The notes below the pieces were generated by a model. That model was not told the origin of the DNA. It worked only from the letters and a program-made list of their open reading frames with translations, and searched no databases. A stretch of DNA of 64,000 nucleotides, from NCBI GenBank assembly GCA_015067315.1, contig SVMR01000007.1, forward strand, positions 42,040 through 106,039. Reading direction: 5' to 3'. Of the stretch, positions 1 to 64,000 are shown in pieces. Made by a program: the position numbers and the translations under genes. This DNA is from Oscillospiraceae bacterium (GTDB taxonomy: Bacteria > Bacillota > Clostridia > Oscillospirales > Ruminococcaceae). Every line of letters starts with the position of its first letter. Within the stretch, counting starts at the first letter, position 1.

Positions 1-1
1 T

Positions 2-115
2 TCCGTATCCGAAATTTCGGAAAAATACGGAATCGGCGAAAGCAAGGTAAAATCCGTTCTTTTCCGGATGAGGAACGAACTCCGAAAAAAACTAAAAAAG
101 GAGGATTTTATATGA
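2..115 (+). CDS. C-terminal fragment of an ECF-type sigma factor (region 4), truncated by window start
   Basis: Open frame SVSEISEKYGIGESKVKSVLFRMRNELRKKLKKEDFI*; region-4 helix-turn-helix style; stop overlaps next start (ATGA). Confidence 0.75.
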   Translation, partial: SVSEISEKYGIGESKVKSVLFRMRNELRKKLKKEDFI

Positions 116-915
116 CAAAAAACGCTCTTGAAATGATAAACGACATTGATGACGAAATGCTTCTTTCCGCACTTGAAAAACCCGCGGAAAAGAAAACCGT
201 TTTAAGATTCGGAAAACTCCGCTGGACAGCGGTTGCCGCCGTAATCGCGCTTTTGGTTTCCGTTCCGGTTGTTGCGGAAGTTTTCGGATTCAGCGTTGCT
301 TTCCATGAAAACGATAAAAAGCTTGAAGTGAGCACAAACGCGGTTTTTGCCGCCGAAGAATTTTCCGAAGAGGTAAGAGCTGTAAAAGGTCAGGAATATT
401 TTGTTATGCAGAATATGGAGGAAGCCGAAAATTTCATCGGAATCAACATGCCCGACAACGCGGTTCTTGATAAAGCGTATCCTTACTACGTTCAGATGGA
501 CTTTTTCTCCGAAGGAAATCCGCAGAGAGTTCACTGTAACGTCTTCGTCGGTGAAAATGAAGGAAATCTTCTTACCGCAACCGCAGAAGCATGGTATGTT
601 TTTGAGGACTATGAAACCAACGGATTCGGACCGGACGACGTTACTGTATCTGTAAAATACAAAGCAGTCTGTGACCGGAATCCCTCTTCCGGAACTGCCG
701 GATACGGCTTCAATCTTGACAATATTACCCCCGAAATCGAAAAATATATAACTCCCTCCGGAAGGGAATGTGAAATTGCGCTGTACGAGGGTTACGGATT
801 CGACGCAAAAGGCGTTGCCGTTGTTGACAGGATCCTTGTTATTGTTGAAGTTTCCGGAAGCGAAAAAGAAGCGGTTTTTGAAACCGTTAAAGCGATTCTT
901 GACGCATACAATTAA
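112..915 (+). CDS. Putative anti-sigma-factor-like membrane protein (N-terminal cytoplasmic part, one TM, extracellular domain)
   Basis: Overlaps sigma factor stop by 4 nt; TM at TAVAAVIALLVSVPVV; GGAGG RBS. Confidence 0.6.
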   Translation: MTKNALEMINDIDDEMLLSALEKPAEKKTVLRFGKLRWTAVAAVIALLVSVPVVAEVFGFSVAFHENDKKLEVSTNAVFAAEEFSEEVRAVKGQEYFVMQNMEEAENFIGINMPDNAVLDKAYPYYVQMDFFSEGNPQRVHCNVFVGENEGNLLTATAEAWYVFEDYETNGFGPDDVTVSVKYKAVCDRNPSSGTAGYGFNLDNITPEIEKYITPSGRECEIALYEGYGFDAKGVAVVDRILVIVEVSGSEKEAVFETVKAILDAYN

Positions 916-932
916 AAAATTCTCTTGTGCCG

Positions 933-970
933 AAACCGACCTATGGTTACTATCATGGGTCGGTTTTTTT
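933..970 (+). terminator. Rho-independent terminator
   Basis: AAACCGACC...GGGTCGGTTTTTTT. Confidence 0.8.
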
Positions 971-1008
971 GTGTTATACGGAGCCATCGGCGTGACTGGG
1001 AGGGTGTT

Positions 1009-1053
1009 TTCCCTCTAAACCCCTGCGGGGCGCCTCTCCCGGAGGGAGAGGCA
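1009..1053. repeat. Paired-hairpin repeat (CCCCTGCGGGG core + CCTCTCCCGGAGGGAGAGG)
   Basis: Same architecture as other intergenic copies. Confidence 0.55.
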
Positions 1054-1141
1054 GGATATGATATATACAAAAACAGTCCCGACAGACGAGATGCCGGGAC
1101 TGCAACTGTTTTATGGCTACCCGCTTTTACGGGCGCTTTTT

Positions 1142-2611
1142 TTATATTCTGCCGAAGCGGGTTGTTATTTCGAGGATATATTTTCCGAGTTTTTCGGAAG
1201 CGAAACCGGGTTTTGCGCGCCAGGTCCAGTTTTTATCCGAAAGGGTTCCCGGAAGATTCATTCTTGCCTCTTCGCCCAGTTCAAGGTAATCCTGCATCAG
1301 AATTACGCAAAGGCGGCTGTTTGAAGCCATACAGCCGCGGATAAGACCTTTTGCAAGACCTTCCTCTTCGGTGAGCCCGAGATATTTTTTTCCTTCCTCA
1401 AGGTCTCTTTCCGCAACGTCGGACAGCCATTGCACAAGGGTCGGGTTATCGTGAGTTCCGGAATAAACGACGGAATTTTCCGGATATGTATGGGGAAGAT
1501 AGTTTCCCGCTTCGCGGGAATCGAAGGCGAACTGCATTATCTTCATTCCAGGATAGCCGGAATCTTCCTGGAGTTTTCTTACTTCCGGAGTTACAAAGCC
1601 GAGATCTTCGGCGATAAAATCCACGTCCGGAATTGATTTTACTGCGTTAATGAAATCCATTCCCGGACCTTTTTCCCAACGTCCGTTCATTGCGGTTTTT
1701 TCGCCGGCGGGAATTGACCAATAGCTTTCAAATCCGCGGAAATGGTCGATGCGGATTATATCATACATATGTTTTGCGGCGCCGAGGCGGCGTTTCCACC
1801 AGGCAAAACCGTTTTTCTTCATCTTATCCCAATCATAGATCGGGTTTCCCCAAAGCTGACCGTCTGCGCTGAAGGAATCCGGCGGGCAGCCCGCAACTCT
1901 TTTCGGATTGAGATTTTCGTCAAGAAGAAATTCGCCCGGTTCCGCCCAGACGTCAGCGGAATCAAGGGGAACATAAATCGGAATATCGCCGACGATTTTT
2001 ATTCCGTTTTCGTTCGCGTATCCCCGGAGTTTTTCCCATTGGGAGAAAAATTCAAACTGGAGAAAATATTTGAACGCAATATCTTCTTTTAATTCTTCGC
2101 GTTTTTCCCCGAGGGATTTTTCATCCCGAAGGCGGAGTTCTTCCGGCCATTCGGTCCAGGGTTTTCCCCCGAAGGAATCCTTTATTGCGGTGAAAAGCGC
2201 ATATTCCGAAAGCCAGCCTTCGTTTTCGGAAACGAATTTATTGTATTTTTCGTCCGGAACAAAGCGGTTGAAGGCAAGGCGGAGCACTTTTGTTCTGTTT
2301 TCATAAAGCACGCCGAAATCGACTTTTTCCTCATTGTTTCCCCAGAAAAAAGATTCGGTCTCCTTTTTTTCAAGAAGACCGTTATCCATCAAGGTTTCCA
2401 GATCGATGAGATAGTGGTTTCCGGCAAAGGCAGAGCAGGATTGGTAAGGTGAATCTCCGTAACCGGTTGGCGAAAGGGGCAGGATCTGCCAGACTTTCTG
2501 GCCGGCTTTTTTAAGGAAATCCACAAATTCATAGGCATTTTTTCCCATTGTTCCGATTCCGAAGGGACCGGGAAGAGAGGAAATATGCATCAAGATTCCG
2601 CTTTCTCTCAT
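1142..2611 (-). CDS. malQ: 4-alpha-glucanotransferase (amylomaltase)
   Basis: MRESGILMHISSLPGPFGIGTMG, IDHFRGFESYWSIPAGE, GTHDNPTL motifs of GH77. Confidence 0.95.
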   Translation of the reverse strand: MRESGILMHISSLPGPFGIGTMGKNAYEFVDFLKKAGQKVWQILPLSPTGYGDSPYQSCSAFAGNHYLIDLETLMDNGLLEKKETESFFWGNNEEKVDFGVLYENRTKVLRLAFNRFVPDEKYNKFVSENEGWLSEYALFTAIKDSFGGKPWTEWPEELRLRDEKSLGEKREELKEDIAFKYFLQFEFFSQWEKLRGYANENGIKIVGDIPIYVPLDSADVWAEPGEFLLDENLNPKRVAGCPPDSFSADGQLWGNPIYDWDKMKKNGFAWWKRRLGAAKHMYDIIRIDHFRGFESYWSIPAGEKTAMNGRWEKGPGMDFINAVKSIPDVDFIAEDLGFVTPEVRKLQEDSGYPGMKIMQFAFDSREAGNYLPHTYPENSVVYSGTHDNPTLVQWLSDVAERDLEEGKKYLGLTEEEGLAKGLIRGCMASNSRLCVILMQDYLELGEEARMNLPGTLSDKNWTWRAKPGFASEKLGKYILEITTRFGRI

Positions 2612-2643
2612 TTTGGAAAAGCTCCTTATATTGAATTTATTTT

Positions 2644-3660
2644 TTATTCTTCGGCTTGGATTTTTGCTGTGCTTTCCCTTTGGTGAACGGCAAAGGGAAT
2701 CATTTCGTGTTTTGTGCTTCCGTTTTTTTCGATGCAGTCCAAAAGGATTTCGACGCTTCTTTTTGCCATTTTTCTTACGGACTGTTCAACGGTGCTGAGT
2801 TTCGGAACAAGGAAGGAACCGAGAACAAGACCGTCGAAGCCGAAAACCGAAACGTCTTCCGGAACTCTTAATCCGTTATCTTTAAGGGCGCGTATTGCGC
2901 CGATTGCCATAACGTCCGCAACGGCAAAAATCGCAGTGAAATTCCGCTTGTTTTTAAGAAGGCGGCAGGTTGCGTCATAACCGTCCTGATAGGAAAAGCG
3001 GACGCCGCAATAATCCGTTTTTTCCTCAAAAACAATACCGTGCTCTTTGCAGGATTCGAGGCAGCCTTCGTAACGAAGGCGTCCGGTATCGGAATTTTCC
3101 TTATCGCCGCCGACAACGGCAATTCTTCTGTGACCCAAAGCTATAAGGGTATCCATTGCGGCTTTTGCGGCTTTCCGGTCGTCGGTTGAAACGCTTGAAA
3201 GATTTTCGAACGGAAGTTCCGAAGCATCGCTTGATACAAGGACGCAGGGAATTTCGATTTTATCAAAATCGGAAAGAAAATGTCCGGTGTTTCCGCCAAG
3301 GACAAGGATTCCCTGGGGTTTTTTCTCCCTGCAAAGGCGTACCGCCCGAAGAACCTCGTTGTCGTCTTCGTCGATATAATCCACCAGAAGGGGATATTCC
3401 GTTTTTGCGATTTCGCTTTGGATATATTCCACAAGGGAACCGAACATTTCGTTGGAGGTGCCTTTTACTACAACAATAATCGAATCGGAACGCTGCTGTT
3501 TAAGGTTTTTTGCGTTGTCGTTGACTTCAAAACCGCTTTCTTCGATTGCCCGAAGAATTTTTGCCCTTGCCTTGCGGCTTACGTTCGGGCGGTTATTGAG
3601 AACCCTTGAAACGGTCGCAACGCCGTAACCGGTGAGTTCCGCAAGATCCTTTATTGTCAT
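2644..3660 (-). CDS. LacI-family transcriptional regulator
   Basis: MTIKDLAELTGYGVATVSRVLNNRPNVSRKARAKI HTH and periplasmic-binding-like domain. Confidence 0.95.
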   Translation of the reverse strand: MTIKDLAELTGYGVATVSRVLNNRPNVSRKARAKILRAIEESGFEVNDNAKNLKQQRSDSIIVVVKGTSNEMFGSLVEYIQSEIAKTEYPLLVDYIDEDDNEVLRAVRLCREKKPQGILVLGGNTGHFLSDFDKIEIPCVLVSSDASELPFENLSSVSTDDRKAAKAAMDTLIALGHRRIAVVGGDKENSDTGRLRYEGCLESCKEHGIVFEEKTDYCGVRFSYQDGYDATCRLLKNKRNFTAIFAVADVMAIGAIRALKDNGLRVPEDVSVFGFDGLVLGSFLVPKLSTVEQSVRKMAKRSVEILLDCIEKNGSTKHEMIPFAVHQRESTAKIQAEE

Positions 3661-3703
3661 TTTTCCGGCACCCCCTTTCGATTGTTTTTTTGGTTAAAAG
3701 TTA

Positions 3704-4558
3704 TCAGCCTTTTACTGCGCCGGCAGCAACACCTTTAATGATGTGTTTCTGGCAGGTGAGATAGAAGATGATTACGGGGACGATGCTCAGGAGGATAAGC
3801 GCCATTGTTGCGCCGAGGTCAACGGTTCCGTAGCTTCCTTTGAGGTACTGGATATGGATCGGGATGGTTCTGTATTCGGTTCTGTCGAGAACGAGATAGG
3901 GAAGAAGATAGTCGTTCCAGATCCACATGATTTCGAGGATCGCAACGGAAATTATGGTGGGTTTCATCATCGGGAGAACAACGCTGAAATAGGTGCGGAA
4001 GGGGTTGCAGCCGTCGATTGCCGCGGCTTCTTCGATATCAAGCGGAATTCCTTTGATAAAACCGACGAACATGAATACCGCAAGACCCGCTCCGAAACCG
4101 AGATAGATTACAGGAATTGTCCAGGGGGTGTTGAGTTTTAAGGTATCTGCGGTTTTGGAAAGGGTGAACATTACCATCTGGAAAGGAACTACCATGGAGA
4201 ATACGCAGGCATAATATACGATTCTGCAAACGAGGGAATCAACACGGGAGATATACCATGCGGCCATGGAAGTGAAGAGAAGGATAAGTGCCGTTCCGAG
4301 AAGGGTGATTACGATTGAATAGAGGACGGATTTTGCGAAAGGATATCCGCCGAAGGTCATACCGGTTATGAAGTTGTCAAATTCCGCAAAGCTTTCGGCT
4401 GTGGGAAGCTTGAAAGTTTCGGTTTTTACGAAGGTGTTCTTCTTGAAGGAGTTTACAACTACCATTGCAACGGGGAAAACATAGAAAATTGAAAGAAGAA
4501 CAAAAAGAACTGTTGTAAGATTTTTTCCTAATTTTTCTTTCTGGAAAGCGCCTTTCAT
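3704..4558 (-). CDS. Carbohydrate ABC transporter permease (MalG type)
   Basis: EAAAIDGCNPFRTYFSVVLPMMKPT EAA loop, six TM pattern. Confidence 0.93.
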   Translation of the reverse strand: MKGAFQKEKLGKNLTTVLFVLLSIFYVFPVAMVVVNSFKKNTFVKTETFKLPTAESFAEFDNFITGMTFGGYPFAKSVLYSIVITLLGTALILLFTSMAAWYISRVDSLVCRIVYYACVFSMVVPFQMVMFTLSKTADTLKLNTPWTIPVIYLGFGAGLAVFMFVGFIKGIPLDIEEAAAIDGCNPFRTYFSVVLPMMKPTIISVAILEIMWIWNDYLLPYLVLDRTEYRTIPIHIQYLKGSYGTVDLGATMALILLSIVPVIIFYLTCQKHIIKGVAAGAVKG

Positions 4559-5472
4559 TACTGCTGTACCTCCTTTTTACGGGTTGCGGAAAGCTGGGCG
4601 ATTGCCAGGGTTGCAACAAGAATAAAGAACAGAACCGCTTTTGCCTGGGCAACGCCGCGGGATGCTGTATTCTGTCCGTAGAAAGTGTTGTAAATGTTGA
4701 GTGCAAGCATTTCGGTTGTGCGGACCGCGGAACCGTCCGGATTGATTTCGAAGGGATAACCGCCGGTGAGGGCAAGGTTCTGGTCGAAGAGCTTGAATCC
4801 GTTGGTGAGGGAAAGGAAGGTGCAGATTGTGATGGAGGGCATTACGTTCGGGATGGTGACTTTGAAAAGAGTCTGCCAACCGTTTGCGCCGTCGATTTTT
4901 GCAGCTTCAAGCATATCTTCCGGAACAGCCTGAAGACCCGCTATGTAGATGATCATCATATAACCGATCTGCTGCCAGCAGGTGAGGATTATAAGTCCCC
5001 AGAATCCCCAGCTTTTATCCATGAGAATGGAAGTCTGGTAATAACCGAGGAAGCCGTCAAAAATCATGCTCCAGATATAACCGAGAACGATACCGCCGAT
5101 GAGGTTCGGCATGAAGAAAACGGTTCTGAAAATATTTGCGCCTCTTATTTTCTGGGTGAGAGCATAGGCAACCGCAAACGCAAACACGTTAATAAGAACA
5201 AGGGATACAACCGCAAAAAGGGCGGTGAATCCGAAGGAATACATAAAGCTCTGGTCTGCAAGGGCTTTTTCATAGTTGGAGATTCCGACCCATTCCCAGT
5301 TGCTTGTGGTCTTGAACTTGCAGAAAGAAAGGAAAAGACCATGGAAGAAGGGCCATACAAATCCGATTAAGAATGCCGCGACGACCGGCATAAGGAAAAG
5401 AGGGGACCAGCGCTGGATCGGTCTGCGTATCATATCGCTGTTGACCGCGGCGCTGTCGTGACTGCGTTTCAT
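4558..5472 (-). CDS. Carbohydrate ABC transporter permease (MalF type)
   Basis: EAAKIDGANGWQTLFKVTIPNVMPS EAA loop; start placed at ATG 5472 after CAGGAG. Confidence 0.92.
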   Translation of the reverse strand: MKRSHDSAAVNSDMIRRPIQRWSPLFLMPVVAAFLIGFVWPFFHGLFLSFCKFKTTSNWEWVGISNYEKALADQSFMYSFGFTALFAVVSLVLINVFAFAVAYALTQKIRGANIFRTVFFMPNLIGGIVLGYIWSMIFDGFLGYYQTSILMDKSWGFWGLIILTCWQQIGYMMIIYIAGLQAVPEDMLEAAKIDGANGWQTLFKVTIPNVMPSITICTFLSLTNGFKLFDQNLALTGGYPFEINPDGSAVRTTEMLALNIYNTFYGQNTASRGVAQAKAVLFFILVATLAIAQLSATRKKEVQQ

Positions 5473-5551
5473 AATTGCTTCAACTCCTGCCAATTGAATT
5501 ATAAAAAAGATTCACCGAAAAAGCTTCGCGCGGCCTTTTCGATGATATATT

Positions 5552-5588
5552 AAAAAAACGGAGCGAGCTTTATGGCTCGCTCCGTTTT
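5552..5588 (-). terminator. Stem-loop between binding-protein gene and permease genes
   Basis: AAAACGGAGCGAGC-cataaa-GCTCGCTCCGTTTTTTT on minus strand. Confidence 0.75.
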
Positions 5589-5631
5589 GTCAAAGCGAAA
5601 CTGCTTTGTTTGTTTTTTAAGAATTCAGATA

Positions 5632-6969
5632 TCAGCCGTTTGCAAGAGCATACTGAACTGCCCAACCGTCGATGAATGCGGTTACAACAGTTGCCCAGTT
5701 TGCATCGGTAGGATCTGCGTTGTATGCGTTGATTGCTGCAACAGCGGTTGCACGGTAATCGTCAACGTTGGGCTGATAGTTGGTTACCCAAGCGAAGTTA
5801 TAGCAGCCGTCTGCAAGATATGCGTTAGCCTGTGCAAGGAATCTGTTGGTGGATTCTGCAGCAGATTTATAAGGCATTACGCCGAAGGTGGTAACAGCCA
5901 TTTCGGAAGCTTCGGGATCGGTTACGAGCCATACGAGGAAGTCCATGGTTGCCTGGATGTCTTCTTCGGAAGCAGTTCCGTTGATTGCCCAGTAGTTTTC
6001 GGTACCGCAGTTAAGACCTGCTTTTTCTTCGCCTTCAATGCCGCTGTAATAAGGGATCATGTAAAGATCTTCAGCGTTCATGCCTTTGTCGAGAAGACCC
6101 TGGTATTCCCAGTTGCCGTTGCAGTAGAATGCTGCTTTGCCTTCTGCAAATTCAGCTGCTGCATCGAAACCGCCGTTTGCAAGTTCTTTACGATCGGTGG
6201 TGGAGTTTTCGAGCATGAGATCGAAGAGGTTGCGGAAGTTATCCATGTATGCGCCGGTAAGGGTTGCAGGACCGTATGCGCCGTTGCCCCATGCTTCGGG
6301 ATCGTCACGGTATTCGTGAACATATTCGAGGTTGATGAGGTGGCCGGTGAATCTCCAAGAGGAAGAACCGTCCATACCTGCGGAAGTGAATGCGCTGAAA
6401 CCAAGGGTATCTTTGTTTGCGGTGATGTCTTCAACAACAGCTTTGAGGGTTTCGAAGTTGGTGATTTCGGAAACGTCGTGGCCTGCTTCATTAAGAAGAG
6501 CGTTGTTTACGATGATGCCGTAGCATTCATAGCAGTAACCGATGGAAACAAGTTTGCCGTCTTCGTCATATACGTTGTATGCGTCGGTGGAAAGTTCTGC
6601 TTCGATTGCGGTGCCGGTAAGATCAAGGCAATATTCGCCCCAGGTGGGAACACCGTTGGGAGATACTACAAAGATGGTAGGAGCGTTGCTCTTATCCATT
6701 TCTGCGGTAAGGGTTTCGCTGTAGGTACCGGATGCTGCGGTTTCTACTTTTACTTCTACGCCGGTTTTGCTGGTGTAGAGTTCTGCGATTGCTTTGAGAG
6801 CTTCATCAGATTCGGGTTTGAAGTTGAGCCAATAAACGGAACCGGTTGCTGCGGTTTCGCCTTCGCCTTCGCCTTCGTTGCCGGGTTCATTGGGAGTTTC
6901 TTCCTGTCCGCATGCTGCGAAGGAGAGAACCATTGCGAGAGCCATGAGAATAGCAAAAAGCTTTTTCAT
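5632..6969 (-). CDS. Extracellular solute-binding lipoprotein of sugar ABC transporter
   Basis: MKKLFAILMALAMVLSFAACGQEE lipobox; family 1 binding protein architecture. Confidence 0.93.
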   Translation of the reverse strand: MKKLFAILMALAMVLSFAACGQEETPNEPGNEGEGEGETAATGSVYWLNFKPESDEALKAIAELYTSKTGVEVKVETAASGTYSETLTAEMDKSNAPTIFVVSPNGVPTWGEYCLDLTGTAIEAELSTDAYNVYDEDGKLVSIGYCYECYGIIVNNALLNEAGHDVSEITNFETLKAVVEDITANKDTLGFSAFTSAGMDGSSSWRFTGHLINLEYVHEYRDDPEAWGNGAYGPATLTGAYMDNFRNLFDLMLENSTTDRKELANGGFDAAAEFAEGKAAFYCNGNWEYQGLLDKGMNAEDLYMIPYYSGIEGEEKAGLNCGTENYWAINGTASEEDIQATMDFLVWLVTDPEASEMAVTTFGVMPYKSAAESTNRFLAQANAYLADGCYNFAWVTNYQPNVDDYRATAVAAINAYNADPTDANWATVVTAFIDGWAVQYALANG

Positions 6970-7046
6970 TTAGTTTTCCTCCTAAATTATCTTTCGGGTT
7001 TTTCCCATTTTTTTGGAAACGATTTCATGCCGTTTCCACGGTTAAT

Positions 7047-7075
7047 AATATACTCTTTTAATAAGGTATTTTCAA
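7047..7075 (-). promoter_or_regulatory. Promoter of the binding-protein operon
   Basis: Minus strand TTGAAA-17 nt-TATATT. Confidence 0.6.
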
Positions 7076-7295
7076 CAGCTTTTTCAAAGTTCTATATTTC
7101 ATATAATTGGAAGGTTTTTAATTTGTTGATTTTGCCCACAGGTTTTTAAGGATTTGTTGCATTTTTACTGATTTTCACGTATATTATCTGTTTTTGCATC
7201 ATTAAAACTGCTTATTTTGCAATTTTCCCTTCATTTTCGTGCAAAGACTGTTGTTTTTGAGCAGAGGACAGAGGCGCGGATTTTTGCGTGAGCGG

Positions 7296-7421
7296 GGGAT
7301 TTTTTAACCGCCTGCGGTTAAAAAAGGCTGGGGGATTCTTTTGTAATTTTCCGGTATTTTAAGGAAGAATCCCTCCGTCATTTCCTGCGGAAATGCCACC
7401 TCCCTTTAACAAGGGAGGCTA
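7296..7421. repeat. Hairpin repeat cluster
   Basis: TTTTTTAACCG-cctg-CGGTTAAAAAA; CCCTCCGTCATTTCCTGCGGAAATGCCACCTCCCTTTAACAAGGGAGGCT. Confidence 0.8.
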
Positions 7422-7588
7422 TTGCCTTCCGGGAATTTTTGTTTTAGGTAATAATTCACAAAAATTCTGCGTAAAGTCTATGAAATGACACGGATTGAAA
7501 TTTTTATTTTCCGGTGTTATCATTATAATAACTTATTGTATGCCGTTCTACTCCACCAAATAGGCTGCATACATAAAAGAAGGAGGAT

Positions 7589-7720
7589 ATGTCAAAACCG
7601 CCCGACTCGCGGTGCGGCAGTGTGGAGACCTGCCGTAATGTCTTGTTCCGCTTTGCCGGAAAAGGCGAGGGATTTCGCCCGGATGGGGATTTCCCGGAGT
7701 CGTATTTATGGCAACTGTAA
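7589..7720 (+). CDS. Short leader ORF (43 aa) overlapping the start of the MsmX-type ATPase gene
   Basis: AAGGAGGATATG start; MSKPPDSRCGSVETCRNVLFRFAGKGEGFRPDGDFPESYLWQL*; overlaps downstream ATG by 13 nt. Confidence 0.5.
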   Translation: MSKPPDSRCGSVETCRNVLFRFAGKGEGFRPDGDFPESYLWQL

Positions 7721-8889
7721 CACTTAAAGACGTCAGAAAAGTTTATCCGTTCAACGGTGATGACGCAAAAAAAATCAAAAAAGGCGAACCGCTTAAAACA
7801 AACCTTACCGTTCTTCCCGACGGTCTTCTTGCAGTTCACGATTTCAACCTTGACATCAAAGATAAGGAATTCATCGTTCTTGTCGGACCTTCCGGCTGCG
7901 GAAAATCCACAACCCTTCGTATGATTGCAGGTCTTGAAGAAATTTCCGGCGGCGATCTTCTTATCGGTGACAAACGCATGAACGACGTTGCTCCGAAAGA
8001 CCGCGATATCGCAATGGTCTTCCAGAACTATGCTCTTTATCCCCACATGACCGTTTATGAAAACCTTGCTTTTGCGCTTAAACTCCGCAAAACCCCGAAG
8101 GACGAAATCGACAGAAAAGTTAAGGAAGCCGCGGAAATCCTTGATATTACCCAATATCTCGGAAGAAAACCGAAGGCTCTTTCCGGCGGTCAGCGTCAGC
8201 GTGTTGCCATCGGCCGTGCAATCGTCCGCGATCCCCAGGTTATGCTTATGGACGAACCTCTTTCCAACCTTGACGCAAAACTCCGCAACCAGATGCGCGC
8301 GGAAATCATCAAACTCCGCCAGAAAATCAACACCACTTTTATCTATGTAACCCATGACCAGACCGAAGCAATGACTCTCGGCGACAGAATCGTTATCATG
8401 AGCGACGGTTTTATCCAGCAGGTCGGAACTCCCCAGGAAGTTTTCAATCATCCTTACAACCTTTTTGTTGCGGGATTCATCGGTTCTCCTCAAATGAACT
8501 TCTTCGACGCAAAACTTCTTAAAAAAGACGGAGTTTATTCCGTTGTTCTTGACGGACATGAAGTTGTTCTTTCCGAAGAAAAACAGAAAGCTCTTGCCGA
8601 AAACGGAGTTGAAGAACAGGATATCACCCTCGGCGTCCGTCCGGAACATATCGTTCTTTCCGATAACGGCGTTTCCGCAGGCATTGACGTTTCCGAAATG
8701 ATGGGTTCTTCCGTACATCTTCACGTTACCGCCGTCGGTCAGGACGTTATCGTAATCGTCAACACCATGAATATGACCCCTTCCGAAGTTTCCGAACTCT
8801 GCGCAGGCAAAGAAGTTAAATTCGATTTTGGCGGAAACAACTGCCACGTTTTCAACAAGGAAACCGGCATTAACCTCGAAGCAAAATAA
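7708..8889 (+). CDS. msmX: Multiple-sugar ABC transporter ATPase (MsmX/UgpC/MalK family)
   Basis: GPSGCGKSTTLRMIAGLE Walker A, LSGGQRQRVAIGRA signature, LMDEPLSNLDAKLR, TOBE-like C-terminus. Confidence 0.92.
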   Translation: MATVTLKDVRKVYPFNGDDAKKIKKGEPLKTNLTVLPDGLLAVHDFNLDIKDKEFIVLVGPSGCGKSTTLRMIAGLEEISGGDLLIGDKRMNDVAPKDRDIAMVFQNYALYPHMTVYENLAFALKLRKTPKDEIDRKVKEAAEILDITQYLGRKPKALSGGQRQRVAIGRAIVRDPQVMLMDEPLSNLDAKLRNQMRAEIIKLRQKINTTFIYVTHDQTEAMTLGDRIVIMSDGFIQQVGTPQEVFNHPYNLFVAGFIGSPQMNFFDAKLLKKDGVYSVVLDGHEVVLSEEKQKALAENGVEEQDITLGVRPEHIVLSDNGVSAGIDVSEMMGSSVHLHVTAVGQDVIVIVNTMNMTPSEVSELCAGKEVKFDFGGNNCHVFNKETGINLEAK

Positions 8890-8901
8890 TCTTTGCATAA
8901 C

Positions 8902-8934
8902 AAAAAAGACCGCCCAACGGGCGGTTCTTTTTTT
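8902..8934. terminator. Bidirectional terminator
   Basis: AAAAAAGACCGCCC-aac-GGGCGGTTCTTTTTTT. Confidence 0.85.
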
Positions 8935-8937
8935 ATT

Positions 8938-9846
8938 TTAAATTGTTTTTAAAAATTTTATGATTCCTTCTGTGAGCACCGCGATGTTGCGTTCGTCCAT
9001 AATGGTGTCACGGGGTGTATGTATTCTGTCCATATAAAGTCCGAGTTTTGACTTCTTGAAAGCGGCAACGCCGATATTCTTCTTGAAATTCTTTTGGTCG
9101 GAAGGGTAATATACAAACTTCGATTTTTCGATGAGCACGTTTTTTTCCGTAACGTCAGCGAAGGCGGCTTTAATGTTCTCAAAATGTTCCGGGAAGGCTT
9201 TTTTATTAAGAATAAGCATCAGATAATCTCCGTCGGAAACGCAGTCAAAGTTGATGAGGAGTTTATCTTTCATAACCTTCTTATGTTCCTTTGCAAAGGT
9301 TGAAGAGCCGAAAAGCCCCTTTTCCTCGTTATCGAAGAAAACGAAGCAGCTTTGAGCACGTTCTTCCTCCGTCATGGCGTTCATAAGCTCGATAAGGGTT
9401 ATGACACCGGAGGTGTTGTCGTTAACGGTGTGTTTGTTGGCGGGACCAAGTATCATAAGGAACAAAATTGCCCAGTAGGTGATTAGAGTGAACAGGGCTG
9501 TGGCGTTTGAATCATCGAAAAGATAGCCCGCAGCACCGCCAACAACGGAACCGATTATCAGCATCGGAATTACGAGCACAAAGGTATAGAGGACGGATAC
9601 CAAAACACTTTTCGGCATTATGAAATTGGGTATCGGCATTACGGCGCAGGTATCGTAATGGGCGCCGAAAACCACCTTTGCGGTATCCGGATTTCCTATA
9701 ACTATGTTGCGGCTGTAGCCGATGGCGTCCTCTTCCACCTTAATTTCCGGAAAATGAGCACGGAGATATTCGATGAAAGCGGTTTTTTGCTTCCTTGTTT
9801 TGCGAACCTGGTATTTTTCGAGGATCTCTTCTGAAATCGAGGTCAT
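8938..9846 (-). CDS. M28-family zinc aminopeptidase-like membrane protein
   Basis: VVFGAHYDT, NDNTSGV, FFDNEEKGLFGS motifs plus two central TMs. Confidence 0.8.
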   Translation of the reverse strand: MTSISEEILEKYQVRKTRKQKTAFIEYLRAHFPEIKVEEDAIGYSRNIVIGNPDTAKVVFGAHYDTCAVMPIPNFIMPKSVLVSVLYTFVLVIPMLIIGSVVGGAAGYLFDDSNATALFTLITYWAILFLMILGPANKHTVNDNTSGVITLIELMNAMTEEERAQSCFVFFDNEEKGLFGSSTFAKEHKKVMKDKLLINFDCVSDGDYLMLILNKKAFPEHFENIKAAFADVTEKNVLIEKSKFVYYPSDQKNFKKNIGVAAFKKSKLGLYMDRIHTPRDTIMDERNIAVLTEGIIKFLKTI

Positions 9847-9869
9847 TTTATCATCTCTTTTCGTAAAAA

Positions 9870-9900
9870 ACGGGCGGCCGCACAGGGCCGCCCCTACATT
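9870..9900. repeat. GGGCG...CGCCCCTACA hairpin repeat
   Basis: CGGGCGGCC-gcaca-GGGCCGCCCCTACATT. Confidence 0.7.
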
Positions 9901-9906
9901 TGAAAA

Positions 9907-11292
9907 TTAAAATTCAACTTCCTGGAGGCGGATAAGGGTTGCGATATAGATTTTGAGCGCTTCGAGCATGAATTCGACGGAAGCACCTTCGTCAACGCAA
10001 TGAACCGCGCCGACCCATTCGGGCATGGGTCTTTCCGGATGCTCGGGTCCGAAGGAAACAGCGTTCGGGAAGTCGCGGGCATAGGTTCCGCCGCCCATGG
10101 TGTAAAGTTCGGCGTTTTCGCCGGTGATTTCGTTGTAGGTGTTGATGCAGGTCCGAATCTCCGCGGAGTCCGGTTCGATATAGAAAGGCTCCATTTCGGC
10201 AACGGTTTCGCAGACGCAGTGCTCACCGAATTTTTCGTTGATTGCCGCGGTGATCTGAGCACCGGAGGTATTGGTGGGATAGCGGCTGTCGAGGCTCTGG
10301 AAGAATTTTCCGTCCCTGATTCCGATGATTCCGCCGACTATTGTAAGGGGAGAGAACTTTTTGTCGTCCGCATCGACGCCGATTCCGGTTCCGTAGGGGC
10401 AGGAATGGAGAGCTTTGAGCACGGAGAGATATTCCGCTTCCGCTTCGGAGCAAAGGTTGTTGTCAAGGATATAATTTACAAGCACGCCAATGGCGTTTAC
10501 GGTGCCTTCGGGCATGGATGCGTGTCCGGATTTGCCGGAAGCGCTTATTGTGATGAATCCGTCTTTTGCGGAAACTTCAATGTTTTCCGCCTTTTCCGGA
10601 AAGGCTCCGCTGCATTTGAGCACGGCGGTTGCTTTATCCGGAATTACGTTGAATGCCATTCCGCCTTCAATGCTCACGATTTTTTCCGGAGCGCATTTTG
10701 AATAAATCATGCCCTGGTAAATTCCCTTTTCGCCGTTGCAGACCGGGAAGTTTGAATCCGGGCTGAATGCAAAAGCCGGCGCGGGATAGTTTTTGAGATA
10801 GTACTGAACGTCGCCCATTCCGGTTTCCTCATTTGCGCCGAGAAGAGCGCGGACGGAATAGCAAAGAGGGATATTTTTTTCTTTAAGATATTTGAGGGCA
10901 TAGAGGCAGACAACGCTTGGACCTTTGTCATCCATAACGCCGCGGCCGATTATATAACCGTCCTTTTCCCACATTTCGAAAGGAGATTTTGTCCAGCCTT
11001 CGCCCACGGGAACAACGTCCAGATGGGTTACGGTTGCGATATATTTTTCCTTGTTTTCGCCGGGAAGTTCGGCATAGCCGATATAGTTTTCGCAGTTTTT
11101 GGTTTCAAGACCCAGTTCGGAAGCAATTTTGAGACCCAGTTCAAGGGCTTTTTTCGGTTCTTTGCCGAAGGGGGCATCCTCCTCCGGTTCGCCTTCGATG
11201 CTTGGAACGGCAACAAGGCGGGCAATATCCCGGAGGATATTTTCTTTGTTTTCCTCGATGAAAAGGTCTATGTCTTTAAGGTTGATTTCCAT
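9907..11292 (-). CDS. M20-family dipeptidase (Sapep/PepV type)
   Basis: YIATVTHLDVVPVGEGW, GRGVMDDKGPSV, GANEETGMGD motifs. Confidence 0.9.
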   Translation of the reverse strand: MEINLKDIDLFIEENKENILRDIARLVAVPSIEGEPEEDAPFGKEPKKALELGLKIASELGLETKNCENYIGYAELPGENKEKYIATVTHLDVVPVGEGWTKSPFEMWEKDGYIIGRGVMDDKGPSVVCLYALKYLKEKNIPLCYSVRALLGANEETGMGDVQYYLKNYPAPAFAFSPDSNFPVCNGEKGIYQGMIYSKCAPEKIVSIEGGMAFNVIPDKATAVLKCSGAFPEKAENIEVSAKDGFITISASGKSGHASMPEGTVNAIGVLVNYILDNNLCSEAEAEYLSVLKALHSCPYGTGIGVDADDKKFSPLTIVGGIIGIRDGKFFQSLDSRYPTNTSGAQITAAINEKFGEHCVCETVAEMEPFYIEPDSAEIRTCINTYNEITGENAELYTMGGGTYARDFPNAVSFGPEHPERPMPEWVGAVHCVDEGASVEFMLEALKIYIATLIRLQEVEF

Positions 11293-11434
11293 TTTTATAA
11301 AATCTCCTTTCGGTTTTTTCCATAGTTAAAGTATAACCGTTTTTCGGTGAAGGTCAAGTGGGGGGAAAGAAAAATGCATAATGCAAAGTGTAAAATTAAG
11401 GGGCGGATTTTGTACGCCAGTTTTTTAGTAAGAA

Positions 11435-11640
11435 AGGCCCCCTTGTCAAAGGGGGCTGTCACGCATTTATGAACAGGTGCGTGACTGGGGGATTCTTTTC
11501 AGCCTCCCCTATTAGGGGAGGTGTCACCGTAGGTGACGGAAGGGTGGTTCTGCAAAACCAATGTAGGGGCGACCTACCCCAAGGGTACTTCCTCGCACTT
11601 CGTGCTCAGGGCGCTATGCGGTCGCCCGTTTTTTATTGGA
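11435..11640. repeat. Hairpin repeat cluster
   Basis: GGCCCCCTTGTCAAAGGGGGC, CCTCCCCTATTAGGGGAGG, long TGTAGGGGCGACC...GGTCGCCCG module. Confidence 0.85.
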
Positions 11641-11671
11641 ATCATCTGTTTAATGTAGGGCGGGGGCATTT

Positions 11672-12793
11672 TCAGAAAATTTCAGATTTTGCTTTTATCA
11701 GTTCGATTATTTCTTTTTCGTTTTCGATTTCGGAAGAATAGGGATAGGTTTTCACGGTTTTTTCGAAAACCTCGAGGCATTTTTGCGCCATTGTGATGTT
11801 TTTGAGATAGAGAAGCTGGTAGGCATATGCAAGGCGGCGGCGGGAAACATAGTTTGCGGTTGCTTTTATGTATTTATCCAGTTCCCTTGTATAAAGGGCG
11901 TTTATTTCTTCCGGAGCCGCTCCGCGGAAAATCCGAAGGAAAAGAAGTTCGCAGGAAAGTTCGTTCCGATGAAGACCCAAAAGTCCCGGCGCATGGAGCA
12001 TATAATTTGCAACCGTTTCCGCCTTTTCAAAATCGTGGATGTCGAAATAATAATTGTATTTCATAACGCCGACGGTGCAGACCATCGGATCGAAAAGATC
12101 TTCGCCGCTTGGAACAAAAAACCATTCCTCCGGCATATTTTTATAGCGTTCGCCTTTCGAAATAAGTCCGTTTACGTAAAGCTGGAGCCAGAAAGCCCGG
12201 AGAGCGGAAGGGTTTTTTCCGAGAACAAGGGCGTTGTTTCCGTCGTTGGAAATTCCGTTTACCCGAAGGGGGATTCCGTTAAGAAGGACGTTTCCGAAAC
12301 CGACCGCGCAAAGAATTCCGGAAAAAAGCGCGGCGAAGCTTCCTTTTTCCGCAATAGCAAAGAGAAGAAAGAAAAGAACCGCGGAAAGGAAGTTGAAAAT
12401 ACAGCCGCCGAAATTATAGAGAGCTGTTGGAAGATCTTCCTTCCAGGGGGGCGGCATCATAAGGCATTGACCGCCGGTTCCGACGATATTATAGAGCTTT
12501 ATCCGGAGTTTTCCGTCTTTTTTAATGAACATAAAGCTTCCGATACGGAAGGATATGAATTTATATCCGGTTAAAAGACCGAAAACAAGATGACCGAATT
12601 CATGGATAACCGATTGGATCAAGTATGCGGCGAGGATAAGAACCATGCAGAAAAACATCTGCAGAGCAAAATCCCCCGGCGTTCCGAAGAATTTTTCCGG
12701 ATCCGATGAAAGAACCACGAAAATTCCGCAAAGTACGCCCACCGCAAGATAGAGAATGAACGCTATTGTATTACCGCTTTTTTTGTTTTTCAA
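11672..12793 (-). CDS. M50-family (site-2-protease-like) membrane peptidase
   Basis: VIHEFGHLVFG HExxH motif in TM segment; multiple TMs. Confidence 0.75.
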   Translation of the reverse strand: MKNKKSGNTIAFILYLAVGVLCGIFVVLSSDPEKFFGTPGDFALQMFFCMVLILAAYLIQSVIHEFGHLVFGLLTGYKFISFRIGSFMFIKKDGKLRIKLYNIVGTGGQCLMMPPPWKEDLPTALYNFGGCIFNFLSAVLFFLLFAIAEKGSFAALFSGILCAVGFGNVLLNGIPLRVNGISNDGNNALVLGKNPSALRAFWLQLYVNGLISKGERYKNMPEEWFFVPSGEDLFDPMVCTVGVMKYNYYFDIHDFEKAETVANYMLHAPGLLGLHRNELSCELLFLRIFRGAAPEEINALYTRELDKYIKATANYVSRRRLAYAYQLLYLKNITMAQKCLEVFEKTVKTYPYSSEIENEKEIIELIKAKSEIF

Positions 12794-12947
12794 AAAAAAC
12801 GCCTCCTTTTATAAATACATTATATAATAAAGCGGAAGGGAAAATAAAGACGGAATGTAAATTTTGGGGATAAATATTTTGTTGACAGAGTGCTTTTTCG
12901 GTGATATAACCGTTTTATAAAAAGCTTTCCGGGAGGGATTTTTAAAA

Positions 12948-13418
12948 ATGGCTATCGAAAAAGTAAGGGAATATTTCAGAAAATTCGGAATAGAGGACAA
13001 AATTCTTGAATTTGATGTTTCTTCCGCAACAGTTGAACTTGCGGCGGCGGCGCTTGGCTGTGAAGGAAAGCGAATTGCAAAAACCCTTTCGTTTACGGTC
13101 GGGGAAAAACCGATTTTGATCGTTGCCGCAGGCGACGCAAAAATCGCCAACCCCAAATATAAGGCAAAATTCGGCACAAAGGCCGTTATGCTTTCCTATG
13201 ACGACGCGGAAAAACTTATCGGTCATGCTGTCGGCGGAGTTTGTCCCTTTGCGGTAAACGAAGGCGTTGCGGTATATCTCGACGAATCCCTTAAAAGATT
13301 CGAAACGGTTTTTCCCGCCTGCGGAAGCAGCAACAGCGCCATTGAACTTTCAATTCCGGAACTTGAAAAATATTCCGGATTTTCGGAATGGATCGACGTT
13401 TGCAAGGATTGGGAATAA
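12948..13418 (+). CDS. YbaK/EbsC-family aminoacyl-tRNA deacylase
   Basis: Length and motifs (GCEGKRIAKTLSF, AGDAKIANPKYKAKF, IGHAVGGVCPFAV). Confidence 0.9.
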   Translation: MAIEKVREYFRKFGIEDKILEFDVSSATVELAAAALGCEGKRIAKTLSFTVGEKPILIVAAGDAKIANPKYKAKFGTKAVMLSYDDAEKLIGHAVGGVCPFAVNEGVAVYLDESLKRFETVFPACGSSNSAIELSIPELEKYSGFSEWIDVCKDWE

Positions 13419-13435
13419 ATCCTGGGCAAAAAGAC

Positions 13436-13832
13436 CGGGGATTCTTTTCAGCCTCCCCTATTAGGGGAGGTGTCACCGCAGGTGACGGAAGGGTGGTTCT
13501 GTTTTTTGCGGAACGCGTAGAGGTTTATTGAAACAATGTAGGGGCGGATATTATCCGCCCGTTTTTTATAAAAAAGGCCCCCTTGCCTAAATGTGGCTGT
13601 CACGCATTTATAAACAGGTGCGTGACTGGGGGATTCTGTATAGATTATCGGCTGGATTTAATTAAATAGGATTTACACCCTTTCGTCTTTTGCCTTCGAC
13701 AAAATCCAGCTCCCTTTGCACAAGGGAGCCTGCCCTCCGGTTTTTTTGTTTGGAGATACGGATTCTTCGCTTCGCTCAGAATGACATTGGTCTGTCATTA
13801 CGAGCCTTCGCAGAAGGCGTGACAATCCGTTC
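13436..13832. repeat. Composite hairpin repeat cluster
   Basis: CCTCCCCTATTAGGGGAGG; TGTAGGGGCGGATATTATCCGCCCG; GATTCTTCGCTTCGCTCAGAATGAC module. Confidence 0.9.
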
Positions 13833-13855
13833 CCCATTAAAAAACATTTTGCATT

Positions 13856-13883
13856 AAAAAAGCACCCGCAAGGGTGCTTTTTT
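13856..13883. terminator. Bidirectional terminator
   Basis: AAAAAAGCACCC-gcaa-GGGTGCTTTTTT. Confidence 0.85.
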
Positions 13884-14716
13884 CAGACTATGTCGATTAT
13901 TACAAGTTCCGGGCGGTTGAAAATCCGGGGAACGGGGTTTGATTCCTTTGCAAGACCGCGGCTTACTATCATTGCCGTTCCGTCTTTTTCATAAAAACCG
14001 CCGGCATATTTCGGGAAGATTCCTTCGCCGGGACAATAAAGCCCGTTGAGCAGACCGGGGATTCTCCATTGTCCGCCATGAGCATGACCGCAGAGAACAA
14101 GATCGAAACCGAGTTCGGTATAATGCTCAAAATTTTCCGGGCGGTGGATTAAAAGCACGTTGAAGGATTCTTCAAAATGATAATTTCCGGAAACTTCGCG
14201 GATATGTTCAAGCTGTTCGCTTAAATTTCCATAGGCGCTTGTATCGTCAAAACCGTAGATATCCGGTGTTCCGCTTGTCATGGAAACTGCCGCTTTTGTA
14301 TGGGTTCCGTCAAGAACCCGGATTCCGCAGGAAGCGACGATTTCCTTATAATAATCAAGTTTTTCGTGCCTTACCTCATGGTTTCCGGAGATATAGTAAC
14401 ATTCGAATTCCGCGCCGAGAGCCTTCAGCGCGGTGACTGCATTTTCGTCCGGCATCTTTCTGCTGTCGAAGATATCCCCGCCGAAAAGAACCGCGTCCGG
14501 ATTTTGAGCACGGACCGCTTTTATAAGGTCGCTCTGGTCGCTTCCGCCATAGGTGCAGGAATGCAGATCCGTTATCAAAGCTATGCGGAAAGGGGTTTCG
14601 CTCTTCGGATTTTCGATTTCGTAATGCACGGTTTTTAACCTTGAATCAATCGCGAGCACCACGAAAGCAAGGGAAAGAGCGATTATGAGCACCATTAGAA
14701 AAAATTTTTTGTTCAT
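13883..14716 (-). CDS. Metallophosphoesterase
   Basis: ALITDLHSCTYG, LFGGDIFD, SGNHEVR, CGHAHGGQWRIP motifs; start trimmed to MNKKFF. Confidence 0.9.
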   Translation of the reverse strand: MNKKFFLMVLIIALSLAFVVLAIDSRLKTVHYEIENPKSETPFRIALITDLHSCTYGGSDQSDLIKAVRAQNPDAVLFGGDIFDSRKMPDENAVTALKALGAEFECYYISGNHEVRHEKLDYYKEIVASCGIRVLDGTHTKAAVSMTSGTPDIYGFDDTSAYGNLSEQLEHIREVSGNYHFEESFNVLLIHRPENFEHYTELGFDLVLCGHAHGGQWRIPGLLNGLYCPGEGIFPKYAGGFYEKDGTAMIVSRGLAKESNPVPRIFNRPELVIIDIV

Positions 14717-14744
14717 TGAAAAATCCTCTTGAGGTTGGTCGGCT

Positions 14745-14963
14745 TTATTCCTCCGGATCGCCGATATAGGTGAAGCGCTGATATGTTTTTCCGTCCCGCT
14801 CGACGGTTTCTTCCCACATTGAAGCGGGGCGGACCCAAAGACCGAATTCCCCATAGAGGGCGCGGTAAACAACCATTTCCTCAAGGGTTTCGCTGTGTTT
14901 TGCCGTTCCGATTACTTCATATTCGTTGCCTTTGAAATGGCGGTATTTTCCGGGTTTTATCAT
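14745..14963 (-). CDS. DUF1653 family protein
   Basis: KPGKYRHFKGNEYEVIGTAKHSETLEEMVVYRALYGEFGLWVRPASMW. Confidence 0.85.
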   Translation of the reverse strand: MIKPGKYRHFKGNEYEVIGTAKHSETLEEMVVYRALYGEFGLWVRPASMWEETVERDGKTYQRFTYIGDPEE

Positions 14964-14984
14964 TTTGAAAACTCCTTTTTTAAA

Positions 14985-15719
14985 TTATTTTAAAAGAATA
15001 AATCCCACTGTGTTTATTCCGAAATTCGCGAACATATGCACAAACCAGGAGGTATAAACCGAACCTGTTTTTTCGTTAAGGCGGTTAAAAACAATTCCGC
15101 CGGCAAAAAGCCCGAAAAGGGCAAGGGCAAAAACCGGAAGGCTGAACCAGCCGAGCATCATCGCGGTATGATAGAGAGAAAAAGCTCCGGCGCTGAAAAT
15201 ATATGCGAATTTTCTTCCGGAAAGATTTTTTGCGTTATGGAAAACGAAACCCCGGAAGAAAAATTCTTCAAGAAGGGAATTCGCAAAGGAAATATAGAGC
15301 GAAACGAAAAGAAAATTTTCTTTTGTGACGCCGGCGTTTTCCGAAAGGGAACCGGCAATTTTTGAAAAATCAATTATTCCCGAAAGGGCAAAATATCCGC
15401 CGGTTATGATAAGATAGATTCCCGCGCCGAGAAGAAGCGCCGTTTTTAAGCCGCTTTTGCTGAATCTGAGGAAGGAAGTTAAATCCGTTTCCTTGAAAAA
15501 GCGGGCAAAAAGAAGCGGAATTATCAGAAAAACCGCAATTTTAACGGCGGATTTTGCGGCATAGCCGGGCATTATCACGCCGTCGGTGAACGCCATTATT
15601 CCGCAGGCGAGGATTACTGCGGCGATGAAATATAAAAGCCGTTTTTTCAAAAAAGCGGTCACCTCTTTTTTAACAGGTATAATATTATTGGTAAATTCAA
15701 GAAGGAATCCCTCCGTCAT
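14985..15719 (-). CDS. CPBP-family intramembrane metalloprotease
   Basis: LLEEFFFRGFVF EExxxR motif, TSWFVHMFANFG; multi-TM. Confidence 0.85.
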   Translation of the reverse strand: MTEGFLLEFTNNIIPVKKEVTAFLKKRLLYFIAAVILACGIMAFTDGVIMPGYAAKSAVKIAVFLIIPLLFARFFKETDLTSFLRFSKSGLKTALLLGAGIYLIITGGYFALSGIIDFSKIAGSLSENAGVTKENFLFVSLYISFANSLLEEFFFRGFVFHNAKNLSGRKFAYIFSAGAFSLYHTAMMLGWFSLPVFALALFGLFAGGIVFNRLNEKTGSVYTSWFVHMFANFGINTVGFILLK

Positions 15720-15840
15720 TGCTTACACGATGCCACCTCCTTTTGACAAGGGAGGCTGCCCTCCGGGTTCTTGGTAATCCCTCATCCGTCACGCTTTATT
15801 CTTGGGGCGTGCCACCTTCCCCTCTGGGAAGGCTAAAACC
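15706..15840. repeat. Two tandem paired-hairpin repeats
   Basis: CCCTCCGTC..GCCACCTCCTTTTGACAAGGGAGGCTGCCCTCCGGGTTCTTGGTAATCCCTCATCCGTC..CCACCTTCCCCTCTGGGAAGGCT. Confidence 0.85.
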
Positions 15841-15927
15841 AGACCGGAATCCTTTTTGCGGAATGCCGGGGACGATGTTTCCTATGGTTTTACAAATCAT
15901 TGTGCACTATGCACTATGCACTATGCA

Positions 15928-16632
15928 TTATGCATTGATTATATCTCTTACGCATTTTCCCGCAAGGAGATATCCCGCAACAGGCGGGACAAAAGAGATG
16001 CTGCCCGGGGCGTGGCGTCCGTTTTCGGAATCGAGGGCGCATTTTTTGGCTTCCTCGGTGCTGAAAAGAACTTTTTGCTTTTCGATTCCGCGTTTTTTAA
16101 GTTCCTTTCGGATAACTTTTGCAAGACCGCAGCCGCAGCCGGCGGTTTCGGATATATCACCGATGCGGAGTTTTTCCGGATCGAGGCGGTTGCCCGTTCC
16201 AAGGCACATCAGAAGATTTATTCCGCGGTTTTTGCATTCCTCCGCGATATGGAGTTTTGCGGTTACGGTATCGATTGCGTCGATTATATAATCCGGGTTC
16301 CAGTCATAGAGAAAAGCGGAATTTTCCGGAAGATAGAATTCTTTTTTATAGGTTACGTCCGCATCCGGAGCGATTTTTTCAAAACGGATTTTTGCCGCTT
16401 CGATTTTATCCATTCCGACTGTTTCGTATGTTGCAAGAATCTGGCGGTTTATGTTGGTTTCATCAACGGAATCGCCGTCGATGAAAAGGAGATGACCGAT
16501 TCCCGCTCGCAAAAGCGCTTCGGCGGCAGCTCCGCCGACTCCGCCGAGACCCATTACGGCAACCCTTGCGTTATTCAGTTTTTCAAGCGCTTCTTTTCCG
16601 AGGAAAAGTTCGGTTCTTTCAAGACGGGACAT
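15928..16632 (-). CDS. tcdA: tRNA threonylcarbamoyladenosine dehydratase (ThiF/MoeB family)
   Basis: VAVMGLGGVGGAAAEALLRAGIGHLLFIDGDSVDETNINRQ; start trimmed to MSRLER. Confidence 0.88.
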   Translation of the reverse strand: MSRLERTELFLGKEALEKLNNARVAVMGLGGVGGAAAEALLRAGIGHLLFIDGDSVDETNINRQILATYETVGMDKIEAAKIRFEKIAPDADVTYKKEFYLPENSAFLYDWNPDYIIDAIDTVTAKLHIAEECKNRGINLLMCLGTGNRLDPEKLRIGDISETAGCGCGLAKVIRKELKKRGIEKQKVLFSTEEAKKCALDSENGRHAPGSISFVPPVAGYLLAGKCVRDIINA

Positions 16633-16691
16633 TTTCTTTGGTTCTCCTTTTGTTTTTTGTTGAAAGGGATTTCCTCCGGGAATCATTTTTG

Positions 16692-17015
16692 CGGAACGGT
16701 CAAGACCGTTCCCTACAATAAAGCGGCGGGTTTATAATTCAAAACCGTAGGGGCAGATATTATCCGCTGGTTTTAACTGGACAGAGTTACAATCCTTCAC
16801 CCGACTTCGTCGGGAGCAAACTCTTGCGGTGACCAAAATATTCTGCGGCATTTGCCTTGAATATTTTGACCGCGGCGCCAAACCTTGCTCGCTTCATCGT
16901 CCACAGGACGCGCTTCGCAAGCTTTGCTCTTTACACAAGGGAGCCTGCCCTCCGGGTTAATTATAATCCCTCTTTCGTCACCTTCGGTGACACCTTCCCC
17001 TCTGGGAAGGCTTAC
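16692..17015. repeat. Composite hairpin repeat cluster
   Basis: CGGAACGGTCAAGACCGTTCCCTACA; CCCTCTTTCGTCACCTTCGGTGACACCTTCCCCTCTGGGAAGGCT. Confidence 0.85.
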
Positions 17016-17021
17016 AAAAAT

Positions 17022-17205
17022 ACCCCGCTTTGCCGAACAGTCCATCGTTGAAACCCGGTCATATGACAAGGGTGGGTAAAGTTCTCCCGGCAAATTCACG
17101 TTCCCCTGATCCAAAAGGCAGGGCCTACATTACAGTGCCGGAGCGGAACTCCCGTTTAACGATTGTTGGATTAAAAAAACGGACGATTCTCGCACAAAGC
17201 AGGGT
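17022..17205 (-). ncRNA. ssrS: Candidate 6S RNA (SsrS-like)
   Basis: 184-nt intergenic transcript candidate; closing stem ACCCTGCTTTG/CAAAGCGGGGT (one G-U) pairs the two ends and is followed by TATTTTT; inner stems CTCCGGCA/TGCCGGGAG and CCCTG/CAGGG. Confidence 0.6.
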
Positions 17206-17235
17206 GTTTTACTATATTATGTTTTTCGGCGGAAA

Positions 17236-17514
17236 TTATGCTTCGTAATCTTCCTCGCCGAAATAAAGACCGTAAATTTCGTCATATTCATCTTCATCGA
17301 CGATTTCTTCAAGATAATCGCAATCGCCGTCGATTACATATTCGAGAATTACCGGTTCTTCAAGTTCCCGTTCCTCTTCGGAAAGACCTTCGGGATAGAG
17401 CACGCAATATTTTTTTCCGTTGTGTTCAATTGCATCAACGAGTTCGAATTCAATATCCCTTCCGTTTTCGTCGGTCAGGGTAACGGTGTTGTATTCTTCA
17501 AAATCCTGCGGCAT
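17236..17514 (-). CDS. DUF1292 family protein
   Basis: VTLTDENGRDIEFELVDAIEHNGKKYCVLYPE. Confidence 0.88.
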   Translation of the reverse strand: MPQDFEEYNTVTLTDENGRDIEFELVDAIEHNGKKYCVLYPEGLSEEERELEEPVILEYVIDGDCDYLEEIVDEDEYDEIYGLYFGEEDYEA

Positions 17515-17519
17515 AAAAA

Positions 17520-17849
17520 TCAGCTTTCCTGTTCGTTTTCGAACTCATAGAGTTCTTCGAGGCGGTCGATGAAAATTTCGGAAATTTCGTTGTATTCGTC
17601 GTCATCTTCGATGGGTTCGAGGAATTCTTCGCCGTCTTCTTCAACAACTTTGAGAATTACGAGTTCGCCGTCGTCGGAATCGACGTTTTCAGCGGTTTCG
17701 GTGGGGATAAGCGCAAAATATTCGTTGTTTTCGGTTACGAGGGAATCAACAATTTCGAATTCGGTTTCTTTTCCGTTTTCGTCAACAAGGGTTACAAAAT
17801 CGTTGCCGTAATCTTCGTTTTCAGCGGGGTTGTTGTTCTGTTTGCTCAT
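17520..17849 (-). CDS. DUF1292 family protein (tandem paralog)
   Basis: VTLVDENGKETEFEIVDSLVTENNEYFALIP. Confidence 0.88.
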   Translation of the reverse strand: MSKQNNNPAENEDYGNDFVTLVDENGKETEFEIVDSLVTENNEYFALIPTETAENVDSDDGELVILKVVEEDGEEFLEPIEDDDEYNEISEIFIDRLEELYEFENEQES

Positions 17850-17940
17850 TTTAATTTCTCCGTTTCATGGGTGATTTTTACATTAATATATTATAATAAT
17901 CCGGCGATAAAGTCAACGAGATTTTTGAGTTTATTTTTTG

Positions 17941-18630
17941 TTAATCCGAAATTTCAACGGAAATTATTTTTACCGGGGAAAGGGCGGAATATCCGCCGGT
18001 ATAGCCGGATTTTTTGGCGGAAGCGATTTTTTCCGCAGTATCAAAACCGGAAATGATTTTTCCGAAAACGATTGTTTTTTCTTCATATTCCGGAATTCCG
18101 CCGAATTCTTCATAGAGGGCGGATTTTTCTTCCGGGAAGGTTTTTTCGGATATATAAGCTTTTGAAAAACCGGAAAGGGATTTGTTCATAACAATAAAAA
18201 AGCTTGGGGAAACGAAATCTTCTTCGAGGACGAAGGCAAGGGTTCCGTAAAGGCAGGCAAATTCCGTTTTTTCCGCGGAAAAATTTTCGGCAGGAACAGA
18301 AACCTGGATAAACATATTTTCCGCAAGGGTTTTGAATTCCGTTCCGTCAAAGGCGCCGCTTTTTGCAAGTTCAAGGAATTTTTTCCCGGCGGAGGATTCG
18401 GGAACGGAAATTTCCATTTCGCCCAGATCGGTTTTTATCACCGCTTTTGTTCCGTTTTCGGAAATCAGATATTCGCTTTTTTTCGTTTCAAAATCTTTTT
18501 CAATCGCCGGTTTTTCGGATTCCGGTCTTTTGGAACCGAAGAATCCGAAAGCCGCAAGAATTCCGAAAAGGGATATCAGCAGAACAAGGAATATTGTTGT
18601 TACGATTCCGAGGATTTTAATGTTTTTCAA
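17941..18630 (-). CDS. Membrane-anchored cyclophilin-type peptidyl-prolyl isomerase
   Basis: N-terminal TM; AVIKTDLGEMEISVPESSAGK..., FGKIISGFDTAEKIAS. Confidence 0.75.
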   Translation of the reverse strand: MKNIKILGIVTTIFLVLLISLFGILAAFGFFGSKRPESEKPAIEKDFETKKSEYLISENGTKAVIKTDLGEMEISVPESSAGKKFLELAKSGAFDGTEFKTLAENMFIQVSVPAENFSAEKTEFACLYGTLAFVLEEDFVSPSFFIVMNKSLSGFSKAYISEKTFPEEKSALYEEFGGIPEYEEKTIVFGKIISGFDTAEKIASAKKSGYTGGYSALSPVKIISVEISD

Positions 18631-18679
18631 AATTTTCGGTCTCCTTTCCGGTGAATTATATGGGTGAAAATTTAATCGG

Positions 18680-18755
18680 GCGGGGGCTGACCCTCCGGGT
18701 TCTTGGTAATCCCTCTTTCGTCTGCTTCGCAGACACCTTCCCCCAGGGGAAGGCT
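18680..18755. repeat. Paired-hairpin repeat
   Basis: CCCTCTTTCGTCTGCTTCGCAGACACCTTCCCCCAGGGGAAGGCT. Confidence 0.85.
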
Positions 18756-19869
18756 AATATAAAATTTCCGCGGTAAGGGCGTTTGAAAGAAGAAAACCTT
18801 TCGGGGTGAAGGAAATCCGGGTTCCGTTTATCCGGAGAAGACCGGAAGCTTCGAAAGGCTTTGCGTTTTCAAGAATTTCCCCGGCGGAAACTTCCGGGAA
18901 TTTTTCCGCAAGTTCCGAAATATCGAGCCCTTCGGCAAGTCGAAGACGGAGCATTGCATATTCTTCCCAGCCGCCGCCGGAAGATTCCTCTTTTTCGTTT
19001 TCGTCAAAAGGTTTTTCGAGGAAATCCGCTATGCTCCGGTCAAAATAAAAACGGCGTCCTTCCATGAAAGAATGGGCGGAAGGTCCGATTCCGATATATT
19101 CGTCGTCCAGCCAATAGCGCAGGTTATGGAAGGAGCGTTTTCCGTCCTTCGCGAAATTTGAAATTTCGTACTGCTCAAAACCGCGCTTTTCAAGTTCCTC
19201 GCAGGCAAGGAGATAAAAATCCGCCGCTTTTTCCTCATCGGCGCAGAGAAAACGCAGTTCGCTTTTTGAAAGGGGAGTTCCTTCCTCGATTTTAAGCATA
19301 TAGGATGATATGTGGGAAACGCCGAGGGAAGAACAGAATTCAATGCTTTCTTTAAGGGAATCCTCCGTCTGGTAGGGGATTCCGAGCATCAAATCGAGGG
19401 ATATATTGTCAAAACCGGCTTTTTGGGCGGTTTTTACCGTTTCTTCCGCTTCCTTCGGGGAATGGATTCTTCCGAGGGTGGAAAGTTCCTTTTCGTTTGC
19501 GCTTTGAAGACCGAAGGAAAGGCGGTTTATTCCGGCGGATTTAAGAACGGAAAAATCGACCCGCTCCGAAACGCCCGGATTTCCCTCCGCGGTAACTTCC
19601 GCATCGGAAGTCAGATAGGGTTTTGCCGCTTCCATTATTTCGCAAAGGTGTTTTTCTCCCAGAAGCAGGGGAGTTCCGCCGCCGAAATACAAAGAGTTAT
19701 AAGACCTTGCATACCTTTTTCCGTAAAATTCAATCGCTTCGATTACGCGGTTTTTATAAATTCCGAAATATTCCTCGCCCTTCGGAAATGAATAAAAATC
19801 GCAGTATCTGCATTTTTGCATGCAGAAGGGGATATGAATATACAGCCCCGCGGGGTTCTTTTTATTCAA
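18754..19869 (-). CDS. hemW: HemW-like radical SAM protein (heme chaperone / coproporphyrinogen oxidase-like)
   Basis: GLYIHIPFCMQKCRYCDFYSF CxxxCxxC; LYFGGGTPLLL. Confidence 0.93.
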   Translation of the reverse strand: MNKKNPAGLYIHIPFCMQKCRYCDFYSFPKGEEYFGIYKNRVIEAIEFYGKRYARSYNSLYFGGGTPLLLGEKHLCEIMEAAKPYLTSDAEVTAEGNPGVSERVDFSVLKSAGINRLSFGLQSANEKELSTLGRIHSPKEAEETVKTAQKAGFDNISLDLMLGIPYQTEDSLKESIEFCSSLGVSHISSYMLKIEEGTPLSKSELRFLCADEEKAADFYLLACEELEKRGFEQYEISNFAKDGKRSFHNLRYWLDDEYIGIGPSAHSFMEGRRFYFDRSIADFLEKPFDENEKEESSGGGWEEYAMLRLRLAEGLDISELAEKFPEVSAGEILENAKPFEASGLLRINGTRISFTPKGFLLSNALTAEILY

Positions 19870-20259
19870 TATGCTCCCTCCTTCATTTTTTCCGCTTTTT
19901 CGGCAAAAACGGTGCTCATTTTACATTTTTTCGTGGAAAAATTTTATTAACATGGAAAACTTTTTGCTTTAAACGGCTTTAAAAAGCGGTTTTTTTGAGC
20001 ACTTTTCAACCTTTTCAACATTGGCGTTGTTGAAAACTCATGTTTTTGTTGAGAAAAACCATTGAAAACCCATAGTTTTCAACATTTTCCACAGAGTACT
20101 CCACCAAATGGCTTAAATATGCCGTTTATGAATAATTTTTTTGTTGAAATCCGTTTTTTGATACTTTCGGGTATATTTTTCCGGTTAATTGGAATTAATT
20201 GGAAATCCTGTATAACTGATTTTCTTTATTCACCGGATGCTGAAAGATGCTCGGAATTT

Positions 20260-21231
20260 TCATTCATTTTCGGAGGCGAGCAGGACCCGGTCGATCAGAT
20301 TTTCGAGATCTTCCGGAGTTTCGAGAGCGCCGCATTCTCTTCGGAATTCGGCGGCGCCGCGCATTCCCTTAATATACCAGGAGGAATGTTTTCTTGCCTC
20401 GCGCATGCCGGTATATTCCCCTTTGTATTTGCAGAGGAGTTCGATATGTTTTTTTAGGACGGCCATTCTTTCTTCCGGGGTCGGTTCCGGAAGAAGTTCG
20501 CCGGTTTCCATATAATGCGCGATCTGTCTGAAAATCCAGGGGTTTCCCATTGCGCCACGGCCGACCATTACAAGATCACAGCCGGTCTGGTCATAAAGAG
20601 CCTTTGCGCTTTCCGGCGAAACAACGTCGCCGTTTCCGATTACGGGAACGGAAACCGCCTCTTTAACCCGGCGGATAATATCCCAGTTTACCGGCGGAGC
20701 ATACATCTGGGTGCGGGTTCTTCCGTGAACGGTAAGGGCGGAAGCTCCGTTTGCTTCGCAGATGCAGGCAAATTCCACGGCGTTGAGGTGTTCGTTATCC
20801 CAACCGGCGCGGAATTTTACCGTTACGGGGATATCCACCGCGTCAACGACCGCCCGGACGATTCTTCCCGCAAGTTCCGGATCTTTCATAAGTGCGGAAC
20901 CGCCGCCGTTTCCGGCGACCTTCGGAACAGGGCAGCCGAAATTTATATCTATTGCGTCCGGTTTATATTCAAGGGCAAGTTTTGCGGCTTCCGCCATAAC
21001 TTCCGGTTCGGAACCGAAAAGCTGGACGGCGCAGGGTCTTTCCGCTTCGTTTATTTCAAGAAGTTCGGCGGATTTTTTGCTTCCGTAGGAAAGACCTTTT
21101 GAACTTGTCATTTCTCCCACGGTCCATACCGCGCCGAATTCACGGCTTATTTCTCTCATCGCTCTGTCGCCGACACCCGCAAGGGGAGCAAGGGCGGCAT
21201 ATTTCGGAAGTTCTATGTTTCCTATTTTCAT
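20260..21231 (-). CDS. dusB: tRNA dihydrouridine synthase
   Basis: APLAGVGDRAMREISREFGA, INFGCPVPKVAGNGGGSALMKDPEL, VHGRTRTQMY. Confidence 0.94.
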   Translation of the reverse strand: MKIGNIELPKYAALAPLAGVGDRAMREISREFGAVWTVGEMTSSKGLSYGSKKSAELLEINEAERPCAVQLFGSEPEVMAEAAKLALEYKPDAIDINFGCPVPKVAGNGGGSALMKDPELAGRIVRAVVDAVDIPVTVKFRAGWDNEHLNAVEFACICEANGASALTVHGRTRTQMYAPPVNWDIIRRVKEAVSVPVIGNGDVVSPESAKALYDQTGCDLVMVGRGAMGNPWIFRQIAHYMETGELLPEPTPEERMAVLKKHIELLCKYKGEYTGMREARKHSSWYIKGMRGAAEFRRECGALETPEDLENLIDRVLLASENE

Positions 21232-22235
21232 TCTGCTGCCTCCCCAAAATCAAGATCCGGTTCCGTCCCGAGGAAAAGGTTCGGATCCACAAAAACACCG
21301 CCCACGGAAATTCCGAAATGGAGGTGGTTTCCGGTTGAAAGTCCCGTTGTTCCGACTGTTCCGATAACCGTGTTTTTATCGACGAAATCCCCTTCGGAAA
21401 CTTTTATTTCGTTCATATGGTAATGCCAGCTCATAATTCCGCAGCCATGGTCAATTATAACTGTGTTTCCCGTAAGTCCGAGTATTCCGGCAAAATAGAT
21501 TTTTCCGCTGTTCGTTGCAAAAACGGGAGTTCCGCCGCCGGCAGCCATATCGATTGCGTCATGCCATTCGGTTCTTCCGCTTGAAAAAGTTCGGAAAGTT
21601 CCGAAGGAAGTTGTTTCCTTATACCAGGAATTTCCGAGAGGCATTGCAAATTCCCCTTCCCAAAGGGGTTCTTCGGAAAAATAAAATCTTTTTTCTTCGA
21701 AGAATTCCGCAAAGGCTTCCCGGACTGCGGTATCCTCGATTGTTGCTTCGAGGGTTGCCTGTTCGACAACAAGATACTGCTTTTTGAAATTTTTATCGAG
21801 AACAATAACTCCGCCGACATAATTATAATCTTCGGAGGAAATTTCGATCGGATAATATCCCGCTTCTGTATCCGGTTTTACGGGGATGAAGCAATACCAT
21901 TTTCCGTTTTTTTCAAAAAAACGACGGGAATTTCCCATGATATCGGTGAAAACCGCTTCGGAAAGATCGACGTTTTCCGCTTTTACCGTTATATAGCCGC
22001 CTTTTTCAACAAGATGGGCGGAAAGGCTGAAGGAAGGTTCCGGAACCGGTTCCGGTTCGGTAATTTCTTCCGGTTCGGCCGCTTCCGGTTCGGAAGAACT
22101 TTCCGGAAGGGAAGAGGAATTTTCGGAAGATTCCGGAGCTATTGCCGGGGTGTTTTCCGAAAATCCGCAGGCGGAAAAGGATATTATAATTGCGGAAAGG
22201 AGCATTGCTGTAAGCAGTTTTTTTGATTTTGTCAC
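21228..22235 (-). CDS. M23-family peptidase, lipoprotein
   Basis: Lipobox LSACGFS; EWHDAIDMAAGGGTPVFATNSGKIYFAG...SWHYHMNEI...GNHLHFGISV LytM motifs. Confidence 0.92.
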   Translation of the reverse strand: MTKSKKLLTAMLLSAIIISFSACGFSENTPAIAPESSENSSSLPESSSEPEAAEPEEITEPEPVPEPSFSLSAHLVEKGGYITVKAENVDLSEAVFTDIMGNSRRFFEKNGKWYCFIPVKPDTEAGYYPIEISSEDYNYVGGVIVLDKNFKKQYLVVEQATLEATIEDTAVREAFAEFFEEKRFYFSEEPLWEGEFAMPLGNSWYKETTSFGTFRTFSSGRTEWHDAIDMAAGGGTPVFATNSGKIYFAGILGLTGNTVIIDHGCGIMSWHYHMNEIKVSEGDFVDKNTVIGTVGTTGLSTGNHLHFGISVGGVFVDPNLFLGTEPDLDFGEAAE

Positions 22236-22289
22236 GTTTTTCCTCCGAAAATTTATTTATAATCAGTTGTGGTTTTTAATTGAACGGAG

Positions 22290-22868
22290 TTTGTCCCTCA
22301 TCCGCCACGCTTTTAAGAACAGGCGCGCGGCCGAGGGATTCTTTTCAGCCTCCCCTATTAGGGGAGGTGGATTTTTCGGCGGCTTGCCGACGGAAAAGAC
22401 GAAAGGGTGGCAACGGTTTTTTCGGATAGATTTATTAAAACAATGTAGGTGCGGATATTATCCGCCCGTTTTGTAATTGGATGGAGTTGACACCTCATCC
22501 GTCACTTCGTGCCACCTTTTGCTCAGCCGCAGACGGCAACCCCTCTGTCTGCTTCGCAGACATCTCCCCTAACAGGGGAGTCTCCTCAAGGAGAAGGCTG
22601 ACCCTCCGGGTTTCCTTATTAAAGAGAACGGATTCTTCGCTTCGCTCAGAATGACATTGGTCTGTCATTGCGAGCCTTCGCAGAAGGCGTGGCAATCCGT
22701 TTTCCCTTTTATCGGAACGGTCAAGACCGTTCCCTACAGTAACGCAATTGGCTTACAATTACTAAACCGTAGGGGCGGATATATCCACCCGGTTTTAACT
22801 GGACAGAGTCAACACTTCATCGGTCACCTGCGGTGACAGCTTCCCCGACCGGAAGGCTTTAAAGGAAT
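22290..22868. repeat. Composite hairpin repeat cluster (~580 bp)
   Basis: Ordered modules shared with 30780-31315 and 42015-42548. Confidence 0.9.
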
Positions 22869-22975
22869 TTTATTATAATATTATAGCATACAGGAAATTT
22901 ATATGCTATAATAAGTTATTATAATATTATTAAATATTCCAATAAATCATATTTTCAAAGGGAGGTTTCCTCTTT

Positions 22976-25573
22976 ATGAAGATTCTTGCTGTGGATTCGA
23001 ACAGCATTATGAACCGGGCTTTTTACGGAATCAAGGTTCTTACAACAAAGGACGGTTTTTTCACCAACGCGATTTACGGTTTTCTTTCGATTTTGCTTAC
23101 CGCAATTTCCGAAACGAAGCCGGACGCAATTGTTTTTGCTTTTGACGTTCATGCGCCCACTTTCCGCCATGAATTTTACAAAGAATATAAAGCCGGCCGC
23201 CACGCGACCCCCCAGGAACTTATTGACCAGTTCCCGGTTATGAAAGAGCTTCTCGGATATCTCGGATATCCGGTAATCGCAATCGAAGGTTTTGAGGCGG
23301 ACGATATTCTCGGAACGGTTTCCCGTCTTTGTGAGGAACAGGGGGCGGACTGCGTTATTTCAACCGGTGACCGGGACAGCCTTCAGCTTATCGGCGAGCA
23401 CACTTCCGTCCGCCTTGCGACCACAAAAATGGGCGCGCCGGTTTCGACTATGATGGATATTCCCGCCGTTCACGAAAAATACGGCGTTGAACCCATTGAA
23501 CTTATCGAAGTCAAGGCGCTTATGGGTGACACAAGCGACAACATTCCCGGCGTTCCGGGAATCGGCGAAAAAACCGCCCTTGACCTTATCCAAAGATATC
23601 ACAGCGTCGATTATATCTATGAGCATTTTGACGAGCTTGAACTTAAACCCGCGCAAAGAAAGAAGCTTGAAGAGGGAAAAGATTCCGCATATCTGAGCAG
23701 AAGGCTCGGCGAAATAAACCGCTTTGCGCCGATTCCGGAAAATCTTGAGGATTACGTGCTCAAAAACCGGAACGAGGCGGCTGCGGTCGCGCTTCTTACG
23801 AAGCTTGAAATGTATAAGATGATTGAAAGGCTCGGACTTGACCCTTCGAAGGCGGCGGAAATTCCTTCGGAAAACGCAAAATCGAAGGAGAAAATGGAAG
23901 TTGTATCCGGGGATTGTTCCTCTTTTGGTGAATTCGAGGATTCCGTGCTCACGGAAGTTCTTTTCGAAAGCGAAGGGGACGACCTTACGGCGGTTTGCCT
24001 TGTTTCCGGGGTAAAAGCCGTGCTCATTGAGAACGACGGGTTCTTTTTTGACGCTTCCTTTGCAAAATTTCTGTGCTCAAAGGGCAAAAAACGCACCGAT
24101 GACCTTAAATTCCTTTCCCGCTGGGCGGAAAACCACGGCGCGGCTGTTGAAAACTGCGTGATGGATTCTTCCCTTGCGGGATATATCCTTAACGTTTCCG
24201 GCGACGATTATTCCGTCGGAAGGCTCTCTTCGCTCTACCATGCCGAAAACTTTGAACTTTCCGGCGAAACCGGTGCTCATTCCGGGCTTCTTGAAAAGGC
24301 GGCGGCTTTTTCCGACCTTTGCGAAAAGCTCCGATTGGAACTTCACAGCCACGGCGAGGAAAAAATCCTCGACGAAATCGAACTTCCGCTTGCAAAAATC
24401 CTTGCTTCGATGGAACTCCGGGGATTCAAAATCGACCCGGAAGGAATTAAAAACTTCGGAACCGAACTTTTGAGCACCATTTCCGAAACGGAACAAAGAA
24501 TCTATCAGCTTTGCGGCGAGGAATTCAATATTCTTTCGCCGAAACAGCTTGGGGTTGTGCTTTTTGAGCATCTCGGACTTCCGGCGAAGAAAAAGACCAA
24601 AAGCGGATATTCCACAAGCGCGGACGTTCTTGAAAATCTGCGCACATATCACCCGGCAATCGACGAGATTCTTGAATACAGAAAGCTTACGAAGCTTAAT
24701 TCCACATACGTTGAGGGACTTCTCAATGCTCTTGCTCCGGACGGAAGGGTTCACACCCGTTTTAACCAGAAGGAAACCAGAACCGGAAGGATAAGTTCCC
24801 TTGAACCGAACCTTCAGAATATTCCGATCCGAACCGAACTCGGAAGCAGAATGCGCGGATTTTTTGTTGCGAAGGAAGGTTACACCCTTATTGACGCGGA
24901 CTATTCCCAGATCGAGCTTCGGGTTCTTGCCCATCTTGCTCAGGACGAAAACATGATTTCCGCTTTTACCGGCGGAACGGATGTTCACACCCAGACCGCT
25001 TCCCAGGTTTTCGGCGTTCCGGAAGATTACGTGACTTCCCAGATGAGAAGCAGGGCAAAGGCAGTTAACTTCGGAATCGTTTACGGAATCGGCGCCTGGA
25101 GCCTTGGGGAAAACATCGGCGTTCCGACGAGGGAAGCGCAGGAATATATCGACAGCTATCTTTCCCATTACAGCGGCGTTGACCGTTTTATGAAAGAGAG
25201 CATTGAAACCGCAAAAAAATGCGGTTTTGCGGTAACTTCCTACGGAAGAAGAAGATATCTTCCGGAACTTTCGAGCAGCAACTTCAATCTCCGTTCCTTC
25301 GGCGAAAGGGTTGCAAGAAACATGCCCATTCAGGGAACCGCGGCGGACATCATCAAGCTTGCCATGGTAAAGGTTGAAAACCGGCTTGCGGCGGAAAAGC
25401 TTGACGCAAAACTTATAATGCAGGTTCACGACGAACTTATTGTTGAAGCGAACGAAAACTGCGCGGAAAAAGCGGCGGAAATTCTTAAATTCGAGATGGA
25501 AAACGCCGCAAAACTTTCCGTTCCGATGAAAGTTGACGTCGGCACCGGAAAAACCTGGCTTTTGGCGCATTAA
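22976..25573 (+). CDS. polA: DNA polymerase I
   Basis: 5'-3' exo domain (MKILAVDSNSIMNRAFYG), polymerase motifs DADYSQIELRVLAHL, RSRAKAVNFGIVYG, QVHDELIVE. Confidence 0.98.
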   Translation: MKILAVDSNSIMNRAFYGIKVLTTKDGFFTNAIYGFLSILLTAISETKPDAIVFAFDVHAPTFRHEFYKEYKAGRHATPQELIDQFPVMKELLGYLGYPVIAIEGFEADDILGTVSRLCEEQGADCVISTGDRDSLQLIGEHTSVRLATTKMGAPVSTMMDIPAVHEKYGVEPIELIEVKALMGDTSDNIPGVPGIGEKTALDLIQRYHSVDYIYEHFDELELKPAQRKKLEEGKDSAYLSRRLGEINRFAPIPENLEDYVLKNRNEAAAVALLTKLEMYKMIERLGLDPSKAAEIPSENAKSKEKMEVVSGDCSSFGEFEDSVLTEVLFESEGDDLTAVCLVSGVKAVLIENDGFFFDASFAKFLCSKGKKRTDDLKFLSRWAENHGAAVENCVMDSSLAGYILNVSGDDYSVGRLSSLYHAENFELSGETGAHSGLLEKAAAFSDLCEKLRLELHSHGEEKILDEIELPLAKILASMELRGFKIDPEGIKNFGTELLSTISETEQRIYQLCGEEFNILSPKQLGVVLFEHLGLPAKKKTKSGYSTSADVLENLRTYHPAIDEILEYRKLTKLNSTYVEGLLNALAPDGRVHTRFNQKETRTGRISSLEPNLQNIPIRTELGSRMRGFFVAKEGYTLIDADYSQIELRVLAHLAQDENMISAFTGGTDVHTQTASQVFGVPEDYVTSQMRSRAKAVNFGIVYGIGAWSLGENIGVPTREAQEYIDSYLSHYSGVDRFMKESIETAKKCGFAVTSYGRRRYLPELSSSNFNLRSFGERVARNMPIQGTAADIIKLAMVKVENRLAAEKLDAKLIMQVHDELIVEANENCAEKAAEILKFEMENAAKLSVPMKVDVGTGKTWLLAH

Positions 25574-25576
25574 TTT

Positions 25577-25602
25577 GCGGAACGGTCAAGACCGTTCCCT
25601 AC
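25577..25602. repeat. CGGAACGGTCAAGACCGTTCCCTACC repeat
   Basis: Perfect inverted repeat GGAACGGTC/GACCGTTCC. Confidence 0.85.
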
Positions 25603-25622
25603 CATACAAAGGAGTTATTTTA

Positions 25623-26243
25623 ATGAGCGACATCTGGAGTTTGTTCGATAAAATCAAAAAAACGGAAAAAGTTTCCGGTCCGCCGGAATATATTATAGTC
25701 GGGCTTGGAAATCCTGGAAAGGATTATGAAAAAACCCGCCATAACACTGGTTTTATGGCCCTTGACCTTATTTCCGACAAGCTTTCCGTCCATATCGACC
25801 GCCTTAAATACAAGGCGCTTACAACAGTTTGTGAAATCGGCGGTCATCATGTGCTTTTGATGAAACCCCAGACTTATATGAATCTTTCCGGCGAAGCGGT
25901 TTTTGCCGCGATGGATTTTTATAAAATTCCCCTCGACAAAGTTATTGTTGTTTTCGACGACACGACCCTTGACGTGGGAAAAATGAGAATCCGCAAAAAG
26001 GGAAGTGCCGGCGGACACAACGGACTTAAAAGCATAATCGCCTGCTGCGGCGGCGACGGTTTTCCGAGAATCAAAATCGGAATCGGCAAAAAGCCGGAAG
26101 GTTGGGACCTTGCGGATTGGGTGCTTGGAAAATATTCCGAGGATGACCTTAAAACCCTTCAGGGAATGTATGAAAATTCCTTCGAGGCAGTTAAACTTAT
26201 GGTTTCGGGAAAACTTGACGAAGCAATGAATAAATTTAACTGA
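25623..26243 (+). CDS. pth: Peptidyl-tRNA hydrolase
   Basis: IIVGLGNPGKDYEKTRHNTGFMALD, KPQTYMNLSGEAV, GSAGGHNGLKSI. Confidence 0.97.
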   Translation: MSDIWSLFDKIKKTEKVSGPPEYIIVGLGNPGKDYEKTRHNTGFMALDLISDKLSVHIDRLKYKALTTVCEIGGHHVLLMKPQTYMNLSGEAVFAAMDFYKIPLDKVIVVFDDTTLDVGKMRIRKKGSAGGHNGLKSIIACCGGDGFPRIKIGIGKKPEGWDLADWVLGKYSEDDLKTLQGMYENSFEAVKLMVSGKLDEAMNKFN

Positions 26244-26245
26244 AA

Positions 26246-26330
26246 CGGAACGTCGGGGACGACGTTCCCTACAGTTGTTTTAAGAGGTTTATTGAAACAT
26301 TGCAGGGGCGAGAATACCCGCTCTATTGCC
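26246..26330. repeat. GGAACGTCGGGGACGACGTTCC repeat and degenerate GGGGCGAGAATACCCGCTC module
   Basis: Variant core of the GGAAC...GTTCCCTACA family. Confidence 0.75.
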
Positions 26331-26488
26331 CTATGGGAATCCTTTTTGCCCTATACTTTACACTTTGCACTTGAAAGAATCCCGACGGGAAGACTTTTCC
26401 GCCTTAAACTTTACACTTAACACTTTTCACTTAAAAACACCCCCCTTTTTTTGAAGGAGGGTCAATACTCTTTGAGGAGGTGTTCCCG

Positions 26489-29400
26489 ATGTTACAGAAC
26501 TTTCTTGACAGCGTTCCCCAGTTCCGGCAGGTGCTTTCAGCGCTTGGGCGGAGTTTTGACATGCCGATTTTTGCGGCGGGAGTTTCCGGTTCGGAAAGGG
26601 CGATGCTTGTTTCCGGAATTGAAAAACGTCACGGAAAGCCTGTTCTCGCAATAACTCCGGACGAAGCTTCCGCAACGAAACTTTCGGAAGATATTGCCCA
26701 GCTTTGCGACCCTTCCGCCGTTGCGTTATATCCCATCCGCGACCTTCGTTTCAGAATGGCGGAAAGTTCTTCCGCGGAATATGAACAAAAAAGGCTTGCT
26801 GTTCTCGGAAGGATTCTTGACGGTTCCTGCAGAATTGTTGTCACTTCCGTCGAGGCGGCCTTGCAGTTCACAATTCCTCCGGGCGTTTTTAAATACAACA
26901 CTTTTTCAATATGCCGCGGGGAAAGTTATGATCTTGATGAACTTGCAAAAAAGCTTTCCCGGGCGGGTTATGAACGCAGAAGCCAGGTTGACGGCCCTTG
27001 CCAGTTTTCCGTTCGCGGAGGAATTCTTGACTTTTTCTCTCCCCAATCCAAAGACCCTGTACGAATTGAATTTTGGGGCGACGAAGCGGATTCTGTCGCT
27101 TATTTCGATCTTGAAACCCAGCGAAGAACAAAGGAAATCGACGAAGCGTTTATTGCTCCCGCAAGGGAAGTTCTTCCCGATTCCACCGAGGCGCTTTTAA
27201 AACTTCTTAACGAAGTCCATTCAAAACAAAGAGGAAAACACGGCGTTCTGGTTAAGCAGAATATCGAAAAGGATATTGAAAGAATCGAAGCGGGACTTTC
27301 CGTTTCCGCGCCGGACAGATATATTCCCCTTGTTTATAAATTTCCGGCGACGCTTTTTGATTATCTTACTGACGGGGTCGTTGTTTCTTCGGAATTCATC
27401 AAACAGAAGGAGATTCTCAAAAATCTCCAAAGCCAGCAGAGCGAGGATATTTTCCAGCTTTTTGAAGAGGGTATTCTTTTTGCCGGATGCGAAAAATTCA
27501 GCCTTGATCTGACGGAATATATTACAATTCTTGACGAGGGAACAACGGTTCTTATGGATTCCTTCATCCGGAGCATGAACGACCTTCACGTCCGGACTCT
27601 TGCGGATTTCGGCGCCGTTTCCCTTTCCCATTGGAGCGGCGACCTTGAAACACTGCTCGAAGATTTAAGAGATTACGCCGCCCGGAAATTTTCCGTTGCG
27701 GTTCTTTGCGGAACGGAAAGGGCTGCTCATGCTCTTACAACCGACCTTTTGAACCACAATATAAACGCGGCTTTTTCTAAGGAAGCGAAAATTTCCCCCG
27801 GAACGGTTTTTGTTCTTGAAGGAAATCTTTCAACAGGTTTTGAATTCCCTCTCGGAAAAGTTGCGGTCATAAGCCAGGGACGTTCCAACGTTTCCGAAAG
27901 AAAACGCAAAAAATTCAAAAAGGCGGAAAATCCGCTTAAATCCCTTTCGGATATAGCCCCCGGGGATTACGTTGTTCACGTCACCAACGGAATCGGTATT
28001 TTCCAGGGCATTGTAAAACAGGATATCCGGGGCGTTGTTAAGGATTACATTGCAATTCGCTACGCCGGAACGGATATGCTTTATGTTCCGGTCACCCAGC
28101 TTGACCTTGTTTCAAAATACGTAGGACCCAGGGACGACAAATCCGTTAAGCTCAACAAACTTAATTCCGCCGATTGGCAAAAGACCCGAAGCAAAGTAAA
28201 GGCCGCTGTCAAGGATATGGCGAAGGAACTCATCGCCCTTTATTCCAAGCGAATGAGAACCGAAGGCTACGCTTTTTCTGAGGATACGGATTGGCAGAGG
28301 GATTTTGAGGAGCGGTTCCCCTATGAGGAAACGGATGACCAGCTCCGCTGCATTGAGGAAATCAAGCACGATATGGAAATGGCAAGACCCATGGACCGCC
28401 TTCTTTGCGGCGACGTCGGTTTCGGCAAAACGGAAGTTGCTCTCCGGGCGGCCTTCAAGGCGGTTATGGACGGAAAGCAGGTTGCGGTTCTTGTTCCGAC
28501 AACCATTCTTGCATGGCAGCATTACCAGACCTTCCTCCAGAGAATGGACGGTTTTCCCATTACCGTTGAGCTTCTTTCCCGGTTCCGCACCCCGAAGCAG
28601 CAGGAAAAAATCCTTACAAGGCTCCGCAGCGGCGAAATTGACATTATCATCGGTACCCACAGAATTTTGCAGAAGGATGTTATTTTCAAGGATCTCGGTC
28701 TTTGCGTAATTGACGAGGAACAGCGCTTCGGCGTTGCCCATAAGGAAAAGATGAAAGAGATGAAGGCTTCCGTTGACGTTCTTACTCTTTCCGCAACGCC
28801 AATTCCGAGAACCCTCAACATGGCAATGAGCGGAATCCGCGATATGTCCACCATTGAGGAAGCGCCGACCGACCGCCACCCGGTCCAGACCTACGTTATG
28901 GAATATGACAGAGGAGTTATTCTTGAAGCTATCAAAAAGGAACTGCGCAGGGGAGGACAGGTTTTTTATCTCCACAACAACACCGAAAGCATTATGAGCT
29001 GTGCGTCGAAACTTCAGGAAGACCTTCCGGATGCAAGAATTGCTTATGCCCACGGAAAGATGAGCGAAGAACAGCTTTCGGATATTTGGAAGAGCCTTAT
29101 TGATCAGGAAACGGATATCCTGGTTTGCACCACCATTATCGAAACGGGTGTTGACGTTCCTTCCTGCAACACGCTTATTATTGAAAACGCCGACCATCTC
29201 GGTCTTTCCCAGCTTTATCAGTTAAGGGGCAGGGTAGGCCGTTCCAGCCGCCATGCTTTTGCATATTTTACCTTCACAAGGGGAAAATCCATAAGCGACA
29301 TTGCGCAGAAGCGCCTTTCCGCAATACGCGACTTCACCCAGTTCGGAAGCGGTTTCAAAATCGCAATGCGGGATCTTGAAATCCGCGGAGCGGGAAATAT

Positions 29401-29953
29401 TCTCGGCGCAAACCAGCACGGACATATGGAATCCGTCGGTTACGAGATGTACGTCCGGCTTCTTTCCGAAGCCATTGCGGAAGAAAAGGGCGAAGCGCCG
29501 CCGCCGAGTTCCGAAGACTGCGCCATCGATATCGCTCTTGACGCCCATATTCCGGAAAAATATATCAGCTCCCTCAACCAGAGGGTCGATATGTATAAGC
29601 GCATTGCCGCGATCCGAAACCAGGACGACGCGGCGGACGTTATTGACGAACTTATCGACCGTTTCGGCGATCCGCCCTATTCCGTTATGGGTCTTATCGA
29701 AGTTGCGACGCTCCGCAACATGGCTTCGCACCTTGGAATCACGGATATCCGCCAGTTCGATTCGGAAATTCGGTTTTATCCGAAGGAGCTTGACCTTGAA
29801 CGAATCAGCATGGCGACCCAGAAAATGCAGGGCAGGCTTTCCATGGACCTTAAAGGCAGCAAACCGCATCTTACGGTTGTTCTTAAAACCGCGGAAAGAC
29901 CCATTGAACTTATGAAAAAGGTTCTTCTTGCCATGAGATATGAAAACGAATAA
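26489..29953 (+). CDS. mfd: Transcription-repair coupling factor
   Basis: TRCF domains: CarD-like RNAP-interacting region, LCGDVGFGKTEVALRAAF, DEEQRFGV, QLRGRVGRSSRHAFAYF. Confidence 0.97.
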   Translation: MLQNFLDSVPQFRQVLSALGRSFDMPIFAAGVSGSERAMLVSGIEKRHGKPVLAITPDEASATKLSEDIAQLCDPSAVALYPIRDLRFRMAESSSAEYEQKRLAVLGRILDGSCRIVVTSVEAALQFTIPPGVFKYNTFSICRGESYDLDELAKKLSRAGYERRSQVDGPCQFSVRGGILDFFSPQSKDPVRIEFWGDEADSVAYFDLETQRRTKEIDEAFIAPAREVLPDSTEALLKLLNEVHSKQRGKHGVLVKQNIEKDIERIEAGLSVSAPDRYIPLVYKFPATLFDYLTDGVVVSSEFIKQKEILKNLQSQQSEDIFQLFEEGILFAGCEKFSLDLTEYITILDEGTTVLMDSFIRSMNDLHVRTLADFGAVSLSHWSGDLETLLEDLRDYAARKFSVAVLCGTERAAHALTTDLLNHNINAAFSKEAKISPGTVFVLEGNLSTGFEFPLGKVAVISQGRSNVSERKRKKFKKAENPLKSLSDIAPGDYVVHVTNGIGIFQGIVKQDIRGVVKDYIAIRYAGTDMLYVPVTQLDLVSKYVGPRDDKSVKLNKLNSADWQKTRSKVKAAVKDMAKELIALYSKRMRTEGYAFSEDTDWQRDFEERFPYEETDDQLRCIEEIKHDMEMARPMDRLLCGDVGFGKTEVALRAAFKAVMDGKQVAVLVPTTILAWQHYQTFLQRMDGFPITVELLSRFRTPKQQEKILTRLRSGEIDIIIGTHRILQKDVIFKDLGLCVIDEEQRFGVAHKEKMKEMKASVDVLTLSATPIPRTLNMAMSGIRDMSTIEEAPTDRHPVQTYVMEYDRGVILEAIKKELRRGGQVFYLHNNTESIMSCASKLQEDLPDARIAYAHGKMSEEQLSDIWKSLIDQETDILVCTTIIETGVDVPSCNTLIIENADHLGLSQLYQLRGRVGRSSRHAFAYFTFTRGKSISDIAQKRLSAIRDFTQFGSGFKIAMRDLEIRGAGNILGANQHGHMESVGYEMYVRLLSEAIAEEKGEAPPPSSEDCAIDIALDAHIPEKYISSLNQRVDMYKRIAAIRNQDDAADVIDELIDRFGDPPYSVMGLIEVATLRNMASHLGITDIRQFDSEIRFYPKELDLERISMATQKMQGRLSMDLKGSKPHLTVVLKTAERPIELMKKVLLAMRYENE

Positions 29954-29964
29954 GTTATAAAATA

Positions 29965-29993
29965 AAAACATCCCGCTTTGCGGGATGTTTTTT
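29965..29993 (+). terminator. Terminator of mfd
   Basis: AAAACATCCCGC-ttt-GCGGGATGTTTTTT. Confidence 0.85.
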
Positions 29994-30244
29994 CTATGGC
30001 GGACAGTTGTTTTTATACAAAAGAATATTTTATTGAGATAAAGCGAAAAAGCGCATAAATAAGCGGTTTTTTGCTTTTTATTTTGTATTTTGCGAAAAAA
30101 TTTTTATTCAGTTTTTGCATAATAATTCAATATTGAATATTTATAATGTATATTTTGGTTTTATTTTTGTCAGAATTTTTCATTTTTGTGCAATATGCAC
30201 AGTTTTTGACTGTTGTTTTCGTTAGTTTTCTCAGTTGTTGCCAC

Positions 30245-30274
30245 TTGATTTTGCAAGATTTGTTGCGTTATAAT
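30245..30274 (+). promoter_or_regulatory. Promoter for small ORF
   Basis: TTGATT-18 nt-TATAAT. Confidence 0.55.
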
Positions 30275-30363
30275 GTACTCGACGAACGGACAGTTCGTTA
30301 GTAAATTTGCCGGCAGCAAGGGAACGCCTTGTGCCTAATAAACAACGAAAGGATCTTGATTTT

Positions 30364-30549
30364 ATGTTCTCCAACATTTCTTTTAATGATTATCGCTGCC
30401 AGCTTGAAAGCCGCCACGGAGTTGCTCCCAGCTGGGCAAAACACGAAAATATGGCTTATTGTGAAGGTTATTCCGCTCTTATCGCTGAAAGAAAGAACGT
30501 AAGCCTCGCCAAAACTATTGTAACTCTTATTCTTTCCATCGTAAAATAA
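30364..30549 (+). CDS. Small protein of unknown function (61 aa)
   Basis: AAAGGA RBS; MFSNISFNDYRCQLESRHGVAPSWAKHENMAYCEGYSALIAERKNVSLAKTIVTLILSIVK; own promoter and terminator. Confidence 0.65.
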   Translation: MFSNISFNDYRCQLESRHGVAPSWAKHENMAYCEGYSALIAERKNVSLAKTIVTLILSIVK

Positions 30550-30558
30550 ATGTGGTAA

Positions 30559-30594
30559 TAAAAAAGGCCGCCTTCCATCGGGCGGTCTTTTTTT
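30559..30594 (+). terminator. Terminator of small ORF
   Basis: GGCCGCC-ttccatc-GGGCGGTCTTTTTTT. Confidence 0.8.
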
Positions 30595-30779
30595 GTTTTA
30601 TGCTGTCTTTCAGTCGCGGACAGTTGATATTCCAAAAAGAACTTTTTGCAGGAGAATTTTTATACATCCTGCAAAATTATATACATTTTTGATTATATCA
30701 TGCTTCTTTTTGAACACTTTGCAATTTTTCCCGGAACAGGCGGCGAAAATTTAGCATGGTCGCACATTAAAGCAACAAA

Positions 30780-31315
30780 AAGGTTCCCTTGTTAAAGGGG
30801 GCTGGATTTTTTTAGCCTCCCCTATCAGGGGAGGTGGATTTTTCGGCGGCTTGCTGCCGGAAAAGACGGAAGGGTGGTTCCGTTTTTTTGCGGAACATCG
30901 GGGACGACGTTCCCTACAGTAACGCAATGAGGTTTATTGAAAAAATGTATGTGTGGATATTATCCGCCCGTTTTTAATTGAACGGGGTTTGTCCCTCATC
31001 CGTCTGCTTCGCAGACACCTTCCCCCGATGGAAGGCTAATGCCCTCCGGGAATCCTTTTTAAAGAGAACGGATTCTTCGCTTCGCTCAGAATGACATTGG
31101 TCTGTCATTGCGAGCCTTCGCAGAAGGCGTGGCAATCCGTTTCTCCTTTATGCGGAACGGTCAAGACCGTTCCCTACCGTAAAACGGCGGATTTATAATT
31201 TCAAAACCGTATGGGCGGATATTATCCGCCCGTTTTTGATTGGACAGGGTTACAATCCCTCAGTCACCTTCGGTGACAGCTCCCTTTGCACAAGGGAGCC
31301 TTCCCGACCGATTTT
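30780..31315. repeat. Composite hairpin repeat cluster (~535 bp)
   Basis: Ordered modules shared with 22290-22868. Confidence 0.9.
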
Positions 31316-31320
31316 CTTTT

Positions 31321-31668
31321 TTAAAGCCTGCTTCCGCAGTATTCACATTCGGTGTCGCTGCTGTGGATAGGCGCGCCGCAATAGGGACAGCGGAGTTCCT
31401 CTTTTTGAGCACGGGGTTCCTCATATTTTTCTTCTTCGTAAAAATCCTGATGCTCATGCGGTTTTTCGGAATTTTCCTTTATTGTTTTATAGGTGTTATA
31501 AGCGTTAACCGCGCCGATTGCGGTAAAGAGGATTCCGAAAATTGCCATTGGCGGAAAAATTGAACCCGCCATTATTGTCCAGAAAATTCCGAAGCAGACG
31601 ACAAAAATTCCTGTAAGCATCGCCGCCGCAGGAGTTTGGGGTTCGTTTTTTCTGTGGTTTCTGTGCAT
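31321..31668 (-). CDS. Small membrane protein with C-terminal zinc ribbon
   Basis: Two TMs then LRCPYCGAPIHSSDTECEYCGSRL. Confidence 0.75.
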   Translation of the reverse strand: MHRNHRKNEPQTPAAAMLTGIFVVCFGIFWTIMAGSIFPPMAIFGILFTAIGAVNAYNTYKTIKENSEKPHEHQDFYEEEKYEEPRAQKEELRCPYCGAPIHSSDTECEYCGSRL

Positions 31669-31723
31669 AAAATTTCTCCTTTAAAGGAAAGGCGGGAGCT
31701 TGCTCCCGCCTTATATTTTTATT

Positions 31724-34264
31724 TTATTCCGTGAATTCCGCGGGGGTTTCTTCGGAAGGAGTTTCTGCTGTTTCTCCTTCGGTTTCTTCCTCTTCTTCGC
31801 CCTTCGGAGCAACGGTGAAGGAAACGACGCGGGAATCTTCGGAAGCAAGACGCATTACCTTTACGCCGGAAGCTTCGCGCTTCTGGACGTTGACTTCGGA
31901 AACGGAAAGACGGATGATGATTCCGTCGGAGCTGATTGCGATGATATCGTCATCATCGGAAACGGCTTTGATTCCGGCGACATTATCCATTTTATAGTTC
32001 TGGATACCCTTGCCGCCGCGGTTCTGGATGCTGTAATCGGAAAATTCGCTTCTGCGTCCTTTTCCGCCTTCGCTTATTGTGAGGAGTTTTTTGCCTTCCT
32101 CAACAATTTCCATACCCACAACTTCGTCGCCTTCCATAAGTTCGATTGCCTTTACGCCGCGGGCGGTTCTTCCGAGTTCGCGGGCATCGGTTTCCTTGAA
32201 GTGGATGGATTTGCCTTTTCTTGTTGCAACGATAAGTTCGTCTTCGCCGCCGGTGAGGCGTACCCATTTGAGTTCGTCGCCCTCATCAAGGCTGATTGCG
32301 TTAAGACCGCTCTTGCGGACGTTGCGGTATGCGGAAAGGCGGGTACGTTTTATAATGCCGTTTTTGGTGACCATGGTGAGGTAAGTTCCGTCCTCATCAA
32401 CGATTCCTTCAAGCTTGATGAGAGTTGTAACTTTTTCGTCCTGCTCAAGCGGAAGGACGTTTACGATATTGGTGCCTCTTGCGGCGCGCTGGCTTTCGGG
32501 AATTTCGTAGCCTTTTATGCGGAAAACCTTTCCTCTGTCGGTGAAGAAGAGGATGTAGTCATGGGTGGAAACGGTGAAAAGGCTTTCGACATAGTCCTCA
32601 TCACGGCGGGTCATTCCGGAAATACCTCTGCCGCCGCGGCGCTGGGCTTTATATGCATCAACGGGCTGGCTCTTGATATATCCGAAATGGGTAAGGGTGA
32701 TAACTCTGTCTTCAACGGGAATAAGATCTTCAAGATCCATTTCGCCGCTTATGGTTTCAATTCCGGTGCGGCGGTCGTCGCCGAATTTTTCGGAAATTTC
32801 GCGCATTTCGGTTTTGATTATTCCGTCAACAAGATGTATATCGCCCAGAACTTCTTCAAGATGTTTTATTTCGGCGCGGATTTCGGCAAGTTCGTTTTCG
32901 ATTGCTTCTCTGTTGAGAGAGGAAAGACGGCCGAGGCGCATCTGAAGAATTGCGTTTGCCTGGATTTCGGAAAGACCGAAGCGTTCCATAAGGCGGGGAC
33001 GGTTTTCATTATCGTCCTTACCGGTTCTGATTATATGGATAACTTCGTCGATATTATCCTGGGCAATTTTGAGACCTTCGAGGATATGTTCGCGTTCACG
33101 GAGTTTTCCGAGTTCGAACTTTGTTCTGCGGGTTATTACTTCACGCTGGAAATCGATATAGTTCTGAAGAACTTCTTTAAGAGGAAGGATCTTCGGAACG
33201 CCGTTTACAAGGGCAAGCATAATCACGCCGCAGGTATCCTGAAGCTGGGTATAGGTATAGAGCTGGTTGAGAATAACCTGGGCGTTTGCGTCGCGCTTGA
33301 GTTCGATTACAATGCGCATGCCTTCGCGGTCGGATTCATCGCGAAGGTCGGAGATTCCTTCAACTCTTTTTTCTTTTACAAGGTCGGCAATGCTTTCGAT
33401 AAGGCGGGCTTTGTTGACCATATAAGGAATTTCGGTAACAACGATTCTGTAGCGGTCGTTTTTCCATTCCTGGATCTCAGCCTTTGAACGGACGATGAGC
33501 TTTGCGCGGCCGGTTGCGTAAGCTGCGCGGATTCCGGCGCGTCCCATGATAATTCCGCCGGTTGGGAAATCGGGTCCCTTGATATGTTCCATAAGATCAT
33601 CAAGGGTTGCGTCCGGATTATCGATAAGGCAGCATGCCGCTTCAACGGTTTCGCGAAGGTTATGGGGCGGAATGTTGGTTGCCATACCTACGGCGATACC
33701 TACGGAACCGTTTACAAGAAGGTTCGGATATTTTGAGGGAAGAACAACCGGCTCTTTAAGGCGGTCGTCATAGTTGGACATGAAGTCAACGGTATCCTTA
33801 TCAATATCCGTGAGCATTTTTGTTGCCATTCTGCTCATTCTTGATTCGGTATAACGGTAAGCTGCGGGCGGGTCGCCGTCGATTGAACCGAAGTTTCCGT
33901 GACCGTCAACAAGGGGCGCTCTCATGGAAAAATCCTGGGCAAGACGTACCATTGCGTCATAAACGGAAGCGTCGCCATGGGGATGGTATTTACCGAGAAC
34001 GGAGCCGACGGTATCGGCGCATTTTCTGTAAGGTTTGTTCGGTTCAAGACCGTTTTCATACATTGTATAAAGGATTCTTCGGTGTACCGGTTTTAAACCG
34101 TCGCGTACATCCGGAAGAGCACGGGAAACGATTACGGACATGGAATAATCCAGGAAGGATTTTTTCATTTCCTTTTCGATATCAACGTTTATAAGTTTTG
34201 CCTTGGGCATATCGTCTTCAAGTTCGATTGCCTCTCCGGGAATTTTGTTTTCGTTTTCTTCCAA
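31724..34264 (-). CDS. gyrA: DNA gyrase subunit A
   Basis: [31 protein letters not shown]; beta-pinwheel C-terminus; [11 protein letters not shown] GyrA box. Confidence 0.98.
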
Positions 34265-34290
34265 AACGGGTTCCTCCGTTCTATTTAATT

Positions 34291-34422
34291 ACCTCCTCAG
34301 AGGAGGAGGGGGACCGTCGAAGACGGTGGAGGAGGGATTTTTTTGTTACCCTCCGGGTAATTGGTTATCCCTCTTTCGTCAAAACCTTCGGTTTTGCCAC
34401 CTTCCCCTCTGGGAAGGCTTTT
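34291..34422. repeat. Solo repeat with the DUF559-element frame
   Basis: ACCTCCTCAGAGGAGGAGGGGGACCGTC-gaa-GACGGTGGAGGAGGGATT ... CCCTCTTTCGTCAAAACCTTCGGTTTTGCCACCTTCCCCTCTGGGAAGGCT. Confidence 0.85.
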
Positions 34423-34437
34423 TAAAAAGGGAGATTT

Positions 34438-35226
34438 TTATTCTTCGTCTTCGGAAAGTTCGGATTCGAGAGCTTCGATTTCTTTTTCGATTTCCTCAAA
34501 TTCCGCTTCTTCGGCTTCTTCTTCCTCTTCTTCCGCGGCAAGACGTTCCGCCATTATGACTTTTCCTTCTTCGATTTTTGCGTTTGCCCAGGCCATGAAT
34601 TCTTCGATATCAACGCCGGCTTCAAGCATGACTTCCTTTGAAACAAAAAGCTGGTTTGCAAGGGTGAATTCAAGATAGACAACGTTTGCGGATTCCCAGC
34701 AGCGGTTGAACATTCCCCATTCAAAGAATTCGTCGCGGGGAGCCGCTTTTTCAAGAACGCCTTCTTCATAGCAGGCAAGAACGATTTCGTTTGTGAGATA
34801 ACTGCTTGATTTATAATAATCTGCGGTTGCTTTTTCAAGGCGTTTCGGGAAATATTTATAATAGGTGAGAAGATGGAAGGTAAGATATGCCGCCATAAGG
34901 GTTGTGAGGAAATAGAACATGAATCCGGTATAGCTTATCCATTCAAAAAGGCTTCTTCCGTCATATTTGGGGTCAAAATAATCGAAATTCTTTACGGAAA
35001 GAACAGCAAAAACAACGGTTATAACGCCCATGATAAGACCGAACGCTCTTTTGAGCTGTTTATCTCTTGCGATTGCCGGAGCGGAAACTGTGTCGTTATA
35101 TTCGCGGTAAACGGAAAGAGTCGGGATATGGGTGAAGATATATTTCGGTTTGCCGTATTCGGAAACTTCAAGGCGTTCGATAACCGGCTTCGGTTTCGGT
35201 TTTCTTTTAAAAAGATTAAATCCCAT
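34438..35226 (-). CDS. Two-TM membrane protein with acidic C-terminal tail, unknown function
   Basis: TM segments near LIMGVITVVFAVL and FMFYFLTTLMAAYL; tail EEEEEEAEEAEFEEIEKEIEALESELSEDEE. Confidence 0.75.
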   Translation of the reverse strand: MGFNLFKRKPKPKPVIERLEVSEYGKPKYIFTHIPTLSVYREYNDTVSAPAIARDKQLKRAFGLIMGVITVVFAVLSVKNFDYFDPKYDGRSLFEWISYTGFMFYFLTTLMAAYLTFHLLTYYKYFPKRLEKATADYYKSSSYLTNEIVLACYEEGVLEKAAPRDEFFEWGMFNRCWESANVVYLEFTLANQLFVSKEVMLEAGVDIEEFMAWANAKIEEGKVIMAERLAAEEEEEEAEEAEFEEIEKEIEALESELSEDEE

Positions 35227-35246
35227 TTTTATTGTTCCTCCTTTAA

Positions 35247-37193
<1,947 letters not shown>

Positions 37194-37280
37194 TTACCTC
37201 CTGATTATTTAATGCATAATGCATATTGCATAATGCAAAATTTATAATTGGATTTTATTATGCACTTTGCATTGTGCATT

Positions 37281-37532
37281 TTATAATGTTCCGCCTCTCT
37301 TTTTAAGGGTTGCGGGAGCAAGCTGGGATATATAAACTTTTTCCTTCCCGTTTTCTGTTGTTAGGCAGAAGCTTCGGGGGAGGTCATAAGTTACGTTTAT
37401 TACGGAACCGGATTTCTGGTTCCGGGAAAGAAATTCGCGGGTTGACTTTGCGACGGTTGTGTTATCCATATCAAAAACGCCGATAACGTCGTTTTCCCAA
37501 ACGGAAACGTCGCCGCCGAGGAAGAGATACAT
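37281..37532 (-). CDS. remB: RemB/DUF370-family regulator
   Basis: MYLFLGGDVSVWENDVIGVFDMDNTTVAKSTREFL; position between recF and gyrB. Confidence 0.85.
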   Translation of the reverse strand: MYLFLGGDVSVWENDVIGVFDMDNTTVAKSTREFLSRNQKSGSVINVTYDLPRSFCLTTENGKEKVYISQLAPATLKKRGGTL

Positions 37533-37557
37533 TGAAATACCTCCTTAAATTGATAAC

Positions 37558-37613
37558 TGTAGGGAACGCTGTCCTCAGCGTTCCGCGGACCGTCGGGGAC
37601 GACGGTCCCTACA
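37558..37613. repeat. Double-hairpin repeat, left of recF-yaaA
   Basis: TGTAGGGAACGCTGTCCTCAGCGTTCCGCGGACCGTCGGGGACGACGGTCCCTACA. Confidence 0.9.
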
Positions 37614-37614
37614 T

Positions 37615-38730
37615 TCAGATTTCATTTATTTTTCCTTTTTCCATGGCAAAGACTTTTCCGTCTTCAAGACCGGAAAAAAGTTCTTTATCGCAGCAGGTCA
37701 GGAAAATCTGGCTTTCGCCGATTGAATTCAAAAGATAGTCCCGGCGGATGGAATCCAGTTCGCTCATAACGTCATCAAGAAGAATAAGCGGCGGTTCGCC
37801 CATTGCTTCGCCGAGCATTTTTGCTTCGCCGAGCTTCAACGAAAGAATGCAGCTTCGCTGCTGCCCCTGGGAACCGAAGGAACGGACGGGCATTTTATCA
37901 AGGGTCACTTCAATATCGTCCCTATGGGGTCCGATTGAGGTTGAACCGTGCTCAAAATCGTAATTCTTCGAATTTTGGAGCGCGTTCCAGAATTTTTCCG
38001 CCCAATCCGCGGTGCTCAAAGAAGAATCCTCGTGCTCATTTTCCGGAAGGACTGTTGTTATATATTCCGCAAAGAATTCTTCGCGTCCGTTTGACATTCC
38101 TTTATAAATTTCCGCGGCTTTTTTATTAAGGCTTTCGCAGTAATTGACCCTTGTTCGGATTATTGAACCGCCGAGGCGCGCAAGCTGTTCGTCATAGATA
38201 TCTATCATATCTATTAAACCGGAATGGTATTTTGCGTCTTTGAGCACGGTGTTCCGCTGGTCAAGAACTTTTTTGTAATCCGCGAGCACGGAAAGATACT
38301 TTGGATAAAGCTGGCAAAGGGAAGTATCGATAAGTCTTCGCCTTTCCTTCGGGCCGTCCCGGAAAAGATTCATATGGCTTGGGGAAAAAACAACCCCGCC
38401 GATTGTTCCGGCATATTCCGCGGAAGTTTTTATATCTATTCCGTTCTTTTTAAGGCTTTTTCCCGGGGAAAAACTTATTTCGGCGGTTTGTTCGCGGTTT
38501 TCCGCAAAAAATTCCGCTTTTAAATTCGCTTTTTCTTTTCCGAAGCGGATAAATTCCGAATCCTTCGTCTGGCGGAAGCTTTTTGCTCCGGTGAAAAGCC
38601 AAAGGGCTTCCATTAAGTTTGTTTTTCCCTGGGCGTTTTCGCCGCAGATTATATTTACTTTTTCGCCGGGAGTTATTTCAAGATTTTCTATATTGCGAAA
38701 ATCCGTCATCTGAATTTTTCTGAAAATCAT
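37615..38730 (-). CDS. recF: DNA replication and repair protein RecF
   Basis: [15 protein letters not shown] Walker [32 protein letters not shown]. Confidence 0.97.
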
Positions 38731-39005
38731 TCTTCTTCAAAAGGTTCTTCGGAAACGACCATAAAGGATTTTCCGTAAACTTCGGCAACATCGCCCGGGC
38801 GCATTTTTTTGCCGCGCATTTCGCAGATTTCGCCGTTTACCTTGACTTTTCCGCTCTGGATAAGTTCCTTTGCTTCGCCGCCGGTCATAACCGCGCCGGC
38901 AAATTTAAGGAAGGAATCAAGCTTTATATACTCATCGCGTATCGCAACCTCAACGGGAGCGGATACGGAAGGTCTTCTTACCAGTTTAAGCTGAATTTTT
39001 GCCAT
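38727..39005 (-). CDS. yaaA: S4-domain RNA-binding protein YaaA/YbcJ type
   Basis: [46 protein letters not shown]. Confidence 0.92.
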
Positions 39006-39026
39006 TTATTTACCTCTTTTTATTAC

Positions 39027-39082
39027 TATAGGGACCGTCGTCCCCGACGGTCCGCGGAACGCCGAGGACGGCGTTCTCTACA
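39027..39082. repeat. Double-hairpin repeat, inverted copy right of yaaA
   Basis: TATAGGGACCGTCGTCCCCGACGGTCCGCGGAACGCCGAGGACGGCGTTCTCTACA. Confidence 0.9.
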
Positions 39083-39096
39083 ATTTATTTATTACA

Positions 39097-40200
39097 TCAA
39101 ATATCCGCTTTCATTCTTACGGGAAGAACGAGGAAGAGGAAGCTTTCGCCCTCGAGAGGTACAATTTTTACCGGGGAAAGAGGGCTGTTTATTATCATTT
39201 TTACTTTGTCGCAGCCTGTTGCGCGGAGCGCTTCGAGAAGATAGCGGTTATTGAATCCCATATCGACGGATTCGCCTTTTATATCGCATTCCACAACGTC
39301 GCTTATCTTTCCGAGGGCGGTTGAACAGGAAATTTTGATTTCGCCGTTTCCGATGGAAAGGCGGATCGGGCTTTTGAGTCTGTCATTGATAAGAAGGCTT
39401 GTTCTGTCGATGGAGTTGAGGAAATCCCTTACTTTTACTTCAACAACGGTATTTGAATTTGCGGGGATTGAAGAGCGGAAATCGATGAAATCGCCTTCGA
39501 GAAGACGGGAAACAACGTCATATCTTCCGATTCTGAAAATTATATGCTTCTGAGAAAGAGCTATGAGGACTTCTTCGTCGCCGTCAAGAAGTTTTGCAAC
39601 TTCGGAAAGGGTTTTTCCGGGAACGATAAAATCGAGTTCATCGCCGTAGCCAACCTGCTCCTGGCGGATTGCAAGGCGGAAACCATCAACGGAAACAACG
39701 GAAAGAACATGATCTTTAATAATGAATTTTGAACCGGTATGAACGGGTTTGAAATCGTTTACCGCTACCGCGAAGATAGTTTGGTCTATCATGCTTTTAA
39801 GGGTTTCTTCTTTTATTGAAAAATTGATTTTTTCGTCAACGGTGGGAAGCTGGGGAAATTCTTCCGCTTCAATTCCGATGATATTGTATTCTGCGGCGCC
39901 GCCGCGGATTTTTGTAAGAAGTCTTTCGTCGCTTTCGATTTCGATTTTTTCGGAAGCAAGGCGGCGGACCATATCAAAGAAAAGTTTCGCGTTGAGGACT
40001 ATGGAGCCGTTTTCGGAAATCCGGGCGGACATATAGGTTTTTATTCCAAGCTCCATATTATAGCAGCTGAGGGTAAGGCGGTCGTCTTCAGCATGGATAA
40101 GAACGCCTTCCATTGCGGGGTGGGTTGTTTTTGCGGCAACGGCACGGGTTACGTTGTTGAGCGCTTCGGAAAGTTCCTGGCGGCTGCAAGAAAATTTCAT
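39097..40200 (-). CDS. dnaN: DNA polymerase III beta clamp
   Basis: MKFSCSRQELSEALNNVTRAVAAKTTHPAMEGVLI; LVLPVRMK. Confidence 0.97.
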   Translation of the reverse strand: MKFSCSRQELSEALNNVTRAVAAKTTHPAMEGVLIHAEDDRLTLSCYNMELGIKTYMSARISENGSIVLNAKLFFDMVRRLASEKIEIESDERLLTKIRGGAAEYNIIGIEAEEFPQLPTVDEKINFSIKEETLKSMIDQTIFAVAVNDFKPVHTGSKFIIKDHVLSVVSVDGFRLAIRQEQVGYGDELDFIVPGKTLSEVAKLLDGDEEVLIALSQKHIIFRIGRYDVVSRLLEGDFIDFRSSIPANSNTVVEVKVRDFLNSIDRTSLLINDRLKSPIRLSIGNGEIKISCSTALGKISDVVECDIKGESVDMGFNNRYLLEALRATGCDKVKMIINSPLSPVKIVPLEGESFLFLVLPVRMKADI

Positions 40201-40462
40201 AAAATCTCCTCCAAACAGAAAGAAAGAATAGTATTATTCAGTAATAACAGTAGGGGTTGTTGAAAATGTTGAAAATTTTGAAGAAAGCTTTTTTTAAGCC
40301 GATTTTTTAGGAAAATTTTTTTGAAAAGCTTTATTGAAAAAATATTGAAAAGTTTAAAGAAAAAATTTTCCTTTTTCCGGATGTTGAATAAAAAAAGCTT
40401 AATTGTGAAAAATATGTTTAATTAACATTCTTTTATATTTTTTCAACATGTTGAAAAGTTTA

Positions 40463-41791
40463 TTAATCCCGGACGTTTTTTGTGATGTCTTCGATTATTT
40501 CGCGAAGGCGGGAATCGGTTTTCATCATCTTTTCGGTCTGGCTTATTGCATAGACGACTGTTGAATGGTCTCTTCCGCCGAATTCATCGCCTATGGAGGC
40601 CATGCTCATCTGGGTCACTTCTTTTATTACATACATTGCAACCTGGCGGGCGCGGCTTATATTTGCGGCGCGCTTGTTGCTTTTTATATCCTGTTCGGAA
40701 ATATTGAAAGTTCTTCCGACTTCGCTTATGATTTTGCTGATTGTTACCGGAATCGGCTGGTTATCGTTAAGGATATCGCGGATTGCGGTTTGTGCCATCA
40801 TAATTGTGATGGGCTTGTTTTCATAGATAAGCGAATTTGCTTTTATGTTCTTTACGGCGCCTTCAAGCTGGCGGATATTGCTTTTTAAGTTGTTAGCGAT
40901 ATATTCCGCAACTTCGATCGGCATATCCATTTTAAGGAGATCTGCCTTACGCTGGATGATTGCGATTCTTGTTTCAAAATCCGCCGGCTGGATATCCGCC
41001 ATAAGACCCATTTCAAAACGGTTTCTGAGTCTGTCTTCGAGAGTTTTTATTTCTTTAGGGGGGCGGTCGGAAACGAGAACAATCTGTTTTCCGGATTCAT
41101 AAAGGGCATTGAAAGTATGGAAGAATTCTTCCTGGGTGGAATCGCGTCCGGCAATGAACTGGATATCGTCCACAAGGAGATAATCGACCTTGCGGTATTT
41201 TTCGCGGAATTCCGGAGTTGTCTGGCTCCGGATTGCGGAAATGAGTTCGTTTGTGAATTCTTCGCCTTTTACGTATTCGACAACGGCATCGGGTCTTCTT
41301 CTTTTAACTTCGTTCATGATTGCGAAGAGAAGATGGGTTTTTCCGAGACCGGAATCGCCATGGATGAAGAGGGGGTTATAGTTTCTTATATCGTGGGTTG
41401 CAACAGCCATTGCCGCGGCATGGGCAAATTTGTTGGAAGAACCGACGATGAAAGTATCGAAGGTATAGGCATATTCGCCGGGTTCGAGAACAACTTCCGG
41501 TTCCGGAAGGGGTTTTTGTTCCTGGAAGGGTTTTTTCGGCGCTGCGGAAGCAAGTTCGATTGTTACTTCAACGGGGAAGCCGAGAATTCCTTCGAAACCT
41601 TTTGAAAGAAGCTCCCTGTATTTTTCGGAAACTATGTTTTGTTTGAATTCGGAATTAACGCTTAAAAAAGCTTCGTCAACGGTGAGTCTGACCGGTTCGA
41701 TATCCTTTATCCAAAGGTTATACGCAACGTCGGTCATCTGGGTTTTGCAATATTCTTTTACCAGATCAAAAATTTCATCAAAAGAATCCAC
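40463..41791 (-). CDS. dnaA: Chromosomal replication initiator DnaA
   Basis: NPLFIHGDSGLGKTHLLFAI, GRDHSTVVYAI DnaA signature. Confidence 0.98.
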   Translation of the reverse strand: MDSFDEIFDLVKEYCKTQMTDVAYNLWIKDIEPVRLTVDEAFLSVNSEFKQNIVSEKYRELLSKGFEGILGFPVEVTIELASAAPKKPFQEQKPLPEPEVVLEPGEYAYTFDTFIVGSSNKFAHAAAMAVATHDIRNYNPLFIHGDSGLGKTHLLFAIMNEVKRRRPDAVVEYVKGEEFTNELISAIRSQTTPEFREKYRKVDYLLVDDIQFIAGRDSTQEEFFHTFNALYESGKQIVLVSDRPPKEIKTLEDRLRNRFEMGLMADIQPADFETRIAIIQRKADLLKMDMPIEVAEYIANNLKSNIRQLEGAVKNIKANSLIYENKPITIMMAQTAIRDILNDNQPIPVTISKIISEVGRTFNISEQDIKSNKRAANISRARQVAMYVIKEVTQMSMASIGDEFGGRDHSTVVYAISQTEKMMKTDSRLREIIEDITKNVRD

Positions 41792-42014
41792 TTTTTGTTT
41801 TTCCCCCGATCTTTTTGAAAATTTTGTCTTTTTTATATAGCAGAAAAATTAAAAATATAAATTATGACATGATAAATTATAGCACAAATCAATTCAAAAG
41901 AAAAGGTTTTCCACATATTTTTGGCGATATATTTATAAATGTATTATTATATTATAAGGAATTGTGGAAAAAAGCATATTATTTCAAGGGGAAGGGAAAG
42001 AGGCGCGGCAGGAA
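41792..42014. other. oriC: Probable oriC region upstream of dnaA (AT-rich, two DnaA-box-like sites)
   Basis: TTTTCCACA at 41907-41915 (+) and 41963-41971 (-), AT-rich stretch between dnaA and rpmH. Confidence 0.7.
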
Positions 42015-42548
42015 ACCTTTTTATAAAAAAGGCCCCCTTGTCAAAGGGGGCTGTCACGCTTTTAAGAACAGGTGCGTGACTGGGGGATTCTTTTATAATT
42101 TACCTGTATTTTAAAGAGGAATCCCTCCGTCATTTCCTGCGGAAATGCCACCTCCCTTTAGGCAAGGGAGGCTACCCTCCGGGAATCCTTTTATAAAGAG
42201 TACGGATTCTTCGCTTCACTCAGAATGACATTGGTCTGTCATTGCGAGCCTTCGCAGAAGGCGTGGCAATCCGTTCCCCTTTTATGCGGAACGGTCAGGA
42301 CCGTTCCCTACAATAAAGCGAATGGGTTTTATTGAAATATTGCAGGGGCGCAGCTTTGTGTGCGCACGTTTTTTAATGGGACGGGGTTAACACCTCATCA
42401 GTCACCTGCGGTGTCACCTTCCCCTCCGGGAATCCTTTTTGCGGAACGGTCAAGACCGTTCCCTACAATAAATTAAGGCTGACCTTCCGGGTTACTTGGT
42501 TGTTCCTCATTTGTCTGCTTTGCAGACACCTTTTTCAGAGGAAGGCTT
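42015..42548. repeat. Composite hairpin repeat cluster between oriC and rpmH
   Basis: Same modules and largely the same order as 22290-22868 and 30780-31315. Confidence 0.9.
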
Positions 42549-42691
42549 AGCGGGTTTTATATATAAAGCGGTTTACCTTTACAGAATATTGCTTTTTTAT
42601 ATATAAATATAAAATTATATATTGACATTTTAAGAAAAGGGCATTATAATCTAATTTTGCAAGGCAATTTCGAAAGGAGGGAATATCAGAG

Positions 42692-42826
42692 ATGAAAAGA
42701 ACCTATCAGCCCAAAAAACTCCACAGACAGAAAGTACACGGCTTCCGCGCAAGAATGGCAACCAAAAACGGCCGCAAAGTTCTCGCAGCAAGAAGAGCTA
42801 AAGGCAGAAAACACCTCAGCTACTAA
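42692..42826 (+). CDS. rpmH: 50S ribosomal protein L34 (not in supplied ORF track)
   Basis: [56 protein letters not shown]. Confidence 0.98.
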
Positions 42827-42846
42827 TTAATCGGCGGTTTTAACCG

Positions 42847-43194
42847 ATGAAAACACTTTCAATTAAACGAAACAACGATTTTTTGCGTATCTATCGAAGA
42901 GGAAAATCCGCTGCGGATTCTCATGTGATCTGTTATGTTTTCCCGAACCGCCTTGGCAAAATCCGCCTTGGCTTAACAACAAGCAAAAAAATCGGAAACG
43001 CCGTTGCAAGAAACAGAGCACGGCGGGTTTTAAGGGCGGCATTCAGAGAAGTTTATCCCTTTATAAAACCGGGATTTGACATTGTTCTCGTTGCCCGAAC
43101 CAAAACAACATTTACCAAGTCTACCGCTCTGACCCCCATCCTGACCGCCCAATTAGGTAAATTGGGCGCCTTACAGAGCACAAAAGAAGTATGA
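42847..43194 (+). CDS. rnpA: Ribonuclease P protein component
   Basis: [28 protein letters not shown]. Confidence 0.96.
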
Positions 43195-43478
43195 AAAAGC
43201 TGTTTCTGTTATTAATCCGATTTTATCAGAAAGCGATTTCTCCTTATAAAAGGCCTTGTTGCCGGTATTATCCCACCTGTTCTTCATACGCATATACGGC
43301 GATTAATCGATTCGGTGCGATGAGGGGCGGGTTACTTGGCTTTATAAGGATTTTGCGCTGCCACCCTTTTCATGAGGGAGGTTTTGACCCCGTTCCGGAA
43401 AAATGGGACCTTTTTTATTATTCAAAACAAAAGAAAAACAGAAAACAGCCTCTCCAAAATCAGGAGGAAGGTAAATAA
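43191..43478 (+). CDS. yidD: Membrane protein insertion efficiency factor
   Basis: [38 protein letters not shown]. Confidence 0.97.
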
Positions 43479-44566
43479 TGCAATTTATTATGAAAATTTT
43501 CGGCTGGCCGCTCGGCTTTGTAATGCTGGGCTGTTATATGATTACCGGAAACAACTATGCGCTTGCAATTACCGTTTTTACCTTTATAACAAAGCTTGCG
43601 CTTCTTCCTCTTTCTGTAAAACAGCAGAAGGAGCAGGCCAAAATGGCCGTTTTCCAGCCGAAACTTAAACGTATCCAGGAAAAATACAGCAACAACAAGG
43701 AAAGATATAACGAAGAGATTCAGAAACTTTATACAGAAGAAGGTTACAACCCCATGAGCGGATGCCTTCCTTCCCTCATCCAGTTCCCGATTCTTTTCGG
43801 TGTTATCGACGTTGTTTACAAACCTATCTATCACATTTTCCGCGTCAGCAACGCAGTTATTGACGAAATGATTGAAGTTGCTTCCGCGGCAGGACATGCT
43901 TTTGAAGCACATTCCTATTACAACCAGATCAAACTCCTTAAAATCATTCAGGATGAAACAGAACTTTTCCATTCCTTTGACCAGGAAATCATCACCAAGA
44001 TTGCCGAATTTGATATGACTCTTTTCGGACTTGACCTTGGTGTTGTTCCCCAGTTCAAGCTTACTTATGAAGGCGGATTCAACTGGTATCTTCTCATCCC
44101 GATTCTTTGCGGTCTTTTCCAGCTTGGAATGACTTTTTATATGCAGAAATCCAACCCCAACAGCCAGCAGGGCGGAAACGGCATGAGCATCATGCTTTAT
44201 ACAATGCCCCTTATGTCCGTTTATATCGGATTTGTTGTTCCGGCTGCAGCAGGTTTTTATTGGACTCTTTCCGCAGTAGCGCAGTTTATCCAGAGTGTTT
44301 TCTTCAACATCTTCCTTAACCCGAAGAAACTTGCCGAACAGGCAGAGGCGGAAGCGGAAGCCGCAAAAGAAGCAAAAAAACAGCAAAGAGCAGAGGCAAA
44401 AGAAAAACTTAAAGAGCTCCAGAGGGAAAGAAACGCAAAATATGCGCAAAGCGAAACCCCCGAACAGAGAGAAATCAACAAGAAAAAACTTGCCGAAGCA
44501 AGAAAACGCGCCGCTGAAAAATACGGCGAAAAATACGAAGAAGTTACCGACGAAGACCTTAAATAA
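43478..44566 (+). CDS. yidC: Membrane protein insertase YidC/OxaA
   Basis: Position; GCLPSLIQFPILFGVIDVVYKP; TMs. Confidence 0.95.
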   Translation: MQFIMKIFGWPLGFVMLGCYMITGNNYALAITVFTFITKLALLPLSVKQQKEQAKMAVFQPKLKRIQEKYSNNKERYNEEIQKLYTEEGYNPMSGCLPSLIQFPILFGVIDVVYKPIYHIFRVSNAVIDEMIEVASAAGHAFEAHSYYNQIKLLKIIQDETELFHSFDQEIITKIAEFDMTLFGLDLGVVPQFKLTYEGGFNWYLLIPILCGLFQLGMTFYMQKSNPNSQQGGNGMSIMLYTMPLMSVYIGFVVPAAAGFYWTLSAVAQFIQSVFFNIFLNPKKLAEQAEAEAEAAKEAKKQQRAEAKEKLKELQRERNAKYAQSETPEQREINKKKLAEARKRAAEKYGEKYEEVTDEDLK

Positions 44567-44586
44567 GCAGGAGGCTTTTTTAGAAA

Positions 44587-45651
44587 ATGGAAAGAGAGTT
44601 TTTAGCCACAGGAAAAACTGTGGAAGAAGCGATCGAAGCCGCCTATGAAAAGGCCGGCGTTGACCGTGAATATGTTACTGTTGAAATAATCGAACGCCCG
44701 AAGAAAAAATTCTTCGGACTTAAAACCGTTCCCGCAACCGCAAAAGCAATTATTGACGAGGATTACTGGAACAAAATGTTCGGCATTAAAGAAAAAAAGG
44801 TGGAAGCTCCCAAAAAGAAAAAAGAAACCAAAGAGCAGAAACCCAAAGCCGAAAAACCTGTTCAGGAACAGCCTAAAAAACAGGAACCGAAACAGGAAAA
44901 ACCAAAAAAAGAACAGAAACCCCAGCAGCCCAAAAAACAGGAACCCAAAAAAGAAGTAAAGACCGCAGAAGCAAAAATTGAAGAAGCTTCCAAAGAGGAA
45001 GTAAAAGTTCTTGCTCCGGAAGTTCTTGAAAGAAAAGGTTCCGACGCTGCAAACTATATCAAAGAGGTTCTTGTTGCTCTCGGTTATCCCGAAGCGGAAG
45101 TTACCTATGCGCAGAAAGACGGAATGATCGTTCTCCAGCTTTCCGGCGACGAAATGGGCGCCGTTGTCGGCAGAAGAGGCGATAACCTTGACGCAATGCA
45201 GTATCTTGCTTCCCTTGTTGCAAACAAAAGCGAAGGAAGCTATGTCCGCGTTGTTCTTGATATCGACGATTACCGCAGCAAGAGAGAAGCAAGCCTTCGC
45301 GCTTATGCAAGAAAAACCGCTTCCAACGTTGTGAGATCCGGACGTTCAATCACTCTTGAACCCATGAACCCTTATGAGCGCAGAATCGTTCATTCCACCG
45401 TTCAGACCGTTAACGGCGCAACTTCCAAATCCATCGGAAGCGAACCCAACAGAAGAGTTGTTATCAGCCCCATTGAAGGCGCAAAACCCCGCGGCGACAA
45501 AAAATTCCGCGACAGCAAAGGCGACAGAAGAGGAAACAGAGGAAACCGCGCTCCCAGAGAGAGCCAGAAGGTTATTGTTGCTCCCTCCAACGAACCGCCC
45601 AAGAACGACGCAACTTCCCTTTCTCTTTACGGAAGAATCGATCTTGACTGA
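44587..45651 (+). CDS. jag: Jag/KhpB-type RNA-binding protein (Jag-N, KH, R3H)
   Basis: VEEAIEAAYEKAGVDREYVTVEIIERPKKKFFGLK; IGRRGDNLDAMQYLASLV; R3H. Confidence 0.94.
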   Translation: MEREFLATGKTVEEAIEAAYEKAGVDREYVTVEIIERPKKKFFGLKTVPATAKAIIDEDYWNKMFGIKEKKVEAPKKKKETKEQKPKAEKPVQEQPKKQEPKQEKPKKEQKPQQPKKQEPKKEVKTAEAKIEEASKEEVKVLAPEVLERKGSDAANYIKEVLVALGYPEAEVTYAQKDGMIVLQLSGDEMGAVVGRRGDNLDAMQYLASLVANKSEGSYVRVVLDIDDYRSKREASLRAYARKTASNVVRSGRSITLEPMNPYERRIVHSTVQTVNGATSKSIGSEPNRRVVISPIEGAKPRGDKKFRDSKGDRRGNRGNRAPRESQKVIVAPSNEPPKNDATSLSLYGRIDLD

Positions 45652-45673
45652 TAAAAATTCATAAAAAAGCTTT

Positions 45674-45705
45674 GCCGGCACTTGATTTCAGTGCCGGCTC
45701 TTTTT
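45674..45705 (+). terminator. Terminator after jag
   Basis: GCCGGCACT-tgatttc-AGTGCCGGCTCTTTTT. Confidence 0.85.
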
Positions 45706-45738
45706 ATAATATATAATAGGATATTATGTATGTTAAAC

Positions 45739-45842
45739 CGTAGGGAACGGTCTTGACCGTTCCGTTTGTAACGGGACAGGGTTTCCACCCTTCCGTCATC
45801 ACTTCGTGATGCCACCTCCCCTGATAGGGGAGGTATAAGAGG
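45739..45842. repeat. Hairpin repeat cluster upstream of mnmE
   Basis: TAGGGAACGGTCTTGACCGTTCCG; CCTTCCGTCATCACTTCGTGATGCCACCTCCCCTGATAGGGGAGG. Confidence 0.85.
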
Positions 45843-45851
45843 AGGTTTTTT

Positions 45852-47216
45852 ATGAGCACCATTGCAGCAATTTCAACGCCGCTTTCCGCTTCCGGATTGG
45901 GAGTTATCCGAATTTCCGGAGAGGAAGCCGTTTTTGTGGGGGAAAAGATGTTCCGGCCTTTTAAAGGCGGAAAGGAACTTTCTTCCCTTACCGGATATTC
46001 CTGCGCTTACGGAAGGGTTTTTGATTCCGAAGGAGATATTGACGAGGCGGTTGCAACGGTTTTTCTTGCGCCGAAAAGCTATACCGGTGAAAATACTGTT
46101 GAATTTTCCTGCCACGGAAGTCCGGCGCTTTTAAAAAGGGTTTTAAGAGCCGCCCTTGATTGCGGTGCGGAACTTGCGGGTCCTGGCGAATTTACAAAAA
46201 GAGCGCTTCTTAACGGAAAACTTACCCTTACCCAGGCGGAAGCGGTTATGGATCTTATTTCCTCAAAATCCGCCAGCGCCGGAAAAGCCGCGCTTGTTGT
46301 TCGTGACGGCGCGCTTTACCGCAAAATCCGTTCTGTTACCGAAAGCCTTACGGAACTTGAAACGCATCTTGCCGCCTGGAGTGATTATCCGGAAGAGGAC
46401 GTTGAGGAACTTTCTGACGAACATCTTGCGGAGGTTCTTGAAGAAACCGAAAGAATTCTCAAACGGCTTATGGAAACTTATGACGCGGGAAAAATTATCC
46501 GCGAAGGGGCAACCACGGTTATTGCCGGAAAGCCAAACGTCGGAAAATCCACCCTTATGAACCTTATTTCCGGAAGGGACAGAAGCATTGTAACGGAAAT
46601 TGCAGGAACGACCAGGGACGTTGTTGAGGAAAGCGTGCTCGTCGGCGATATTCCAATAAGACTTCTTGATACGGCGGGCATCCGCGACACCGAAGACGCT
46701 GTCGAAAGAATCGGCGTCGATATGGCAAACACGGAAATCGAACGCTGTGACGTTGTAATTGCGGTTTTTGATTCCAGCAGACCTTTTGACAGCACCGATT
46801 TTGAGCTTATTGAAAAGCTTAAAGGCAGACCGGCGGTTGCCGTTATAAACAAATCCGACCTTGAGATTCAGGCGGACGTTGATGCGGTTAAGGCGGGATT
46901 TGAAAACGTTGTTACAATTTCCGCAAGAAAAGGCGACGGGGAAGAGGAATTCCGGAACGCTCTTGCGAAAGTTCTTAAAACCGCCGACCTTGACCCGGCG
47001 GAACCGGTTATGGCGAACGAAAGACAGCTTGACTGCGTCCGCAGAGCAAAAAAAGCCATTGACGAGGCGCTTGATGCGGTTGCTTTCGGAATGACCCTTG
47101 ACGCGGTGGGAATCTGCATTGAAACCGCATTGGATGCGCTTTATGAACTCACCGGCGAAAAAGCCAGCGACGCGGTTATCGAAAAAGTTTTCGAAAGATT
47201 CTGCGTAGGAAAATAA
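45852..47216 (+). CDS. mnmE: tRNA modification GTPase MnmE
   Basis: STIAAISTPLSASGLGVIRISGEEA; GKPNVGKSTLMN; C-terminal FCVGK. Confidence 0.98.
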   Translation: MSTIAAISTPLSASGLGVIRISGEEAVFVGEKMFRPFKGGKELSSLTGYSCAYGRVFDSEGDIDEAVATVFLAPKSYTGENTVEFSCHGSPALLKRVLRAALDCGAELAGPGEFTKRALLNGKLTLTQAEAVMDLISSKSASAGKAALVVRDGALYRKIRSVTESLTELETHLAAWSDYPEEDVEELSDEHLAEVLEETERILKRLMETYDAGKIIREGATTVIAGKPNVGKSTLMNLISGRDRSIVTEIAGTTRDVVEESVLVGDIPIRLLDTAGIRDTEDAVERIGVDMANTEIERCDVVIAVFDSSRPFDSTDFELIEKLKGRPAVAVINKSDLEIQADVDAVKAGFENVVTISARKGDGEEEFRNALAKVLKTADLDPAEPVMANERQLDCVRRAKKAIDEALDAVAFGMTLDAVGICIETALDALYELTGEKASDAVIEKVFERFCVGK

Positions 47217-47268
47217 CCTCCTCGGAGGAGGAGGTGGCATCGCGAAGCGATGACGGAGGAGGGATAAT
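47217..47268. repeat. Left inverted repeat of DUF559 element
   Basis: CCTCCTCGGAGGAGGAGGTGGCATCGC-gaa-GCGATGACGGAGGAGGGATAAT. Confidence 0.8.
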
Positions 47269-47307
47269 CCATGACAAGTTCAGATAAGCCCTCCGGTTTA
47301 CCTGTTA

Positions 47308-47367
47308 ATCCCTCATCCACCATTTTCTTTAGGAAAATGGTCCCCCTTCCCCTCTGGGAAGGTATAA
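47308..47367. repeat. Paired-hairpin repeat internal to the DUF559 element
   Basis: CCCTCATCCACCATTTTC-ttta-GGAAAATGGTCCCCCTTCCCCTCTGGGAAGG. Confidence 0.85.
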
Positions 47368-47408
47368 ACAATGCAAAATTCAAAGACCGCATTGGAGGAG
47401 GGATAGCC

Positions 47409-47774
47409 TTGCCAAGAAATTTTGATTCAAATCCGAATTTGTGCGAACTATCCCGTGAACTGCGTAAAAATATGACACCGGAGGAAAATAAGCTTTGGTA
47501 TCAGTTTTTGAGAAATTACGATATACATTTTTCAAGGCAGAGAGTTATTGGAAATTATATCGCTGATTTCTATTGCAGAAGAGCAAATCTTGTTATCGAG
47601 ATAGATGGTGCGCAACATTATACACCGGATTCGATAGAATACGACAAAGAAAGAACTGAATTTTTAAAAACTTGCGGAATTGAGGTTTTGCGGTTTTTGA
47701 ATAAGGATATAAATTATAATTTTGAAAACGTATGTGTTTACATAGACAAAATTGTAAAACAGAGGATGGGTTGA
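47409..47774 (+). CDS. DUF559 endonuclease-domain protein (Vsr-like, PD-(D/E)XK)
   Basis: RELRKNMTPEENKLWYQFLRNYDIHFSRQRVIGNYIADFYCRRANLVIEIDGAQHY; TTG start after GGAGGAGGG. Confidence 0.88.
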   Translation: MPRNFDSNPNLCELSRELRKNMTPEENKLWYQFLRNYDIHFSRQRVIGNYIADFYCRRANLVIEIDGAQHYTPDSIEYDKERTEFLKTCGIEVLRFLNKDINYNFENVCVYIDKIVKQRMG

Positions 47775-47827
47775 ATCCCTCCTCCACCGTTGCCTTTGGC
47801 AACGGTCCCCCTCCTCCTCCGAGGAGG
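47775..47827. repeat. Right inverted repeat of DUF559 element
   Basis: ATCCCTCCTCCACCGTTGCC-ttt-GGCAACGGTCCCCCTCCTCCTCCGAGGAGG, reverse complement frame matches left copy. Confidence 0.8.
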
Positions 47828-47854
47828 TAAATTACAGAAACGAGGTTTTTGGAA

Positions 47855-49723
47855 ATGGAAGAATATTTTGCAGGAAAATATGACGTTGCGGTAATCGGCG
47901 CGGGACACGCCGGAGTTGAAGCGGCTCTTGCCGCCGCAAGACTTGGTGTAAAGACCTGCATCTTTACGCTTAACCTTGATAAAATTGCGAATATGCCCTG
48001 CAATCCTTCCATCGGAGGCACCGCGAAGGGTCATCTTGTTCGCGAAATTGATGCCCTTGGCGGCGAAATGGGAAAAGCGGCGGATAAAATGATGATCCAG
48101 AGCCGCATGCTCAACCTTGGAAAAGGACCGGCGGTACATTCCCTTCGCGCACAGGAAGACAGAGCTTATTACCACCTTCTGATGAAGAAGACCCTTGAAA
48201 ACCAGGAGAATCTTGATATAAAACAGGCGGAAATTGTTGAAGTCCGCCCGGACGGAAAAGGCGGCGTGCTCGGAGTTACAACCCATCTCGGCGCTTTTTA
48301 CGAAGTTCCGAACGTAATCGTCTGCACCGGCACTTATCTTAAAGGAATCATCTACGTCGGCGACAGAAAATGGGAAAGCGGTCCGGACGCAAGCTCTCCG
48401 GCGAAGCCCCTTTCCGATTCTCTTGAAGCATTGGGCATCAAACTCCGCCGTTTTAAAACCGGAACTCCCGCCCGCGTGCTCAGAAACAGCATTGATTACG
48501 ATAAGCTTGAAATCCAGCACGGCGATGAGCATATCGTGCCGTTCAGCTTTGAAACCAAAGGCGAACTTACCAATAAAGTTGATTGCTGGATAGGTTACAC
48601 CAACGAGGATACACACGAAGTTATCCGAAAAAATATCGACCGTTCGCCCCTTTATTCCGGAAAAATCGAAGGTATCGGTCCTCGCTATTGCCCGAGCATC
48701 GAGGATAAGGTAATGCGGTTCCCGGAGAAGATACGCCACCAGTTTTTTGTCGAACCAATGGGTCTTGATACGGAGGAAATGTATCTTTCAGGACTTTCTT
48801 CCTCTCTTCCGGAAGATGTTCAGGTTGCGATTTACCGTTCAATAAAAGGTCTTGAGCATGTGAGCATCATGCGTAACGCATACGCAATCGAATATGACTG
48901 CTGCGACAGCCTTGACCTCCGCCCGACCCTTGAATTCATGCAGGTGAAAGGTCTTTTCGGCGCCGGACAGTTCAACGGAACCTCCGGTTATGAGGAAGCG
49001 GCTGCTCAGGGACTTCTCGCAGGCATCAACGCCGCAAGAAGGGTTCTCGGAAAAGAGGAAATCGTGCTCGAAAGGAGCAATTCCTATATCGGAACCCTTA
49101 TCGATGACCTTTGCACCAAGGGTGTTCTTGACCCTTACCGCATGATGACAAGCCGAAGCGAATACCGCCTTGTGCTCAGACAGGACAATGCGGATATGCG
49201 TCTTACCCCTTTGGGCAGGGAAATCGGACTTGTTTCCGACGAAAGATGGAAGAATTTCCTTGAAAAACGCCGTCTTAGGGACGAGGAACTGGAAAGAGTC
49301 AAAACCGCGAGCATCCGAATGAGCCCGGAACTTGATGCAATGCTCATTGCAAAGGGAACGGCGCCCCTTACCGAAGGTACAAAGGCTTCCGAGCTGCTCA
49401 AACGCCCCCAGATTACATACGATGACCTTGCACCTTTTGACCTTAACAGACCGGAACTTCCGGCGGACGTTATTGAGCAGGTTGAAATTGAAATCAAATA
49501 CGAAGGCTATATCAAAAAGCAGCTTGCACAGGTTGAACAGATGCACCGGCTTGAGGAAAAGAAGATCCCCGAGGATATTGATTATAAATCCATCCACGGT
49601 CTTCGCCTTGAAGCTATTGAAAAACTCAACAGAGTAAGACCTATGAACATCGGACAGGCAAGCAGAATTTCCGGCGTTTCGCCGGCGGACGTTTCCGTTC
49701 TGCTCATCTATATACAAAAATAA
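47855..49723 (+). CDS. mnmG: tRNA uridine-5-carboxymethylaminomethyl modification enzyme MnmG
   Basis: YDVAVIGAGHAGVEAALAAARLG; CNPSIGGTAKGHLVREIDALGGEMG. Confidence 0.98.
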   Translation: MEEYFAGKYDVAVIGAGHAGVEAALAAARLGVKTCIFTLNLDKIANMPCNPSIGGTAKGHLVREIDALGGEMGKAADKMMIQSRMLNLGKGPAVHSLRAQEDRAYYHLLMKKTLENQENLDIKQAEIVEVRPDGKGGVLGVTTHLGAFYEVPNVIVCTGTYLKGIIYVGDRKWESGPDASSPAKPLSDSLEALGIKLRRFKTGTPARVLRNSIDYDKLEIQHGDEHIVPFSFETKGELTNKVDCWIGYTNEDTHEVIRKNIDRSPLYSGKIEGIGPRYCPSIEDKVMRFPEKIRHQFFVEPMGLDTEEMYLSGLSSSLPEDVQVAIYRSIKGLEHVSIMRNAYAIEYDCCDSLDLRPTLEFMQVKGLFGAGQFNGTSGYEEAAAQGLLAGINAARRVLGKEEIVLERSNSYIGTLIDDLCTKGVLDPYRMMTSRSEYRLVLRQDNADMRLTPLGREIGLVSDERWKNFLEKRRLRDEELERVKTASIRMSPELDAMLIAKGTAPLTEGTKASELLKRPQITYDDLAPFDLNRPELPADVIEQVEIEIKYEGYIKKQLAQVEQMHRLEEKKIPEDIDYKSIHGLRLEAIEKLNRVRPMNIGQASRISGVSPADVSVLLIYIQK

Positions 49724-49738
49724 GGAATGAGGTGCCTG

Positions 49739-50446
49739 ATGGTTACTGAAATTTTAAAAAAATATATTCCCGAGCACGCGGATCCGCTTTCGGAAGAGCA
49801 GTATGCTCAGCTTGAACGCTATGCGGAGCTTTTGGTTGAATGGAACGAAAAAATGAACCTTACAGCAATCACCGACCCGGAAGGAATTGCGGTAAAACAC
49901 TTCCTCGATTGCCTTGCTTACCTTAAAAGGGCGAAGATTCCGGAAGGGGCAAGGGTTGCGGACGTCGGAACAGGCGCGGGTTTTCCTGGCGTGGTGCTCA
50001 AAATTGCAAGACCGGATATTAAACTTGTGCTCATAGATTCCCTGCAGAAGCGGCTCAACTTCCTTGAGGCGGTTCTTAACGAAATCGGAGTTAAAGCGGA
50101 GCTTGTTCACGCAAGGGCGGAGGACGCAGGTCACGATAAAAAGCTCCGCGAAAGCTTCGACGTTGTTACGGCGAGGGCTGTTGCAAATCTTGCGGTTCTT
50201 TCCGAATACTGCATTCCGCTTGTTAAAATCGGCGGAGTTTTTGCGCCTATGAAAACCGCGGAAGTTTCGGAGGAACTTGAAGGAGCGAAGGCTGCCGCAA
50301 AGATTCTTGGCGGGGAAGTTCTTGAACCGGAAATTTATGAAATTCCCGCCGGCGGAAGATCCGTTGTTTTCATTGGGAAAAAGGCGGCAACTCCGGCGAA
50401 ATATCCGAGGCAGAGGGTTAAGATAAGCGAAAAACCACTGAAATAA
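49739..50446 (+). CDS. rsmG: 16S rRNA (guanine-527-N7)-methyltransferase
   Basis: LLVEWNEKMNLTAITDPEGIAVKHFLDCL; VADVGTGAGFPGVVLKI. Confidence 0.96.
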   Translation: MVTEILKKYIPEHADPLSEEQYAQLERYAELLVEWNEKMNLTAITDPEGIAVKHFLDCLAYLKRAKIPEGARVADVGTGAGFPGVVLKIARPDIKLVLIDSLQKRLNFLEAVLNEIGVKAELVHARAEDAGHDKKLRESFDVVTARAVANLAVLSEYCIPLVKIGGVFAPMKTAEVSEELEGAKAAAKILGGEVLEPEIYEIPAGGRSVVFIGKKAATPAKYPRQRVKISEKPLK

Positions 50447-50451
50447 AATAT

Positions 50452-50630
50452 GATACCCCATTTCTTTTGTAACCAAAAGAAACCGGGTATCGCCTGAAAG
50501 AAAAGTTTTACACCTCTGCAGTTTGCTCCCGCAAACGCTGTCCCCTTTTTAGGGGACTAAGACGCACCACCGAAAGATAGTGCTTTCGATTCCCAACCGC
50601 CATCGTTCAGGCCGACGGCGGTTTTTAATT
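50452..50630 (+). other. Multi-hairpin intergenic segment ending in a terminator; possible structured RNA
   Basis: GATACCC..TTTCTTTTG-taac-CAAAAGAAA..GGGTATC; GTTTGC-tccc-GCAAAC; GTCCCC-ttttta-GGGGAC; CGAAAG-atagtg-CTTTCG; AACCGCC..GGCGGTTTTT. Confidence 0.4.
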
Positions 50631-50703
50631 TAATTTGTTTGCTCGGTTATTTTATAAAAATAAAAAGAGAGAAACATCTCCACTCGAGGGGAGATATAAA
50701 TAA

Positions 50704-50733
50704 AAAAGACGCAGATTTTTCTGCGTCTTTTTT
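50704..50733. terminator. Bidirectional terminator
   Basis: AAAAGACGCAGA-ttt-TCTGCGTCTTTTTT. Confidence 0.85.
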
Positions 50734-50743
50734 ATGTTCGGGA

Positions 50744-51157
50744 TTATTTTTCTTCGTTTTCCGCTTCGAGTTTTTTGCGGCGTTTTTCTTTTTTCTTTGC
50801 TTTTGCGGCTTCTTTTTCGCGTTTTTTCTTGTCGAATTCATAACGGCTTGCGTTTACGTAGCTAAGGAACATTACAAGGAAGAACATCAGAACCGGGAGA
50901 AGGCAGAACCACATGACGCCTTTAAGACCCGGATTTACGTAATCGAAGTTATCGAAGAACTTGAAAAACCAGATTATATCGCAGATAAGGGTTACAACCG
51001 CGCCGGAGATTATTGCGGTTTTGAATTTTTCTTTTCCGCGGTTTGCTTTTACGACAAAGAAAAATCCGAGATAGAGCAGCCACATTGCGGCAACGATTAC
51101 CAAAACAAGGTTGCTGCCTTCGATTTTTTGGATTAACATTGTGAGCCAGGTGAGCAT
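50744..51157 (-). CDS. Membrane protein of unknown function with lysine-rich C-terminus
   Basis: Three TM-like segments; tail KKKREKEAAKAKKKEKRRKKLEAENEEK. Confidence 0.65.
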   Translation of the reverse strand: MLTWLTMLIQKIEGSNLVLVIVAAMWLLYLGFFFVVKANRGKEKFKTAIISGAVVTLICDIIWFFKFFDNFDYVNPGLKGVMWFCLLPVLMFFLVMFLSYVNASRYEFDKKKREKEAAKAKKKEKRRKKLEAENEEK

Positions 51158-51170
51158 TTTTTAAACCTCC

Positions 51171-51626
51171 CTATGTATCGAGTTCGTAATAATAGACTTT
51201 TTCGCCATCAAAAAAGGCAAAGGAGAAATTGTAGGAATATCCGCTTTTAAATTCATTTCGGTTTTTATAAAGCCAAAAGCCTTTTGTGTTCGGGATATAT
51301 TTTGCAAGTTCAAGTCCATTATACTCCGAATTTCTGAAAATTAAAGGGGCAATTCCGGAATCGACGGGAGTTTTTTGCCATTTTGCCTCAATTTTTTCAA
51401 TTTGCTCCGCTGTTGGGCGGAAAATTATTATTTCCTCGCCGTCTCCATGAAAACCGCCGTGGGTGTCTTCGTGGTATTCGATCTGGTATGATTTTATATT
51501 CATATCGAGATTATTGCGGATTTCGGTTTTTGTGTAGTAATTGGGAAAAAGAAAACCGAAAAGGGCGGAAAAGCAGCCATAGATGAAAGCAAGGATTAAA
51601 GCGATTGTTCCGAGGATTATTTGCAT
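51171..51626 (-). CDS. Hypothetical membrane-anchored protein
   Basis: N-terminal TM IILGTIALILAFIYGCFSALFGF. Confidence 0.6.
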   Translation of the reverse strand: MQIILGTIALILAFIYGCFSALFGFLFPNYYTKTEIRNNLDMNIKSYQIEYHEDTHGGFHGDGEEIIIFRPTAEQIEKIEAKWQKTPVDSGIAPLIFRNSEYNGLELAKYIPNTKGFWLYKNRNEFKSGYSYNFSFAFFDGEKVYYYELDT

Positions 51627-51646
51627 ATTTATTGCTCCTTTTTAGG

Positions 51647-51672
51647 CGGAACGGTCAAGACCGTTCCCTACG
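51647..51672. repeat. CGGAACGGTCAAGACCGTTCCCTACG repeat
   Basis: Same as 25577-25602. Confidence 0.85.
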
Positions 51673-51673
51673 G

Positions 51674-51883
51674 TTAGTCGTTTGGTTTATAGGAAAGGAT
51701 GTCGCCGGGTTGGCAGTCAAGGGCTTCGCAGATTGCTTCAAGGGTTGAAAAGCGGATTGCCTTTGCTTTTCCGGTTTTTAAAATCGAAAGATTTGCCATG
51801 GTGATTCCGACTTTTTCGGAAAGTTCGGTCATGCTCATTTTTCGCTTTGCGAGCATAACGTCAAGATTTACTTCAATAGACAT
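51674..51883 (-). CDS. XRE/YozG-type helix-turn-helix regulator
   Basis: MSIEVNLDVMLAKRKMSMTELSEKVGITMANLSILKTGKAKAIRFSTLEAICEALDCQPGDIL; GGAGG RBS 8 nt upstream of ATG. Confidence 0.88.
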   Translation of the reverse strand: MSIEVNLDVMLAKRKMSMTELSEKVGITMANLSILKTGKAKAIRFSTLEAICEALDCQPGDILSYKPND

Positions 51884-51899
51884 GAGCACGCCTCCTTTT

Positions 51900-52382
51900 T
51901 TAAATGGTAAGGTCGTTTTCCGTCTGCATAATAGCGGATTTATAGACCAGATGGGAAAGAGCGGCGCAGACGACGGTTATTGCGATTCCCACAAAAACAA
52001 CAAGGGGAGTTAGAATTATCAAAGCGCTTGGGTGGCTCATGTTCATAAAAGCCAGCGCCCAGTTTCCGAGGAAGAAAAAGGCGGAATCTCCCGCGGCGAG
52101 AATTGAGATTGTTTTGAGCTGTTTTGCGTTTTCAAAGCTGAAGGAATTATCCGCTCCGATGTTTTTTGCGATTTTCCATCCGAAGAAAAGGGAAGCAAAA
52201 CAGGGAACGGAGCAGAGCCAGAGAAAAATCTGCCAGGGCCAATAGTAATGGGAAACTTCCGGATACATTGCCCGAAGGCTTGTTCCATAGGCGGGAATTA
52301 TCGCGAAGAAGACTATCATTCCGAAAATTCCTGTTCCGATTATTACGGCTTTCAGCCATTTTGAAAGATTTTTTTGGGTCAT
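51900..52382 (-). CDS. DUF2975-type membrane protein
   Basis: Four TMs; adjacent to YozG-like HTH. Confidence 0.75.
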   Translation of the reverse strand: MTQKNLSKWLKAVIIGTGIFGMIVFFAIIPAYGTSLRAMYPEVSHYYWPWQIFLWLCSVPCFASLFFGWKIAKNIGADNSFSFENAKQLKTISILAAGDSAFFFLGNWALAFMNMSHPSALIILTPLVVFVGIAITVVCAALSHLVYKSAIMQTENDLTI

Positions 52383-52439
52383 TTTGGGAAACCTCCTTTT
52401 TAAATTGAAAGAGTTTTTAGTTGATTTGTTTATAAAATC

Positions 52440-52796
52440 CTACTTTCTGCGGTAATCGTAAGTATCTTTTGAAACGCTAAGTTCTATTCCGTTAATAATA
52501 ACGATTTCATCGCTTTTCCATATAATTTCTGCGTTTTCGCAGCGGTATTGCCAATATATATTTTTCTTTTTGCCGGTTTTGTTATTTTTCACTGTGCACA
52601 GAACGGCATACGATGTTGTTGCGCCGCCGTTATTTAAATAAGCTGTTATGGTATATTTTTCGTCCGGAGAGGTTGATTCTCTTAAATAGTCCTGTCCTTT
52701 TATATGCTGGATATCAAAAAATGCCCAATATACTGCATAAAAAAGTAAGACGATTACAAGTAAAGAAATAATAAAAATTTTGAAACCGGATTTCAT
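52440..52796 (-). CDS. Hypothetical small exported/membrane-anchored protein
   Basis: MKSGFKIFIISLLVIVLLFYAVYWAFFDIQ; GGAGG RBS. Confidence 0.65.
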   Translation of the reverse strand: MKSGFKIFIISLLVIVLLFYAVYWAFFDIQHIKGQDYLRESTSPDEKYTITAYLNNGGATTSYAVLCTVKNNKTGKKKNIYWQYRCENAEIIWKSDEIVIINGIELSVSKDTYDYRRK

Positions 52797-52815
52797 TTTG
52801 GAACCTCCTTTTATT

Positions 52816-53214
52816 TTATGGATAAGTTCTGTATTTGTATATATTGTTTTTATAACGTTCAATGACACAAATGCCATCGAACGCATCGGAAAGGCTTTCT
52901 TCACCGTTTACTATCATAAAACCGCATGAATCATCAATGCAGGCACTTGTTGCGAAAAGAATTCTGTTTTCGTATTTTTCGATATAGAGTATATCAATGC
53001 TTTTATCATAGCCGGGGAAATCAATTTTTTTGAGCACGGACAAATTTTGGCCATAGAGGACAATTTTTCTCTGTTCGATTTTTGCGATATGGAAATCATA
53101 TTGCTTTATCTGTTCGTTTATCAGAAGGCAGTAATCTGCGGTTTTTTCTTCATTATTGTTTCCACATCCGCAGAGAATGAGAAGCAGGAACAATATCGGA
53201 AGAAGTTTTTTCAT
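52816..53214 (-). CDS. Hypothetical lipoprotein
   Basis: MKKLLPILFLLLILCGCGNNN lipobox. Confidence 0.65.
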   Translation of the reverse strand: MKKLLPILFLLLILCGCGNNNEEKTADYCLLINEQIKQYDFHIAKIEQRKIVLYGQNLSVLKKIDFPGYDKSIDILYIEKYENRILFATSACIDDSCGFMIVNGEESLSDAFDGICVIERYKNNIYKYRTYP

Positions 53215-53221
53215 TTGATTT

Positions 53222-53275
53222 AACACCCTTTCGTCATCACTTCGTGATGCCACCTCCCCTTGAGGGGAGGTATTT
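53222..53275. repeat. Paired-hairpin repeat
   Basis: CCTTTCGTCATCACTTCGTGATGCCACCTCCCCTTGAGGGGAGG. Confidence 0.85.
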
Positions 53276-53516
53276 ACAATTTATATATACCACTTATTTT
53301 TTTGAAAGTCAATAAAAATTTATCGAAAAACGATAAATTTTTAAGGTATGACAAAAACTTTTCGCAAAAAGGGCGGAGTTTCGATTTCGTTCTGCGGTTT
53401 TCGGTTTTTGTTTTGTCGAGGCTTGTTTTAATTAATGTTATAGAGGGATTTACTGCGATTTGTTTTGCTGGAAAAATATGGAAAGTTATGGTAAGATAAA
53501 TCCGGAGGCGATGAGC

Positions 53517-54338
53517 ATGTTTGAGATTCTTAAAAAGCAGGGAATGGTTATGAGCATCGCCCTTTCGGATATTGTTCCGAACCCGGCGCAGCCAAGGCGG
53601 AATTTTGATGAGAGCGAACTTTTTGCCCTTGGGGAAAGCATCCGGGAAAACGGACTTATCCAGCCGATTTCCGTCCGCAGGATTAAAAGCGGATTTGAAC
53701 TCATCGCCGGTGAGCGCAGGTTTCGGGCATGCAAACTTATCGGTAGGCAAAAAATTGAGGCTATCGTTTATGATATCGGCGATGAGGATTCGGCGGCCTG
53801 GGCACTTATTGAAAATCTTCAAAGAAGCGATCTTGGACCTTTTGAGGAAGCGGAAGCGCTTTTTAAGCTTATTTCCGGTTGGAATCTTCCGAGGGAGGAA
53901 GCCGCAAAGCGCCTTGGGATTGCTTCTTCAACCCTTTCGAACAAACTGAGGATTTTAAAGCTTGAACCGGAAGTCAGGAAGATAATTACGGAAAACAATC
54001 TTACCGAAAGGCACGCAAGGGAACTTCTTCGGATCGAAACCGAAAAGGGCAGGGAAGAGGCGGCAAAATTTATTGCCGAAAAGGAACTGAACGTTCCGGA
54101 AACGGTCAGATACATAGACAGGATTTTGGAAAGGGAAAAGCCGAAGAAGAAAAAGGCAAGATATTTTGTAAAAGACCTGCGGCTTTTTATAAATACCTTT
54201 GAGCACGCAGTTGAAGTTATGAATTCCGCGGGTCTTGGGGCGGTGAGTTCTGTTTCTGAAAATGAGGAGAGCCTTATTTACACGGTTGCCGTTCCGAAGG
54301 CAAATGCTTTCAAAAAGGCGGAAAGTTCCGCCGGTTAA
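53517..54338 (+). CDS. noc: ParB-family nucleoid occlusion protein (Noc-like)
   Basis: SDIVPNPAQPRRNFDESELFALGESIRENGLIQPISVRRI; GERRFRACK; first of two ParB paralogs, upstream of soj. Confidence 0.85.
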   Translation: MFEILKKQGMVMSIALSDIVPNPAQPRRNFDESELFALGESIRENGLIQPISVRRIKSGFELIAGERRFRACKLIGRQKIEAIVYDIGDEDSAAWALIENLQRSDLGPFEEAEALFKLISGWNLPREEAAKRLGIASSTLSNKLRILKLEPEVRKIITENNLTERHARELLRIETEKGREEAAKFIAEKELNVPETVRYIDRILEREKPKKKKARYFVKDLRLFINTFEHAVEVMNSAGLGAVSSVSENEESLIYTVAVPKANAFKKAESSAG

Positions 54339-54433
54339 ATTTTTGCGCTGCTCCGGCGTGTTTCGCATCCGCGCCGACAGTTATATAGAAAAGAAGCATT
54401 TTTGCTTCGCCAAAAGACACATTCCCCTGAAAG

Positions 54434-54469
54434 AACACAAAAAGCCGCCGCAAGGCGGCTTTTTGTGTT
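54434..54469. terminator. Bidirectional terminator
   Basis: AACACAAAAAGCCGCC-gcaa-GGCGGCTTTTTGTGTT. Confidence 0.85.
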
Positions 54470-54483
54470 TTGTTGTTTAATAA

Positions 54484-54499
54484 TGTTCCACGTGAAACA
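54484..54499. promoter_or_regulatory. parS: parS centromere site
   Basis: TGTTCCACGTGAAACA matches TGTTNCACGTGAAACA. Confidence 0.95.
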
Positions 54500-54563
54500 A
54501 AGACTGCGAAGCGAGTCCTGTATGTTTTATGACAATCCATCCGTCTTTTGCCTGCGGCAAAAA

Positions 54564-54579
54564 AGTTCCACGTGGAACA
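54564..54579. promoter_or_regulatory. parS-like palindrome (two deviations from consensus)
   Basis: AGTTCCACGTGGAACA. Confidence 0.6.
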
Positions 54580-54673
54580 AATTAATAAATTGCAATAATT
54601 TTGCAAAACATCATTGAAAAATTCATTGCTCTCTATTATAATAAAAAGGTAATAATAATAAGCGGAGGAAAGA

Positions 54674-55450
54674 ATGGGCAAAATTATAGCATTCGCAAAC
54701 CAAAAAGGCGGCGTTGGAAAAACGACCACTGCGGTCAACCTTTCCGCGGCGCTTGCATACAGAACAAGGGGCAGAGTTTTGCTTGTGGATTCGGACCCCC
54801 AGGGAAACGCAACTTCCGGACTTGGAATCAACAAAAGGGAAGTCAGGCATTCCGTTTATGACGTTGTTCTCGGAACCTGCGGCGCAAAGGACGCGGTTGT
54901 AAGAACAAAATATAAGAATCTTGACATAATGCCTTCAAGCATTGACCTTGCGGCGGCGGAAATTGAACTTGTTGATATGGAAAACAGGGCGCTCCGTCTT
55001 AAAAACGCCCTTTCCGCAATTCTTGTGGATTATGATTACATCTGCATAGACTGCCCGCCTTCTCTCGGACTTCTTACTCTCAACGCCCTTGCGGCATGCA
55101 CCAGCATTCTTGTTCCGATTCAATGCGAATTCTATGCTCTTGAAGGACTTTCCCAGCTTATGGCAACGGTTCGCACCGTTAAAAGACTTTATAACAGCTA
55201 CATCGACATGGAAGGCGTTCTTCTCACAATGTATGACGCAAGACTTAATCTTACGATGCAGGTTGTTGAGGAAGTTAAAAAATATTTTCCGCAGAAAGTT
55301 TTTAAAACCGTTATTCCGAGGAACGTCCGCCTTTCCGAAGCGCCTTCCTTCGGCGAACCGGTAATTTATTATGATTTCGCATCGAAAGGAAGCCAGAGTT
55401 ATCTTGCGCTTGCGGACGAGATTATTGCGAACAACAGAACGGAGGGATGA
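54674..55450 (+). CDS. soj: Chromosome partitioning ATPase ParA/Soj
   Basis: MGKIIAFANQKGGVGKTTTAVNLSAAL. Confidence 0.97.
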   Translation: MGKIIAFANQKGGVGKTTTAVNLSAALAYRTRGRVLLVDSDPQGNATSGLGINKREVRHSVYDVVLGTCGAKDAVVRTKYKNLDIMPSSIDLAAAEIELVDMENRALRLKNALSAILVDYDYICIDCPPSLGLLTLNALAACTSILVPIQCEFYALEGLSQLMATVRTVKRLYNSYIDMEGVLLTMYDARLNLTMQVVEEVKKYFPQKVFKTVIPRNVRLSEAPSFGEPVIYYDFASKGSQSYLALADEIIANNRTEG

Positions 55451-55453
55451 TTT

Positions 55454-56323
55454 TTGGCAAAATCCAGAGGACTCGGCAGGGGACTTGATACCCTTTTTGC
55501 CGACCAGACCGCTTTTTCCGGGGAAGATTCCGGAATAAGCACCATAAGGCTTTCTGAAATTGAGCCGAACTTATCTCAGCCGAGAAAAGATTTTGACGAG
55601 GAAGCGCTTAATGAACTTGCGGATTCCATTTCCGCCCACGGAGTTTTGCAGCCTCTTCTTGTAAGACCTCTTAAAAACGGAATGTACCAGATCGTTGCGG
55701 GAGAAAGAAGATGGCGAGCCGCAAGAATTGCCGGACTTTCGGAAGTTCCGGCGCTTATCCGGGAACTTTCCGACGAGGAAACCGACCAGGTTGCGCTTAT
55801 CGAAAACCTTCAGAGGGAGGACCTCAACGCGGTTGAAACCGCCGAAGGTTACAGAAGGCTTATGGATAAATACGGCATGACCCAGGAACAGCTTTCGGAA
55901 GCTGTCGGAAAATCAAGACCCGCCGTTGCGAACACTCTCCGTATTCTCAATCTTCCGGAAGAGATTCTTCCGCTTGTTTCTTCCGGAAAACTTTCCGCAG
56001 GACACGCAAAGGCAATTCTTTCCGCGCCGGAAGAAAAAAGGGTTGAACTTGCGAAAGCCATTGTTTCCGGCGAACTTTCCGTAAGGGAAGCGGAAAAAAT
56101 GGCGGCAAAAATCGGAAAAGAGCAAAAAGAAAAAGCTCCGAAGAAGAAAGATTCCTTCCCGAAGGATAAATTTTACCGGGAAATGCAGGTTGCCATGACC
56201 GAAGAACTTGGAAGACCTTTTAAGATTACCGAAAACGAAAAAGGCGGAACCATTGAGCTTCCGTTTTACAATAAAGAGGAACTTGCGGATTTCTGCGAGC
56301 GAATCCTTAAAAAGAAAATGTAA
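55454..56323 (+). CDS. parB: Chromosome partitioning protein ParB/Spo0J
   Basis: RGLGRGLDTLF; RLSEIEPNLSQPRKDFDEEAL; GERRWRAARIAGL; TTG start. Confidence 0.96.
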   Translation: MAKSRGLGRGLDTLFADQTAFSGEDSGISTIRLSEIEPNLSQPRKDFDEEALNELADSISAHGVLQPLLVRPLKNGMYQIVAGERRWRAARIAGLSEVPALIRELSDEETDQVALIENLQREDLNAVETAEGYRRLMDKYGMTQEQLSEAVGKSRPAVANTLRILNLPEEILPLVSSGKLSAGHAKAILSAPEEKRVELAKAIVSGELSVREAEKMAAKIGKEQKEKAPKKKDSFPKDKFYREMQVAMTEELGRPFKITENEKGGTIELPFYNKEELADFCERILKKKM

Positions 56324-56341
56324 AGATAAGGAGAAAAACCG

Positions 56342-57610
56342 ATGCTTGATATTAGATTTGTAAGAGAAAACGCGGAGCTTGTTAAAGAAGCCTGCCGCAG
56401 AAGATTCAAACCCATGGACGAGGCTGTTGATGAGCTTGTTGCAATCGACGCTGAACGCAGAAAACTCAACGCAAAAACCGACGACCTTAAAGCACAGCAG
56501 AACCGCGCAAGCAAACAGATTCCGGTTATGAAAAAGAACGGCGAAGACACCACCGCTCTCATGGCGGAGATGAAACTCATCGCTGAAGAAAGCAAAAAAT
56601 GCGGCGAGGAACTTGCAAAACTCGAAGACCGCCAGCTTGAACTCATCCTTAAAATTCCGAACATCCCGAACGAAGCCGTTCCTTACGGAAAAGACGACAC
56701 CGAAAACGTCGAGCTCCGCCGCTGGGGCGAACCGCGCAAATTCGACTTTGAGCCGAAAGCACATTGGGATATCGGTCAGGATCTCAACATCCTTGACCCG
56801 GAAAGAGCGGGAAAAGTTACCGGCGCAAGATTCCATTTCTATAAAGATCTTGGCGCAAGACTTGAGCGCGCTATTATGAACTATTTCCTCGATACCCACA
56901 CCGCAAACGGCTACACCGAGATTTTCCCGCCTTTCATGGCAAACAAAGCTTCCATGACCGGCACCGGTCAGCTTCCGAAATTTGCGGAGGATATGTATAA
57001 ACTCGAAGGCGAAGATCTTTATCTTATCCCCACCGCGGAAGTTCCGGTAACCAACTTCCACAGAGGCGAGGTTCTTGACAAAGCAAGCCTTCCGATCAAA
57101 TACTGCGCATATTCCGCCTGCTTCCGCGCAGAAGCGGGTTCCGCAGGCAGAGATACCCGCGGACTTATCCGCCAGCACCAGTTCAACAAAGTTGAGCTTG
57201 TTAAATTTGCGGATCCGGAAAAATCCTATGAAGAACTCGAAGAACTTACCGGCGAAGCAGAAAAAGTTCTCCAGGGACTCGGTCTTCCTTACAGAGTTGT
57301 TGTTCTCACCACCGGCGACCTTACCTTCAGCTCCGCGAAAACCTATGATATCGAAGTATGGATGCCTTCCTACGGAAGATACGTCGAAATTTCTTCCTGC
57401 TCCAACTTTGAGGATTTCCAGGCTCGCAGAGCGAACATCAAATGCAAGGACAAAGACGGTAAAGCTGTTTTTGCACACACTCTCAACGGTTCCGGCGTAG
57501 CAATCGGCAGAACCACTGCGGCTATTCTTGAAAACTATCAGAACGCCGACGGCAGCGTTACCATTCCGGAAGCGCTCCGCAAATATATGGGAATTGACGA
57601 AATTAAATAA
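56342..57610 (+). CDS. serS: Seryl-tRNA synthetase
   Basis: [17 protein letters not shown]; class II motifs, [22 protein letters not shown]. Confidence 0.98.
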
Positions 57611-57619
57611 AAAGGGAAA

Positions 57620-57646
57620 GGAGCGCCGCTTGGCGCTCCTTTTTGA
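57620..57646 (+). terminator. Terminator of serS
   Basis: AGGAGCGCC-gctt-GGCGCTCCTTTTT. Confidence 0.85.
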
Positions 57647-57657
57647 GTACGGCATTC

Positions 57658-57792
57658 ATTAGCCTTCCTCTTGAGGGGAAGGTGGCATCGCGCAAGCGAT
57701 GACGGATGAGGTGTTTCTGCTCAATATCGCGGTTTCATGTAAAACACCTCATCACCGCCTTCGGCGGAGCTTCTCCTCAAGGAGAAGCTTTA
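57658..57792. repeat. Two paired-hairpin repeats in opposite orientation
   Basis: AGCCTTCCTCTTGAGGGGAAGGTGGCATCGC-gcaa-GCGATGACGGATGAGGTG ... CACCTCATCACCGCC-ttc-GGCGGAGCTTCTCCTCAAGGAGAAGCTT. Confidence 0.85.
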
Positions 57793-57909
57793 AAAGGAAA
57801 TAATTTCCAATTGTACATATACAAAATGCACAAGCGAAAGACAAAATTTTCGTTTAAGATAAGCAAAAGAGAAAATTGAAAAACTTTTTTGAAAAAGCGA
57901 AAAAAAGGC

Positions 57910-57938
57910 TTGAAATTCCCGTGTAAAGGTGTTAGAAT
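57910..57938 (+). promoter_or_regulatory. guaB promoter
   Basis: TTGAAA-17 nt-TAGAAT. Confidence 0.7.
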
Positions 57939-57940
57939 AG

Positions 57941-59473
<1,533 letters not shown>

Positions 59474-59494
59474 TTCCGGCTTTGAGCACGGAAA

Positions 59495-59529
59495 TAAAAA
59501 TGAGCACGGCTTGCCGTGCTCATTTTTTT
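59495..59529. terminator. Terminator (copy 1 of identical pair)
   Basis: AAAAATGAGCACGGC-tt-GCCGTGCTCATTTTTTT. Confidence 0.85.
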
Positions 59530-59624
59530 CGAAAAATAGCCTCCCCCCAAGGGGAGGTAAAAACGGGTCACCTACGTTGTTTTAATGAATCAAAAAAGAC
59601 CTTCCTTTCGGAAGGCCTTTTTGT

Positions 59625-60353
59625 TTATTGTTCCGGAAGAAAACCGGGAAGTTCGGAAGAATCGCAAAAATCGAACCGGAAAGCTTTTTCTCTTTCAACC
59701 TGGTAAAGTTCGGCGTAGGTTGCCTGGACATAAGGTTCCAGGAAAAGAAGACCTATTCCGCAGGTGAGAGATCCGAGAAGAATCCAGCCGATGAAGGAAA
59801 GACCGAGAATGAAGATATCAAATTTTTCATCATCGGTCATTTTTTTTGAAAGTTCAAAGGCGCGCTTTGAATCAATTCCGGGGTTTTCCGCAAGGATATA
59901 GGGTACCATAAAATATTCATAGCTTTTTATGATTCCGGGGATTATGAAAAGAAAACTCCAAAGAAGGACTTTAAGATTCAAAAGGAACATGATTTTAATG
60001 ACGTTAAGATAGTTTCGGCTTTTGAAAACCCAGAAAACGCGTTCAACCTTTGAACCGGAAATGCGGTTTTCCATAAAGAATCTGTGCATTCCCACAAGGA
60101 TGGGATATCCGACAAAAAGATTGAAAAGAACGGAAAAACCGAAAATTGAAAACAGCGCGGTCAGCAAAACCGGAGAATATTCCGGGTTTTCCAAAATGGA
60201 CTGATAGTCGGGATTTTCGGCAATAAGGGAGATAATGCTGCCCGGGTCGGTCATAAGAAAACCGGTAAGAATCGTTGCGAAGAAGGGAGTCCAATATCCG
60301 AAACGGCTCAGTACGGATTTTGCCCTTTGTTTAAGTTCAGAGATTTGCCACAT
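59625..60353 (-). CDS. DUF975-family membrane protein
   Basis: MWQISELKQRAKSVLSRFGYW; LLWSFLFIIPGIIKSYEYFMVPYILAENPGIDSKRAFELSKKMT. Confidence 0.88.
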   Translation of the reverse strand: MWQISELKQRAKSVLSRFGYWTPFFATILTGFLMTDPGSIISLIAENPDYQSILENPEYSPVLLTALFSIFGFSVLFNLFVGYPILVGMHRFFMENRISGSKVERVFWVFKSRNYLNVIKIMFLLNLKVLLWSFLFIIPGIIKSYEYFMVPYILAENPGIDSKRAFELSKKMTDDEKFDIFILGLSFIGWILLGSLTCGIGLLFLEPYVQATYAELYQVEREKAFRFDFCDSSELPGFLPEQ

Positions 60354-60511
60354 AATAACACCTCCAAATTAATTTTATTATAACATAAATAAAAATATTT
60401 TACAAAAGAAACAGGAAAAGAAAGGATAGTTGCGTCAATGTTTCGTCATTTTCTCTATTAATTATACTATGACGCTATAATTATGTCAATAATTAGTCAC
60501 GGGTGATTTAT

Positions 60512-60685
60512 ATGAAAAATGAAATGGGACGCTTTACTTTAAGAGTTCCGAAAACTCTTCTTGATAAAATCGGATATATTGCCGAATATGAGGGCAGAAC
60601 CAAAAACAAAGAGATTGAGCAGCTTGTCAAAAAGCGTATTGCCGATTTTGAAAAAGAACATGGCGCAATCGAAACCGACGAATAA
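60512..60685 (+). CDS. Arc/ribbon-helix-helix-like small DNA-binding protein
   Basis: MKNEMGRFTLRVPKTLLDKIGYIAEYEGRTKNKEIEQLVKKRIADFEKEHG. Confidence 0.8.
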   Translation: MKNEMGRFTLRVPKTLLDKIGYIAEYEGRTKNKEIEQLVKKRIADFEKEHGAIETDE

Positions 60686-60717
60686 AAATGAGCACGGCTT
60701 GCCGTGCTCATTTTTTT
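60682..60717. terminator. Terminator (copy 2 of identical pair)
   Basis: ATAAAAATGAGCACGGCTTGCCGTGCTCATTTTTTT. Confidence 0.85.
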
Positions 60718-60724
60718 AGGGAAA

Positions 60725-61195
60725 AAAGGCTCCTTTGTGCAAAGGGAGCTGTCGCAGCCTTGCCGTGACTGAGGGATTGTAACCCTGTCCGATTAAAAAA
60801 CGGGGGAGCAAGTTCCGCCATACATTGAATTAATAAGCCTTCCCGGAGGGGAAGGTGTCACCGAAGGTGACGAAAGAGGGATTGCCAAGAACCCGGAGGG
60901 TAGCCTTCCCTTGGGGGAAGGTGGCACGCCCCAAGAATAAAACGTGACGGATGAGGGACAAACCCTGTCCAATTAAAAACGGGCGACCGCATAGCGCCCT
61001 GAGCACGAAGTGCGAGGAAGTACCCTTGGGGTAGGTTGCCCTTACATTGATTTTGCGAAACCACCGGAAACAGGGCGGTAATCTCGACAGAATCCTCCGG
61101 TCACGCACCTGTTCTTAATTGCGTGACAGCCCCCTTTAGGCAAGGGGGCCTTTTCGCCCGCCGAAAAATCCGCACCACCTAATAGGGGAGGCTGA
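60725..61195. repeat. Composite hairpin repeat cluster in inverted orientation
   Basis: Reverse-complement modules incl. the 11560-11640 long module. Confidence 0.88.
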
Positions 61196-61289
61196 AAAAA
61201 TCCGCCTTTTTATAGAAAATGTTTACAATTTATTTAATAAAAACACAAAAAAACACGATATAATATAACCGTTAAGGAGGTGCTTTTTT

Positions 61290-62132
61290 ATGTGGACACG
61301 CGCAAGAATCAAACAGGAAGCAAGAAACGGTCTGCGCCGCTTCGGATACTGGATGCCGCTTTTTGTAACCTTTGTTGCGGGAATTCTTACCGGCGGAATC
61401 ACCACCGGCGGAACGACGACGAACAGCATTACGACGGAATATACTGCCGAATACAGCGGCGACCTTACTCCGGCGGGATTTTTTGCCTTTATTGATGAAT
61501 TCTTCGGCGAGTTTTTCTATGAAATCGGCGCTGCTTTTGAGAACATTTTCAGCAATCCGCTTATTGCGATGACAACCGCTTTCTTCGTTGTTCTCGGTTT
61601 TATGATCGGACTTGTTGTTGCCTTCGGTTGGAGCGCTTTTGTTGCCGGTCCGGTTATAGTCGGCAAAAACCGCTATTTTATGGAGCACAGGGCTTTTGAT
61701 TCAAAATTTGAAAGACTTTTCTGGTCCTTCAGAAGCGGAAGATATATGAACGTTGTGAAAATAATGTTCTGGAGGGAAGTTAAAATCTTCCTTTGGAGCC
61801 TGCTTTTTGTGATTCCGGGAATTATAAAATCCTATGAATACAGCATGGTTCCCTATATTCTTGCGGAAAACCCGCAGATTTCTTCCGAACGCGCCTTTGA
61901 ACTTTCGAAAAAGATGACGAAGGGCGAAAAATGGAAGATTTTTGTGCTTGATCTTTCCTTCATCGGCTGGTATATTGTCGGTTTCCTCTGCTGCTGCGTG
62001 GGAATGTATTTTGTTGAGCCTTACCGCGAAGCAACCTTTGCCGAACTTTATCAGGTTATGAGAGAAAAAGCACACGGACTCGGTTTTTCCGATTACACCG
62101 AACTTCCCGGATTTTTTCCGGAACAGAGATAA
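61290..62132 (+). CDS. DUF975-family membrane protein
   Basis: MWTRARIKQEARNGLRRFGYW; FLWSLLFVIPGIIKSYEYSMVPYILAENPQISSERAFELSKKMT. Confidence 0.88.
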   Translation: MWTRARIKQEARNGLRRFGYWMPLFVTFVAGILTGGITTGGTTTNSITTEYTAEYSGDLTPAGFFAFIDEFFGEFFYEIGAAFENIFSNPLIAMTTAFFVVLGFMIGLVVAFGWSAFVAGPVIVGKNRYFMEHRAFDSKFERLFWSFRSGRYMNVVKIMFWREVKIFLWSLLFVIPGIIKSYEYSMVPYILAENPQISSERAFELSKKMTKGEKWKIFVLDLSFIGWYIVGFLCCCVGMYFVEPYREATFAELYQVMREKAHGLGFSDYTELPGFFPEQR

Positions 62133-62238
62133 CCGATTCAAAAAGACTGCCGGCTCCGGCGGTCTTTTTTTGCCGTTGGATTAATACTTGTTTTATAAAA
62201 AAGCCGTGATATAATGAAAACAAAGGGGGCGGATTTTT

Positions 62239-63036
62239 TTGATTTGCAGAAAAGAACTTAAAGAAAACGCAAAGGCAGTTCTTAAAAGATTCGGGTACTG
62301 GAACGTATTCGCGGTGACGCTGATTTCCGGATTTTTGGCGGAGGGAATAGGTTCAAGCGCCATGAGCGGAGTTTCGTCAATGTTTTCAAGCATTATTTCG
62401 GCGGTTTTTGAAACTTCTTCGGATTCGCCTTCATATTCGGAAACCATGGAAACTGTTTTCGGAAATCCGATTTTCACAGCCTGGTTCGTCATTATTCTCA
62501 CTGCTGTGATACTGATTACATTTGCGCTTGCCCTTTGCTTCGGGGTTTTTGTTTCCGGTCCGGTCCTTGCAGGCAAAAACAGATTCTTTATGGAAAACCG
62601 GCTTTACGGTTCAAAATTCGAAAGGCTTTTTTGGGGATTCGGAAAGGGAAGATATCTTCCGATTGCAAAGACCACCTTTGTTTATATGATAAGAATCTTT
62701 TTATGGAGCCTGCTTTTCCTGATTCCGGGAATTATAAAATCCTATGAATATTTCATGGTTATGTATATTCTTTCGGAAAATCCGGAAATCGGCGCCGAAC
62801 GCGCTTTTGAAATTTCGAGCAGAACCACAAAAGGGGAGAAATGGAAGATATTCCTTTTCGAGCTGTCCTTCCTGGGCTGGATACTTCTTGGGTTGCTCAG
62901 CTGCGGAATCGGAGTTTATTTTCTTGAACCCTATTATTACGCTTCCTTTGTGGAGCTTTATCAGAAGCTTCGGGAAAAGGCGATTTCCGAAGGAATTGCG
63001 GATTGCAGCGAACTTCCGGGATATATTCGGAACTGA
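62239..63036 (+). CDS. DUF975-family membrane protein
   Basis: ICRKELKENAKAVLKRFGYW; FLWSLLFLIPGIIKSYEYFMVMYILSENPEIGAERAFEISSRTT. Confidence 0.88.
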   Translation: MICRKELKENAKAVLKRFGYWNVFAVTLISGFLAEGIGSSAMSGVSSMFSSIISAVFETSSDSPSYSETMETVFGNPIFTAWFVIILTAVILITFALALCFGVFVSGPVLAGKNRFFMENRLYGSKFERLFWGFGKGRYLPIAKTTFVYMIRIFLWSLLFLIPGIIKSYEYFMVMYILSENPEIGAERAFEISSRTTKGEKWKIFLFELSFLGWILLGLLSCGIGVYFLEPYYYASFVELYQKLREKAISEGIADCSELPGYIRN

Positions 63037-63139
63037 AGTTTAAAATAAAAAGCGGTGCTAATTTTTGAGCACCGCTTTTTTTGTGTGTATCCGATTTCGG
63101 GAAAAAGAAAAAGCACCGATTTTCATCAGTGCTTTTTGT

Positions 63140-63214
63140 TGGTGACCCGTGCGAGAATCGAACTCGCGTTACAGCCGTGAAAGGGCCGTGTCTTAACCGC
63201 TTGACCAACGGGCC
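63140..63214 (-). tRNA. tRNA-Glu (anticodon TTC), CCA encoded
   Basis: GGCCCGTTGGTCAAGCGGTTAAGACACGGCCCTTTCACGGCTGTAACGCGAGTTCGATTCTCGCACGGGTCACCA cloverleaf. Confidence 0.97.
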
Positions 63215-63218
63215 ATTA

Positions 63219-63295
63219 TGGTAGCGGCGACTGGATTCGAACCGGTGACACTTCGGGTATGAACCGAATGCTCTAGCCAACTGAGCTACGCCGCC
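63219..63295 (-). tRNA. tRNA-Met (anticodon CAT), CCA encoded
   Basis: GGCGGCGTAGCTCAGTTGGCTAGAGCATTCGGTTCATACCCGAAGTGTCACCGGTTCGAATCCAGTCGCCGCTACCA. Confidence 0.95.
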
Positions 63296-63623
63296 ATTAC
63301 ATTTTTAAAGCCTCAAGGCGAAGATTATTATACAAGATGAAAAGCGAATTGTCAACCCCTTTTTTAAAAATTTTTTAAATTTTTTTATTTTTTATTCAAA
63401 ACGAAAAAACGAATGGGTTTTAGCGGGTTTTTGCGGAAGAAAGCTCTATATATAATATAGTATATAATATATAACTTATAATACTATATATACAATATTA
63501 TATATGCCGGGATTTCGGTTCCGGGAAGGAAAAGAATATTTTGCCGAAAAAAGAATGCTTGCAATTTTTGAAGATATATAATATAGTATTAATACTATAT
63601 TAAATTAAGGAGGGCTTTTCTTA

Positions 63624-63779
63624 ATGGCGAAGAAGAAAGTTCTTACGGAAGAAGAGAAAGCGGCAAAGAAGCAGCATATTAAAGAAGAGATCCAGGCATA
63701 CGTCTGCATGTTCCTTTTTATTGCGCTTTTTGTAATAATGTTTGCAATGTTTGGAAGCCAATCCAGCCTTTTCAGCTGA
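63624..63779 (+). CDS. Small single-TM protein (51 aa), not in supplied ORF track
   Basis: AAGGAGG RBS; MAKKKVLTEEEKAAKKQHIKEEIQAYVCMFLFIALFVIMFAMFGSQSSLFS*. Confidence 0.65.
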   Translation: MAKKKVLTEEEKAAKKQHIKEEIQAYVCMFLFIALFVIMFAMFGSQSSLFS

Positions 63780-63855
63780 AAAAAGTCCAAAAAACGGCTT
63801 GATTATGCGGTTTTAAAGTTTTTTAAAAATTTTTGAAATTTTTTTGAAAAAAGTG

Positions 63856-63884
63856 TTGACAAGCTGGCAATAATTTGCTATAAT
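63856..63884 (+). promoter_or_regulatory. Strong promoter, probably of an rRNA operon beginning beyond the window
   Basis: TTGACA-17 nt-TATAAT, followed by ACCTTGAAAATTGAACAAC leader typical of Firmicutes rRNA operons. Confidence 0.8.
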
Positions 63885-64000
63885 AACAAAGCTGTCACTT
63901 CGAGTGACGGGAAAATGAAAAGGACCTTGAAAATTGAACAACAGGAAGAAACAAGAAGAATTAAACCCTTGTATTCATTTGAGTAAATTCCAAAAGTAAA

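Follow-up and report, generated by a model that had tools for sequence, protein, structure and literature searches.

A DUF559 nuclease gene framed by inverted hairpin repeats as a candidate compact mobile element in Oscillospiraceae

The window analysed here (the whole stretch of DNA, 64,000 nucleotides) carries, between mnmE and mnmG, a small DUF559 nuclease gene that lies between two inverted copies of a dispersed hairpin repeat. The comparison with related genomes gave good support for the gene and both of its ends moving as one unit. We consider it probable, without regarding it as settled, that this unit is a compact mobile element resembling the REP/RAYT system, about 0.46 kb long and consisting of no more than the DUF559 gene with a hairpin end, in inverted orientation, on each side; the catalytic role of DUF559 is inferred. 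Gene and ends travel together in many gut bacteria, which suggests a "jumping gene" of a new class; the many nuclease-less copies of the repeat may owe their spread to it as well. The parts of the element in the window are as follows.

47217 to 47265, plus strand: outer left end, an A-type unit with head CCTCCTCGGAGGAGGAGG, core GGCATCGC-GAA-GCGATGAC and tail GGAGGAGGGAT toward the gene (sequence, detector, DNA fold with z of -4.9)
47310 to 47363, minus strand: secondary inserted unit of the other head type (B, CTTCCC), inverted (sequence, detector, relatives)
47394 to 47404, plus strand: second copy of the tail GGAGGAGGGAT (sequence, relatives)
47409 to 47774, plus strand: DUF559 (PF04480) nuclease gene with a TTG start, 121 amino acids, predicted Vsr/I-Bth0305I fold (Pfam, profile, structure prediction, alignments)
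47775 to 47827, minus strand: outer right end, an inverted A-type unit with core ACCGTTGCC-AAA-GGCAACGGT (sequence, detector, DNA fold)

Each unit consists of three parts, namely a head hairpin with a pyrimidine left arm and a purine right arm, a core hairpin of variable sequence, and a purine tail. The left outer unit begins directly after the mnmE stop codon (TAA, 47214 to 47216) and the right one directly after the stop codon of the DUF559 gene (TGA, 47772 to 47774), and the purine tails of both point at the gene. The first-pass annotation had placed the open reading frame between two inverted copies of the dispersed unit, and both the sequence and the structural detector confirmed the positions. 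Its statement that the frames match while the core stems are unrelated was also borne out, since heads and tails are the same at both ends and only the cores differ. No Rfam family matched the units.

The bracketing had been called exact. This description holds for the outer units, but not for the 5' side as one clean unit, because a nested insertion of about 147 bp between the outer left unit and the start codon had been overlooked. The secondary insertion is missing from the orthologous elements of the relatives G002, G010 and G009, and the element is 464 bp long in G002 versus 611 bp in the window; the B-type secondary unit is also present in G014. The second copy of GGAGGAGGGAT is the probable Shine-Dalgarno sequence of the nuclease gene, and it is either a remnant of the secondary insertion or was duplicated along with it. 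The gap before the TTG start, previously given as 8 nt, is in fact 6 nt (ATAGCC) after GGAGGAGGG. A TAA trinucleotide had been noted at the outer ends. The left TAA is indeed there, but it is the mnmE stop codon and also occurs at unoccupied sites; it is therefore no evidence for a target duplication, and this interpretation was ruled out.

The association of the units with DUF559 genes was analyzed by a structural detector. It recognised 25 units in the window, while three simulated Markov-1 sequences yielded none. In 437 kb of the window's own genome, 168 units were found. This genome has eight DUF559 genes, the window gene being one of them, and tail-facing units bracket 6 of these 8 genes versus 2 of about 355 other open reading frames. 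The count covered 363 open reading frames of at least 100 amino acids, 8 of which had tail-facing units within 150 nt. In the two bracketed frames that do not encode DUF559, the units lie 57-149 nt away. Most genes near a unit in this genome showed the opposite orientation. No orientation bias relative to host genes was found. Among 78 matches to PF04480 in 61 genomes of the genus, family and order, the detector found a unit upstream of 59 and downstream of 59, and 47 had units on both sides. The matches missed by the detector, when read by eye, mostly represented contig ends, units overlapping the end of the reading frame, and degraded units.

An independent set of 79 DUF559 loci, selected by protein similarity alone, gave inverted flanks, defined by an inverted-repeat score of 24 or more over the gene, at 50 of the 79 loci versus 2 of 109 control reading frames from the same loci. 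Fisher tests were applied to the bracket counts. The question whether DUF559 genes are framed more often than other genes, which had been proposed as a check, is therefore answered in the affirmative in both data sets. At the level of whole genomes, the samples taken gave no significant association between the presence of units and that of DUF559 (5 of 11 versus 3 of 17 genomes, p = 0.2). One relative, G010, has DUF559 genes of the A type only and yet contains B- and D-type units.

Evidence for joint movement comes from the match between the ends, from near-identical copies and from unoccupied sites. The same head type was found at both ends of one element at 35 of 48 unique sites, while shuffling gave a mean of 10.2 and a maximum of 23 in 10,000 trials. 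With one element kept per site, the unit type followed the nuclease tree with 30 changes versus 51 after shuffling, and none of 200 shuffles was as low. It should be noted that the closeness of same-type ends on the tree would also be expected from plain co-inheritance of the ends with the gene. In G014, and also in G003, copies of about 0.46 kb with 95-97% identity are located at unrelated sites, and the homology of full-length copies extends no further than the outer head edges (AGCCTCCC...GGGAGGCTT). The distribution of DUF559 genes is patchy and multi-copy, with 0-12 genes per genome at scattered sites.

The mnmE-mnmG site is without the element in G012, G006, G013 and G004, so that the empty sites to be looked for according to the first-pass annotation do exist. 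Further element sites are empty in relatives or contain a different pair of units without the gene, and some unoccupied sites, among them one in G012, have no unit at all. No target duplication was seen at the element borders, and the unoccupied sites were too diverged for a reading at the level of single bases. In G045, a DUF559 element has entered a type III restriction methyltransferase (Mod) gene in frame, at the variable linker, and both hairpin units are read through as protein; the Mod homologues of G409 and G044 are uninterrupted.

The first-pass annotation had named two findings that would refute it: DUF559 homologues at unrelated loci without repeat flanks, or a gene shared by all relatives at mnmE-mnmG with diverged or absent flanks. 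Neither was obtained, since homologues at unrelated loci do carry flanks and four relatives have no element at this site, and the interpretation is thereby supported. It had proposed that the gene is the autonomous parent or a co-mobilised companion of the nuclease-less repeats. The joint movement of gene and ends agrees with this proposal, as does the architecture shared with gene-less pairs, but catalysis and action in trans have not been demonstrated.

A small uncharacterised reading frame (MNIDEIKLLDIQPSQFYISAKKL..., MNIDEIKLL...) lies between the element and mnmG in several relatives and is missing from the window. In G014 and G010, a second identical unit is located beyond this frame. 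These two facts suggest that the window probably lost the small frame by recombination between repeated units, which remains an inference.

The window protein matched the Pfam DUF559 profile (PF04480) with 104.8 bits against a gathering score of 20.6. A profile search detected PDB entry 3hrl with E = 8e-36 and, at E = 7e-6, the homing endonuclease I-Bth0305I. The AlphaFold2 model (pLDDT 89.7) matched the same two proteins in Foldseek and Vsr more weakly, with TM scores of up to 0.68/0.82 for I-Bth0305I. Residues E26, D53, E64, D66 and H70 are invariant in the alignments. The protein meets the definition of a Vsr-like PD-(D/E)XK fold with conserved acidic and histidine residues. No extra domain was found in the stand-alone gene of 121 amino acids, which has DUF559-type domains only; Pfam gave neither a Y1_Tnp match in the gene nor a DDE transposase, and Rfam gave no intron in the window. 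The dN/dS ratio had a median of 0.11 for same-site orthologues and was 0.06-0.10 for the window gene compared with relatives in the genus. Judged from ratios of about 0.1, the gene is under purifying selection and its protein has been kept functional, although nuclease activity itself is inferred.

Among related proteins, an earlier prediction for YcjD was that it is a Vsr-related PD-(D/E)XK nuclease, and its profile detects Vsr (PMC1189080). Homing endonucleases of the EDxHD family have been described (PMC3943268), and a DUF559-containing gene of Thermosynechococcus has been placed in this family (PMC9403480).

The units are strand-polar. In the own genome, core loops of the form C(GNA)G and C(TNC)G occurred in a ratio of 96:0, and distinct cores in three sets gave 34:0, 48:0 and 38:1; the same comparison for hairpins outside units gave 17:24. 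AAA and TTT loops stood at 4:5 without a comparable excess, so the loop excess does not reflect a general purine bias. Minihairpins with C(GNA)G loops, for example d(GCGAAGC), are known for an exceptional stability in DNA, which is far lower in RNA. When folded as single-stranded DNA, the units gave z scores of -3.5 to -6.9, and no shuffled sequence was equally stable. Standard DNA folding parameters, however, showed only a small difference between the strands. Recognition of one DNA strand of the unit in single-stranded form is therefore an inference that rests on the loop counts, which we take as the strongest hint in its favour.

Units without a gene are arranged in the same way. In the own genome, adjacent units faced each other with their tails 30 times and pointed away from each other once, and 20 of the 30 tail-facing pairs were spaced by 20-60 nt. 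One pair of 142 bp gave 59 matches in the genome, of which about a dozen were near full length, and its frame GGAGGGATTC...GAATCCC is also found at D-type DUF559 elements. The following copies lie in the window.

34291 to 34417, no strand assigned: gene-less tail-facing pair of units with heads A and B, the element architecture without the reading frame
57663 to 57787, no strand assigned: gene-less tail-facing pair of units
42082 to 42128, minus strand: inner part (GGAGGGATTC...GAATCCCCC) of a gene-less pair of about 142 bp
7330 to 7376: second inner part of a gene-less pair of about 142 bp

By analogy, a gene-less pair would be to the DUF559 element what a non-autonomous element is to an autonomous one, or a REPIN to its RAYT.

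These observations could be explained by the following mechanism. Each end presents a head hairpin, a core hairpin that usually has a C(GNA)G loop, and a purine tail directed inward. The nuclease would recognise these hairpin ends in single-stranded DNA, for example on the lagging-strand template, and DUF559 would nick at them. The excised or copied strand might then enter a new, mostly intergenic site with the aid of host replication and repair, and the nuclease may also act in trans on gene-less pairs. The gene appears to be fitted exactly between the ends, since its stop codon often comes from the downstream unit and the upstream tail probably functions in ribosome binding. Against this mechanism it must be said that no enzymatic activity has been shown, that no site has been read to the base, that the genome-level association of units with DUF559 did not reach significance, and that units persist without the cognate nuclease type in G010.

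A different explanation is that the nuclease cuts a site or repeat and that homologous repair then copies the gene together with its units, which would be targets or homology arms, not the ends of a transposon. The closest characterised enzyme is a homing endonuclease, different elements reuse the same intergenic sites, and the units are common enough to serve as homology arms. Spread of this type is nevertheless hard to reconcile with copies at many unrelated sites whose shared sequence stops at the heads, with unoccupied sites that lack any unit, such as the one in G012, and with pairs at otherwise unoccupied sites that can differ in type from the element. There is also no intron, intein or additional DNA-binding domain. 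We regard this explanation as unlikely.

It is less likely still that the DUF559 gene is a passenger, captured between two units that are moved by a RAYT-type transposase or by replication slippage. Most genomes of the genus contain Y1_Tnp (RAYT-like) genes, these genes occupy the same intergenic positions, and the units of G010 without their nuclease type would agree with this possibility. However, none of 12 Y1_Tnp genes examined had DUF559-type units nearby, and the only Y1_Tnp gene of the window genome is flanked on both sides by a GTAG-tagged hairpin of repeat family D2, GTAGGGAACGGTCTTGACCGTTCCG in one copy and its inverse in the other. Each of the two nuclease families thus lies within its own hairpins in this genome, and these two results lowered the standing of a RAYT as the mover of the DUF559 units. 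In addition, a dN/dS near 0.1 is unexpected for cargo, and DUF559 is the one recurrent bracketed gene and is matched to the type of its ends. The view that DUF559 is an ordinary gene of very-short-patch repair, around which terminators or mRNA-stabilising hairpins accumulated, seems to us very improbable. The Vsr-like fold would suit such a role, and Caulobacter VsrA, which contains a DUF559 domain, has a proposed role in T:G mismatch repair (PMC12907096). A repair gene would not be expected to be scattered in a patchy fashion with 0-12 copies per genome or to travel with matched ends, and such brackets are missing from other genes.

Some intergenic sites that carry DUF559 elements or gene-less pairs in one species are occupied by RAYT-like genes in relatives, in each case behind the same host genes. 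We read this as the use of shared insertion hot spots. The hairpin family GTAGGGAACGGTCTTGACCGTTCCGC, which flanks the Y1_Tnp gene of the window genome, is a second dispersed family and is GTAG-tagged like classical REPs. Its copies in the window are located at 16686-16754, 22707-22775, 25572-25640, 31147-31215, 42281-42349, 42436-42504 and 51641-51709. No GTAG tag was found in either window unit of the DUF559 element or in the listed heads and tails.

The mobile element inferred here resembles REP/RAYT systems (REPtrons, BIMEs, REPINs) in having a small nuclease gene beside inverted, strand-polar hairpin repeats, in its many gene-less pairs and, probably, in recognition of single-stranded DNA. 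RAYTs are HUH Y1 enzymes whose repeats are tagged GTAG or CGTC (PMC8266576, PMC3733652). The DUF559 element instead has a PD-(D/E)XK Vsr-like enzyme and two hairpins per unit. Neither tag was noticed in its units, a statement that is firmer for GTAG than for CGTC, and its gene is mobile and present in multiple copies, not housekeeping-like. The analogy with REP/RAYT drawn in the first-pass annotation is apt for the inverted pairs and the many gene-less copies and, as that annotation already allowed for the enzyme, does not extend to the HUH Y1 transposase and the GTAG tag. IS200/IS605 elements share the subterminal strand-polar hairpins, the very compact size and the absence of an observed target duplication; their transposase, however, is of the HUH Y1 type (PF01797) and not PD-(D/E)XK, whereas the DUF559 ends are inverted copies of one unit. 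Without an HUH enzyme and a GTAG tag, the DUF559 element falls outside both groups.

EDxHD homing endonucleases such as I-Bth0305I share the catalytic fold, by profile and by structure, as well as the selfish spread of a gene. The DUF559 element differs in having no intron, intein or tethered DNA-binding region and in not homing into one cognate allele: near-identical copies with their own hairpin ends lie at several unrelated sites of one genome. With no intron and many unrelated sites, it stands outside the homing endonucleases. The unit pairs of about 142 bp are short, multi-copy and gene-less like MITEs and other gene-less bacterial repeats, but neither terminal inverted repeats like those of DDE transposons nor a target duplication were found; the element also differs from classical insertion sequences in having no DDE transposase. 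YcjD and other DUF559 proteins, Vsr and 3HRL belong to the same protein family, 3HRL being a solved member (NGO0050), and the accessible parts of the literature on them mention neither a mobile element nor a flanking repeat. A literature search did not reveal a description of the association between DUF559 and hairpins; its coverage of preprints and subscription papers was limited, and an earlier description cannot be excluded. We know of no family to which the DUF559 hairpin element belongs.

The results give a concrete genomic role to a large "domain of unknown function" family and name a candidate enzyme for abundant hairpin repeats that previously had none. If the nuclease mobilises its ends, transposition would be built on a Vsr-type nickase in one of the smallest autonomous elements known (about 0.46 kb). 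Caution is also required in annotation, as some genes labelled "very short patch repair" may be mobile elements.

Inverted flanks around DUF559 genes were also found in two Deinococcus plasmids, Sphingomonas, Pseudanabaena and two gut phage contigs. The same test failed for E. coli ycjD, Azospirillum, Photobacterium, Sinorhizobium, Synechocystis and Shinella, which have similar repeats nearby. On the two Deinococcus plasmids, the long inverted flanks lie between metabolic genes and, judged by eye, have heads and not tails toward DUF559. Since some taxa fail the flank test and the orientation seems to be reversed in Deinococcus, the occurrence of hairpin-ended DUF559 elements across phyla is suggestive and not shown. 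A search of PF04480 at phylum level was not used, because apart from three strong matches outside the order its matches were mostly weak, many of them in long reading frames. It remains a tentative proposal, less likely than not to hold in full, that a widespread class of hairpin-ended elements owes its mobility to DUF559 nucleases. Such elements would move through single-stranded DNA by a PD-(D/E)XK nickase, not an HUH or DDE enzyme, and the nucleases would be the source of much of the C/T-G/A hairpin load in several phyla.

In E. coli, ycjD lies between sapF and fabI, with hairpins of the CCCTCACCCTAACCCTCTCCCC type downstream; the same repeat has other locations, one of them beside tkt in strain 300444. 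A clean presence/absence polymorphism of ycjD was considered and rejected, as the strains examined without ycjD have an efflux-pump cluster between sapF and fabI.

Other features of the window were also recorded. Rfam matches correspond to a malK-I RNA at 7533-7713 on the plus strand and a 6S RNA at 17018-17208 on the minus strand, and two tRNAs are located at 63143-63295 on the minus strand. The region from 59629 to 62981 contains long diverged repeats, with inverted arms of 489 nt (70%) and a direct repeat of 288 nt (73%).
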